The notes beneath the pieces were generated by a model, which was not told where the DNA came from, did no database searches, and saw only the letters and a list, made by a program, of their open reading frames with translations. A stretch of 64,000 bases of DNA from Apostichopus japonicus (taxonomy: Eukaryota; Echinodermata; Holothuroidea; Aspidochirotida; Stichopodidae), in NCBI RefSeq assembly GCF_037975245.1, contig NC_092579.1, positions 10,343,678 to 10,407,677 on the forward strand. The letters run 5' to 3'. The number at the start of each line of letters is the position of its first letter. The stretch's first letter is position 1. The position numbers and the translations under genes were made by a program. Positions 1-64,000 of the stretch are shown here, in pieces.

Positions 1-737
1 TAACTCCCCAGAACTTGGGCACAAAACACAAGACTTATCTGTTGTGCAACTGTCATATAACATGTATCCCTAAATTCAAGAAAGTAAGTTGGATTGATTT
101 ATTCCAAGTTTATTCTTTTCATAATAAATAATCACAAACTTAACCAACAGCTATAACACTTATCACAATAGATACAAAGCATTGTCAAGCCTAATTGACA
201 TATATGATTTGGGACGAATGTTGTATTGTCAGAGAGAAATTATGCTAATAGCTCATTTTTTGAAAAAAATCAACCCAAAAATATTTCAGAGCATTCCTAT
301 GGAAACTATCATTTATTGACCTTAGTAAAAGAATGAGGGTATTTGTATGGTGAGTAGCAATGCTAGATTTGTTAGTTTTTTAATTAATTAATTAATTTGT
401 TTTATTGCCAATTGTGTACAATGGGCAAGGAAGTCTCCTATAAAGTCTTAAAAAGACTTAACAAGGTAGGAGGTTCCCTGGGAGAAAAGAAAAGAAAAAT
501 GTACAAATATATATAATACAGTATATACATAAGGATTAAATATACAGTAATAATATCCTTATGATGCTGAGATGGATACGTGAAGAAGATTAAATAATAC
601 TAGTACGAGTTAATAAATTCCTTTTTCAAATGTCTGGTGAATGTGGGTTTTGAAGTTATAGACTTGTCTGAGTTGAGTTTGAGTTGTTTATTTGTACCAT
701 GGAAAAGAACAAGTTTGATGACTGTTTAATTACTCAC
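1..737. other. PDXDC1 intron at the left edge
   Basis: AT-rich non-coding sequence with a TTAATTAA-type run near 380-396. I found no exon matching the remaining PDXDC1 C-terminus here. Confidence 0.5.
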
Positions 738-905
738 CCATTTATTAAAGGAATTAAGTAAATCTTTTGGCAGTCTATCAGAGTCCTCCTCTTCACCATC
801 AACCTCTGTATTCCCTTCTGAGTACGCAGCAAACTCCTTCCCAAGACCTTCCCTAGCATCATCAAATTTAAACACTACCACGGGTGACACAGTATCAGTC
901 TGGGC
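738..905 (-). CDS. PDXDC1: PDXDC1 exon 14 (last one in window)
   Basis: Fifty-six codons, acceptor ATTCTGCAG, donor AAATGG|GTGAGT, phase 0. Encodes AQTDTVSPVVVFKFDD, an acidic stretch (VDGEEEDSD) and LLNSFNKW, which aligns with human SSPVVVFRF...CDALNRW. The remaining exons lie beyond position 1. Confidence 0.88.
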
Positions 906-3900
906 CTGCAGAATATCAATGAATACTTGTAACACATTATAAATTAAAATAAAATAAAACTGTTAGCAAACTGCTTATTCACTAGAGAGCCTGTGTAATA
1001 GAATGTGTAAAAGTAAGATGGCCTGACGTTTCGATCCTAGCAGGATCTTCTTCTGAGGCTACAATTTTTTTTTGTTTTTTGGTAGCCTGAAGATCCTGCT
1101 AGGATCGAAATGTCAGGCCAACTTACTTTTACACACATTATAAATTAGTTATCTTAGGAACCTACCAGATATGATGACGTGTAAGATGAGAATTAAGGGG
1201 GGGGGGTGGGGGCATATGCGGGCACAAAGATAGGAGAATCACTGGATCAGAAAATCACCATAAAGGAATTGAAAAGATGTACTAAGGAGTGTTAGATTTG
1301 TAGTGGATATAATGCCTGCTCGAGCTGCACAAGGTGCAGCCCCATCAGGTGGTCTTATTGTGGGCAGAACCGATAAAGTTACAACTGAAAACTGAAAATG
1401 AATAAGGTAGGCATGTGTGATGGGGGTGTATGAGGGGCAGTTCAGTTCATACATACACGCTGAAGATGTTTGAACTCATTTTTATATACTTACAAATACT
1501 TGTATAGCTTGAATAAACATATCTTTCAAAGAGCCCTCCAGTTTGAGTTCCTTCTTCGGTGCTTCTTTCTTGTCAGTCAGATTAATAGCACCCAAAGAAT
1601 TCAATCTCTGAGAGAGATGTTGACTCTGAGGAAATTATCGGATTAACCAAAATAATGTCATTTTATTGTCAAAGTTATCATGGAAAAATGGAAAAAGAAT
1701 CAATCAATTGTTACCTTCTTTCCTTCAAATTTTCATTCTATTCAACTTCAATGAATCATCTTCAAGTACAAAGAGAGTTACAAAAGAGTGAGATTAAGAA
1801 ATAATTTAAAAAAAATTCACATAGAAAAGTAGCGGGGAGACACTGAGATAATCGCCTGTGGAGATTTTTGGGTAAGTCTAAAAATAAAACTGATGGTTTA
1901 TAAGTCCTCCTAGAGAAAGCAGGAAATACAAGGGTAAAAGATGAAGTAAACATAAATATAAAACAGTAACATCAGAGAATACAGACAAGGAACTTCACCG
2001 ATGCAGGGAGGACACAAACCAACTTGGTCATTTCAACATATTTAGTGGTAGTAGCAATCCCACCAAAAACACCATCAGCATATTGAATGGTAGTAGCAAT
2101 CCCACCAAAAACACCATCAGCATATTGAATGGTAGTAGCAATCCCACCAACAACACCATCAGCATATTGAATGGTAGTAGCAATACCACCCAACAACACC
2201 ATCAGTCTACTATTGATGATTCGCATTCAAGGATTTTCTGAGAAAATACCAATGTGAATTAAATTTTTAGGTTTTTAGTTTCCAGCACAGGTCTTAAATA
2301 GTCATACTAAACATTCTGCCCTGTTTTCTGTACCTCTTGGAAAGGGAAAGGGTACAATTGATGTAACAAATAAAAGCAGTCATATTTGAAGCAACTTGTT
2401 TGTTATCATAAATATGTCATTAGAGGCACACCAAAAAAGCTTACAAGAGATGCAGCATGGGTTAACCGGTTGACGATACCGTTGTAGCCCAGACTTTGAA
2501 CTCCTAACCAGATGGGCAATGCACATAACCTTTCCTGAGGTTGTGAGGACATCAGGCCTGCTGCTAAACTCTGTACATGAAAAGAAGTAAATCAAAATTC
2601 CAAAATCAACAGAGAATATTATTTCATATTGGTAAAGGTAAAGCGGTAAAGAGAGGAGCCATAAAATAACCATTGCTATACAATGAGAATTACTTCGAAG
2701 TAGAGTTAAAGTTAACTAGAAGATGTGGAAGAAAATGTGCACTCTTCCGAAATACAAGCAACAAGTTATATGGAGTATATCGGCAGGGCAGATGATGTCT
2801 TACCCCAAAATATCTAAGTAAGTCACAAAATGTTAACTTATGTTTAAATTTTAAAGAAAACATTTTTTCTGTCATATTTAGGACATTTTTCCTCCCTGGG
2901 AAGTTAACAGACTGATTGAGCCATCTCCTCAAGTGTCTGCATTTCAACATAATTTTACATTTAGCTGCTCTGATATAACAACAGACAAGTCACATCTTTA
3001 CTCAGTCTGTTGTTTACGGATGCAAACATTGACGTTCATACCCAAAAAGAACCAAGACCGGTCTGCTTTTGCATATCCAATTCCCTGGAGTCACTTTTTG
3101 ATGTTAACATCTAAAGCTAAAATTGATTTAAATGTAACTGTTTGGGGATTAAAAAGAAGACTCTAAAGAAAACACTGCCCAGGTAACCTGAGTGAATCTG
3201 GTGAGCCCAGTGGAGGATGTTGGAAGGGTAGATAATCATAACGGAGGAAACAAGATCGAATAGTAGAAAAAATACGATGTCCGAAAGTTTCTGATTGAAC
3301 TCACCAGAGCAGGATCGGCTGTCTTGTACAGAGTCTGTTACATTGTTGCCCCAAATTAAGGATCAAATTGAATAAAGCTAGATGTAAAAATTTAAATACT
3401 GCATACGTGGATCCATTTGAGTTGTCGGCCAGCATATAGCTGCACTCCATAGCATGGAGTTGTAGACAGGAAACCACTTACCTGGTATTCTGCAGCAAAC
3501 AGGGCCAAAGAACCAACAACAATCCCAAACAAGCACCTACATACCAAAAATGAAATGTACCCCAATTATCCTTCTGAAGTGTCACACCTACACACACAAG
3601 CAATTACAAGTGCATATACTCCTTCTGTCTTCAGCAAGGGAAAAAAAAAGTCAAAGTTGTTCCACAAGTATAGATTTCTTGCGTAGTACTTTGCTTATGA
3701 TGCAATTTTGCATATAATGCAATCGTGACTCTCCCTCCCTTTGTATATTCAAGAGACAGCTAAAAACATTTCTGTTTAATTCCTAGTTCCTATTTTCCTT
3801 GGTTTCCTTTGTCTCTTTCCTACTTTGTAAAGCGCTTTGAAACACTGTATTGAGCGCTATATAAGTGTAATTTATTATTATTATTATTTATTTTCTCATT

Positions 3901-6900
3901 TTCTCCAAAAAATGGGCCAACTTAAGCTGGCATATTTGACTATTTTAACCATTCAACTGCAGATTAATGGAGGGCGTACATATGGTGGCCTTTTTGGAAA
4001 CATTCAAGTCATAAATTTATTGGGTGACTTATGGAAATAGAACAAAAATGTCATAAAATTTTCCAGATTACTAGAACGAAGGATACAACAGCAGGAGAAC
4101 CAGGAAGTCCGAGCCAAGTCCCTGGATGTAAGGTCATACTGTTCACTCGCTTTGCAGCCTGTTGAGAAGAGAGAGTTCAAAATTAGGATTAGAATAAATT
4201 ACCAAGTTGATGTCATATTCCACTTCTCTTACTCTTTATTAATGAAAATATCATATCATGGAAAGTCATTTAACAAAAAAATTATAATTTTTATTTAACT
4301 CAACACATTCATTCTAAATTTCCCTTTTTTGGTTTGTCTGTCCTGACTATTCATCTAAAACTTGGTACGATAAAATGAACGATGATGAAAAATGGAATAA
4401 ATGGATGCGAGGATGTTTACTTACTAGTACTGAAGAAGGCACCGTGCTAAGTGACAAAGTCGCTAGGTTGTGACTGAAGAGATAGAAAATGGGAATATTA
4501 AACAACAATTCACTGCAGCAAATTTTATATGAGAAAAAAATGATTTGCCTAGCCTTTCATTCAGATTCTTTAACTGACTGTTGGTAGTTGTCCTATAATT
4601 TAGTGCAGCCCTGACAAGCAGGATATTTCTGGTGGTTGAAGATGCCAAACCATGCTGCCAACACCATGCACTAAGTGATACAAAAAAAGTTTGGACTGCC
4701 ATAAAATAAAAACACCATTTCTGATAGTCCCAAGGAAACCCTACCACAATTTTTTGAAATGTTTGACCTTGGTAGACTGTCAGAAATACAAAAAATAAAA
4801 TAAAATAAACTTAGCCAACTGATTACTCACCCATTGACATGAAGCCATAGTTCATTCTCATCACATATTGATCGCAGCCTGCCAAGGTTATCTGTGTGAC
4901 CTGCCATTGGTGTACCTACGTTGGCCACCACCAGGAGGGGAGTTTTACTGGAAGCTATGTCATCTTTTATTAGTCTCTCTAATGAAGCAATGTCCTAATA
5001 TGATGTGGAAGTAAAAAAAATAAAATAAAATATGATTGAAATAAATGTATCAAATTTCCACCAGATTTACATTACAGATGACTATGTATGAGGCAAAAGG
5101 GGTGGACTTGGGCATGAGGGGGACAGGCATATAGGGGTGGGTCGATGTCTGAATGATTCATATGTTTAACAGTAATTTTAACAGTATTCTTGATGAGTAA
5201 ACATTAGGCTACATGGCTGATGATAATTGAGTTGACATTACACAAAGCTCACTAACTGTAGCATTAATCAAAAGATTGGGTGGGACTCTGGGATGTTCCA
5301 GGAAGAGTATGAGGTAGAACTATGGTAACGATGTTTGGGATCAAGAGAACAATCTAGGACAATGTAAGAGAGAGAGAGAGAGATCATTGTGGACTGCTAT
5401 AAAGCCAAAGGACACTATCAACTTGCTTCTCCTACACAAAGCTTACGTGGCAGTATTGAACATATTTACCCCCAATCTATACTGTATATATTGAAATATG
5501 CCTGTATGCTGAAACACCTACGTGTATCTCCAAATCATTCAAGCATAAATATTCTTATCAGCCTGTAAACTGTTCGATGCATACTGTGTCGATGAAGACA
5601 ACTGCACAAGGACTACGATAGAGCTCTTCCATTCATAGAACTGACAAAAGCAAATACCTCAAACAGGATTGCCATCAGAAGCGGTCAATTTAGTTGTTAT
5701 AATTACTTGATTCAAATTGACAATAGCTTCAATTTGTGGAGATTAAATCACATTATTATTTTTCTTCATTCATTTTATTTATTTAAGCAGGACTTAAGAG
5801 TTTTGATGTTTCCCACGGTGATCTGTAGTTTTCCTGCATTATGTCTACGATCTAATCTAACAACCCTCCTTGGCATCTGTTACTTTACTACAGATGTCTG
5901 TTTTTGTATGAAAAATATTATAAAATAAAGCCCTTATCAGGTCCACTTTTTTTGCCAGAACAGATGTTGAGAATCTAGTGGCACTCTGTAATACCAGAAA
6001 TCTCTTCTTGTTTCAATAATTTTGCTTAACTTTCTGAATGCCGAAAATTTTTCTCCAAAAAGTATCACTAAATGTGAGCCTTCAGGCTACTTCAAACCAA
6101 TGATTCCTATTCTAACTTTATTAAAAAATGTTTTATAAATTTGCATTGGATAGGGGAAGAAATAAAGGTCATGTTATAATATTATATATGACTCTTGTAA
6201 TCGTGATCTGTTTTCACTTACCATTGTGTGTTGAGAGCCAAACATTGTATTACACGGTACTGTGCACAGACTAGAAAGAGGAAGTCCAAGCTGAAAATTG
6301 TACAAAATGAAAGTAACATTGACAGTTTCAGGAAACATATATCTCTTCAGATGAGAGGTACATATATATAGAGAGTCTTTGCATGCATAATGAACAGTTC
6401 ATAAGTTGTCATAACCTCTTATGGCATATGATGCAGTGGCGGAGCTAAGGGTTAGGGTCAGGGGGGGCGAGAATGGTCTGTAGGGGCGCTTTCGACACTA
6501 TCTAAGCGGAGCGCCACCACAGGTTGGCGTGGCACGTACAGAAATTTTTTGAGTAAAGATACTCCCAAGATCACCGGAAATGACCCTTTCTGGGCCTTGC
6601 TAATTTGTAGATAATGTGACAAATGTCAATAGGTAAATGAAAGCGCAATAAAAAATTCAATAATCACGAATAAGTAAACAGTAGTAAAAAGCTGAAAAGG
6701 GCACCAGCAGTCCATTTGAGTCCGTCAGGGGGCGCATCTGCCCCCCCCCCCCTGACTGTATGGACGCTCCGCCACTGATATGATGCAATGTTCTACCCAG
6801 AAATCAGTTATGGCAATAAAATTGATGTTGTAATAATTGCATTTAAAAAGATAGACAACACATGGAAAATGCAAATCTTCACATATATATCCCCAAATAT

Positions 6901-9900
6901 AATATATATAGCAAGCTCATGAACACATTAATTACTAAAACAAAGTATAAATGGCTATAAAAAAATTCCATGTTTTGATGGAATCAATAACAAACCCAAC
7001 CCCCCCCCACCCGCAAAAAATTACTAATAAATTTGGTATAGTAGCATTTCTTAAAAAATATGTAAGTTTTGTATTTTCATAGATGTTGTCTTTACCTGTG
7101 CACACACAAATTGCCCCAATCCTGGCCGGGAGGCTGCACTGATGTATAAAATGGGTGGTTTGGCATAAAGTGCGTTGAATCCATCGGAATTAAACTTATC
7201 GTATTTACTGTTAAGAGCAAGTCTACAGACCCTGACCAATCCTTCCCTGTCATCCATGTGGTAGTAGGCTGATGAGTCATCAAACCTGTCAGAGATGTTA
7301 AGATATATATCATGAATATTCAAGATGATAAGTATCATCACATGATCAATTAGTAGGCCGATGAGTCATCAAACCTGTCAGTGGTGTTAAGATATATCAT
7401 GAATATCCAAGATGAAAAGAATCATCACATGATCAATATTGAAATTTATAGAAATAACAAACAATATCTCAGTTAACAATTGTTCATCTGCGAACCAAGG
7501 CTTACAACCTATAATTCCAGTGCATATAGAATGCAGACAGGTACAGTATGCGAGGAGGGAAGTAAATACTGACGTTGCTAGAATCATTAAAATTAATAAT
7601 TGGGTTAACTACTCAAAATTGATCCACAATCAAAATTAATATTGACAGTCATCATCACACAATTTATATTCAAATTAACGGAAAATAATCACAGATAATG
7701 AATATTCATTTCATCAGAAATCATGCCATGATTTTAGCTGATGGCAGACATTGCTTTAACACACAATTTTGGCCAAAGTACATGAGACATCATGAATGAC
7801 TACTAATACATGCAACATTACCTTTTGGTAAAAAAATATCTTTAATTATTCAGGGATTTTCAGGCTAAGATAGAAATGCAGTGAATTTCAAATCTGATAG
7901 CATTATCAAACCTCATGGAAGAAAAATTTAGGCAATGGTTTGAAAAAAAAAAATGTAAAATCAAACATTAAGATACGTCACAACAACTTGCCCAAATCTA
8001 TACTGACTAGAGTTCTTTCTTAGACAAGGTAAATGCTGACTACACTGAAAATAAATAGGCAGCATCTTAATGTGGGACCCAGAAACTTGACTACAATAGA
8101 GGACACCATTTAATTCTTGATTTATATATGACGCCAATCACAGGTGGTTCAGGGCTTGTATGAAGCCCCTGATTTGGGCCCACTAGGGAAGAGTCAGGAG
8201 TAACGTTAAAGACCAGGGTATACATATGTATGTAAGGAAGCCACCATCATTTTTTTACTTTTCTTTTCTCTTACCTAAATAGTCTTGAAAGCCACAGGGT
8301 TGTGTCTGATATTATACGTGTTGTTAGTCTCCGAACGTGATTGGAATCTAAAATTGAAAGATAAGCTATGATGCTCTGTCCAAGCATTGCCAGATGAGCT
8401 GTTCTGTCTAAGTTTTGCATCAATGGAGGTCTGTTGGAAGGAAAATTGCAGAGATAAATGACAATATACAGTAGATTCAGTAGTTTACATCTATGATTAG
8501 GGGATAAATACGAGGGGAACCGGTCTTAAATTTGATTTGAGACTGATGATGACGTCATCGAGGAGGCTGAGCGGACCGAGGCGATAGCCGAGGTCCGCTG
8601 CCCTTCTCGATGACGTCATCAGAGGTCTCAAATCAAATTTAAGACCGAGTACCCTCGTTTTTATCCCCATTCATAAATGACCCTCACAAATGTTAGAAAA
8701 CGGCATTTTTTCGCTAATTTTTCTTGATCTGTATTTAATTCTCCTAATGCCTCCCTTGATCTTTTTCCAGAATGACGTAATAGTAACCTCATTGTAAAAC
8801 AGCATTTTCTTCCAACGAACATTAAGAGTGAAAAAATACGAATGAAGCAGTGTCGTTTGGTCTTAAATTTTTGTAATTTAATCAATTCAAACACTAAAAT
8901 ATGGAGGCAAATGCAAAGTAAATAAGTACAGATGAACAAATTTCTAAAGATAACATTTTACAACGTTTTTTTGACCTACCAGGTCAAATTGCGCAATAAA
9001 CAGATGCTGAGTTGTGTGTGTTCTGGAAAGTCCGTAAACGCTACAACATAGTTAGGACAGCAACGTTGCTTGTTGCTAACATTCTTTTGAGTAGAACTCG
9101 TCTATCCCTGGTCGGTAGATGAACCGTTCAAATAAACGTTTACTGGGCCTGAGAATGAGCAGTTTTTGAAGAGGTTCCGAGCTCCATTGTTCGACAGGTG
9201 TTCTTGTAGTAACCGCAGTGTTATTGCGAGTCTGAAAGATCGCTAGGCCTAGTCCCTGGTCAGTCATGTCGTTACTGCTAGTAGTAGTAGTAGTAGTGCT
9301 AACGTTATTGTTAGGCTTAGCAACAAGGTTTCTACTGTTACTAGTGTCAACATTGGACGCTTTACGCTTCGGTTCTTCGTTGAAGCACCTCGATAAGGGT
9401 GCTATTGACTCTAGCCTAAAATTAAGCTCAAAATTAATCCCTAAGTCATTCATGTTACTCGAAGTATTTCGCTGGATGATTTAAGAAGTACGTACAGTGT
9501 GTATTGAGACTGTGTGTGTGAAAACATATACAGTACTACTGCTGTAACTGATTGAAAGTAGGCTATATATACTGTACAGTGTTCTATGCAATTTGGAAAA
9601 TTTCTCTGCCCATAAACATATTTGCATATACTCATGGCATGTCTTCATTTCTTTTAATTATGACTTCATGATTGCCACGGCAACAAACCAGTGTTTGTCT
9701 AACATTTCGATCCTGAAGCAATTCTCCTCTCTATACACTCGACCAGTCTCGAATCGCATTCGAGACTGGTCCAGTATACAGAAAGTTGGTTTAGGCATTT
9801 ATGAATAAAGGATTAAGTTGGTGGATGAAACAGTGTCATGAATGGCATTGACATTCCATAGCATCTTTTGAATAATGTGATCATGGTAACAACAACATCA

Positions 9901-12900
9901 CTTATCATCTAAGTAATAGCCCTATTGGAAAAACAAAAACAAAATCCTGATAACTAGTACTACCAGGCAGGTTTAATTTTTATTTATTTCACCATATTTC
10001 TTAAACATTTTTACCCTATACTAAACTTAACAGAATTTCAAGCTGTTGTAGGCTAGGTAGATCAAGTGCAAAAGTAGAAGAGAGACAGGTAAGAGTGAAG
10101 TGAAGTAAATCCTTCTGTTTTCATCATGGCAAAGCAGAGCCAAGCATTTTCTAAACCCAGTCTTCCAATTCTTTGTAGTGAATGGTCTCTCCTCAGGGGT
10201 TAGGCGATGGTTAAAACATTATTTTTGAAGTCTATACCATACTGTACATGATTTTTTCCGGCTTCAAACAAGTTCAAAACCTGTAATTTATCAAAGCATC
10301 TACTTTCCAAGATCAAACTTCTGTTAGCGCTCTCCTAATTTTGACTACTTACTTCATGGCAACGTAAACCTTACATTATAGCAACATTACGGCTCATACA
10401 GAAGCATCGCAACAGTAGAGTGAGAGTACTTATGTTGCGAGCAGGTAGGTGAGCAAGGCAGCAAAGTACAGTTAATCTAATGCTAGCATTTAGTTACTCT
10501 TCCAGACAATGCTTCCGTTAGCATGTTAACTTGTACAGTCAGTAGTATATGACAGTATCACACTCCAAACTCAATCAAACTGTTTCTTATGCAGTATGCT
10601 ATAGTATGCTAGCAATATCTGGAATGAAATTTTTGTGTTCATGTTCATAGGGGAAGCAGCTCTTCATGTAAGGTTTGAAACTTAATGCAGATGCCACATG
10701 ATTCTGTGTCAAAGTTTACAGCATTTCTGCGCCAGACGTTACGTTGTAAAGGATGTGTAAAAGTAAGATGTGTAAAAGTAAGATGTGTAAAAGTAAATGG
10801 GCCTGACGTTTTGATCCTAGCAGGATCTTCCTCAGAGGCTTCACAGGCTTCAGATCCTGCTAGGATCGAAACGTCAGGCCCACTTACTTTTACATATTCT
10901 CTTACACAGGCTCTTTAGTGGATAAGCAGTTTGGAAACAGAAGATTAACATGCTGATTACCAGTTTCACTTTTAGTTTCACTGTACTTCACCGTTCTTCT
11001 TCTTCTCACCATCACTTCCACTCGATAGGCAGACTAAGTGGGTACTGACCCAGAAGTGGGTCAATTGAGAAGTAGTGCTACAGCATTACCAATAATTGTG
11101 GGTTACACTGTAGGTACAGTACAGTAGTGAGCACATGTTACAGAATATACAGGTGAGAGAGAAATGAAGTAGATCAAGTTTACCCAACATCTAAGTTTTG
11201 CAGTTGTGTGAAGACAATAACAAATAAATTAAAACAAAACTACTACCCACCTTGGAAACTCCGTTGAGGTTTGTTCATCTCCTTGTACAATAATCTTCTC
11301 CAGCTGCTGGATAATATCTTCCAGTTTTTGACCACTGAAAAGAAAACCAGACAGAAAAATACTGTACAATATATACAAGATCACATTATGACTATCACAC
11401 TTAGGAATGAATCAAGGAAGTAACTATGTATTACTAGACTTTACTGAACAATGATGCCAGCCTAGCAGACACATACACTGTCTGACTGACCACGAAGAAA
11501 ACCAACCAGATGAACAAATAAAACTCAAACTATAACCCACCCTTCCCCACCCCCTTCCCCAGCCCCTTTCCCCACCCCCTTCCCCAGCCCCCTTCCCCAG
11601 CCCCCTTCCCCAGCCCCCTTCCCCAGCCCCCTTCCCCCTTTCAAAAAAACACTGAAAGAAAACCAAGAGTGGGTAGTGATTTACTAAACAATGGGATGCT
11701 TCCATCAGAAAATATATCTTTATCACTCTGTCAATTTTAATGCCAAATATTTTCCCCATTCATCAGTTATGTGCAGAGTTGTTACAAGTCATGTCATTTT
11801 CAAGTTGTGTAATTCTCATGACTCACTGTTTTATCTTGAATACTGTAACATTTATCTCTATCAAGTAATGTCGAAAACCTCCTCTCTGAGTCTCTTTACT
11901 TTGCGGAATGAGCGGGGACTTGATCCATGACTTGTTACACGACTCGATCCATGACTAATTATTATAAGACTTGATTTAAATTTTCTCACACAATATTCTT
12001 TTCTACCAAAATCCCCAAAACTACGTCAATCAGAGTGCATATTCGTAGAGTGGACAGGTAAGGCAGTCTGACTGAAGTACATCAACAAATCTAATCCCAT
12101 CGACTGAATCTGAATCCATTCAACATATCCTGACGAATCCCTTGTTCTCTCACTGCTTCCGCTGCTTTTTAACTTGTGATGGTCGGTTGTTCAGTTCTAT
12201 AGTATTTTATACTTTTACCAGCATCATAGTATAATGTATACATAACAAAATGTCCAAACTTTTGAAATCAGTTTCTTCCAAGTGACACAAGCTTAAACAG
12301 TGAATAATTACCTTTATTTTTGTTTTTAATTAATAGCAAATTTTTGTTGTACTTGCAGCCAAAATTTGCTTCAATTTTATGAATTATAAAGATAAGGAAA
12401 TTCAACTACAAGCGAGTACTGTTATTAACAGAACGATAAAGAAAAGAACAGGCAAAAAACAAAAGGGGAAAAGAAAACTGTAAAAACCAGTGTCCAACAT
12501 TGAGATTTTGTTTGCCCAATATCAAATTCTACTTAATGATTTTGTACTGTACTCTTGAATTTCTGCAAACAACTTTTTTTCTTAGACAACATGAACACCG
12601 CAATAATCAAAGAAATCTGGCAAATTGTCAGCAGTAACAGTATTTAAATAGGGGAGTAGTGAGTACTATTTATATCACAAATTTTTGCCCGAGTTGCAGC
12701 TGAATAAACTATCGAAACTGTCAACAATTTAGTTAAAAGTTTAAATTGTCTGATAAGTTTCAATGAACCAACTATTTGACCAAAATTAAACGTGTCTAAG
12801 GCTGTTGAAATGGTGGATTTGAAAGAAAGAGGGTGACCTAAGACGGGGTCATTGGGGGCGCAGTGCAAGAATGTTACCAGTTAATAGGCTAGGGTACAGT

Positions 12901-15900
12901 AGATTGGTTAAGAGGTACGTAGATTGAGGAGACAGGTAAGAGAGGAGTAATGTAAATCAAAAGTTTGACCAAAATGATACAAACAGTACACAAAGGAAGA
13001 TTTTGTACAGTGTTGTATGTAGTGTAATATGTATATTAACACCAGAAGGACTAAATGCACAATTATGTGATTTGAATATATACAGAATGGATGGAGAGAA
13101 AGCAAAAAAAATAACAAAAACAAAATTAATATGTGGAGAGCATGCCCTGCTCACTGTGAAAACTCAACCAATCGATATGCAATTTCTTTTTATTTAAAAA
13201 AAAAACAACAAAGCAAAATCTATGTTATTTGTTCATAAATGATCTGCTGTACTGTCACTATGCCCCCAACAACATACAGATATATGATGTACTGATATAC
13301 AGTACTGTACATGTTGGGAACATATATAAGCCTGCTATATGTAAATATTTGTCACGCTACAGTACTTTGAGTGTGTGGGGTCCTTTGACAGCATTATGCT
13401 CACTGGCTGGAAAATGGTTAGTTATAAATGGTACAGTATCAAACACCCTTTCAAGGTCAATGTTACAAATTTTCCCCTTAAAATTTTGAGAAATATAAAT
13501 GAACATGACATTCTGATGGTAACTTTTGTGAATACGAAGCTCACGGTAGTGTGTACTGTACCGTATGTGTCAGAGCGCGGCAGTTCATCAGTATTGACAA
13601 AAACGTTTTAAAACATCCTAATAGTTCGAAAGTTGATAAGATGAAGATGAAGATACAGTACGTCTCTACAGGGCTGAAAAAAATAAAACGCTTCACTTAT
13701 TTCTCACTAACTTAGTCTCATCAGCAGTATATTTTTTTTGAAGCTACCCTCAATGAGGAATTAAAAACGGTAGTGAAATACAGCAAGAAAGTAGTCAGAA
13801 AGTAAAATCAGAAGGGATACCGTAACCAGAAGTGGCTCCAATGAAATCATTCCCATTTACCACCAATATTTTCGAAATTTAGTCCTTTAAAAGTTAGTCA
13901 ACTTCAAAGGTAGAAACTAGGGAAGGCAAAGTGCTCAGGGACCCTGTAAACTGTCAGCGCATGATGTACAGTATACTGTACTGTAGGTGTGAATGTAGGT
14001 GGCATGCTTTCTGTGATCATTCTGGTTAAGGAATATGCTTTCCATGTTTCTGTACATAATTTACAGGAATTCCAAGTTTTGACAGGAACAGGAAATATGG
14101 GTTGAACAGAGCAAATTTAGGTATGACCATGGAGGTAAAAACAGACCTCCATGGTATGACGGATACAGAAGAAAATCTTGCAATTTGTCAAAACCACATA
14201 TAACACTGCAGAGGATATGTAATTCAAGCCCCAATCGATGATTACTGTAAATGGAATATAAAGGGTCCTTGTATGAATGATATGAAAAGCTTTTGTAAAG
14301 AGCATGAAAGCTATGCGCCAGCCTTATTAATGAAAAAAGGAGTTGAGCAGTTAATAAAAACGACAAAGTGTTAAAACTGCAAATGTATACGTATAAGACT
14401 AGTGTACAGTACAGTATATATATATATACATACAGTGGTGACTGTGCCATTTGATTACTGTACAGTATGTTGTTTTGATATAAGTCTATATTAATATAAT
14501 TATAATACTAGGAAAATGTACAACCTGGGCTTCAGTAAAAACAATAATTGATATACAATATTATCATAGTCAAGAAGAGCTTTGCAATATTCTGAATACA
14601 GAACAGTATTTACAGTACTAAGAAATTACCTATATTATAGGCACGGTCAATAGGAGTACTAAGGTTGTGGGCCTTGTGGGGAGACAGGTAAGCAAGGAAT
14701 GAAGTAAATGTTACTTATTATCTACTCTTGATTATATGCAGATTCCTCTTTGTTTCTACACAATGGTTTCTTTAAAGGCCTCTCCCCCCCCCCCCCCCCG
14801 GAGCCAGTATGTATAGTACTGTACTTTAGCTACTGTACTTTCTGTAGGAAACAAAGGTAATATTTGGGGAAAGAGCTTTTGAAAACTTTGTGTATTTCCA
14901 TAAACTCTTACGGGTTCCTTTTAAATTGAAAAGCAGGTTTAATATGGGATCTACCTGTCTGCGATGGGGCCCGGGAGATCCCTGGCTGAGACCTTTTTAT
15001 GCCAGGCATTCAAAGCTTCATCTCTCTCACGATCCAACTGCCTGCAACGCAAAAGATTAGTTAGGGAAGTTTGGTAGGATGCTGAGCCAGAAGAGCAGAA
15101 AGCAAGTGAAATACAACACACATGCATACCTGTTACATGTACAATATGAAGACAGAGTGCAATGAAACAGATGTTAGCAAACAACAAAAATTAAGAAACA
15201 CAAAGAAAAACCGTAAATTGATGTGAAATGCAAATTGGCCAGAAAAAGTGGAATGTGTATTGCAGATCTACAGAACTTATTAAGTTATAGCAAATTCGTA
15301 TGAGCGGCATTGAGAGCTGTATGCAGTTGGTCATCTTTGCATCCTAGGATGAATAAATTGGTAGCTTGTTCCTTCATGTCAGAACCGAGATTTAACAAGG
15401 AAGTGGGTCAGATGGAGTGGGGGATGCGATGGGTGCAAGGGCTAAACTGATACCAATTTTGTCAGGTAAGGTAGAAGGAAAATTGCCGGACTTGTGTGAA
15501 GACTGTAGGTTAGAGGAGTGAAGTAAATAATGTATATGACTGTGATTCAATTTAAACAATGCGTTTAGTTTCCAATATTAATTAAAAAAAACAAACACAA
15601 CTATTAGTCCAGGTTGTATTCTTTAACTCCTTTGATATTTGAGAATTGACCCTTTAAACAACTGAAATTCATCAAATAAAAGTAACTGGACTACTGTACA
15701 GTATATAAAATCTAACAAATTAACCAGATATTGTGTGACCAATGCTTTCAGAATTTGACCCGTGCTGACCTCAAATGACCTTTTGACTCATACTAACAAA
15801 AATCCCAAACCACTTCCACCTAAGGGGAACCTACATATCGATATGAAATGTACCCCTGTATCCTTCTGAAGTAAAAGCGTTTACCAGCAAGTGTCACACA

Positions 15901-18900
15901 TTGTACACACACGCCATTACCATCCCATAGATTCCTTCTGCATTTGCAAGGAATCAAAATAAGTCATAGTGTTCAATCAGGACACAAGTTTTACTTTTAA
16001 AAGGGATGCAAACTTTTTTTTTTTTGGGGGGGGGGGACTTGTGTCCCTCGGACGCAAACTAGTAGCATTATTGCATTGGAAGTAATGGAGACAAATGTAC
16101 AGTATAGACTTATAGCCTATGACAAAGCAGCAAGCACTTATACTGTAGCCGGTTTTAATGGAAAGAATGGCCAAATATGGCTATAAATTTATTATATTAG
16201 GGCAATGTAATATTAGGTACAGATTATAGGTTGGCTTCAATGTGGCCAAACTTTCCTGCTGCAATTTTTTTTTCATTTGGTTTTAAAATTTTGTGTTGAT
16301 GTTTAGGATGGGAAAAGGATAGAATGGCAATATACTGTATATTACTACTGGGCATTGCTACCTGTAGTTTGAAATTGGTACAGTCAGTGACTATTAGTCC
16401 ACAGCTACTGTACTTTAACATATGAGTGACGTAAAAGATACTGAAACGACAATATTAAAAGAGCTAATTAAAGAACATATTTTTACAGCTGAATGTCTAG
16501 AAACGTACACCGACTGTAAACATTCATGACTCATTATGGAATACAATATACAGTAAAAACATGCACCTGTCTGTGTGTCTGATAATGTTTGCTGAGAATT
16601 TACATTTTACAAAGTAATCACTCCAATCCCCTTTTTGCAAATAATGGAAAATCATAAATTTACCAAAATATCAATACAAGCACAAAGTCTATTTTTTCTT
16701 GACATTGGTTTTGTTGTCACCACAGGCCTACAGTATATGTATACTGTTTAACATTTAATCTCCAGGCAATTTTGCATACTAAACAGCTTGAGCTGAACAT
16801 GAATGCAGTACTGTAGCTGTACTCATTGCCATCACTGATCTTAATTGAATGTTTTAATACAGTACTTCTCTTTTATGACTGATTATATACCTGATTTGGG
16901 CAGTAGCTGAGTATCCTTGCTTTAATTAATCAAGAGTGCATCAAGAGTAGTTACAGTACATTTGATAACAGCTATTGCACTAATTCAAAACATACAGTAC
17001 AGTGCGGCATCAGCTTTTGGAATTAGGGGTTATATTTTATTCCCATCTGTTTTCCTGCCTCCTTCCCTCACTGCCTCTTCCCCTCCCCATCTACCCATCC
17101 CTTCCTTCCTTCTCCCCTACTGCTCCCTATTCCCTGTTCCCTTCCCCTATCCTCATGATGATTCCTGTGTTCTGGCCAATCTCCATCTCCCACCCCCACC
17201 ACATCTCAACCCCTCCCCACCTAATTTTTTACAACAGTTGGTAGAAACTTGTACAACAGGAATTCACAAAAAGTACTGTACTGTACATTCATGGTACTCA
17301 GAACTTTCAAATTATTACCAGACATTACCTGTACAGAAGGATAGCCTAAAGTTAAAGAATAATACAATAAATTATTAAATTCATGAATCAGAGACGAAAA
17401 TATTCTAAATGCTGCATGTCTGTTGTACTGTACTATAAACTGTTAATGGTTTGACCATCTATGGCAAATTTCTTTTGGTCTCTATCACATAATGATTTCC
17501 ACTTTTAATTATACTGTTAATTAAGTTTAAGTTAATTACATTAACTTAATTAATTAACTCAATTAATTAACTTAATTATACTGTTAATTAAGAAACACTG
17601 TACTGTACAGTAGTCAACACAACAGTGTTTTAGTGAAGACTGTGTTCTGGATGCAATACAAGTTTTAAAAATGAAAGTCCTTTAAGCTATATAAAAAACT
17701 TTGACCATACTCTGAGATGACCAATTCAAATATTAGAGATTCCCTTTAATTACTTCTTCCTGATTATTTTCTGGTAAACCACTCACCTGCAGACATGATA
17801 AACTACAGGCTCTCCATCCACAGATTCACTACTACTGTTTGATTCTTCTGCCGAATCACCAAATATGGACTCTACCTTGTAATGTCCTAGACTAAATCCT
17901 TCCAGATCTGAGATCAGTGAGCTGGAATAGTCCGAGCTGCAGGAGCTCAAACTACCCTGGGAACTGAGATCTTCAGCTTCTGCACCTAAATTGTACAAAT
18001 CCAGCTCCGGCTCCCCGGTCACCAAGCCAAGTAAAGAGAACATTATCGATGTTTGTAGTACTACTGTAAGCGTTCCGTTGATCGTTACATCATGCGCACT
18101 GACTGAATTGTACGAACTGGGTATTATAACAGTTGCTCCTACGTAGACTACTGGAAACGTTCTTTTACCGTTCACAAGCTTGAATATTAATTGGGTGGTA
18201 CTTTACTACTTGATCCAAGTCAACCTATCCTTAACAACTAAACTTCTACGGGTCCAGTTCATCAGCCTAATCATCTATCAGATTTGAATTAAACAGTTAA
18301 ATTACAATATCTATAAAAACCAAAAATCTCTAAGAACTTAAGATGTTTCATTGCAAAAACACCTCATTTTCACAAAAAGACCAGGCTGGATATTATGCTG
18401 TGTTTCCAACTCTCTTAGTCCTCTCATACAAGGTCCTGGCTGCATAAATATATACTGATTATGCGACCACCATGCGGCCATGCGTCTGATCTTTTATTAG
18501 CTGTGTGGCTTCATGATTAGCCCCATTGTTAAACCAGCTCCTTAAGGCTCAGATTCAAAACTTTGAAAACTAAAGACCACTAAAAGTCACTGATTGTAAG
18601 ATGTTGCAAGCAATTCATCCACAATGAGCAGTTACTGTACTACAAACACAAAACAATACTATAAAAGCACAAGACTGCAACATGCATTCATGAGGGTACT
18701 GCTGTCAATTGTCTGCTGTTCCTCTTGAAATTTCCATAAAGTACCAAAAAATTCAAACACAAACATCCTCTTTGCAGCCGTCTATTGCAGTCTATTTATT
18801 TCCAGTCAACCTCTCGTTCCCCTGCGGCTGTTTAACCTTTACGTGCCCTGGATGAAGTTTCCACTACTAACAGCTATGAGCTGTGCATGTCCCAATGGCT

Positions 18901-21900
18901 CCAGTCTGTACTGTATCTAAACCACCAATGACTGAGATTCCAGAACTAACCAATCTAAATCAACTTTATGTTTACTTCCATTAGTTTTAAATGTCTGTAG
19001 ACATTCACACAGAATGCACGCTGATGCATTGTTCCATTTTATAGACTCGAACAAATTTTGTTTAATAAATTCAAACAATCTGTTCAATATGCAGAACAAA
19101 GGAAAACAAATAGTATCCGGCTTATCTACTGTACATGCTGTAAACAACCACAATTCGTACAGCGGCTGGTTGAATTTGATGGTATAAAATACAAAGCAAC
19201 GGAACTGAGTCGCACCTGGTGTGTACGTAACCAATTTGAAATTTAATCAATTCCTTGTGAGTCAATATTCGACTATGAAAATCTAATTTGTCAGTTATTT
19301 AACAGCTTCAACTACTGACAGAAACAGGTTGATTTCACAAAAATTTACAAAGGCTGAAAATTTGGCTGATAGTGTTATGGTACTGACGAGTACTGTAGTT
19401 TGCATTGGCACCACAGTAAGTGAACTGAATTAACAGCACCTCAGCGATGGCAAAATATCTTGAGTTTATAGCAAATACGGAGCTCTACAGTATGTTTCAC
19501 AAAATATGATTTACATTTTGTTGCTGACGAAAACGGGCTCATTACAAATCGTCCCTGGTTTTGCGTACTGACGAATATGCATATTATTTTGTATTCTTTT
19601 TTACGTAGTGACGAATATTTTAGAAAAATCTATATCCCCTTAAAATTGTTCTACATCCTTTAAATTTTGAACGGCAATAAAATTTAATTTGTTGTCTGTA
19701 ACTTAAACCTAGGAGACTGCTTAAAAGATATTATTTGTGATAAAAACACCAGTTGCAAATCAGTAATTTAATGATTTGGACCGTGATATAGTACTTTGTT
19801 GACATTCAACAGTATGCGAAACAGGGTACGAAATGCTCATCGTTATTATTATTGGCTCTGTTTTCACCAAACGAACACACCAGGCTTACACACTGTACAA
19901 TTCCTAGAATCCTAGCCTTCAGAATAGTACAGTAGATATATATACTGTAGTTACAGTATATTCTATGTGTGCATTGGCTCAAAGATGGGTCAGTGGGGGC
20001 GCAGTGCTAGAATGTATATTACATTTTGTAGTCATACCGTAGGTACAGTAGATAGGGGTGCATAAAGTTGTTTGAATGGAAATAGAACAACGTAAAGTAG
20101 ATACACCCGTATGCTGTTCTTGGGACTTTTAAGGGAGACACAAAACAGCCTTCTCTCCATTCCTGACAGAACAGTTTACCTCCTCCTTTCCATGAGAGGT
20201 TTACAAATTCCAATTTACAATACAGGGGGGGGGGGGACCAACTGTATCATCACACATTTACAGAATGCAGTCAAAACTGAACTCAAGGAACAGGTCAGTC
20301 TTATAATTTAACAATGCCGAAAAGGATCTGACGAACTAGTTGGAACAGCTTAGCAACTAGTAGGAAAAAGGCCAATCAATTACCTCCAAAGGTTTTCACA
20401 AATTATTTTGGATCCAAAACAGCTCAGTGAATATATGCAAATAGAGAAAACAGGGCCTTATGGGAGACAGAGGACACAGAGAAATACTCATATCCATATT
20501 GAAGGATACTTATTGGGATTTAAAGACAAAGTGCTTTAAAATATTGAGGATGAAAATTTAAAACTAATTAGAATCTTCCCACTGTACAGTATGTTTAAAG
20601 ACAGTCCCTAGAAACTGGTTTGAAACTCTACTGTCTGGACAGACAATGAAAATCTCACTATGTGCCATTGATTAATGTGCATCTAGTACAGTAGGATAGC
20701 ATTGGATAGGCCCTTGAAGTTCATATATATACCAGATTATTGCAGCACTGCAGAAAGTTCATGGTTTTTCTTCAAAAATCAAAACCTTTCATGTACCACC
20801 TTTAGGTATTGAGCACTGCTGGTCCAGATATTTTTAAGGATAGAACAAAAAAGGAATGTGGAATATATATTGGAAGCTGTTGGTAATCCCAATGGAGAGA
20901 AGCAAAGGGGCAGAGGAGGCCGGGGGGGGGGGGGGTGGCAATGCTTTAAGGATAACTGTCTCATTAAACACAGTAGGTTTGTGAGGAGACCATAGCCATC
21001 TATTTCTGGTGGAGACCGGTAAGATGCTACTGTATGTTAATACTGCATGCAGTAATGTACACTTAGGTACAGCAGATATAGCCATTGTATTCACAAATAA
21101 TTAGCACAGCTTCTAGCATTGACTATCTCTTTCTTGTGGCATCCTAGCGGCAAAAAAGGAAGGTTGAGACTAGGTTCATGACAGCATTCACTGATGTTCT
21201 TTGTGATCTTTTAGATATGAGTGAGGTCACATATCTTAGAAAAAAAACATTACATTTACAAAAAATTTATTCTTACAGTAGGAGAAAATGTACTAGAAAG
21301 AAATTTAAATTTGTCATCACCATTCTGTAGACCTACCAAAATCCAAGTTTCCATATTTTCGACACTAATCACCACATTTAAACTTATTCGAAAGTTCAAT
21401 ACAGAAGGCAATGCACCTGTAGTAGAATACTACACATACAGTAGATACAGTACTAAACATACTTACAGTAGTGCAATTACTGTAGGTGCCTGTGACAGAT
21501 TTTATAATGCTTAAGATAAAGTACTACAGACAGGTTTTCCTCTCAGTGTTTTATGCTAAATCTTATCTAAATCTTGCACATGTATACAGTACGTAGTCAA
21601 CCTGACATGAGTAGTTGTTTTAATATAAAGGGAGTAAACCAGTAAGCCTGGGTGAAATAAATAATTTAATTATGACACTTGAGGGTATACATTTCAGTTG
21701 TTATACCTGTCATGTTACAGCAGGGCTTGCAATATATTCAAAAGGGGTACAGCCAAATGGCTTTCAGTTTTTGTTAATTTTAAAGGGCACCATAGCCATT
21801 TATAAGGGCACCACGGCCAAAACTCAATTGAAAAAGGGCACCAATAGTTATTTATATTTTAAACACTGTGTCACATTAAACACTTGAGTAACTGTCACAA

Positions 21901-24900
21901 AGTCATAGATTTGTGCTCCGAAACTTTTGAAAACAGGAAGCTTCTTTTCATCATTCATTATCTTTATTGATCATTATTTACAAGCGCAAGTACTGTACAA
22001 AGTTTCCGAACATGTCAATGGGATTTTACTGTGTGATTCCCTTCGCACACAGTTAACTCAATGGAGAAGTGTCACTGACTTACTGTGTGAAAGTGAAAAG
22101 ATTGTTGAAGCAACGTTCTTCGAAGAATGATCTCACAAAGTTTTGCCTAACTGGTGCAGTCACGCTATTTCCATGGATAAATTAACAGTGGGATTGAGTT
22201 TGACCTTTTACGGAGTTGGAAATATCAAATCTTTTTGTGTTTGAACATTCTCAAATATTTTATTGTGCATTATTTAGTTTACGCGATAAGGGCACCGAAA
22301 GCTATCCATAAAAGGGCAGTTTTTGCTGTCGCTGAACGTCAATTTTCAAGCCATTGCCAAGGGTACTTCGGTGCAGTGGGTTATTGCGAGCCCTGTTACA
22401 GTCATAGCCTCTGACTGTTTCAAAGTTTAAAGTGTCAGAATAGTTGTACAGTATTTGCACAATGCTGAACAATGTGGAGCTAAAAGTACTACAATATAAG
22501 CAAATCAAACTATGGTCCAACGGTATTTCTGACAGAAATTTGCAGCTAACAAGTTTTTAGTGCAAAGGTAATTAAAGATGCTAACCTAAGGGGTAAACCT
22601 ACAGTTTTAACAGTATATTCCTGATTTGCAGTAAATATTAATATCAATTGCAGAATATGTTTTACCACCCAGTTTCCATAATGCTGCACTAAGTATGTGC
22701 ATGTTTATATGTGGGTGGAAAAATTGTCTGAGTGAGGCTTGTACTGTAATCATTTAAACCAAAGTATATACAGTATGTATGTACAGTATTATCTTTTATG
22801 CACATTATGTACCATACTGTATTGTACTTGAGCCTTTCCTGTTCACAAACAGCACTACTTGGCTACATGCCCTGCAAGAATGCCTTGCTGGCTTAGATAG
22901 GGTGTCTCTAATCATACCAACCTCTGGGAACAGGAAACCATCGAACCTTTCCTTATTCTTAAGGCACCTAAATGTTCAGATAGACATTGTGACACAGAGA
23001 GAACCATTGTCACTGAGTACTGTCAAATGCTTCACATCTGTATACAGTTATGTTGTATTATATTTTCCTTAAAGTTCCTTAGAAACAGCTCATATGAAAG
23101 CTTGCACCTTGAAGCTCTAGTGGTAGCAACTAGTTTTGCATGCCACATACAGTTACACAGTCTCTTTTTGGTGAAATTATTTAGTTTAAAAAACTATTCA
23201 GATAAACCATATTTTAGTGTATATAGTAATGTGACCATTATTACAAATACCCTGTAAATGGTACGTAACCATAGCAACGTTCATAATTCATCCTGAGTTT
23301 AGTGAGGCATTAGGGAATGTTCGGCCTAATAATAGAGCTCTGCAAGTCTGTTCATAATTTGCAGATGAGGTGCTACTGTATATAGCAATTTTCTTACTTT
23401 GAGTATTCATCCATTTGTTTCATGACATCTTCCAATCCTTCTGATAATTGCTTCAAACTTGGTTCAATAAACATCTGGAAAAAAGAAGAAAAAGAAGAAG
23501 TTGTTCAGTAGGAAGAATTGAAATTGTATTTGCAAGTATTAAAAACTAGACAACAACCATCACATAAAGAGTACTGAGAATCACTGCAATTGTTCACTAC
23601 TCAGATTGTTGCACCAGGGTCCTACAGGTATACATGATCGAATGGATTACAGCAAATGATCTAAGACCAATCAAATTCAAGTTTGTAGCCATGTGCCACA
23701 CTACTCTCCTGACCCCAAACTTAAGACAAAATACGGAACAAATACCTTTGTAAAGCATCACCTAACAGTGACAACTCAGCATCCCTGGATGTCATCAATT
23801 TTGTCACGTTCTATTGCCCATTATAAAATTGTTAAAAATACTTCAAGTAGAAAATTGGAAATCATTTATGGAACCAGCAATAGAATATTTCTCAGTCTTG
23901 GATACATTGTTGGTCTATGACTCAATGTTGTGAACTAAGAAACCAAGACTTATGTCTATGACTTATGTCCCACCTTCTGTCTTTTTTGGTGCTTGTATCT
24001 TCTTCTCCTTTTTTATTAAAGGAATTCCAACAGAATAAGTCACTACTACACTATGGTTAACAGGGGGTCACCAAGTACTTACTTTAAATATTTGCAGATC
24101 TAATCTGAATATAAATTTTATTGAGAAATATATCTCTTCTTTTATATGTAAAAAGCAGAAAATGTAAGAAACATCAGCAGGTGAAGATTGTGAGTAAACT
24201 TATGAGAATATATTTCAAATCTTTTATAAATTTTATGTAAATTGCATAGTCAATCATGTAATAATTACAATAAAGAAACTTAACCAATATTGAGAACTGA
24301 ATGTTTATGTTTGAACAATTGATGGACTGAATGCTACTACCTTTTTTTGTTTTGGCTTTGTGTACATGAAGCATAGTTTTCATTAATTTGATTTCATTTA
24401 TTTGTTGTTATCTTCATGATAAAGTAGTACGACATAGTTGTGAAAGGTTAGTGTTCTACGGGAAGGCAGTCTTATTGTTAACAATGTAGAACACTCCCAT
24501 GAAGGAAAGGAAGAAAACAAAGCAATAAAAATTAAAATGACTGGACTGTATAGTAAGCACGGTCTATACTACTGAATATATCTGTGTTGTCACACAGTCC
24601 TAACCATAGGACAAACTCATGATTATATGATTCTGATCACAGGTTTCTGAAATCCAAAGTCTGATAAGAAAACAACAAAAACAGTAATTATCTTAATAAG
24701 TCAGAGTTCAGAGGATGCCAATTGTAGCTTTCACTTTAACTGATCAAGTCCGAAAATTATTATAGGTGCATTCAAGGCATTTCAAGCTAAGAAATTGTCT
24801 CATTGTTATCAAATTGACTTGGAAATATGGAATGCAATCTGATGTAATGAAATCTCTCCCCTCTACTAGTACTATTCTACTCCCCCACCCCACACAAAAA

Positions 24901-25553
24901 GGTAAACAGCCGTCAGTAACTTGTTCGCTAATGATAAGAAACACAGAAACATTTTGAAATGGTATTGAGCTGCTGTAATCTCTTTGATGCTGTTTATTTT
25001 GGTTTAGCATATTTTCTTTATCACTATTGTATGCTAGGCTAGGTGTAAATACGATACATATGGCTTAGCCACAGACAGCCTATACAAAACAAAACTGTGC
25101 AAGGATTGCGAAAGTATGTTCTTTCTCCCCTCTCCTCCCTAGCGGAAAGGGAATATTTGTGATTTAATGTGAACATATCATCAACGCCAATTGTTCTTCC
25201 CTGAGAGGGGAAAACCCGATAATAACCGTTAACCGATGTAATAATAATACTGGATAAACTAATAAAAGCTACTTGAAGATTTTGTATAGCCTAACGTTTA
25301 AGCCAAATCGATTTTCTTGCAGTTTGTGTGTAACTGTAGCTTATACTACAGTGTTAGTTGGTCTATCTGGAACAGTTAATCCATTTTAGAAGTAATCGGA
25401 AACTACATTTTTACATTTCGCGCATACCTTCTGGAAACCATCGTCTGCGCCAGTGGACTTTTTCTTAGGACCGGTAGCCGCCATGATATCTTTTTCTTTG
25501 GAAACCGGTGTCACAGGAAAATTTTCTCCTAGAGTGTGTGTTGTTGCCATCAT
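738..25553 (-). CDS. PDXDC1: PDXDC1 orthologue, 5' part (14 exons, runs off left edge)
   Basis: Spliced gene, pyridoxal-dependent decarboxylase domain-containing protein 1, a member of the group II PLP-decarboxylase fold family whose reaction is not firmly established. Fourteen exons join with matching phases to 510 codons; the human protein is about 790 residues, so the C-terminal ~35% should lie left of position 1. Recognised blocks, compared with my memory of the human protein: LTTRIISDTTLWLSRLFR, ISAASRPGLGQFVCAQ, VPCNTMFGSQHTM, PLLVVANVGTPMAGHTDNLG, MTLHPGTWLGLPG and SPVVVFKF. The start is the ATG at 25551-25553; an in-frame ATG lies 26 codons upstream and a second Met follows at once, so the exact start is uncertain. 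The classical PLP lysine (PHKW context) reads PGTW and the HVDAA aspartate reads HVNGH, so ordinary decarboxylase chemistry is doubtful. Gene identity is strong; exon edges are my reading of GT-AG sites. Confidence 0.9.
962..1137. mobile_element. Hairpin MITE carrying a GATCCTGCTAGGATC core
   Basis: Two inverted arms: the left reads ...TAAAAGTAAGATGGCCTGAC and the right ends ...GGCCAACTTACTTTTACAC, with GATCCTAGCAGGATC and GATCCTGCTAGGATC inside, around a T-rich loop. The outer part (CAAACTGCTTATTCACTAGA) recurs inverted at 10.9 kb. Intronic in PDXDC1. Confidence 0.75.
1494..1625 (-). CDS. PDXDC1: PDXDC1 exon 13
   Basis: Forty-four codons after acceptor TTTCCTCAG and before donor TATTT|GTAAGT. 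Encodes SQHLSQRLNSLGAINLTDKK and a lysine-rich linker. The first residues match human ACQLSQRL. The lysine-rich part is an insertion relative to the human protein as I recall it. Confidence 0.85.
2047..2207. repeat. 42-bp minisatellite, about 4 units
   Basis: Units start at 2047, 2089, 2131 and 2173 with GGTAGTAGCAATCCCACC and continue through CACCATCAGCATATTGAA. The first three are almost identical; the last is diverged and partial. The unit is a multiple of 3 and open on the minus strand (GGIATTIQYADGV per unit), but lies in an intron of PDXDC1. Confidence 0.9.
2445..2570 (-). CDS. PDXDC1: PDXDC1 exon 12
   Basis: Acceptor CATGTACAG, donor TCTCTT|GTAAGC. Encodes SLAAGLMSSQPQERLCALP then IWLGVQSLGYNGIVNRLTH, matching human LVAGLTSNKPTDKLRALPLW. 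Phase 0. Confidence 0.93.
3305..3334 (-). CDS. PDXDC1: PDXDC1 exon 11, 30-nt microexon
   Basis: Ten codons, TLYKTADPAL, between acceptor ATGTAACAG and donor CTCTG|GTGAGT, phase 0 both sides. It supplies the TLYKHDP segment that the human protein has between PAV and the LVAGL block, and without it the alignment has a gap. Too short for an ORF scan. Confidence 0.85.
3518..3640. repeat. Dispersed repeat shared with 15.80-15.95 kb
   Basis: The stretch from AATCCCAAAC through TGAAATGTAC, ATCCTTCTGAAGT and CACACAAGCAATTAC recurs in diverged form at 15800-15950 in the same orientation. An old interspersed repeat of unknown class. Confidence 0.6.
3725..3893 (+). mobile_element. 3' tail of a CR1/L2-like LINE
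   Basis: Reads as the C-terminus of a non-LTR ORF2 (FKRQLKTFLFN-type residues), then the characteristic AAGCGCTTTGAAACACTGTA, GCGCTATATAAGTG and a short ATT repeat tail. Only the last ~170 bp are present, as usual for 5'-truncated insertions. Confidence 0.65.
4087..4158 (-). CDS. PDXDC1: PDXDC1 exon 10
   Basis: Acceptor CTCAACAG; donor placed at GCTGTT|GTATCC, a weak site chosen by homology and phase. Encodes AAKRVNSMTLHPGTWLGLPG then SPAV. This is the segment where active decarboxylases carry the PLP lysine; here PGTW stands in its place. Confidence 0.85.
4425..4473 (-). CDS. PDXDC1: PDXDC1 exon 9
   Basis: Short exon of 49 nt, acceptor CTCTTCAG, donor ACTA|GTAAGT. Encodes HNLATLSLSTVPSSVL, matching human VNLATLALGYVSSSVL. 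The first base completes the Gly codon begun in exon 8. Confidence 0.92.
4831..4994 (-). CDS. PDXDC1: PDXDC1 exon 8
   Basis: Acceptor TATTAG, donor AATGG|GTGAGT. Encodes SLERLIKDDIASSKTPLLVV, then ANVGTPMAGHTDNLGRL and ENELWLHVN. The last residues correspond to the HVDAA motif of group II decarboxylases, whose Asp is Asn here. Confidence 0.95.
5371..5386. repeat. (GA)n microsatellite
   Basis: Short run of GA dinucleotides in a PDXDC1 intron. Confidence 0.8.
6222..6290 (-). CDS. PDXDC1: PDXDC1 exon 7
   Basis: Twenty-three codons, phase 0 on both sides, acceptor TTTTCAG and donor AATG|GTAAGTG. Encodes LGLPLSSLCTVPCNTMFG then SQHTM, nearly identical to the human block. Confidence 0.95.
6434..6777. 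mobile_element. hAT-like non-autonomous element with 8-bp TSD
   Basis: Ends CAGTGGCGGAGC and GCTCCGCCACTG are inverted repeats, and both flanks carry ATATGATG (6426-6433 and 6778-6785), an 8-bp target duplication typical of hAT. 344 bp, no coding capacity. Inserted in a PDXDC1 intron. Confidence 0.9.
7096..7285 (-). CDS. PDXDC1: PDXDC1 exon 6
   Basis: Acceptor CTGACAG, donor GCACAG|GTAAAG. Encodes AYYHMDDREGLVRVCRLAL and PPILYISAASRPGLGQFVC. Its acceptor and first 24 bases are copied in a tandem duplication just upstream (see repeat at 7262-7437), which creates a decoy acceptor 89 nt away. Confidence 0.95.
7262..7437. repeat. ~88-bp tandem duplication spanning an exon edge
   Basis: Segment 7262-7350 (AGTAGGCTGATGAGTCATCA ... 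CATCACATGATCAAT) is repeated at 7351-7437 with a few changes. The first copy holds the 3' splice site and first 24 nt of PDXDC1 exon 6; the second reproduces both, so a decoy acceptor sits at 7374/7375 on the minus strand. Confidence 0.88.
8275..8430 (-). CDS. PDXDC1: PDXDC1 exon 5
   Basis: Acceptor TTCCAACAG, donor TTTAG|GTAAGAG. Encodes HLAMLGQSIIAYLSILDSN and LTTRIISDTTLWLSRLF, one of the most conserved family blocks (human HMALLGHSLGAYISTLD and LTTRILSDTTLWLCRIF). Confidence 0.93.
   Translation of the reverse strand, partial: TSIDAKLRQNSSSGNAWTEHHSLSFNFRFQSRSETNNTYNIRHNPVAFKTI
8500..8668. mobile_element. Hairpin MITE with two TGACGTCA sites
   Basis: Near-perfect inverted arms: GGGGATAAATACGAGGG on the left and CCCTCGTTTTTATCCCC on the right, then GGTCTTAAATTTGATTTGAG and its reverse complement. 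Each arm carries the CRE/ATF palindrome TGACGTCA (8550-8557 and 8611-8618) around a GC-rich centre. 169 bp, in the intron upstream of PDXDC1 exon 5. Confidence 0.85.
9076..9453 (-). CDS. Hypothetical 125-codon ORF
   Basis: Open frame from ATG (MNDLGINFELNFRLESIAPL...) to stop, with a Thr run encoded by a trinucleotide repeat and a basic, hydrophobic C-terminus (LLILRPSKRLFERFIYRPG). Composition is protein-like but I recognise no family. It lies in the PDXDC1 intron between exons 4 and 5 on the same strand. It could be a nested small gene, an unused exon, or chance. Confidence 0.25.
   Translation of the reverse strand: MNDLGINFELNFRLESIAPLSRCFNEEPKRKASNVDTSNSRNLVAKPNNNVSTTTTTTSSNDMTDQGLGLAIFQTRNNTAVTTRTPVEQWSSEPLQKLLILRPSKRLFERFIYRPGIDEFYSKEC
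9741..9771. repeat. Perfect 14-bp stem palindrome
   Basis: GACCAGTCTCGAAT and its exact reverse complement separated by CGC. Could be a recent small inverted duplication or the core of a decayed element. Confidence 0.8.
10756..10938. mobile_element. Second copy of the GATCCTGCTAGGATC hairpin MITE
   Basis: Contains three tandem TGTGTAAAAGTAAGA units, then GGCCTGACGTTTTGATCCTA, a short loop and the inverted arm ending ...TAAGCAGTTTGGAAAC, which is the reverse complement of the outer part of the copy at 962. Confidence 0.75.
11251..11334 (-). CDS. PDXDC1: PDXDC1 exon 4
   Basis: Acceptor TTTCAG, donor CCAAG|GTGGGT. Encodes SGQKLEDIIQQLEKII followed by VQGDEQTSTEFP, aligning with the human SGQD...QLVQNLMHGDEDEE stretch. 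Phase 2 in and out. Confidence 0.85.
11537..11640. repeat. C-rich minisatellite (CCCCAGCCCCCTTCC units)
   Basis: About seven units of roughly 15 bp built from TTCCCCAGCCCCC. The minus strand is G-rich with regular G-runs and could fold as G-quadruplexes in the PDXDC1 pre-mRNA, since that strand is the transcribed sense. Confidence 0.88.
14126..14155. repeat. Perfect 11-bp stem hairpin
   Basis: ACCATGGAGGT, an 8-nt spacer, then ACCTCCATGGT. Intronic; no known role. Confidence 0.8.
14955..15041 (-). CDS. PDXDC1: PDXDC1 exon 3
   Basis: Acceptor TTGCGTTGCAG, donor ACAG|GTAGAT. Its first base completes the Lys codon from exon 2. It encodes QLDRERDEALN and then ARDLPGPIAD, matching the DIPGP segment of the human N-terminal region. 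Ends in phase 2. Confidence 0.85.
15800..15950. repeat. Second copy of the 3.5-kb dispersed repeat
   Basis: Shares AATCCCAAAC, ATATGAAATGTACCCC, ATCCTTCTGAAGT and the CACACACGCCATTAC block with 3518-3640, but with small insertions. Confidence 0.55.
17508..17592. repeat. TTAATTAA-rich inverted repeat block
   Basis: TACTGTTAATTAAG opens and closes this block, with several TTAATTAA cores in between. AT-rich intronic sequence able to fold back on itself. Confidence 0.7.
17787..18043 (-). CDS. PDXDC1: Candidate alternative first exon of PDXDC1
   Basis: An open frame from ATG at 18043 (MFSLLGLVTGEPELDLYN...) runs 257 nt to a perfect donor CTGCAG|GTGAGT in phase 2, the same phase exon 2 delivers to exon 3. 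It could therefore replace exons 1-2 with an acidic, serine-rich N-terminus (SSCSSDYSSSLISDLEGF, then SAEESNSSSESVDGEP). No clear acceptor is seen before the ATG, and the frame is open back to 18175, so a first exon fits better than a cassette exon. The donor and frame are seen; use in transcripts is inference. Confidence 0.45.
18176..23397. other. Large PDXDC1 intron
   Basis: Apart from the element at 21721-22395, I find no exon here. The sequence is AT-rich, has many TACTGTA/TACAGTA motifs, poly-G runs at about 20224 and 20922, and the GGGGGCGCAGTGC repeat near 19995. Confidence 0.5.
21721..22395. mobile_element. 675-bp TIR element flanked by TTACAG
   Basis: Termini CAGGGCTTGCAATA and TATTGCGAGCCCTG (one mismatch) are inverted repeats, and both flanks read TTACAG (21715-21720 and 22396-22401). 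Internal GGGCACC motifs repeat about five times. Termini resemble hAT elements, but the flanking duplication reads as 6 rather than 8 bp. Confidence 0.7.
23398..23474 (-). CDS. PDXDC1: PDXDC1 exon 2
   Basis: Begins with ATG straight after acceptor TTTTTTCCAG and ends at donor AAA|GTAAG (phase 2). It encodes a predicted helix (EPSLKQLSEGLEDVMKQMDE), the counterpart of the N-terminal helix of the human protein. Because it starts with an in-frame Met it could itself serve as the start exon in a shorter transcript. Confidence 0.8.
25428..25553 (-). CDS. PDXDC1: PDXDC1 exon 1 (coding part)
   Basis: Forty-two codons, ending ADDGFQK at donor AAG|GTATGCG, phase 0. It is lysine- and threonine-rich, low in hydrophobics and not conserved in the family, as expected for the variable N-terminus. 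The reading frame stays open further upstream, so a longer N-terminus is possible. Confidence 0.7.
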
Positions 25554-27475
25554 CGAGTACGTACACTTATCCACGCTGGCAATATTCACTTGCCTTGAAA
25601 AATCCCTTCTAGCCAAGGAAAAAGGAATCAAATAAGCCTAGAGTTGGTGTAACTAGTTCCACGAAAAAACATGCAGCATAACATATTTGATGATCAAAAA
25701 TCTTTGAACAACCAAACATGAGCTCATTATGAATAAATAGGAATATTTGTTTGAATTTATTGGGTGAGAATTAGCATTTACTGTGGACTTTGTCAAACGG
25801 AGGACGAACTTTGAATAAAATTTTGTATCGTTCCGGTAGCATCATTTAACTTCATAGCTAGAGTGTCAATTTACTGAGCCCCTGAATTGAACTTGTGTGG
25901 CACATATGTCTGAGTACTACCATCACTGCAGTGCCAAGGTGCATTATGCCTAGTGGATAAACGGCGACTATGTTTTGTGAAGTAAGTAAAATTGGGATTA
26001 TGGTTGTCATGTCATTACCCAGTGGAAGGAACAGCGACTGAGTAAGGTTGGCCGCTAAATGATTGCGCCTGTTTCGATATTTTTACCTGGATACATGGAG
26101 GACGAACAAACAACAGAATTATCGTTAGGACCATTAGCAATGCAATATACCTAAAGTTGTTCACGTGTAAGTTACACAATGTCAGCACAATGTTAGCACG
26201 ACTATCGTAAACAGGTGTAAGGCACATGCCCACATTTCTAGTTTACTGGGTGGGCAACCTACTGTGGCTCAAGCTAGGGGTCAAAAGGAAAGTGACTGAA
26301 AGTTAGTGTAAAAACTTGCAGTGATAAATTGGCATTAAATGCCGGTATTTCATACTGGTGTTCATACCAGTATTGGGTAAAGAAGGGCACTGTAGCCTGG
26401 ATTTGAGTAAATAATAGGCAATGCCTATGATTTTGTATACATGTGCATATATTAGAAGTAGAACTCTTTCCAAGAATCTGATCTGCAAGCCTGTATTTAT
26501 CACTGGGAGGGAGTGATATTCTACATGTCTACATGTCGTAGCATCAAGTAACATAGAAGTGAAACTGTTAAGCACAAACTTAAGCCAGTCTACTGTTGGT
26601 TAATTTGTTCAATTTTCAATGATTTCTCACCTGCAGTCTATATACAGAGCTGTGTCTTGAACATCATTTACTCATAAGTGCACCCTCAGTCCTTGTTGGC
26701 TCTTCTCATGTTAGCATTGTTATACATTTTTTTCGATATAATACTGTATATAGGTTGAACAATTTAATGATGCACACTTCACTTCTACAGTAAATAATAT
26801 ATGAAGAAGGAATTGAATGACACATGCTATTTTATGAGCACTTGCAGTATCAGTAATTATGTGTCAACTTACAATCCCATCTCATGTTATCACATTGTGA
26901 CCTTCAGGGACATACAAATGTGTTAAGTTTCATATCAATTGCAAAAGAAACCAAGTGGAATCCTACTATATCTTAGCTAAACTCATGTATCTAACAAAAA
27001 TTTTCAAGCAAACATTCAGCTATGCTGCCTGCTATGAAAGTGCCCCTTACAGATCAGAACACTCTTGAATTCCTGATATATGGGCCACAGGTGGGTTTTC
27101 AGCAGAAAGTTTATACTAGAGTTCGCACCTCCAGCTGTAGAGGTGGATGCTTATCACTAGATCTTGTGTACACAAACAACATGGCCAGGCAAGACCACTG
27201 TTTATTAAGCTTGAATGACTTCAGAGTTGACTTCTTTACAGAGTACTTGTACTGTTCCAAAGAAAGATAATCTTCTTAGACAGATAAGACTTATAGGCAG
27301 GAAATTCTAAGTCACACTGGCTTGTTGACTCATACGATTATCATTAGATGCAAGGCTGCACAATTTTGTGTCAATTTCTGTAAGGGGCATTTCATGGCAT
27401 GTAAAATACTGTTGATGAAAATATTTTGGTGATTTTAAATTTAAAAATTAGACATGTTTGTCTTTGCCTCCACAG
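25554..27475. other. Intergenic space between divergent genes
   Basis: Separates the PDXDC1 start (minus) from the first visible MFSD6-like exon (plus). It must hold the PDXDC1 promoter and 5' UTR and possibly untranslated exon(s) of the transporter. I see no convincing TATA box, CpG-rich block or coding exon. Confidence 0.5.
27471..27475 (+). promoter_or_regulatory. 3' splice site in the MFSD6-like 5' UTR
   Basis: TTTGTCTTTGCCTCCACAG, a strong pyrimidine tract and acceptor, 52 nt before the start codon. It implies at least one upstream untranslated exon. Confidence 0.65.
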
Positions 27476-27527
27476 GACCTGCCAACTGAGTCTCTTAGAA
27501 AGTTCTAGATGAAATTTTCTCTTCACC

Positions 27528-29096
27528 ATGATGAAAGTGAATCAAGCTGGTTGTTCTTTTCTTACCAAATGGAGTACTGCCTTTATGTCTCTCCATGCTG
27601 CTGCAGAAGGCTGTTTCACCCCTTTCATAGCGATATATTTTCGGCAACTGGGTCTCTCGTCATCAAAAATCGGATTTCTTTTAGGCATACGGATCTTAAC
27701 CAGAACTTTCTTCTGCTTATTTTGGCGCCACTTTGCCAGAAAGTTTAACAAGTTAAAGGTCTTGCTGGTTTGTTCAGTCTTTGCAGCAATTCTATTTCGC
27801 GTCGCACTTTCATTTATACCACCGGTTTCTTCAGAATTTCTCCTCGAGTATTGTGCAGATAGTAACCATTCCTCTTCTCAAGCAAAACAGAACCATTCCA
27901 CAACAAGTTTTGACAACCCACCGATTGCTCGTTCTGGTAGTTTGGATGCTGAGTTCCTAAGCAGGTCGCTCCATCATCCTGAAATGTCAAATGTCAAACT
28001 ACACAGGCAAAGACGAAATGATGACAATATTGACTCCAAAACAAATGATTCTATATCATCATCATCATCAAGCATATTTTTTATAACATTTATTGTGGTT
28101 TTGTTTGGGGAGATGTTTGCTTCCAGTTCAGTCCACGTGGTTAGAGCCTCCCTGTATCACCATCTTGATGACACAGATAACCTCAGCTTTTTCCCAGTGG
28201 CTGTAACCATTTGCTCTCTCAGTTATGGAATCTCAGCGGTTGCAGTCTCAGGTGCCATCGATCAAATTCCTTGCATAATCTTTGAAAATAAAAGTTCCAT
28301 GGTCGTCCAGTTTGCATCCTCAGCATTCTTCCTACTACTTGCTACAGCACTGTCCATATTCTTACCGATTTTTCAGTCGCGGTCTCTCCTGAATTCCGCT
28401 AACCGAGTCGTGCAAGCCGGCCGTTTCTTACTCTCAGATCTTCATCACATCTTTCTGGCGTTGAGCTGTTTCGTCCTCGGTCTATTGCTGTCGTTAGGTA
28501 AAGGTTTCTTATTTTGGCATCTCCAGGATTTAGGGGGTACAGAGTTCTCAATGGGCTTCTATCTTTTCATGGAATCCATTTCACATAGTGTCGTCCGCTT
28601 CAACAGTCACTGGTGCATACCAAAGATTGGTCTATTTGGTTTGTTCGGTATAAGCTTTATATGTCTGTCCTTGACATATCTGTTTCTTGGCATGATATCA
28701 AACTCTTGGATGGCCTTATTGATAACACCCATCGCTGGATTCACCCATACGTTATTCTGGCAAGCAATTTCATCATTTTTAGAGCGAACTGCTCCTCCTG
28801 GTCTATTTCATCCTCTGTTCGTTCATTCTGAATCCTTTTCGGCACTTGGTGCCGTCCTTGGTTACATAACCAGTGGCTTGTTGGGGAGGATCATCCGATT
28901 TAAGATAGTGTTTGTAGTATTTGGTATCTTTGCTGCATCTTGGGGTGCGGTTTCTCTGGTCATGATGCATTATTTTCCAAAGAAGGAAACGATTCAATAT
29001 GCCCAGCTGTTCAGATCTGAAGGGGATTCAGGGGATGATGACTCTACATCAGAAGACTGGTTAGAGAAAGCATTGGATGAGGATGAGGAGTTTTGA
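27528..29096 (+). CDS. MFSD6-like major facilitator transporter
   Basis: Complete 522-codon single-exon coding sequence. The N-terminus (FMSLHAAAEGCFTPFIAIYF, then RQLGLSSSKIGFLLGIR) is the signature of the MFS_1-like/MFSD6 group, and about 11-12 hydrophobic segments follow. A long hydrophilic loop (about residues 105-185, rich in Ser, Asn, His, with NHS/NDS glycosylation sites) separates the first and later helices. The C-terminus is a strongly acidic tail (GDSGDDDSTSEDWLEKALDE). It probably acts in a membrane; substrate unknown. MFSD6L-like is closer than MFSD6 by length and loop pattern, but I cannot separate them with confidence. Two Met codons open the frame; I took the first. An acceptor at 27471-27475 shows the 5' UTR is spliced. 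Ends with TGA and a poly(A) signal 50 nt later. Confidence 0.85.
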   Translation: MMKVNQAGCSFLTKWSTAFMSLHAAAEGCFTPFIAIYFRQLGLSSSKIGFLLGIRILTRTFFCLFWRHFARKFNKLKVLLVCSVFAAILFRVALSFIPPVSSEFLLEYCADSNHSSSQAKQNHSTTSFDNPPIARSGSLDAEFLSRSLHHPEMSNVKLHRQRRNDDNIDSKTNDSISSSSSSIFFITFIVVLFGEMFASSSVHVVRASLYHHLDDTDNLSFFPVAVTICSLSYGISAVAVSGAIDQIPCIIFENKSSMVVQFASSAFFLLLATALSIFLPIFQSRSLLNSANRVVQAGRFLLSDLHHIFLALSCFVLGLLLSLGKGFLFWHLQDLGGTEFSMGFYLFMESISHSVVRFNSHWCIPKIGLFGLFGISFICLSLTYLFLGMISNSWMALLITPIAGFTHTLFWQAISSFLERTAPPGLFHPLFVHSESFSALGAVLGYITSGLLGRIIRFKIVFVVFGIFAASWGAVSLVMMHYFPKKETIQYAQLFRSEGDSGDDDSTSEDWLEKALDEDEEF

Positions 29097-29147
29097 GAAT
29101 AAGCTGGGTGTGGTTAATCTACCATGGATGTGGACCTCCACAGATGA

Positions 29148-29153
29148 AATAAA
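29148..29153 (+). terminator. Poly(A) signal of the MFSD6-like gene
   Basis: AATAAA 52 nt after the stop codon, followed within 25 nt by a GT-rich stretch (GGATGTAGGGGTCTC). Canonical placement. Confidence 0.7.
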
Positions 29154-29159
29154 GTCACT

Positions 29160-32100
29160 TGGATGTAGGGGTCTCTTTATTTAACTAAATTTTAAACCTC
29201 TCAGCTTTAGCAGTCAAGGTGTTGTAGCATACACAGTCAATTATTTTGTCTGTAATTTGAAAGTATGTTGTTTGTGAATACAGGGATATTCTTGTGTGTG
29301 CTGAAGTTTATTGTTGAACCGAAATTGCTCAAAATTTTCTGCATGTTTGAGTTTATAAGTAGTATTTTGTATGGTGGAAAAATTCAAAATTTCGAAATTT
29401 GGTGAAATTTTATCAACACATCAGGTGACTGCAGAGACAGTGATGTCATCATGTTCACTCAGCTGAAAAAGTCTGTTTTTTATTTTTTGGGGTCTTTTAA
29501 ATTTTATTATAGTTATTTATACAATGAGGAAATGATATTTTTACAAAGGATATATGCATATTTGATTACTATCTTAACAAAGAGAAATATTAAAAGCTAA
29601 AGCAAAAGTTTCAAATGTGTCGCATTTGAAAGATAAGTCGACATTGTAATAAGAAAGTAAAGCACATAGATGCACATTTGCCAGGCGTCTTTACAAATCA
29701 TCCACGGTACTGATTCAATTTTTGGCAGTAAGGAAATCTTGTTTTGGTAAAAATTGGTTACAATTAAAAAAACACATCTAGTGTTAAGAATAATTTCTTA
29801 AGCTTGGGTCTTTTTCAACCAGCAATGTACTGTATAGAAGATATATCTTTCTCATCCTTCTTAATGTCACATAGTATTGCTGGCAGATTTCTGTTTTAGC
29901 TTTGTTGTCACTGTATGTGCAGGGTGTAAATGGTATTTCTGTAAAGATTATGGTGAACCGTGAAAGTGGATTGTAGTTAACAGGAACTTACATCTTCCAG
30001 TATTCAAGTTATTGAAGAGGAAAAAAGGAAAATAAACATGAAGTTAAAAAATAACTGTGAAGATTGAAAAACATGATAGTTTCCAATTGCTGGTCAACTT
30101 GTATGGTTGATGGTCTCAGGAATCCAAATAGGTGTGTTTTGTATTCAGGCCTGTCGAAAGAAGAGGGGGTTGGATGGGGTGACAGCACCGAGACTGGGGA
30201 TCAATTGGTGGCCAAATAAAAATGGAATCAAGAATAATGTATTCTTATATGTAAATCAATGTTTTTCAAAACATGTTTCAATTTAATAAATGGATTTTGA
30301 ATATGTTTTTAACAGGGTAAAAATTTAAGTTTGCATCGTGGCATACTTTTTGGTGCTTAATCTATTAGTTGTTTTAAATGGTGCTACAGGTAATTGTAAC
30401 TGATATTGCAAACTAATTATACATCATATCACATGTCTAGTTTGATATGAAATTTGTCACTTCCAGTAAATTTATATTTGTATTTAATGAGAGTATAGTT
30501 GCTGTGATGAAAGAAAGTAATGACATATTAAAAAAAATATCACTGTTATGTATACATGCATAATGAATTTTTGTAAGAATTTTTCTCCTTAATGATTAGC
30601 AAAAAAATCTATGCAACATTAACCTTGATATTCATGTTGAAGAGGGTACAAGTGTGTTTCTACAATATCATCACATTCAATTATGTACTAACCAACAGCG
30701 TGGACAGAGAACCCACAGAAGCCCTGTAGCCAGGAGTTCTGGGTTGGAGTTATTGAACACTGACAGTTTAAGGAGAAGCACAGTACTTGTGTCTAGTAAA
30801 TTGTGGAGGTTTCCTTTTGTACACATGGTGGTGGCAAAAGTGAGGGGGAGGTGGTGGCACGGTAGTCAACAGGAGGATGGCAGGGGCAATGTCCTTCCCC
30901 TTTCTCCAGCCTGGAGGGACTGTCTCTATGTGTGACAGGTTATCGTTGACCAGGGTAATATTGTGATGTGCCTTGAGCACCCTTATTAAGTATTTGGTTT
31001 GTCTGTGGAAGATTAATAACTATTATCAGTAAAATCTGTGAAGTACAGTTTTTTAGTATAAATATACAGTGAAGGTCTGATGGGTGCAATTTATCATATT
31101 TAATAGTGAGACAAAAGGGCCACTTAAAGGTGGATTTGTATCTTTGCGGTCAAAATAAAATCAAAACGAAAAGATATTTCAAAAGGTATTGTTGCACTGT
31201 CTTCAATAACAATTTTGCAATGGTCAACTATTGGTTACAAAGTTTGTAAAGGTAATTTTACTTAAAGTTTTATAATACTTTTTCAGGAGTTTCCAACTAA
31301 ATAAAGAATTCTCATATATTGTTACCAGGTAATTTAACAATTTTTAAGGAAATAATAATATGCTCAGAGAATGGCAGTAAATTGAAATTTAATTAATAGT
31401 GACTGGTTTTGTCATTTTCTAGCATAATTGAAGGGGAGGTAACCTATAAAGAGGCGCCATATTCTTCATTTTAAATCCTATTATTTTAACATTAATGAAT
31501 AATTGCAATTAATGACACAGTATGAACAATTTTATTCTTAATCCATTTTATATAAATTTTTGGTCTTTCAATTTATTGTCTTTCCTTCCTGATGTTTTCT
31601 GTTTCGTACGATTTGCGTTATTTACAAATTATGCATGTTTGATAGAAATTTATTGTTTTTTAATATTGTTTGAAATTTGATCATTTATTGATTATTTTGA
31701 TTTAATTATATTGGTAATGTTTCAAAGTTTATAGAGACTACTGTGGTATTTAGCAATATTTAGCCAATGTATGTGGCATTTTTTGTCTTTGAAATGTTCT
31801 TTTACACTGATTTATAATAATTTTCAAATTATGAGTAGTATATGTTTGTATATTTGTAATGTTTCAGTAAAACAAACCATCACTGAAACCAGGTAACAGG
31901 TAAACAAACCATCACTGAAACCGGAGGAAAGCTCAAAGCTTGTGGTATAACTACATAAATTAAAATAGTCAACAATTATTCATGTAATTCTATGCAAATG
32001 AATTATTTCTACTAAAGTTTATAATAAATTTTTCCACAAAAAATGAAACTTTATCGAAAATATATACTTATTCTGTTATCTGGTAAGTTCCTTATATAGG

Positions 32101-32554
32101 TTTAACATTTTCGGACTGGAATATGTGAAAGCATTCACATATAGCATTAAGCTGACTTAATTGGATTGTCCAAAGGAGGAGATCCAGGATTTTATAAAGG
32201 AGGGGACGGGTCTGTGATGTAGTTAAAGTTGACTCTTATAGGTCGAGAATTTGGGAAAGAACTTTTCATAGAGACACATTAAATTTTACGACGTTGAATG
32301 ATGCATTCTAAGACATTTTCAGACACATGATTTCTGTAATTAGGTGTAAAGTTACATAATGTTGTGATTATCAGTACTTGCATTTTTGCTTGAGGTTGAC
32401 TGGGGCATGGGTTACCATACTAGTCAGGTGGCTTAGCAACAAATTTTAGGCTTAACGTTACCGGCTGGACAAAAGTACCAAATTTGGCATGGAGTTTCTT
32501 TTTGACCTATCTATTGATTTTATCCGTGGAACCCACTTGATCGGCTACGATTTT
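29160..32554. other. Intergenic, AT-rich
   Basis: No gene seen. It contains a direct repeat at 31869-31925 (AAACAAACCATCACTGAAAC twice) and otherwise unstructured AT-rich sequence. Part may be extended 3' UTR of the transporter. Confidence 0.5.
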
Positions 32555-32880
32555 CCAAGATGGCGGGCAAAATCCAAGATGGCCGCTAGAAAAAAGGAAA
32601 TGTCAAATATCTGGCTGTAAAAATCAGAGATGAACATATGAGGTGTTTCCGAGGTCACTGAAACATGATGGTCATGGCATGTTGCTTGAGTAACCCACTA
32701 CCAAAATGGCGGCCAAAATCCAAGATGGCCGCCAGAAAAAAGGAAATGTCATATATCTGGCTGTAAAAATCAGAAATGAACAAATGAGGGGTCAATTCAG
32801 GTGTTTCCGGGGTCACTGAAACAGATGATGGTCATGACACGTTGCTTGGGTCACCTATTACCAAGATAGCGGCCAAAATA
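32555..32880 (+). repeat. ~150-bp tandem repeat with AAGATGGCGGC-type motifs
   Basis: Two full units (32555-32700, 32701-32860) and the start of a third. Each opens CCAAGATGGCGGGCAAAATC or similar, a second AAGATGGCCGC follows, then CTGGCTGTAAAAATCAG and GGTCACTGAAACA. An inverted copy lies at 35181-35365. Confidence 0.85.
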
Positions 32881-33540
32881 ACAGAAAATACACTTGTTGT
32901 CACTGTTTAATGTCAGTGTGAGTGTAGACTTGACTTTGAAGATTCTGATTCCTTCTGATGAGTATTGAAAATCCAACCACCAGACTGACTTTAGTCGATG
33001 CAGTGTGAAAATTAGACAGATTTACTATTACGTAATGTTTTTGTGACGTCAAGGGGGAAGCAAAGGATAATGCAAAATTTACATTTTCAAACTCTGCCAC
33101 TTTAGAATGGCGAATCTGATTTGAATGAAAAGTTACAGAATTTTGGAGAATATATAGATGCAAGTATTCATCGATTTTGAAGAAAAAAATAATTTGAACT
33201 TTTCACCTATGGAGGAACGAAAAATCAGCAATTACTGTGTAAACTCAATAGCGACATTCACCAATCTGAGTATAAAGCCCCGAAGGGCTTGTCGCCTTTG
33301 GCCGGTTATTGGAAAAGGATCCGGGCCAGTGGTGGCGAAACGCAACGGAAAAACCTTTCAAAAGGAGAAAGCGCAGTTTAGATGGTAGGTGGACCAAACC
33401 ATGCCCACCGCTCAAGGGGGTCTTTTACAGAACGGTCCTTTTGACAAGGTTTGGTTTGCGCTTTCCCCAAATAAAAAAAAAATGATCCTCTCCAATCGCA
33501 CCAAGACATGATCTCGTGTAGCGATCTCCGTACCAGGATA

Positions 33541-34329
33541 CTAAAGGAGAGGAACAATAAAACGATTAACAACTGTAACCTTCCCAGGGAGGGAGAGCCA
33601 CCTCCGACTGAATGTGTCGAGCCTTGCCTCCACCTGATCAGCCTTCTCGGCCCAAGTGGTGGCCTCCGGGGCACTATAACCTAGCCAGATGCCATTTACC
33701 CTGATCATGACATCTGACCAAGTAGCATCGATTGGGAGGGATTGGCCGCGCCAACCTCCTAAACGCAGCCCTTTGGTCTTGGACTTGTTAAGTCTGGCAC
33801 CAGTAGCCTCTTGGAAGGTGGCCAAAACCTTCGATAAAGGCTTGAAGGAGGCGAGGTCAGACAAAATACAAGTGACGTCATCGGCATATTGCACGCTTGC
33901 AACTCTAGCCCCACCCGGTACGTTGAAGGGTCGTAAACCTAAGCATCTGTCCAGGGAGGTACTAAGCGTTTTGCTGAATAGAAATAAAACAAACGGAGAG
34001 AGGGGACAACCCTGACGGACTCCCCTTCGAACCGGGAAGGGACCAGAAGTTAATCCGTTAACAGTGACCATGCTCGTGACGTCCTTATTTAGTAACGAGA
34101 CCCAACGAATAAACACTAAGTTCAATCCGAAGGATTCTAAGGTTCTGAACAGAAAGTCGTGATCTACCATGTCAAAGGCCTTTTCCTGGTCCAAGGAGAC
34201 CAGTTCACATGGCAAATCACGAACTTTAAGAAACTCGATAAAGTCTCTTATCAACCACAGGTTATGTTGAATACACTTGCCTCCCACAGCACAAGTCCGG
34301 AGAGGACCTACAATATCCGGCATTAACAT
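33541..34329 (-). pseudogene. Reverse transcriptase part of the Tx1/L1-like LINE
   Basis: 262 codons covering RT fingers and palm: QEKAFDMVDHDF (first catalytic Asp region), GVRQGCPLSP, and YADDVTCIL (catalytic Asp pair). It is interrupted by a frameshift at each end relative to the flanking pieces. Confidence 0.85.
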
Positions 34330-34693
34330 TCGCTAAGCGATTTCCTAATGCTTTGGCCAGGATTTTGTAGTCCACATTTAACAGCGTTATTGGACGCCTA
34401 TTAGGGTCCAAATGGTCTCCCGACTTTGGGAGGAGAACAATATTTCCAACCCGCTGTGTTTGGCTCATGTAATTCAACTGGAAAGAGGTAGCGAACACGT
34501 CTCTCAAGTCCCCACCTAGAACCTCCCAGAAGGTCCTATAGAACTCAGCAGGGAGGCCATCGGAACCGGGGGACTTTCCCTTCTTCATTGCTGCTACCGC
34601 TGTCCAGAGCTCACCAACGAAGAGATTCGAACCCAAGCTATCGTTTTTACTCTGAGGGGGGGGGGGGGGGGCCTTGTCTATACCAGACAACAA
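34262..34693 (-). pseudogene. RT N-terminal part of the Tx1/L1-like LINE
   Basis: Carries KGKSPGSDGLPAEFYRTFWE and RPITLLNVDYKILAKALGNR, the region before the catalytic core. A poly-G tract at about 34656-34671 lies in the same stretch. Confidence 0.8.
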
Positions 34694-35180
34694 GTCTTAC
34701 TGGAGGTCCTCGCTAACAGCTAGCAGCCCTGGAGTACAAGTGCGAAAAGAACGACCTAAATAATTCAGATGACTAGTGACCTGACTTAGCGTGTGTTGTT
34801 AGCAGAATTGACGTTGTGTTTATGAAGGGTGCACAATCGTACACAATCTCCCCATGAGTAGGTATTCACATCTGGTCGGTTTTCTCTCAAGTTACCCTAT
34901 TATATAGTTGACTCAATGTAATCAGTCTTACATGACAATCGTAACTCCCATATAATAACGGGCTTTGCGACAGTGTCTATTCACGGTCGATCACACCTCA
35001 AAGTTCCCCAATAGGTCCTAAGTGGCTTCCTGAGCCAAAGTTACACAATTAGAATACCAGCCATAACATATAGTCAGGGTACTAGCCCTGTTTCATTTAC
35101 ACGTTTGAGGACGGAAGGTTTGATGGTCCCGATCAGTAAAGGGCAAAGGGGGTCTGGGGAATGAATATATATGAAATATC

Positions 35181-35365
35181 CTTTTTCCAGACGGCCATCT
35201 TGGATTCTGGCCGCCATCTTAGAAGTGGGTTACCCAAGCAACATGCCATGGCCATCATCTGTTTCAGTGACCCCGGAAACACCTTTATTGACCCCTCATC
35301 TGTTCATCTCCGATTTTTACAGCCAGATATATGACATTTCCTTTTTTCTGGCGGCCATCTTGGAT
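35181..35365 (-). repeat. Inverted copy of the AAGATGGCGGC repeat
   Basis: Reverse complement of the 32555-32880 units: GGCCGCCATCTTAGAAGTGG, GTTTCAGTGACCCCGGAAAC, CTGGCGGCCATCTTGGATT. With the plus-strand copies it brackets the LINE fragment. Confidence 0.85.
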
Positions 35366-35432
35366 TTCGAGTTGGTTAGCATCATGTTTGATCTCTAGAG
35401 TAAGGCAAAATATGTCACCAAAAACAGAACTA

Positions 35433-35437
35433 GTATG

Positions 35438-35480
<43 letters not shown>
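35433..35480. repeat. (TA)n microsatellite
   Basis: ATATGT then pure AT repeat, directly beside the SINE 3' end. Confidence 0.9.
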
Positions 35481-35484
<4 letters not shown>

Positions 35485-35506
35485 AAATCAAGAACAGTGA
35501 AAAGCT

Positions 35507-35582
35507 TCCAGCCTCCACCGGGATTCGAGCCCGGGCCTTCCGCTCTGTACGCGGACACCCTAACCACTAGGCTATGGACGTT
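35507..35582 (-). mobile_element. tRNA-derived SINE head
   Basis: Minus strand reads TAGCCTAGTGGTTAGGGTGT (A-box-like) and GGGCTCGAATCCCGG (B-box) 30-35 nt apart, as in pol III promoters. It shares its 3' part (TGGAGGCTGGAAG) with the copies at 38.7-39.8 kb. Confidence 0.8.
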
Positions 35583-35763
35583 GATTGTATGTCCAGAGGT
35601 TCGAAACCGGTAAGGAAGGTCGCAATTCCACTGTAGGCGTTTGTCACCTGTATCGAACATACTAGTTCTGTTTTTAGTGACATATTTTGCCTTACTGTAG
35701 AGATCAAACATGATGCTAACCAACTCGAAATCATTTGTGAATCCTAAAGCCGGATCTCGAAAG

Positions 35764-35766
<3 letters not shown>

Positions 35767-35838
<72 letters not shown>
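35767..35838. repeat. (TA)n microsatellite
   Basis: About 70 bp of TA repeat next to the right arm of the SINE-bearing inverted repeat. Confidence 0.9.
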
Positions 35839-35839
<1 letters not shown>

Positions 35840-35844
<5 letters not shown>

Positions 35845-37211
35845 AAAATATTAAACTTGTAAATAAGCACTATGTTTGCCTTTCTGTATAATATGTAAAA
35901 AAATATGTAAAGAATACAAACAGGAAAATCTGCTGAAAATATGATATCATATTATAAAGATGAAACTGACAAACATTGCACCAGATCGCATCTAAGGACC
36001 TTCAATTGTTCAAAAATTCCTAAAGGGGAAGGGGGACACCCTTTCACCCCTCCCCATATCAATCGCAGAATGTGCCCCTCCCCAATTGCAAATTCCTGGC
36101 TACGTCGCTGTATGGTTGTGGTAAATTGGTAATAACTAGTACTTTTGCATTTTTGTGTGAGGTTGACTGGGCTATCGGTGACCCTACACACGCCCTTTAT
36201 CCGCGCATGGTTCATGTTATAACACTCTGCGTGCTATACGAAACAACATAAGCCAATGTTCCGCAGAATAGTCTATATCTCTCTGGTTCTCTTGTCTACT
36301 AGGGCAACTCATGTCACCAGATGTCAGAAATTGTCAAATCCATATCAGCAAATGGCAAAACAACAATGTAATGTCATATTGAAGTATGCGGTTCAAGAAA
36401 TCTGTCATGATTTGCTTGTAACCTGAAGGGGGAAAGGGTAATTTCGTTTTTACTGATGTAAACTCACGGTAGCCTATTTAATGAGCAAAGCAGCATAATT
36501 AATCCAAACCAAATTTGCAAAATGAGTAATTTGTTCATGTAATTTCACTGAAAGGATTCATTGAAAGAGCGAAATTGAAAGGTGCATCTTTTGCTGACGC
36601 AATGGAGGAAGTGAAAGGGAAAGGAATTCTTTGTTTTAATACAATCATGTCATATATGGGGTTATCTTTATTGCTAAATCACATAAGAATATGTGTCGAA
36701 AACATGTTTCATTTTCGAACTGTGATTTGGCCAAAAATAAATCCTTGGATAAACAACTGTTAGATGTTATTCCCGGACGACCAAGAGCTTTCACTATCTA
36801 ACGATGGAAGCATATTTGGGAATTATACAGACCCCAGTTGGCTGACATTATGTTTGATATACTTAAAATATATAAATCAAAGTTGGTGCACATAAAGTCT
36901 GTCAGCCGCATTCCTTGTTGTCACATAGAAAAGGTTTTTCCCCTTTCAGCTACGCACATAATGTTTATATGGAAATAACAAACACCCCAATTAGACTAAC
37001 ACCGACACAAGTGAAGACTTCGGAAAGTTGAAAACAACTTTTGATCGAATTTTTTTCAGATGCTTACGAGACTCCGTAGAATATTGAAAGTAGTTTTCAG
37101 CTCACAAAGCAAAGTCTTTAATTAATTGCGCATGCAAGAACCTAAATAAAGAGGGGTGTTAGCACTTACCGTATACAGAAGGCTAAAACAAAACACGTCG
37201 CTAGTGCAACG
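35840..37211. other. Intergenic region upstream of the Ig-domain gene
   Basis: No coding exon recognised. A fragment at about 36020-36110 (CCCTCCCCAATTGCAAATTC, GGCTACGTCGCTG) looks like one end of a hAT-like element. A TAAATAAAG box at 37143 lies about 70 bp before the first ATG and could be a weak TATA element. Confidence 0.4.
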
Positions 37212-37290
37212 ATGATTTTTGGTACATTTATCATGGCGGGCATATTGTTCTTTATCGGAACACTTGCCTTACAGCCAACAGAGGCATCGG
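37212..37290 (+). CDS. Ig gene exon 1, signal peptide
   Basis: 79 nt from ATG (context ACGATGA) to donor TCGG|GTAAGC. Hydrophobic core GILFFIGTLAL, likely cleavage after EASG. Confidence 0.7.
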
Positions 37291-38424
37291 GTAAGCAAAA
37301 ATATTTGTGTTCATAATATCTTTTTGAGTTATGTAATGTATAGTGAGCGTGTTGGAACGAGTCTGTATTATGTCGATGTTAACGAGTTTCTACCGAAATA
37401 ATTTCTCTTCTAGTTTCTTCACATGGACGCATCACCAAAAGGCAGGCAGTGAATACAAGGTTGGCAACAGTTGGCTTCTCCACCAACATTACATGTTCCT
37501 TTAATTCATCTTCCAGTGAGTATGTACTAACTTGGAAGAAAGATGGGAACATAATAAAGTTTTACGATCCACAAGAATCTTTACATGTGTCTGATACCCA
37601 GGGACAACGATTCTACACCATAACACCCCTGAAGCGAACTGCAACGCTGCACATTAAGAATGTTACTTTCAATGATGCTGGTGATTACGTCTGTAAAAAA
37701 ACTCCCAGGGTAGCAGGAAATTCGGAGGTATGCAGTTGGGTAATAATTGTTCAAGGTATGTCGCACTGCTTTCATATTTCTAAACTAAACATTTGTAGTC
37801 TTCAGCCTCTGTAGAAGATCCTGTTAGGATCGAAACGTCAGGCCCTCTTACTTTTACACACTTGTAGTCTTGTCAACACATCGACGTAGCATGTAACCCG
37901 TACCATAAAATAGTTTCTAAAATACTATAAATAAGGCACACTTTATATTCAAACCAACTTGCATGGCTAGCAAAATCTGTTAAGATATTGTTAACATGTT
38001 CTTATCGGTTGGTGAGAAGAAGAACAAATTGTCACAGCATAAATTTAAGTGATGCTGTATGTGAAACAAAAGATATCCATTATATTTCTTATCGTTGTTA
38101 TTGCAGGTACAACTACTGTAATGTGGAAACCTCCAAGCCCGTCAACTACATCAATTATTGTAGAACGTTATACTTGTGTCAACATAACATGTATTTCTGA
38201 AGGATATCCACCTGTTAATGTAACATTACAAAAGTATACTGATAACTCAAACAAGCCATGGATGAACACAGACTTAGTTCCACGAATAAAGCTGGAGGGG
38301 AACCAAACAACATGGTATTTTGTTTATAACTTGACAAGTGCGACATTTGACAGATTAAGATGTTTCGCTGATAACATCTTTACCAAGCACACACAAGACC
38401 AAGGATTTCTTGTGGAAACAGAAA
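37212..38424 (+). CDS. Immunoglobulin-superfamily protein, 5' exons
   Basis: Three exons, every junction phase 1, the usual layout of Ig-domain genes. Exon 1 (37212-37290) is a signal peptide: MIFGTFIMAGILFFIGTLAL. Exon 2 (37414-37755) is a V-type Ig domain with ITCSFNSSSSEYVLTWKKDG and FNDAGDYVCKK (both Cys, the core Trp and the DxGxYxC motif). Exon 3 (38107-38424) is a second Ig-like domain with NITCISEGYPPVNVTL and RLRCFADN, without the DxGxYxC motif. At least five NxS/T sites suggest a glycosylated surface or secreted protein, perhaps a receptor or recognition molecule. No transmembrane exon or stop was found; the last donor (GAAA|GTAAGT) requires more exons, and SINE repeats follow at once. 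Not assigned to a named family. Confidence 0.75.
37414..37755 (+). CDS. Ig gene exon 2, V-type Ig domain
   Basis: Acceptor TTTCTCTTCTAG, donor CAAG|GTATGT. One exon encodes one domain, about 114 residues, with the intradomain disulfide Cys pair and Trp in place. Confidence 0.82.
37800..37862. mobile_element. Solo arm of the GATCCTGCTAGGATC MITE
   Basis: CTTCAGCCTCTGTAGAAGAT then CCTGTTAGGATCGAAACGTC and TTACTTTTACACAC: one arm of the family at 962 and 10756, here in the intron between Ig exons 2 and 3. Confidence 0.75.
38107..38424 (+). CDS. Ig gene exon 3, second Ig-like domain
   Basis: Acceptor CGTTGTTATTGCAG, donor GAAA|GTAAGT, 106 residues. Cys in CVNITCISEG and RLRCFADN; several NxT sites (NVT, NQT, NLT). 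Confidence 0.75.
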
Positions 38425-38605
38425 GTAAGTAATATAAACTAGGAAAACAACTTGGCTTAGGCCTATATGAATCAAGCGGTGTTTCTTATTTACGAACTAG
38501 ACAAAAACTTACATATTAACCTTATTATAAACGCTTCGGCCTACAAAAGGCGAAACCGTTGTACAAAATGTAACAGTGTAGCCAGGCGACAGACAGTGAT
38601 AAGGT

Positions 38606-38607
<2 letters not shown>

Positions 38608-38653
<46 letters not shown>
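38608..38653. repeat. (TA)n microsatellite
   Basis: Joins directly to a SINE head whose A-box is cut off. Confidence 0.9.
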
Positions 38654-38654
<1 letters not shown>

Positions 38655-38656
<2 letters not shown>

Positions 38657-39060
38657 TATAGGGTGTCCGCATATAAAGCGGGAGGCCCTGGTTCGAATCC
38701 CGGTGGAGTGTGAAAGTTTTTACACTGTTCTTGATTTACAACTCATTTCTCATTACATCTCTTTCGAGATCCGGCTTTAGGAATCACAATTGATTTTCGA
38801 GTTGGTTAGCATCATGTTTGATCTCTAGAGTAGGGCAAATATGTCACCAAAAACAGAACTAGTATTGTTCGATACAGGTGACTAACGCCTACAGTGGAAT
38901 TACGACCTTCCTAGCCGGTTGCGAACCTCTGGACATACAATCAGCGTCCATAGCCTAGTGGTTAGAGTGTCTGCATATACAGCGGGAGGAACGGGTTCGA
39001 ATCCTGGTAGAGGCTGGAAGATTTTTCACTGTTCTAGATTTTCTAACTCATTACGTTTTC

Positions 39061-39153
<93 letters not shown>

Positions 39154-39850
39154 CATTTGCCTTCGTCGTTTAACTCCATTTCATTCACATTAAGTCTGTT
39201 CAAAGTATCTCATTCGAGATCCGGCTTTAGGAATCACAAATAATTTCGAGTTAGTTAGCATCATGTTTGATCTCTAGAGTAGGGGCAAATATGTCACCGA
39301 AAACAGAACTAGTATTGTTCGATACAGGTGACTAACGCCTACAGTGGAATTACGACCTTCCTTATCGATTTCGAACCTCTGGACATACAATCAGCGTCCA
39401 TAGTCTAGTGGTTAGAGTGTCCGCATATACAGCGGGAGGCACGGGTTTGAACCCTAGTGGAGGCTGGAAGTTTTTTCACTGTTCTGGAGTTTCTACTCAT
39501 TACGTTTTCAATTATGTATATATTCATTTGCCTTCGTCGTTTAACTCCATTTCATTAACATTAAGTCTGTTCAAAGTATCTCATTTGAGATCCGGCTTTA
39601 GGAATCACAAATAATTTCGAGTTAGTTAGCATCATGTTTGATCTCTAGAGTAGGGCAAATATGTCACAAAAAACAGAACTAGTATTGTTCGACACAGGCG
39701 ACTAACGCCTACAGTGGAATTACGACCGTCTTTACCCGGTTTCGAACCTCTGGACATACAATCAGCGTCCAAAGCCTAATGGTTAGAGTGTCTGCATATA
39801 GAGTGGGAGGCACGGGTTCGAGTCCCGGTGGAGGCTGGAAGTTTTTTTTA
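38655..39850 (+). repeat. Tandem array of tRNA-derived SINE units
   Basis: Four SINE heads (about 38660-38712 truncated, 38943-39018, 39395-39470, 39762-39836), each with GTGGTTAGAGTGTCTGC-type A-box and GGTTCGAATCC-type B-box. Between them the same body repeats: GAGATCCGGCTTTAGGAATC, GTTAGCATCATGTTTGATCT, AAAAACAGAACTAGTA, CTAACGCCTACAGTGGAATT. Unit lengths are about 446 and 369 bp, the difference being a (TA)n tract at 39061-39150. Confidence 0.85.
39061..39150. repeat. (TA)n microsatellite
   Basis: About 90 bp of AT repeat inside one unit of the SINE array. Confidence 0.92.
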
Positions 39851-40009
39851 CCGTTAAAAAGATACAAAAAAGAAAAGTTGGAGTGATCGATAACACAAAA
39901 TGAATATAAAACAAATAAAGAAAGCCCCTCATCTATTATTATTTTTACGACGCTCAAGCAACCACAAATGTGAGAGAAGCCGCAAGGGTTTATGGGTTAC
40001 AACTTACAC

Positions 40010-40415
40010 GTCAGGTGGCTTCCAATTCACATTCTTTGCACTGGTTGCCTGTTGAATTCAGAATTAAGTTCACTCTCCTGGTGTATAAGTGCATTCATGG
40101 AATAGCACCGGACGATCTGTCCTTCCAGGTCAATACTCGTTATACCTAGCGTTCTAGCAATACACTCACTCTCACTGTTCCCAGAACTAAACTGAAAACC
40201 TATGGCGACCGTGCCTTTCCATCAGCCGGGCCCAAGCTCTGGAATGGTCTGCCCATATCTGTGCTCTCCATATCTCCCACTCTCAGTCAGTTCAAGTCTT
40301 GCTTGAAGACTCATTTTTTTCAAGTTGGCGTTCTATTAGGGTTGTACAGCGCTATTGAATACTTTGTAGATTTTAGCGCTTTATAAGTTCATTTATTATT
40401 TTTAATATTATTGTA
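40010..40415 (+). mobile_element. CR1/L2-like LINE 3' end
   Basis: Decayed ORF2 C-terminus: LHWLPVEFRIKFTLLVYKCI, HGIAPDDLS, then TVPRTKLKTYGDRAFPSAG, PKLWNGLPISV and FKSCLKTHFF. These are the standard tail motifs of CR1/L2-like LINEs. It is followed by GCGCTTTATAAGTTCATTTA and a T/A-rich tail. 5'-truncated, with one in-frame stop. Confidence 0.8.
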
Positions 40416-40494
40416 ACTCAAATTTGGAATCTTTTCTATTTAAAACGTCATATTCAGATTGGAAAACCGTCGATTGCTCTTGGATGAAAAACCC

Positions 40495-40605
40495 ACCTTA
40501 CTATGACCCGGCCAGGTCTCGAACCCGGAACCTCCCGAATACTAAGACTCATTGTTTCAAATGCCACCGCCTTTATCCACTCGGCTACAGTACTGGTTCG
40601 AAATC
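40495..40605 (-). mobile_element. tRNA-Ser/Leu-like SINE
   Basis: Minus strand reads TGTAGCCGAGTGGATAAAGG (A-box GTAGCCGAGTGG typical of class II tRNAs), a variable-arm-like stretch, and GGGTTCGAGACCTGG (B-box). Different from the SINE family at 39 kb. Downstream lies the truncated end of the Gypsy element. Confidence 0.7.
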
Positions 40606-40737
40606 CACAACTTCCCACAGATAAAGAGCATTGCACGCGTGTGTGGGTCTGCGATGATAGGAAGTGCCTGTAGAAGTAGCTCTGACGGTAGACGATGTAG
40701 CTGGCGGTATGATAATATAACCGTCGGTGAGTGTAAG

Positions 40738-41914
40738 CTACGGAGAGTGCTTATTTTCATCCTGATCAGTCCACGCTACTTTATGCCGGTCAAGCGACAC
40801 TGTGTCGTGCTTAGAATTTATGTCGACCACAAAATAGCTGTCTCCTCGGGAGATTACTCGGCACGGACCGCGATATGGCGGTTGAAACGGCCTTTTGACG
40901 GTATCATCGCGGACCCACACATGCGTGCAACGGTTCATATCTGTGTGAAGTTGTGGCTTTCGAACGTGAGCTCTAGTTCCGGTGGGGCTTAGCTGAGACA
41001 TTTGTGTCCGACAGGCGTTCAACATAACGGTAAGGTCGGGGTGCGTTTAGGCTCATATTGACTGACCAAGTCACAATGTAATATCAAGGTTGTACCATAA
41101 ACCAGTCCAGCGGTGCTACAGCCGATGTCTTCTTTGAGCGCCGATCGGATACCAAGTAAGACAAATGGTAATAAGTCACTCCAATGCGTATGGTCATGTT
41201 GCGCTTGATGACAACCTTTAATTGCCGGTGGTAGCGTTCTACTAAACCATTGGATTCCTTATGGTATACCGTGGTACGAATGCGTTTGCTTCCTAACAGC
41301 AGGATAGTTCAAATTCCCCGCCTCTGATCGTAGCTGGTGTGCCAAACGTGATATCCATCGAGAGAGAAAGGCTTTTGCGACAGTTTCGGTGGTGATATTG
41401 GGGATGAAAATGGCTTCAGGTCATCTTGTGAATCGATCTACAATATTCATTAAGTACCCATATCCATTTGATGGTGGCAATGTGTACATGATTATAGCGC
41501 GCACCTGGGCAACCGAAAGTACCAAGTTGTGTAACGGTGTTTCTATGCACTTTTGACCGTTGGCAGTCTAGACAAGATTCAACCCAGTGTCTCACATCTT
41601 TGTTAATATTGGTCCACACAATTCGATCCGTTACTAAGCGTTGAGTCGCGCGTATGCCAAGATACGATCAACCATGTATGGCGCTAAAAACAGTACGCCG
41701 CAAGTTTTCGGAACGTTAGGTCACGGTGGTCCGGTTTATACATCACAGAGTATTGTTCCATCAGATTAAGGTAAAGAAATTTTCTGGAATACGAGTGATG
41801 AAGATTCCAGGAGTGAAGTTCGGGGTCGTCCTTTTGAGCTTGCGCAAATTGCGCGTAGTCCAATGGAGTAGAGATAGGAGCCTTTGTAAAAGAATATATT
41901 TCCACGCGAGACAA
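40738..41914 (-). pseudogene. Gypsy integrase remnant
   Basis: Upstream linker SRVEIYSFTKAPI, HHCC-side residues WVESCLDCQRSKVHRNT, then a broken core, and a C-terminal domain (FQPPYRGPCRVISRGDSYFV, LDRHKVAW). Several frameshifts. Confidence 0.78.
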
Positions 41915-42011
41915 CGCGTCTGCGACAACATGGTTTTTACCACTGACGTGACGTATGTCCGTGGTAAATTGGGACGCAAAATCTAGATGTCTAATTTCTG
42001 GTAAAAATTCA

Positions 42012-42900
42012 TTAAACCGACGTCTTCGCGAAGTTTGCGTTAGGACGTTGGTTGGGGGAAATTATCAATAGCTTTGACCTTCGCCGGTAGTGGGTGGGTT
42101 CCTGTGGAATCAACTGTGTGTCCAAGAAATTCAAGTATAGGAACTCCAAACTGACTTTTACTTGGGTTAATGACAAATCGTAGTCTTGAAGTCGGTTAAA
42201 CAGTTGTCTCAAATGCTCCATATGTTCCCTTTTTGATTTACTAGCAATGAGTATATCATCGATGTTGACACAATTCCAGTCAACGAGTTACCTCATCCCT
42301 GAAGCGCTGGAATGTTTGAGACCAAATGGCATGCGTTTGAATTCGAACAGACCGAAATGTGTTGTTATTGGCGTTTTGCTAATGTCCAACTCCTCAACCG
42401 GGATTTGGTGATATGCGAGCACTAGGTCTATCTTTGAAAAAAAAAACGTTTGCGCCATTAAGTGACGCAGAAAAGTCTTTTAGATGCGGTATGGGAATGG
42501 TCACGTTATTTATTTCACGATAATCCCCATATGGTCTCCTTTCATCGTTATTCTTTCAAATCATGTGAAAGGGAATGCCCATCGGCTATCCGACGGGCGC
42601 ACTATGCCCAGCTGCATCATGTTTTTGAATTCTTGACGCACAGTTTTGAGTTTGCTGCGTGTTTGACAGCAGATTCTTCGAAATTGACACGAAAAAGGCT
42701 GGGGAATTCCGCAAGAAGCGCGCTGTAACCAGAGTCGCTTTGCGTAGTAGCGGAAGTTAGGCAAAGTGTTTTTAGCGGCGCGTTAGTTCCTTTGATGAAC
42801 AGATTTGTGGTTGTGTCAATAAGTTTGTTGTGCTTAACATCTACTTACAAGCCAAAATTGAGCACGATATCACAGCCTAAACTAAACAGTTTTTTAGTTT
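42012..42900 (-). pseudogene. Gypsy protease-RT remnant, copy 3
   Basis: Decayed frames matching the RT segments at 43.85-44.47 and 45.4-45.79 kb; the plus-strand shadows at 42462-42728 and 44017-44283 are near-identical over 88 codons. The RT joins directly to the RNase H C-terminus at about 41.99 kb, lacking the RNase H body. Confidence 0.7.
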
Positions 42901-43283
42901 GCTATATACCAAAAATCTACGGGAATCGTGTCCTGAGACATTATGTCAAGCGCCAATGAACGTTGGCCAAACGTTGGAATTGTGCTGTTTACAGCTTGAA
43001 GCGTTGGTCCTTTGTCGCAATTTCGAAGATCTGTGCGCGCAGGAGATATAACACTGACTACCGCCCAGTTTCTATGAGAAAACGTGTGTTATTGATTCGA
43101 TCTCGCGCGTAAAACAGGCCACTTGTGACCTGACCAACGTTTGCCGCCACTATGCGTTAGCCTGAGCGTTTTCCGAATTATTAGACGTGCTAGAAAAATT
43201 GCACAGTGGTCTGGAGATTTTTGCAGCAGTGCAGCACATTTGATGATACCAACACATGCCTGGCGGGCCGTTTATCGCGTTTC

Positions 43284-43796
43284 CTACAGTTTGTTGATTA
43301 GTAGAAGTGTTACGCTATCGACCGCGATTCTAATTTCTTTAGGCGAATACTTATCAGAGTTCGTGCTCAATGTATAAGTAAGGGGTTTGTGGTCTGTGAA
43401 AATCGTGAATTGTCGTCCCTCTAATGTGGAGCGGAAATGTTTAAGCGTTAGATAAATGGCAAGCAGTTCGATTCCAAATGCACCGTATCTAGACTCAGTA
43501 CTACCTAGCTTTTGAGAGAAGAAAGACAACGGTTGCCAAGATCCATCTCGGTAGTGCTGAAGTACGCCTCCGACGGCCAGATCCGAGGCATCCACCATGA
43601 CGGAAAGTGGTAAATTGGGATCTGTATGTGTAAGTAGAGTAGCTTGCGCAGGCGCGGTTTTGCTAGCTGTAACAGCTTCAGAGGCTTCATCTGTCCAAGT
43701 CAAGGGTGCTGCATTTCGGTTGTTACCCGCAATTAAATCCGCGAGATGGCGAAGAAGTTCAGCACATTGCGGTATAAATAGGTGGTAAAAATTCAT
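43284..43796 (-). pseudogene. Gypsy RNase H, copy 2
   Basis: 170 codons nearly identical to copy 1 and longer at the end (STNSDKYSPKEIR) before the junction into unrelated residues. Encoded right after RT-connection sequence at about 43.85 kb. Confidence 0.88.
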
Positions 43797-44505
43797 TAAA
43801 CGGACGTCTTCGAAAAGTTAGCGTTAGGACGTTGGTTGAGGGAAATTATCAATAGCTTTGACCTTCGCCGGTAGTGGGTGGATTCCTGTGGAGTTTGAAT
43901 TCGAACAGACCGAAATGTGTTGTTATTGGCGTTTTGCTAATGTCCAACTCCTCAACCGGGATTTGGTGATATGCGAGCACTAGGTCTATCTTTGCAAAAA
44001 ACGTTTGCGCCATTAAGTGACACAGAAAAGTCTTTTAGATGCGGTATGGGAATGGTCACGTTATTTAATTCACGATAATCCCCATATGGTCTCCTTCCAT
44101 CGTTTTTCTTTCAAATCATGTGAAAGGGAATGCCCATCGGCTATCCGACGGGCGCACTATGCCCAGCTGCATCATGTTTTTGAATTCTTGACGCACAGTT
44201 TTGAGTTTGCTGCGTGTTTGACAGCAGATTCTTCGAAATTGACACGAAAAAGGCTGGGGAATTCCGCAAGAAGCGCGCTGTAACCAGAGTCGCTTTGCGT
44301 AGTAGCGTAGTAGCGGAAGTTAGGCAAAGTGTTTTTAGCGGCGCGTTAGTTCCTTTGATGAACAGATTTGTGGTTGTGTCAATAAGTTTGTTGTGCTTAA
44401 CATTTACTAACAAGCCAAAATTGAGCACGATATCACAGCCTAAACTAACAGTTTTTTAGTTTGCTATACCAAAGATCTACGGGAATCGTCTCCTGAGACA
44501 TTATG

Positions 44506-44709
44506 TCAAGCGCCAATGAACGTTGGCCAAACGTTGGAATTGTGCTGTTTACAGCTTGAAGCGTTGGTCTTTTGTCGCAATTTTGGAGATCTGTGCGCGC
44601 AGGAGTCATAGCTGACTACCGCCCCAGTGTCTATGAGAAAACGTGTGTTATTGATTTGATCTCCTGCGTAAAACAGGCGACTTGTGTCCTGACCAACGTT
44701 TGCCGCCAC
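44506..44709 (-). pseudogene. Gypsy protease remnant, copy 2
   Basis: RLFYAGDQINNTRFLIDTGA: the retropepsin DTGA motif in the usual context. Immediately downstream of a gag zinc-knuckle-like piece and followed by RT sequence in other frames. A diverged third copy (FLIE in place of FLID) lies at about 43.0-43.15 kb. Confidence 0.75.
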
Positions 44710-44868
44710 TATGCGTTAGCCTGAGCGTTTTCCGAATTATTAGACGTGCTAGAAAAATTGCACAGTGGTCTGGAGATTTTTGCAGCAGTGCAGCACATTT
44801 GATGATACCGACACATGCCTGGCGGGTCGTTTATCGCGTTTCCTACAGTTTGTTGATTATTAGAAGAG

Positions 44869-45318
44869 TTACGCTATCGACCGCGATTCTAATGTATAAG
44901 TAAGGGGTTTGTGGTCTGTGAAAATCGTGAATTGTCGTCCCTCTAGTGTGTAGCGGAAATTTTTAAGCGTTGGATAAATGGCAAGCAGTTCGATTCCAAA
45001 TGCACCGTATCTAGACTCAGTACTACCTAGCTTTTTAGAGACGAAAGACAACGGTTGCCAAGATCCATCTCGGTAGTGCTGAAGTACGCCTCCGACGGCC
45101 AGATCCGAGGCATCCACCATGACGGAAAGTGGTAAATTGGGATCTGTATGTGTAAGTAGAGTAGCTTGCGCAGGCGCGGTTTTGCTAGCTGTAACAGCTT
45201 CAGAGGCTTCCTCTGTCCAAGTCAAGGGTGCTGCATTTCGGTTGTTACCCGCAATTAAATCCGCGAGATGGCGAAGAAGTTCAGCACATTTCGGTATAAA
45301 TAGTTGGTAAAAAATCAT
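44869..45318 (-). pseudogene. Gypsy RNase H, copy 1
   Basis: LSVMVDASDLAVGGVLQHY, LSFVSKKLGSTESRYGAFG and FTIFTDHKPLTY: RNase H of Ty3/Gypsy type (catalytic Asp in VDAS, Glu in IELLAIY, Asp in TDHK). Ends abruptly at the repeat junction after TYTLE. Confidence 0.88.
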
Positions 45319-45724
45319 TAAACCGACGCCTTCGCGAAGTTTGTGTTAGGTCGTTGGTTGAGGGAAATTATTAATAGCTTTGACCTTCGCCGGTAGTGGG
45401 TGGATTCCTGTGGAATCAACTGTGTGTCGAAGAAATTCAAATTCAATTCAAATTCAACTCGTAGTCTTGAATTCGGTTAAACAGTTGTCTCAAATGATCC
45501 ATATGTTCGCTGTTTGATTGACTAGCAATGAGTATACCATCGATGTTGACATAAAAAATTCCAGTCCAAGAGTTACCTCATCCATGAAGAGCTGGAATGT
45601 TTGCGCCTCATTTTTGAGACCGAATGGCATACGTTTGAATTCGAACAGGCCGAAATGTGTTGTTATTCCCGTTTTGCTAATATCCGACTCCTCAACCGGG
45701 AGTTGGCTAAAATTACGGAAGAAT

Positions 45725-46395
45725 TCACAGCCTAAGATAGCAGTTTTTACGTTTGCTATATAACCCACCGGAATCGTCTCCTGAGACATATGTCAAGCGC
45801 CAATGAACGCTGACCAAACGTTGGAATTGGATCAGCCCACGTAATTGTTGTATCTCAGTGGTTTCATGTGGCGCTGGTTCGATTGCCGAAATTGGCGATA
45901 AACTCCGGTTGACCTCCAAAATTTTGTCTGCTTTAAACGCCAACTGGTCGATTTCACTTGTTGATGCCAGGATTAATTGTGCGTTAACGTGTAAGCGTTG
46001 TAGAAATAACTGACGTAGGATACTGACCTCCAGAGTCCGATCACCCAGAAGCTGCCGAAATCTTCGAAGCAACTTGGATGGTTTGCGGTCCCCCATTTCC
46101 TCGGCAGTTAAGAGTTGGAGGAATTTCTGCTCCGATTCTGACGTACGTCTGATTAGTTCTCTCTTAATTGTATAGTACGGGTGTGGTTCGGGTCGTTGTA
46201 ATAGAAAGTTACGAACTTCTATTGCTATCTCCGATTGAAGGGACAATATAACGTTAGCATACTTTGTTTGTTGGTTCTTTATCCCACGGGTCGTGAACTG
46301 AGCTTCAACTTATCAATACCAGAGCGCAGTAGCTTCAAACTGACCGACGCTATATGAACTTCAGGTTCTGGCGCTGTGTTACCATTATCCATTGT
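45725..46395 (-). pseudogene. Gypsy gag (capsid-like) remnant
   Basis: Starts at MDNGNTAPEPEVHIASVSLK, with a frame break, then FLQLLTAEEMGDRKPSKLLR and EVSILRQLFLQRLHVNAQLI, the capsid C-terminal-domain pattern seen in invertebrate Gypsy gag proteins. Confidence 0.8.
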
Positions 46396-46565
46396 GAATA
46401 AATCAAAAAATAGAACAAGTATAAACCTTAGCGTGTATAAGATAGTTGGACGAAAGTCAATTTTTTTCAACAAACGAAATGCGAAATGAGTTAGCTAATC
46501 GTTGGCGTCATGTGAATTCAAAGAGAGATTTAATACAGGCTCATCACGTCGGGGTCACCAGTTTG

Positions 46566-46979
46566 GCGATAAAAAAATTAGACCGAAATTATTACTCACC
46601 AGTTCGTCTAGCACAGCAATAATAAACCCAGGCCCGCTGCGTTGGTCCGTTTTGAATGACCTAAATAGAAAATACCGGATCCATCCATATTATTATTACA
46701 AGTATGTTGAGATCTTTCAACAAATACGAAAAGTTTATATAACGAAATAAAGGAATGCGTTTCCAATGAAATAAATCGATAGCTGTCGGATAGGAACGTT
46801 TTCCAACTCAATGAGAATTATCCGATCGAAAATACTAATGTAGGCGATTAACGTAGTTGGTAGCTCGTCGTGTTGAGCGGTCGAAGTGGTGTAATTTCGA
46901 ACTAGCGATACTACAAAGGTAATTGAGGGCGCCATCAATAGACGGAAAAAGTATAGTGGTGTCAAATTACGCCGCTACA
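46566..46979 (-). repeat. Putative 5' LTR of the Gypsy element
   Basis: On the minus strand it starts TGTAGCGGCG and ends near ATCGCCA, a few bases before the PBS-like TGGTGACCCC. The TG...CA ends and position fit an LTR, but there is no second copy in the window to prove it. Confidence 0.5.
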
Positions 46980-47092
46980 CTACTACGAACAGAATCTCAA
47001 TGGGCAGTCCACCTTAGCGGTGCTCACACAGGCCAAATGTATCTCTGCTGCTAGTCGTTGATACAAAGTTTCAACTACATACGAGTTGCACT

Positions 47093-47343
47093 AAAGTCCG
47101 GGTCACATCTGCGCGATTCAACACGCGATTCAACTCGCAACTAAAATCACGCGAATCAGAAAAGTTGCTTTTGAGAAGTTGCGCTGATTAGGACATTGCT
47201 CTACTATTGCAAATCAACCCAAATCGACGGCGCAACTTTTATTGCGCAACAAGTCGATACCCGTGTCTAACTACGCGATTCAACCTTCAATTGTATTGCG
47301 AGTTGAATCGCGTGTTGAATCGCGCAGATGTGACCCGGGCTTT
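47093..47343. mobile_element. 251-bp TIR element (AAAGTCCGGGTCACATCTGC)
   Basis: Left end AAAGTCCGGGTCACATCTGC and right end GCAGATGTGACCCGGGCTTT are inverted repeats, extended inward by GCGATTCAACACGCGATTCA and its complement, about 45 bp in all. No coding capacity; target duplication not obvious. Confidence 0.82.
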
Positions 47344-47675
47344 GCGTACAGTATTTAGATATACGAAGTTCATCTTCCCCTGTATTTGTGGGCCTACAAT
47401 GTAAGCGCTGCCGATATACGATTTCTTCTCCAAACGAACAGCATTAGCGCGTACACTTATTTCACAGGAAGTGTAAGTCTTTCCCTCGTGTTGGTATATG
47501 TTCAACACACGCGTCATTAGGTATCCCCGAGGCAGGTAGTTACATACAGTCACCTCTCAATACGGATAGCACTAACACGCAATATGAAGGTCCCTCTCCT
47601 TAAAGCTTGTATATGTACACTGTATGCGCCAACGGTATGTAACTGACTGGCCATCGCTATACATAGTCACATCTC

Positions 47676-48167
47676 TTAATCTTCTCCGTAACGTCTGTTA
47701 CATAAGGGCAAGATGCTCTCTTTCCACCCCTGTCGATCTTCTGCAGCTCTTCTCACATCGGACCAGCTTCTCCAGCCATTCTTGTCTCTCTCTTTAGTTG
47801 CTGTCCTTCTCCAAGTCGTCTTGGGTCTGCCAACCTTCCTCATTCCTTCTGGTGCCCATTCCATTGCTACTCTTGCATGATTTCCTGTCTCCTTCTTCAT
47901 AGTATGACCAATCCAGTTCCATCTGCGTCTCCGTATCTCTACACTTATTCTGTTTATGCCTGTTTGCTGCATAATTCTGTCATTGCTAACTAGTTTTGTC
48001 CAAGGTATCTTCAATATTCTTCGTATGCACTTGAACTGAAAAGCATCCAACTTTTGCTCCTCTCTCTTTGTCACTTTCCATGCTTCACTTCCATATAACA
48101 GCACTGATCTTACTAGCGTTTTGAATAGTGTTAGTTTTGTCTTTTGTCTATCGCACCATTTGTCCAT
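47676..48167 (-). pseudogene. LINE ORF2 C-terminal domain
   Basis: 163 codons: LFKTLVRSVLLYGSEAWKVT, RRRRWNWIGHTMKKE and GRPKTTWRRT, the thumb/C-terminal signature of these LINEs. Confidence 0.9.
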
Positions 48168-49171
48168 ATTCTTCTTAGGTTTCTAAATGCACCACGTGCC
48201 TTTCCTAATCTGCTTTTGATGTCTTCTGTACCTCCTCCATCTTTACGGACTTTGGCCCTCAGATATACAAACTCTTCTACATCTTCCATTTCTATGTTGT
48301 TGATTTTCAGTGGCGCATCTACTTTGTTATTCATTCTCATGTGCTTACATTTCTTCACATTCATATTCAAACCGATTCTTCCTACCATCTCTTCTACTTT
48401 CTCTGTCTTATTCTGGATGTGGTCATGCTTTGCCGATAACAAGGCAATATCGTCCGCAAAATCCAGATCCTCCAGCTGCGTGATAAATCTCCATCTGATG
48501 CCTCTTCTTTCTCCTGCAAGTACTGTCTTCATCATCCAATCTATTGCTAACAAAAACAGGAACCCGCTCATGACACATCCTTGTTTCACCCCAGATGTTA
48601 CGTGCAACCACTCAGTTGTTTCACCTTCATCCACAACTGCGCATTCAACGTTGTCATATAAAGCCTTCACAATTCTAATTATCTTGTCTGGTATCTGATA
48701 CTCTTTCAATATATTCCACAAGCTGTTGCGGTGTAGAGAGTCGAAAGCTTTCTCAAAATCAATAAAATGCACATACAGAGGTGAGTTCCATTCATTTGAC
48801 TGCTCCAGGATGTTACGCAGTGTAAATATCTGCTCTGTTGTACTCCTGTTTGGGCGAAAACCAGCTTGTTCTTGCCTCAAAACCTTGTCCACTCCGTCCT
48901 TTAATCTGTTGATGAGCACTCTTCCGAAGATCTTGCTCATAACTGGCAGCAATGTCACGCCTCTCCAGTTGCTGCAATCTGTGAGGTCCCCCTTTTTGGG
49001 GATTTTAACACTTAACCCCTTGTTCCATCTTTTTGGGGTTGACTCCTCTGACCATATTATATTATAGAGGTCTGTTAGTCTTTCCACTGTAGCATTTACA
49101 TCAGCTTTTAACAATTCAGCTGAGAGTCGGAGCATATACTTGTATGATTGTGACCTTCTTGTGTTTACCAT
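48131..49171 (-). pseudogene. LINE reverse transcriptase
   Basis: 346 codons: PKRWNKGLSVKIPKKGDLTD, EQAGFRPNRSTTEQIFTLR, LYVHFIDFEKAFDSLHRNSL (catalytic Asp), SGVKQGCVMSGFLFLLAID and LDFADDIALLS (FADD catalytic pair). A frameshift at about 48.15 kb separates it from its C-terminal domain. Confidence 0.92.
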
Positions 49172-49523
49172 AAAACCTTGCTGTAATTAGTCTACTACTG
49201 ACTGGTGTCCATTCAATGAGAGTTTTTACAATTCTCTCACTCAACATGATACCAACACCTTGTACATGTGTGTTGTCGTTGCCCACATACAACAGAGTAT
49301 CACCTGAAGCAAGTCTCACTTTCCCTGCACCTGTCCATCTGACCTCACTGAGGCATAGAATGTCAATGCTGTATCTCTCTCTTTCTCTTGCCACAATGGA
49401 TGCAACTCCTGTTGCATACATCGTCCTCACGTTCCATGTGCCTAAGAATAGGCTGTGCTTTGGCGTCACCACAGTTCCTATCGGTCGTTGGGCTTCCCGA
49501 AGGCTTTGGCCCAACGGCGTCAT
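49116..49523 (-). pseudogene. LINE endonuclease (APE-like) N-terminal piece
   Basis: 135 codons with NVRTMYATG, SIDILCLSEVRWTG, GVGIMLSERIVKT and VTIIQVYAPT. The domain stops after the YAPT motif, so the catalytic Asp/His region at its C-terminus is lost to the deletion, and the fusion to RT is out of frame. Confidence 0.85.
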
Positions 49524-49859
49524 CCTGCGTCCAGTTATAAAACTGTCTGCTACTGCAGTTAATCCAAAAAGGTTTTGTGGTCCTTCATTAGGACCCTGAG
49601 CATCATTGATTTCTGTGATAAATGGTTTTTATCCAGGAGGCGGTTATCAGCCGACTGCCTTACCCCCACTCTGGAGGACCGGGTTTTCTCTTATGGTACC
49701 TTCCCCTAGACAACTGCGTGCCAACGCTAACAAGCTCTGCCTGCCCTGGTTTGGAATCAGAGTTTCCCTCTCCTATGGGGTTTTAAGGCTCCCCAGCCCA
49801 TTCAAGCCAGTCTAGCCTGTGATCCCCTTGAAAAGAGAGACCTAGACTAATCTTGTATA

Positions 49860-50680
49860 GCGCTGGCTACACGCTCCCACGCCGCTTTAGCTGTGATAAA
49901 AGTACCACCCCCACTCTGCCCCATGTCCTGCTAAAAGCAGCAAGAACACTCACGTTCGTGGCGAGTAGGTGCGACTGCGGAGTTCATCCTCGCCTCTGAG
50001 AGAAAGAAATCTAAAGCAGGGCACATAGTCACATCTACATAGGAATAATACTAACGCGTATCCAAATGCAGTAGGAAGTCTCTCTCGTCCCTTGTGTGTA
50101 TGCAAATAACATAAATAGCTCTTACAATGTAACAGCAGCCGGTAGTTGATTTGCAATAACATTGACGCCCGATAAGATCTCGTTGCCCTTATAGACTCTC
50201 CACAAGCGTAAAAATCGTCGGCAACTTCAGAAGGAGCTGCTTTCTTTCGAACCGACTGGCTGCGACTGACTGGCTTTTTACACCCCGACCCCTGTCATTT
50301 GGTCTCTATTTCTGACTTTGGTAAGGCAAAGCGCTGTTTTACTACAGCAACGGGTGCTAAACTAGAGCGACAAATCCCTTGTATCCCTCCTAAGGCTCGT
50401 TTCAAGCCCAGCTACCGTACTCGTCTTTCACCAGGCCGCCCGCACATGATAGCAGCTGAGTCTTCAGGGAACGTCCTCCGGCACTGCTCCGAAAACTGCA
50501 AATGGTGGCGCTTTTCCAATATAGACGTCATGTACACTCAACGACCCACAGAAAAAGATTTGACAGCGTTACATCACCCCCACCTCAGGTCATGGGTTCC
50601 GCATTACCCGCAAAATAATACGAGACGAAAACACACAACGATAAAATATATTTGAACTCCTGTAGAATACGCTGCAGTTT
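49860..50680. other. Non-coding spacer between LINE and second Gypsy
   Basis: No convincing protein or element. A block at 50.03-50.13 kb (ATAATACTAACGCGTATCC, GTAGGAAGTCTCTCTCGTC) resembles 47.55-47.61 kb on the other side of the LINE, suggesting the LINE landed in an older repeat. Confidence 0.4.
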
Positions 50681-50689
50681 CCTTTTTTA

Positions 50690-53600
50690 GCTAGTCTTTG
50701 TTTTCCTCTCCACTACCTCAAAGACTCTTGCATCCGGACAGTATACTCCTTTCACGGTCTTCTTTATGGAATGTCCAATAGTCTGCTTACATCGTCGTTC
50801 TTCCTTCTCCTGTTTCAGAACTCTTCCCCTTTTCATGCCGCTTTCAGCTTTAGCTACCTGCACATATTCTTCCTTATCACCATCTTCACTAACTCCTTCA
50901 AGAGGCGACTCAATGTCTAGAAGCTCCTGCACGTTCGGTAGCCTCTGCAACTTCGGTGGACTGGGTAATTTCGACGCCTCTCCACTTTCCTGTTTCTTAC
51001 CATTGCTACAGCAACTTCCTTTGCCATCACCACCTTGTAAGTGCGCTCCCTTCTCAACCAGCCGCTTTGCGGGCCTTGGTGCCCCTTTCGTCTACTCCCC
51101 AAGCGTCTCTCGATCAGTTGACATCTTTGGCCTCTCGTCTTTCTCTTTACTTTTCTTCTTATGCACACAACATTGTTCATGCTTCTTCACATCTGTTTGC
51201 TTCTTGCTTCTGTAAGTCTTGGTACATTTGCAAGAGGTGGTACTGAGCAGATTGCGCATCTGCACATGCACCCGCAGTTCTCCCATCGAAGGGCACCCCG
51301 CCTGCACCCTTAGCACGTATCCTCAACAGAGCAGTCCTACATTTCTGTGGGTACAAAAAGAAGTTACGGTGATAAGTTGGTGCTTCGGCCATCTATACCA
51401 TTAGAGATTTGAAGGAAGCACAAAAAAAAACTCTGGACAACTTTCAGTAGTGTTCCATCATCTGTATTAATTGAGAAGTCAAGAAAACGTCCCCGCTCTA
51501 TCTTTTTGGTGCTGTGCGTGTTCAGGTCTGCCTTTCCACTAGTGCGTTGCGTATGTCCCTTCTTTCCACATTCGTGTACACTTCTGCATCCAACCCATTC
51601 CTAGCATCGCCCGCATGTTTAATTCGAAGCGTTTCATAGCCGGGTTCGGCTTCACGTCTTACACGTTGGGAAACCAGAGTTACTGCCAACCTCGGTTCTT
51701 TCACCGAATCCATCGTCATTCTCATCCACTCCGGGGATTTGCCTTCATATCTCTTTAAGCGATAGTTGTAAATTAGTTTCTGCCTTTTCTTAGCAACCAA
51801 GGTAACCCGGAATAGCACGTCGTTGATCTTGTCAACACGACGCTAGGTCCAGAACAAGGTCTGTGTAACTTTTTAGTCGTGCCACTTTTGATTGCTGGGC
51901 AGTAGACAATCACAAAGTCGCCTTTCTTGTACGAACTGATAGAAGCTAACCGATATACCCCTGTTGCCTGTCGATCACTGCTTATTGTTAGATGTTGTCT
52001 TGCCTCTCGGTGGATGCCAACAATCTTCTCCTCCAGGGACTTTAGAAACCAGTGTAGTAATGTTGCCTGCACAGGCCTGAATTTGGTTGTAGCATCACAT
52101 TAGTTCCGCTGGAGAAAACTTTGTAGATTAATGAGGTGCCGAGTTATAGGCACTACAAAGGTACAGTAGCCAAGCGTTCCAATTCTTGTGGGTGCCTTTC
52201 ACCTAAGAGAGCATATCCTTCAGAGTGTGGTTGAAGCGCTTCATCATTTCGTCTGATTGAGGGTTCTAGGCTGTTGTCCTCGTTTTGTATATCATTAGTA
52301 GTCCACACATCTCTTTAACCATATCTTATTCAAACTGCCTATCCTGGTCGGAGTGGACCCCATCCGGGATGCCGATAGGGCATATAAACTCCTCCACCAG
52401 AGTTTTGGCAACGCCAACAGCTTCCTGGTTAAGTAGAGGTGATGCTTCCGCCCATAAGTAGTCGCCAAGGATATCCAAAGCAATTCTCTGCAATGGATCT
52501 CCGGAACGGTATTTCTTTATCTTTGCTTCGGTCTTGAGCGACCTTCCTTTTTATTTATGGACACGAGGCATTGCTTACAGAACTTTTCGACGTCACAGCT
52601 CATTCCACTTCAATATGCGCTGTTTTTAATTATCGCAGACGTCTTCTTTGCCATTAAATGTGGGGATTTGCGTGAGCCACTGGCTTCGCATACTTCTTTC
52701 CTCAGGGGTTTAGGTACCAGCAACTGCCAAATCATCCTTTTCCCGTTGGGTGTCTCGAAGCATTCATGGGGAACCCCTTCCTTTCGGGAATAGGCAGTCC
52801 CATTGCGACCAATAAATATGAAGACTTCTGCTTTCTCCAGACACGGCTTCCTAAGGGGGGGGGGGCGGCATTCTTCATTTTCATTGGCCGTGATGAGCAC
52901 GCTCATATCCACCTCTGCACGTTGTAGTTCCTGTAACGCCCATTTCTGGTTCCTGGTTGTTAGCGGTGACATGCCAGCAGTCTGCCACCCAGTTCTGATC
53001 CTGTTCCGCAGAATTAATGTCCCTTCCATCATCTCTTCGGAATTGCAATGTTGTCACTCACTGCATGATCTTCGTGAAAGACCGTCTGCATGCCATGGAT
53101 TCTTCCAGGCCGGTGTTCCACTTCAAAGTCATACGTTCTCATGGTCTCTAGCCAACGTGCCGAAGACAAAGTGATGAAACTACTTTACACCATGTACAAT
53201 CGAACGTAGTTCCTTTCTGGTGACAAAATACGTCCGCTCGGTTTTGGGCGTCGGGCACTCTACTACTACTCGTATCATTTCCAGGTCGTTCTTCGCTGAC
53301 CACGTGTCCCAAGAAGGCAACCCGACGCCTGAACAAAGTACATTTACATATACAATTACGATAAATTAATCCCGCCTTGGCTAGCCATCCTATTACTTCC
53401 TCAAACCTCTGACCATGTTTTTCGAACGTTTTCCCATGTCTATCTCGGTGGTCCATTTCTATCTGCCAATATCCACCTGATAATTCTAGGGTTGGCAACC
53501 ACAAAGCTCCGTTCAGCCTTTCTAGCGTGGAACTATTCGATGGAGTGCGTACGAGTCTTTCACCGTTACCGCATTCATTTTCCGATAATCCACACAAAAC

Positions 53601-54185
53601 CGTAATGTCCCATCTTTCTTCTTCACCAGGACGATGAGAGAAGACCAAGAGCTGCACGAAGGTTCTATCACTCCGTTTGAAAGCATCCCTTTAGTTCCTT
53701 ACTACCCTCTTCTTGTTTGTGGAACGGTTGTCGCCTAACCGCCTACTTGATTGGAGCGTGTGCCCTGGTAGTGATCCTGTGTCTGTTAGCAGTTGTCTTT
53801 CCTAGGTCAGCAGCACTCGTGACGAACCCCTTGCCACTTGCACAGTAATTCCCTAACCACGTATTGTTGGGCACCTTCCAGTCTTGCCATGCACTTTCCG
53901 TAAAACACGTCTAGGTGTTCTGGGATTAGTCCCGATCCGCCGATGGAGTCACCGATGGAATCATCTCACACTGTACCAAGAAATGCCCGTTGTCCCAGTG
54001 AAACCAACAGCGCCACAAGGGGAAAAGTTGTCAACTTTCGGTCCCATCGCACTGCTCACATCGTAGTGGTTCGTCCATTTATGTGGTATATTATTACTAG
54101 CTCTTCAGTACCCGGCACTCTGCCTGTGTTATCTTCGTAACTTCTGAATTTAACAGCCTATCCCACCGCTGATACCAATTTGTCT
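50690..54185 (-). mobile_element. Second, heavily decayed Ty3/Gypsy element
   Basis: Minus-strand remnants in order: RT (53148-53950: LERLNGALWLPTLELSGGYW, RRRVAFLGHVVSEE), integrase N-terminal region (52610-53032: LLVPKPLRKEVCEASGS), integrase core in broken frames (52295-52483: LVEEFI- and HSDQ-type residues) and C-terminal part (51773-52072: LHRPCSGPSVVL). A third-ORF-like piece is at 51177-51392 (YHRNFFLYPQKCRTALL). TTGGTATCAGCGGTGGGAT at about 54.16 kb resembles the primer-binding/gag start of such elements. The RT lacks its catalytic YxDD region. Confidence 0.72.
53148..53657 (-). pseudogene. Decayed Gypsy RT
   Basis: GYWQIEMDHRDRHGKTFEKH is followed directly by EVIGWLAKAGLIYRNCICKC, so the block between (including the YxDD motif) is missing. 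Not functional. Confidence 0.75.
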
Positions 54186-54684
54186 GCGTTATATAACTTT
54201 CAAGAAACGCGGCGAAATCAGAAGTGTCAAAACACGACATGGCGCGAAAATAAGCCGGGAACTGCTGGAAATTGCGTGTTGCAAGCTCTGTGTGCTGCCG
54301 AACACTTTCATGTATCTATTTAGTGTTGCCTGGAACATCTCTCGATGTATATTTGGAAGTTTTTTGCTGAAGTTTGTCTTAGCAGTCGCCTTTGAACAAG
54401 CATTTCTTCGGCGATACTGAAAGCAAGATGATGGTAAACATCAAAACAGTAGGCTATGTATATTCAGAACTGTAAGGTTTCCGTATGAGATCATACTTCA
54501 TCATTTTGATTGTTTTGTTTTCCATCAACTAAGAATAAATTAAAACGTATTTTGTGTAAGTTTTGAAAAAATAACTTGAAACTACTCGTTAAGTTTAATT
54601 TTGACACAAACAGAAACGATTGCTGAAAAGTGGTGGTGGGCATTCAAAACGTACGTATTTTCTGAACTGTAAGGTTACCGTATT

Positions 54685-55044
54685 CAGTGGCGTACTAAAT
54701 GTCGGTCGGGCCGAGAGGGGTGGGGGGGGGGGGGTCGGGGCTGTGGGCGGTCCGCCGCGGGTAGCATTCATAGGGGGTGCCATGCCACAGGCCTTCCCCC
54801 CAAATGTATATTTGGAACAAATATTAGGAAAAAATCATGAAAATTCCTAAAAATATTATCAGTTCACCAGCTCTGCCAAAGCAAAATATTATCAGTTCAC
54901 AGCTCTGCCAAAGCTAAGCCACTTTACCTAAACAAAAAAGTAGTTACCCCCTCCCTTTACCCTCCTCCCCAACGACGGCATCCCCTGCACGGTGTGACAA
55001 AGAAGGATCCGTCCCGGGCGCCAACTATTATAGGTACGCCACTG
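54685..55044. mobile_element. hAT-like short element (CAGTGGCGTAC ends)
   Basis: Ends CAGTGGCGTAC and GTACGCCACTG are perfect inverted repeats. Flanks ACCGTATT and TCCGCATT agree at 6 of 8 positions, a degraded 8-bp duplication. Contains a poly-G tract. Same class as the element at 6434. Confidence 0.75.
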
Positions 55045-56408
55045 TCCGCATTAGGCCATTAAAATAGTACATACGGTACCTTCGGAAGTGCAAGATTTCC
55101 GTATTGGGCAATATTTCATAATTTTTGATCCCTTGCCGAACGCAGAAGGCATCGATGCGATGGTAAAGGAATGTGCGTGTGTGTGGCGCTTTCTTGTAAA
55201 TACGAGCGTGTGTGAGTGCGTGTGTGACGCTTTCTTGTAAACACGATATCTCAATAATTGAAACTTGGATTAAAGTCATACTTAATATGTGAGTAACCCA
55301 TATTAGGTAGAAGACTCCTATTTTTTTGGGTGGACGTCAAAAGGTCATTTCAGGTCCCTAGACGTCAAATTGTAAACCCTGTTAACTGCTTGTAAACACG
55401 ACATCTCTTCGGAAGGGTAATTTGGAGGGATTTCTTATTGTGTAGAAGATCCCTGTGATATTGGACGCATTTCAAAGGTCATTTGACGTCAGCAGATGTG
55501 AAAGTCTGAAAATCTTGTAAAAAAATAACTCGAAAAGTGAACTTTTGTTGATGTACAAACTTATCATGTAGATTGCCCTTGGTGAGAACCAAATCGCTGT
55601 GGAATTTCATACTAGTCAAATTTCCTTGAAGTCAAGAGAGGTAGTTTTCTGAAAACCCATTCTACGGTAACTTACATGGACATATACTGTCATCACATAC
55701 ATGTTTCTACACTACGATCATGATGCACAAATCTATATCATTTCATCTTCCGGAGCATGCATCCGTAAAAAAAAACTGTTGCAACGAAACCGGTGTACGC
55801 GCTGCATCCCACGTTGCTGAGTTCTCTAGCTCTCTCTGACCAGTGTATTTGTAGTAAGCACGAAGGTTTTAGTATGTCCAGTACGTTCCTACGAAAACCC
55901 GCGTGAACACGTTAGCCAGATTTTAGCGTTTCGGGGACGAACATTGATAAATTCATGCAAGCACAGTTGGCAGATCTGTTGAGCTAAGATCAAAGCTTTA
56001 ACAAGCGATACCCAAAGGAACTAATCAAGCAAGCCCAAAAGTACCAGTTTGCTCAGTTCTACTAGATATTGACGGGCGTGGATAATTGTTAACCTAAATA
56101 GTCAGAAATGGCCCCTCCTCCTCCACCCCCCCCCCCCGCTGCAAAACAAATTTATGCTGAGGTGACGGTCGGTGTGTATGTATGGGATTTTGGTTATTAA
56201 AGAATAAATAACATTCAGGGAGCTTGTACTTGGTAGCCTCGATGATCCAATCAATAAAAGAACCCTATTGTTTTTGGTGAAGGTCAAACCTCATTTGGGG
56301 TCAATACAGCCCAAACTGTGAATAACCTTCAAACATATGATACATCCAAAACTCTCAATTTGAAATCAAAGCCCTAACAAAATATCTCCTATGGGCAAGT
56401 AATCACTA
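55045..56408. other. Intergenic, nothing recognised
   Basis: Unique-looking sequence with two similar TTTCTTGTAAA-TACGAG/ACACGA stretches (55.19-55.25 kb) and a poly-C run at 56.13 kb. No gene or element seen. Confidence 0.4.
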
Positions 56409-56409
56409 C

Positions 56410-56590
56410 ACTCTAAAAACTGAAGTGCTAATTTAGTAGCACCAACACGGTGCTAGTCAACAATTAGCACTTTAAGAGCTAGTATCTAAACCTTCCAAGT
56501 GTTAAATAACTTGCACCATACCAAAGTGCTATCGCCGTAGTTGTGATGCACTGCACTTATTAAGTGCTGAAAGTTTCGTATTAACTTTTG
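56410..56590. repeat. Left subterminal repeat array
   Basis: About nine copies of an AAGTGCTAA/AGCACTTTA-type motif in both orientations within 180 bp of the left terminus. Confidence 0.75.
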
Positions 56591-57840
56591 ATTGGCTGAA
56601 GGCGTGACGTCAGTAACATGCAACAACGCTATTGGTTGTAACCAAATAGTTGCATATCGCATCGCTAGACGTGACAACTGACGAACGTTTCACCGGCAGA
56701 CGTAAGTTTCTGAATTGAAATCTGTGAATATTCTCCAGAGTAAGGAATATTTGAAAGCTGATATGGCGACCTTTTATGAAATTTGAGTGATCATTCATGT
56801 TTTCAATAACCTAGCTTCGCTGATGACGTCGGGAATTCCCTTGAAATAATAGCTCTGTCGACGTCTTAGTGATGGTAGCCTACCACTGATTTCATAGGTC
56901 TATTCACGTATGTAGATGCCAAATGCGCTCTGATATAACATTAGGCTATGCCAAGTTTATGATTGGGCGTTTATAAATTATAGGCCTAGCCTACCTCCTT
57001 ATTGTAACATTTATAAGGCCTAACTTTATGGCCGCCAATGGTTATTCGATTGAGGTGTGCTACTGGTACTACCGTCTCCTATGTTTGCACAAGTGGCCAT
57101 CACAGAGTCTTAACGTATAAGAGAGGCAGGCTCAATGCAATAAGTATTGGTATTGGTTTATATGCCAATGCCTAAAGAATACGAGCCGATGGCCGCTAGA
57201 CGTCCACAAGAAAACGTTTTGGAAGGCCTGCCAACCCATATTACGCTTTGAATTTGTGGTAGCCTAGCCTAGGCCTAACAGTATTGTGGTAACAGGCCTA
57301 ACGTTGGTGTTGTTAATGTTACTTTGCAGTGTAAGGTCTGTGTGTGATTGCCGACTACAAAATGAAGTAGCCTACAAAGTACAAGTACAAACCATACTTC
57401 ACAGTCATACATTATTCAGGTTTAAAGAAAAATTAAAGTTAATGTAAACATAAAATAATGATCAGAGTAATCGTATACATCTTATTCTTATTTGACCTTC
57501 ATAGTGTTTCCCTTATTTCGTGCATCGCTTAATTTTGTGTACCCTAATGTTTGCCTTGTTTGCACCTATCAAGGAAGGCCTACTATAAGTATGTTTTTCT
57601 TTTGAAATGATGACTCCCAATGTAAATATGCTTCATTTAAGATGTTCTGTCATAAAAAGTGAAAGACTATAGGTAGGCTAAATTTGCCAATTAATTTGAA
57701 ACAAATTTCGGTGAAAATTTAAACATGCTTTTTTTTGATCGAATCTGTTTATAGACTCAAGCTTTTGCAGAAAAATGAAAGAAACCTGACATGTTTTGGG
57801 ATTCATTGCATGTTTTCTTGTTCTATTCTTGTACTTGTAG

Positions 57841-60114
57841 ATTTTGCAAGACTTTGAGCAGATGTATGGAGATCAGGTCGCCAATAACTTTTTGATGAAA
57901 TGGGGGGAACATTCCCGTTTCCAACAGTAGTACCAACTCAGCTCTGCGGGACCTTCAGTTTGAATTTGAAGAAACAGAAAAGTCTGAGGGTATGTTTCAA
58001 AGAAGTGCTAACATTTTGTAGTCATGTGACTCTCATTGTGCAAGTGCAGTCAAGTTTTCTGTAGTGAATATTTGGTATGTTAGCTCTATGAAAGACTGCT
58101 ATAGGTAAAATCATGTACAGAAAAGTGGCAATGCTGTTAACAGTTTGTATATGGTACCCAACTTTCTTTAAATATACATGGAAGATATGAATGAAAGTGA
58201 TTAAACTGAAACTGAATTACATTCCAATCTAGATTTTGAAGAAGACTTAAGTTCTGACACCATCGAAGCTGGTGGGAGCTTATGTCATTGGTGGGCATCT
58301 ACTGTACCTGTCTATCAGTCTAACGATAGTTCATTTAGTGGTATTATCTCCAGCAGTCTTCTTTTGATTTTCAAGTACTGAAGCTAACTTGGCTAAGCAG
58401 ATCCATGGGAGGGGACCCATCACCAATGTATACAAAACTTGATGTCAAAGATCATTTAGGTGTCAATTCAGGCTGCAGCGTGTGAATCTAAAATAGCCAG
58501 ATCATTATCAGATTGCTCGCAAATTGTTGAAATCAGTGGATTTAAACTTGTATCCAGATTTCAAATCAAAGATTATAACTATTGGGGCTAAATTTGTAGC
58601 CAGTTCTTAGGCCCATGCACTAAAATTGACTAAGCTGGCAATCCTGTTCACTATTGCTTTAATTCCAGCTGTGGAGTGAGGGTCAACTGAAGGAAATTTG
58701 TTTCTTGAGCCACGTACTGTTAAAGCGCTGTGGGTGGAGGGGTGTGTTATTATTCTAGAAACATTGTAGAACCAATGTTGTAGGTCTGGTGGTGTAGGGT
58801 TGTAACTGTATAGCCACTTGCTTGGTTCCTTCATTGATACAAGTTACTGTACCACTTGATGCCCTAGTTTCCTCCATCCAAGAGTGTATTCAATAAGCAA
58901 AAGTATTAATTTCCTGGCCAAACCAATTTCAATTATAGAGTAGTGTCCCAGAAATTCTTTCTTGTTTTATTTTGGCATGCAGTGCCTATGTGTAATTTGT
59001 ATATTGCAATTTCTAGAGCAAATAGTAGGAACGAACAATTACTAACTGACACGTCACACTATTTTGTTGACATATGCATCTGTTTTGTTGAGATATGTAA
59101 TCTGTTTTTGTGTTTTTCATTATTAAGAAACTTTTTATTTTCTTCTTTAGAACATGCATCCATGTACAGTCTGTTTGCATTGGTTCACCTATTGCTGTCT
59201 TTCAACACAAGGAAAAGTGGAAAATGCAGTCGAGATGACAATATCCGTTACTTCATCGTCTGGCAACCAGTAAGTTGTTTTGTGTGTTGAGTGGGAAAGA
59301 TCTGCCAAAATTCATACAGAGTGATCAATCTTTAACCATTTGAGCCTAGTGGGATATTGGTGCTGACATACTGTCCTCTAGACCTCAGCCCCCTTGGCTC
59401 AATCTGCTCTGGGCAGTCCAGATAGGTGCCCTTATTAAATGTGTCTTTCCTTCAGGAGATAAGAGTCAACCACATAAAACTATCTGATAAAGATGTGGGT
59501 CAATGTAGACTATTCTGTACCTGAGCCAGATAATCCTTCATTATATATCAAGTTACATCTGCATATCTTTTTAGCTGGTTAGATATTAATATGGATTTTA
59601 TATTTGGTTAAAATATGGCACGAGCCAGGCAGCAGTTCAGGCAAGATAAATAATAGTACGGTTAGTGATGCAAGCAGGATGTGAACTGATTGTCACCTGG
59701 ACTAGTTGAATTTTTCAGAGATTACTAGAGAAATTGGCACTATTTTGGAAATTAATGCATGCTTAATTTATTTTCTTCTTAGATCGGAACAAATGTGGAA
59801 GAATATGCAAAGAAAAGCCAACTCAGCAGAAAACAGCCACACCTCCTGGCCATTGGAAGCAATGTGACTGACTTGCAGCATTTTTTGTAGTTCTGGATGG
59901 AGTTGCCCTACCTGTTTCCAGGCAAGCATGTGGAATTGTAGCAGCTACAGATATTGTAATGAAAGTTCATTATGTTTTTAATGTAGCATATGCAGTGCAG
60001 CTCACAGATTTCTACACCTTTATCCAAACTGTGTTGTATGGCATACCTCCATCAGGTCAAAAGATAAGTAATCGTGTTAAGGAGATAAGGATTGCTTTGC
60101 AAAATGTGGAGTAG
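57841..60114 (+). pseudogene. Unknown-function gene inside the TIR element (4 exons, 2 frameshifts)
   Basis: Exons 57841-57989, 58233-58271, 59151-59269 and 59783-60114 have GT-AG borders and matching phases (1, 1, 0) once two indels are allowed. Residue blocks: LQDFEQMYGDQVANNFLMKW, DLQFEFEETEKSE, MYSLFALVHLLLSFNTRKSG, IGTNVEEYAKKSQ, QPHLLAIGSNVTDLQHF, VALPVSRQACGIVAA and MKVHYVFNVAYAVQL, ending in a TAG stop. The first break is at the G6 run (57901-57906), the second at the T6 run (59881-59886). The pattern resembles uncharacterised multi-copy proteins I recall from fish and invertebrate genomes (a QPxxL...G.......F.VV.....LP....A.D...K.HYVF.V.Y core). It is not a transposase I know. N-terminal exons may be missing. 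Function unknown. Confidence 0.6.
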
Positions 60115-62474
60115 TTGCAAGCATGTCTTAAAATGTATTCTTTTTAATTACTACCATTAATCTCTTCAAGATTTCTCTTAACGTTTCTTAAGTTGCAATG
60201 GCCATTTTGAAGTAGAAAAACATGCCGTATGTTTTTACTTTGGGATCAGTGTTTCAATTCTAGTAATCCTTTAGAGCTCAGTATGTACCTATTATCTAAA
60301 GTGTAGTTGGATTTTTGACATGAACAGAATTATAAGGCCTACAAAACAGGGTAAACAAATACAAAACTGACCACTACACAACTCAGACCCACATATATCT
60401 CTAAAATCATCTCCAGATGAACCTGGTTGTGATGGATAAATCAAGTTTTGACCAGTTATTCAGGTTGTACAGTTGATGATTTAAGTTTGGGCTTATAAAC
60501 ATGGGAGGGATACTGCTTGCACCAGATCTCAGCCACTCACACAAATTACTCATTAATAATTAACGACTCACAATTTGTCAAGTACTTGCTCACCCTTTGG
60601 TAGCGTAGGTTTGCCTAACCTAGTCTTGATTGGGTGTTGTCACTGTTACATTTGCCTTTTATCATGTTTTAAAACATTCATTCCGACTGTTAGATGTTAT
60701 TCAGTGTTATGTTTCAGTTTATTTTTGACTTCATGGAAAGAGTGGAGTGAATAGGTTTGAAGATGTTTTCCAAAATAAGGAACCATGGGAACAAAGCCTC
60801 ATTGGGTGGTCAAAACTGTTTTTGTTTTTTTAATTTAATTTTTGTCCAATCTGAGATCCTATCCAGTTGGAATCTGGATTTTACTGGATTTTAGGGGTGC
60901 ATAGTCCCATCTCCTGTCAATATCACTCAGTACTAATACAGTAAATTAATATCATGTTTGAACATTGTAACATCCATGGCTAAATGTAAACATAAAGTTA
61001 GGCTAGAACACTATGCATGGATATACTCTAGCACTTCTGGTCTACAGCCTTAATTTTTTATAGTAACCAAAGGGCTTAGGTGAGATACTTAAGCTAATCT
61101 GTCTACATTATATGGTTATGAGTTTAGATATCTTAAAGGTTGTATTGGCCCCAAATATGCTAGATTTTAAAATATGGTCACATTTGGTCAAAATTCTTAA
61201 ACTTTTCTTATTAACACCCTGGAGGAAATTTACCTCTCTGGAACATTTCAGTTATCCTGAGTGCTCATGTAGAATGTCAATTTGGAAAGTAAAGATCTCC
61301 AGGAAAGTAGTTTTTGAAAACTTCTATTAAGTTTAGCATGCAATTTGGGGCCAATACAGACTACCTTTAAGTGAAAAGTTGGATAAGTGATATATCTTTG
61401 AATCACTGAATTTGCTTCATAATTATGTTACTATTAAGCTGGTGGTTATATCTGAGATCCGCAACAAAATATTAAAGGTTTTACTATAACTTAACTATAA
61501 AACTTGCATCTTTCCTTTTACTCCAAACAAGTGCAGAGTCTAAAAGGGAGGGAGGGGGGGGGGGTGTTCAATTCATTTTCTTATATGATAATTGCAAATG
61601 CAGTACAGGTTCAAGTGCAAGTATTGAAGTAGAGTGAGAATTGACAGCATTATTAATCAGCTGATAGAAAAGTCTTTTTGAATGATTTTACTATTTGATT
61701 GTGATAACATACAGCTATTCATCTTTCTTAAGAACCATGGCAAAAATATTGATATGTTTATGTTGGTTACAAAGACCTAAATATTTCTTTACTGCAAACT
61801 ATCATGGGTCAATGCTTGTTGATGATGCTAACCAGTGTAAATCAACATAAATTATCAGTTTTAATGTTTCCTATCTTTTGAATTTCCTAATTATGCTCTA
61901 GTGTTTGTGTTTTGTAATATAAAAAACAAGAGAATCTGAGAGAAATGTGGCATCATAAAATCACAGCTGAAAAAACAACACATGCAAACATGATATTGCT
62001 TGCTTTGATAGAGATTCATCTATGGGACCCAATTTTTCTGAGCTGTTGTGTGATATCTTACAAACTATTAGGTACATTCATACTTCCTTGTAAATGAATT
62101 AGAAGGCCAAAATGTGATGCAAAATTCATGGTTTACTCATTTTTAATTAAGTCAGTGGTTCAAAACAAATGTTAGGGTAAAAATATATAAGAAAATCAGA
62201 AATTTTTGTTAACGATCTGAAATCTCATCACTTCATTCTCACTTTGTGTTTGATATTTTTCTTTGTTTCATGAAATAAAAAAGTAAATCTTATAAGTTTC
62301 TCTGTTTTCCTTTATTCTTGTTGATTTAGTATGCCCAAAATGTGTCAAAAAAGTGAGGAATGTCTTGAAGAATGGTATCCTCAGCTTCCATCAATTTGTT
62401 GTTTGACATCAAAGAAGACACTTGTTTATGGGGTTGTGGGCTATTTGAAGCAATGGCGAAGATCCTCTGAATAT
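60115..62474. other. Interior of the TIR element, 3' of the gene
   Basis: Apart from the nested MITE and a poly-G run at about 61553 I find nothing codable. A short frame after the acceptor-like TTGATTTAG at 62329 reads CPKCVKKVRNVLKNGILSFH before a stop; it could be a last exon of another transcript, but is too short to call. Confidence 0.4.
61137..61366. mobile_element. piggyBac-like MITE with TTAA flanks
   Basis: Ends AGGTTGTATTGGCCCCAAAT and ATTTGGGGCCAATACAGACT (then ACCT) are inverted repeats, flanked on both sides by TTAA (61133-61136 and 61367-61370), the piggyBac target. About 230 bp, nested inside the CACTA-like element. Confidence 0.8.
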
Positions 62475-62691
62475 AATAGTTTAAGCACTTTAAAGTGTTG
62501 GGTATAGCTCTTAGCGGGTGCAGAAACCAGCACCTTATTGGGTGCAGAAACTAGCACTTTATGAGGTGCTGGGAGAGATAGCACTTTGTCAGTGCTGTGT
62601 TTAGCACTTGGGGTGCTGTCCCTAATAGGGCTCTTACAAAGTGCTATGAAATAGGTCTTTAAGTGCTGAAATCAGCACTTTAGTTTTTAGA
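62475..62691. repeat. Right subterminal repeat array
   Basis: About a dozen AGCACTTTA, AGCACCTTA, GGTGCTG and AAGTGCTG motifs in 215 bp, mostly spaced 15-25 bp. Confidence 0.8.
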
Positions 62692-64000
62692 GTGTAACTC
62701 TTTGACTTTCTGGTTTCTTATTTGCTCAATACTAGGCTGCTCATGCCCTTATGTAAATGATGTATTCATCCTTTAAGAAAAATACCCCAGCAGCACGGCT
62801 AATAAATCAGCAGTGATGTTAGATGTTTGTATAGCTAACTACCGGACCAAAGTTCAGGAGGCTGTTTCGAAATATAACAATAACAGAGAAAAATCTGCGG
62901 AAGGAGGGAGTGCTCCCGCATCCACTCTCAACCCCAATGAACCAGAAGTGTTGCATTTCTTTACGTGCGATTATGAAGTACTTAATTAACCCGGTTTTGG
63001 GCTTAAAATCAAAATTAATGAAGTTGACAAAACCTAGTCATTGACATTATACCGAATACCAAATTATTCCAATATCACAAAAGCAAACACACAAATTCAG
63101 AAAAGTAAACTTTTTCTGTTACATTTCCTGCATGAATATAAAAATAGGGTTTCTATTACATAACGGCATGAACGGTAGAGTAATATACGCCCCTCCCCCT
63201 TTGTTGGCCTGTGGGGATGACGACGAAGTGTAGATCTACCAGACCAGGTTCACTGTATCCCTTTGTCCTCCTGTATAATCCCCGGAATATGATGCACACT
63301 TTGATCAATGGATCTTATCAGGGTCACCCATATCTCACGCGCACAAAATAATTATATTAATTCTTTCGATTGTGTTGTTGATGCCTACTTGTCACCATTT
63401 CAACTGACCAGTACTGCAGATATGTGCCAGAGTGAGAGAAAAGGAATCCTTTAAACTCAGACTTCTGGAAAAGTTTTGAAAAAAGTGTTAGTAAAAAAAA
63501 GTTAAATGAGACATAATAGTAACTTTTAGGTACATAAAATACAGTAAGGCAATATTGAGACCCTGTGACAAATTAGTGCCATTTCATGACACACGTACTT
63601 TCTATATAAGCCTTCACCTGATCAGCTATGTATACACAATAATGCACATGTTTTGTAGCCTATATAGTCCAATACGCTTAATGTTTTCTCAAAGGTATTC
63701 GGTAAGAGCGGGGGAGGAGGTGGGGGGGGGGGGTGGCAGGCTTTGAAGGGGGAGGGGTTTCCGATCATTTAATTTTATGGCTTAGTGGGTCACTAGTTCC
63801 CAAACATATTCGAGACGGAAGCTCATACAACTTCCGGTTTAGAATTAAAAAAGGGTTTAAGTGCTCAAGTGGCAATGTTTTCAAACTGATCACCCTTCCT
63901 AGAGAGAGTGTCATGTTTATTGTGTTTACAATAAACGTGGAACCTCACACATATCCATTGTACATTGAATATCATGTGATATCCTTACACTTGCAAAGTA
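62692..64000. other. Right-edge intergenic sequence
   Basis: No gene, element or repeat recognised apart from a poly-G stretch at 63720-63732. Confidence 0.45.

Follow-up and report, generated by a model that had tools for sequence, protein, structure and literature searches.

How does a segment with the ends of a DNA transposon come to carry a gene without transposase features, and does that gene belong to the element at all? The question is raised by a 64,000-nucleotide stretch of the Apostichopus japonicus genome (contig NC_092579.1, forward-strand positions 10,343,678 to 10,407,677), referred to here as the window, in which a segment of 6.3 kb is bounded by inverted ends and subterminal motif arrays that recall the CACTA elements. 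Plant CACTA elements are known for such subterminal repeats and for deletion derivatives. A first-pass annotation of the window, made from its letters alone, proposed either that a CACTA-like element carries a cargo gene or that the gene encodes an undescribed transposition protein. Here we describe the ends of the element, its copies and its complete relatives in the same genome, and then weigh the explanations that have been considered for the gene.

Boundaries and ends of the element

The element spans positions 56409-62694 of the window (6,286 bp) with TA on either side, the left target-site duplication lying at 56407-56408 and the right one, read beside the right end, at 62695-62696. The first-pass annotation had located the element correctly and drawn its bounds too narrowly, by 1 bp on the left and by 3 bp on the right. 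Its left terminal inverted repeat, which begins CACTCTAAAAACTGAAGTGC, occupies 56409-56434 on the forward strand, and the right terminal inverted repeat, CACTCTAAAAACTAAAGTGCTGATTT, occupies 62669-62694 on the reverse strand. The 12-mer CACTCTAAAAAC is found at 56409 on the forward strand and at 62694 on the reverse strand, and these are its sole two matches in the window at up to one mismatch; taken by itself the pair is weak, at least two matches being present in 10 of 100 shuffles. The inverted arms match at 26 of 28 nt including the TA and at 24 of 26 over the first bases of the element, in agreement with the inverted ends and the TA on both flanks that had been read at first pass. The subterminal arrays described on both sides also proved sound when counted: per 250 bp, AGCACT/AGTGCT occurs eight times at the right end (62484-62679) and four times at the left end (56424-56568), whereas no 250-bp interval in 100 first-order simulations of the window held more than three. 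Self-BLAST of the window at an E value of 1e-5 gave no second copy of the element.

Copies in the genome

Across the whole genome (671.6 Mb, 35 contigs) there are 35 exact copies of the left 20-mer, including that of the window, and none of its reversed control. Twenty of the other 34 left ends were fetched, and 18 of these enclose the gene, all 18 being full-length copies; each of the remaining 14 left ends has a gene match about 3.4-4.2 kb inside it on the matching strand, as judged from coordinates compared by eye. The two fetched ends that make up the difference, L009 and L010, have in common with the element only its first 128 bp or so and derive from the duplication of a single truncated left end, for which reason their classification as a different element type was rejected.

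The full-length copies are not equally close to that of the window. L028 is 99.7% identical to it throughout, and L027 is a deletion form of 5,311 bp with 98% identity; the other 16, which measure 5,153-5,304 bp, are about 89-96% identical to it where their main blocks align and 78-81% identical in roughly the final 145 bp. Across the copies, identity stays roughly level from one end of the element to the other, exon D of the gene showing at best a slight increase. The 18 fetched copies lie at different sites, and their flanks read TA/TA in 16 cases, CA/CA in one (L024) and CA/TA in one (L018, which sits in a TA repeat), so that TA/TA is common to 17 of 19 full-length copies once the window is added. 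From these flanks of filled sites the target duplication falls within the 2-5 bp that characterises CACTA/EnSpm elements in the sense of the CMCT clade.

To search for other copies of the ends and ask whether the same gene sits inside them had been the check proposed by the first-pass annotation, and it came out in favour of the gene's belonging to the element. The same annotation would have abandoned its reading if other termini never enclosed the gene, or if the gene were single-copy with the same neighbours in related species; what was found in this genome points the other way, with other termini enclosing the gene and the gene multi-copy at many sites.

The gene in the window copy

Splice sites, phase and homology support three exons of an ORF2-type gene on the forward strand, one fewer than first predicted. 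Exon A (57841-57992; acceptor ttgtag, donor GTATGT) is collinear with its relatives, is frameshifted in the window and is present in all full-length copies except L027. Exon C (59152-59272) has a fitting acceptor, donor and phase, and shows 55% amino acid identity over 47 aa, a few of them past the donor, to a complete element on contig C1 that is described below. The last exon, exon D (59783-60116; alignment A1), is also frameshifted in the window and has 55% amino acid identity to the C1 element over 78 aa. A further candidate exon at about 58233 was dropped as unneeded, because the phase joins 57992 straight to 59152. An antisense frame at 62326-62550 was likewise considered and dropped. 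The earlier exons that complete relatives possess were not found in the window copy, which also has no transposase and has kept the last three exons of the gene together with both ends and their arrays.

With a frameshift in each of exons A and D, no intact protein can be made from the window copy. Of the other 18 full-length copies, eight (L014, L017, L020, L022, L024, L025, L026 and L027) can be read through exon D to its stop. Exon A occurs in 17 of them and is uninterrupted in the joining frame in five (L012, L014, L016, L023 and L024), each of which has a stop in exon C. Counting the window, not one of 19 copies has exons A, C and D all open, from which it follows that the copies have presumably spread in trans. 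To judge from their reading frames, members of the window family seem to have proliferated without producing the protein themselves. The joined product of the window exons (200 aa) found no match in Pfam or in the PDB, a scan of IMG/VR with the last exon returned 16 pattern matches, none of which was confirmed, and the single-sequence fold of an 80-aa piece from the window was poor (pLDDT 65.9, pTM 0.29).

Complete relatives

A genome search with the joined product yielded 532 candidates, of which 150 were scored, all with E values of 0.01 or less. The 51 rows at no more than 53% identity make up the divergent set used below, and the rest, at least 63% identical, were dropped as near copies.

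The gene match at C1:19558165 lies within a complete element (C1:19548426-19560759, 12,334 bp) that has TA on both sides, terminal bases identical at 22 of 22 positions and AGTGCT/AGCACT motifs numbering five and eight at its two ends. Inside it, a transposase frame of 840 aa in a single exon is followed by the second gene, whose conserved exons keep their order. An element of 12,011 bp on contig C16 has the same two ends, a transposase match for which one stop is reported, and a gene match. The first 22 bases of the right terminal inverted repeat of the window element bound both ends of each of these complete elements, and in the genome this 22-mer occurs at seven places, namely both ends of the C1 element, both ends of the C16 element and the right ends of the window copy, L028 and L027.

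On the right, 1.58 kb of the window element (61115-62694) shares 95.5% identity with the corresponding end of the C1 element, 59 of the 60 terminal bases being the same. Apart from the termini and a 74-bp piece of exon A at 73%, hardly any of the left 4.7 kb matches C1 at the DNA level; no complete parent was thus found for this part, and on this pattern of similarity the window copy may be a recombinant of two lineages.

The transposase

By its motifs the long frame of the complete relatives is a putative zinc-finger-bearing DDE-type transposase. Read by eye, the pattern D, D, C(2)C, H(3)H, E is invariant in the transposases of C1, C10 and C14, the last two belonging to the families treated in the next section, at identities of 35% (C1-C10), 35% (C1-C14) and 60% (C10-C14). 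Also invariant or nearly so, again by eye, are an N-terminal CFKC zinc-finger-like region, an acidic FFD/FYD/YYD motif, S-x-D, C-x2-C, MHD-LEG, H-x3-H and [FY]E-x-KH. In Pfam the sequences P0001, P0002 and the C1 transposase all remained below any cut-off, with Transposase_21 unmatched and DUF4218 reached at an E value of 0.26, below cut-off, by P0001 only. A PDB search with P0001 gave no match, and no Tc1/mariner transposase family was present among the Pfam matches for the element proteins and exons tested. When the genome was searched with P0001, 53 of 410 candidates were scored as transposase matches, 45 of which lie in frames of at least 800 codons and 46 of which were reported without a stop.

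Divergent families

In three further families a gene 37-43% identical to that of the window lies inside TA-flanked inverted ends, and two of these families carry the transposase. Family a (on C14, 14,898 bp) and family c (on C10, about 16.0 kb) share ends that read TA followed by CTCTCTTAA, with TA on both sides, and both have the transposase first and the second gene after it. The transposase frame runs for 851 aa from its ATG in family a and is open for 867 codons in family c; the subterminal arrays of the two families consist of AGACTGA and AGATTGA. Family d (L031, L034 and L035) holds the gene within ends that read TA followed by CACTGTAAAAAC, the element measuring 3,682 bp in L031, to which L034 and L035 are 97% identical. 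L031 showed no transposase, and in L035 the left end could not be located. The lack of a transposase is what one would expect of deletion derivatives, family d among them. The two-ORF organisation was read directly in C1, C10 and C14, is indicated for C16 by its matches and ends, and is absent from the window copy.

That the gene belongs to the element had been offered at first pass as an inference, and it is now supported by the 18 of 20 fetched copies that enclose the gene, by the 14 more placed by coordinates and by the three divergent families and the C1 element that carry it.

Linkage, selection and domains of the second gene

A transposase match lies within 20 kb of 16 of the 51 divergent relatives of the gene, where about 0.17 would be expected by chance, and in all 16 pairs the two are on the same strand. 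The transposase is upstream by 4.8-10.3 kb in 13 pairs and just downstream, in reversed order, in the other three. Without a partner within 20 kb are 35 of the 51 gene relatives and 37 of the 53 transposase matches, from 150 of 532 and 53 of 410 candidates scored, respectively; such loci can be explained by deletion derivatives, unscored candidates and diverged partners, and transposases or elements without the second gene may exist.

In C1, C10 and C14 the second gene has collinear exons. Between families, synonymous differences stand at 0.72-0.85, near saturation, and non-synonymous differences at 0.25-0.53 for both genes, one row of the comparison (L022) being a relic copy; the proportions are consistent with selection on the protein. 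In alignment A1, which covers the last exon only, the relatives have 28-54% amino acid identity to the C1 copy and the invariant positions are F37, A57, D59, K63, F68 and V102, with no acidic triad among them. On these comparisons the second gene is best described as a conserved ORF2-type transposon gene, whose product would act as a partner of the transposase.

An HMM search of the product, also suggested at first pass, was fruitless with the joined product of the window and successful with its relative in family c, whose second gene contains a SAM domain (PF00536, E 3.6e-6, 27.7 bits against a cut-off of 23). The second gene of family a has a stretch similar to the SAM region of family c, and the start of the C1 second gene resembles PB1 at an E value of 0.006, below cut-off.

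Explanation and alternatives

The explanation that we favour, with a probability of roughly 0.87, is that the segment is a non-autonomous, deletion-derived copy of a two-gene CACTA-like cut-and-paste transposon, mobilised in trans, and that the second gene encodes its likely ORF2/TnpA-like partner. The gene in the window, to judge from its relatives, appears to be the remaining tail of the transposon's second gene and not captured cargo. Complete relatives of 12-16 kb would supply a DDE-type transposase and, usually after it and on the same strand, a multi-exon second gene, and their proteins would move the window copy in trans. Insertion would take place at TA with a 2-bp duplication, as the structure, the flanks and the copies indicate. 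The second protein most likely binds the subterminal arrays or assembles both ends for the transposase, and in complete copies it may associate with itself through the SAM-like or, on the sub-threshold resemblance, PB1-like domain at its start.

A different role for the second protein, in regulating how the element is expressed or silenced more than in joining its ends, is the alternative that survives best, and we regard it as unlikely while keeping it in view. In the passages available from PMC1636069, maize TNPA acts on the element's own promoter, reactivating it when methylated and repressing it when unmethylated, and also interacts with TNPD; the subterminal arrays could serve as sites for such a regulator here. 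Regulation and end-joining are, however, not exclusive roles, and the same data fit both.

Plant CACTA elements capture host fragments, and the cargo gene of the first-pass annotation would be a host gene captured in this way by a CACTA-like element. As cargo might, the window copy lacks a transposase and yields a joined product that matches nothing in Pfam or the PDB, but divergent families carry the gene, its exons are collinear in C1, C10 and C14, and 16 of its 51 divergent relatives adjoin a transposase on one strand, all of which is hardly to be expected of the capture of a single host gene, so that we consider cargo highly improbable. Least probable of all is an undescribed transposase acting alone, for although the gene is the sole one recognised in the numerous copies of 5.2-6.3 kb and in family d (3.7 kb), the 19 window-family copies, none open across the three exons, do not make its product, alignment A1 keeps no acidic triad in the last exon, and complete relatives have a separate frame with the D, D, C(2)C, H(3)H, E pattern beside it, which makes the gene most likely not the transposase. 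Of the two options in the first-pass annotation, cargo is disfavoured, and the gene is most likely a transposon gene other than the transposase itself.

Wider significance

Read as the tail of a second transposon gene, a gene that had no explanation takes its place as the second of two components in an animal CACTA-like system, and a single genome offers pairs of transposase and partner in which the function of an ORF2-type protein can be tested. Vertebrate SAMD3-like proteins may resemble the last exons and the SAM domain of the second gene; if this resemblance is true, similar multi-copy genes in animal annotations may be transposon genes. We would go further at about even odds, and propose that a widespread TA-inserting CACTA-like lineage of animals needs a conserved SAM/PB1-type second protein that has co-evolved with its transposase, and that the vertebrate SAMD3-like genes, if that resemblance holds, are this transposon protein, free or domesticated, and not host SAM-domain genes.

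Judged from its listings, a literature search pointed to no description of the element, which Repbase or Dfam may catalogue. Among the matches listed there was none for 'SAM domain' with CACTA/EnSpm, for sterile alpha motif with DNA transposon or for 'SAMD3-like', and wording on accessory or second ORFs returned no papers.

Relation to known systems

As described in the available part of PMC4158355, plant CACTA elements have two ORFs, the second of unknown function and supporting excision and transposition in specific families. Like these two-ORF CACTA/En-Spm elements (PMC4158355, same part), the elements described here combine inverted ends that start with CACT, a DDE transposase and a second ORF. 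They differ in ends that read CACTC and not CACTA and in a 2-bp TA duplication in place of 3 bp, which sets them outside CACTA in the narrow sense, and furthermore in that Transposase_21 was undetected and that the second protein of one family contains a SAM domain; the likeness to TnpA is one of description.

Animals have the TRC elements of the CACTA superfamily, of which SmTRC1 is a CACTA-type element with more than one protein, and for which the accessible text of PMC1636069 gives a 2-bp direct repeat in two insect examples. TRC ends, however, begin with CCC, which is absent here, and SmTRC1 has a Transposase_21 domain, according to the same text (PMC1636069). The authors of PMC1636069 detected no similarity for the second SmTRC1 protein, whereas the second protein here is recognisable across divergent families.

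The ESTA elements, as far as the available sections of PMC12730594 describe them, are EnSpm-like and have TA duplications, a likeness that we draw from the description. The ESTA families treated there are fungal and carry a TET/JBP gene (PMC12730594), whereas none was recognised in the elements read here. With the CMCT clade, as outlined in those sections of PMC12730594, the transposases share C(2)C and H(3-4)H between the second D and the last E. The clade has CA..TG ends in most cases and duplications of 2-5 bp (PMC12730594, same sections); families a and c, with their CTCTCTTAA ends, lack the CA..TG form, and the window element, C1, C16 and family d all have it, their ends reading CACT..AGTG.

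Partial copies and possible variants of the element

At three loci on contigs of the same genome assembly (G000), a transposase match lies directly downstream of the last domain of the second gene of the element, the inverse of the usual order, in which the transposase comes first. The two are separated by 3 bp on C12 (19953579-19956349) and C5 (10757415-10760185) and by 523 bp on C7 (4675932-4678700), an arrangement which is possibly a reordered variant. Close to the right end of the element in the window, a 60-aa open stretch (62325-62507) follows a good-looking 3' splice site, and its counterpart in the complete relative on C1 is 98% identical; this stretch may represent an exon or part of an untranslated region, or may have no significance. 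Two copies of the left end alone, L009 (C1:7468700) and L010 (C1:7581620), are one truncated left end present twice, as the segment that holds it is duplicated, with ~113 kb between the two.

Other features of the window

Retrotransposon relics occupy 41999-46309 (RVT_1, RNase H and DUF7041 matches) and include a tandem duplication of ~1.5 kb units (42335-43892 and 43893-45414, 94% identity). Reverse transcriptase relics with RVT_1 matches, probably of LINE type, are found at 33541-34332 and 48131-49186. A 527-aa open frame with an MFS_1_like match (27513-29096) is apparently an intronless host gene, and an immunoglobulin-domain exon lies at 37383-37814 (Ig_3 and V-set matches).
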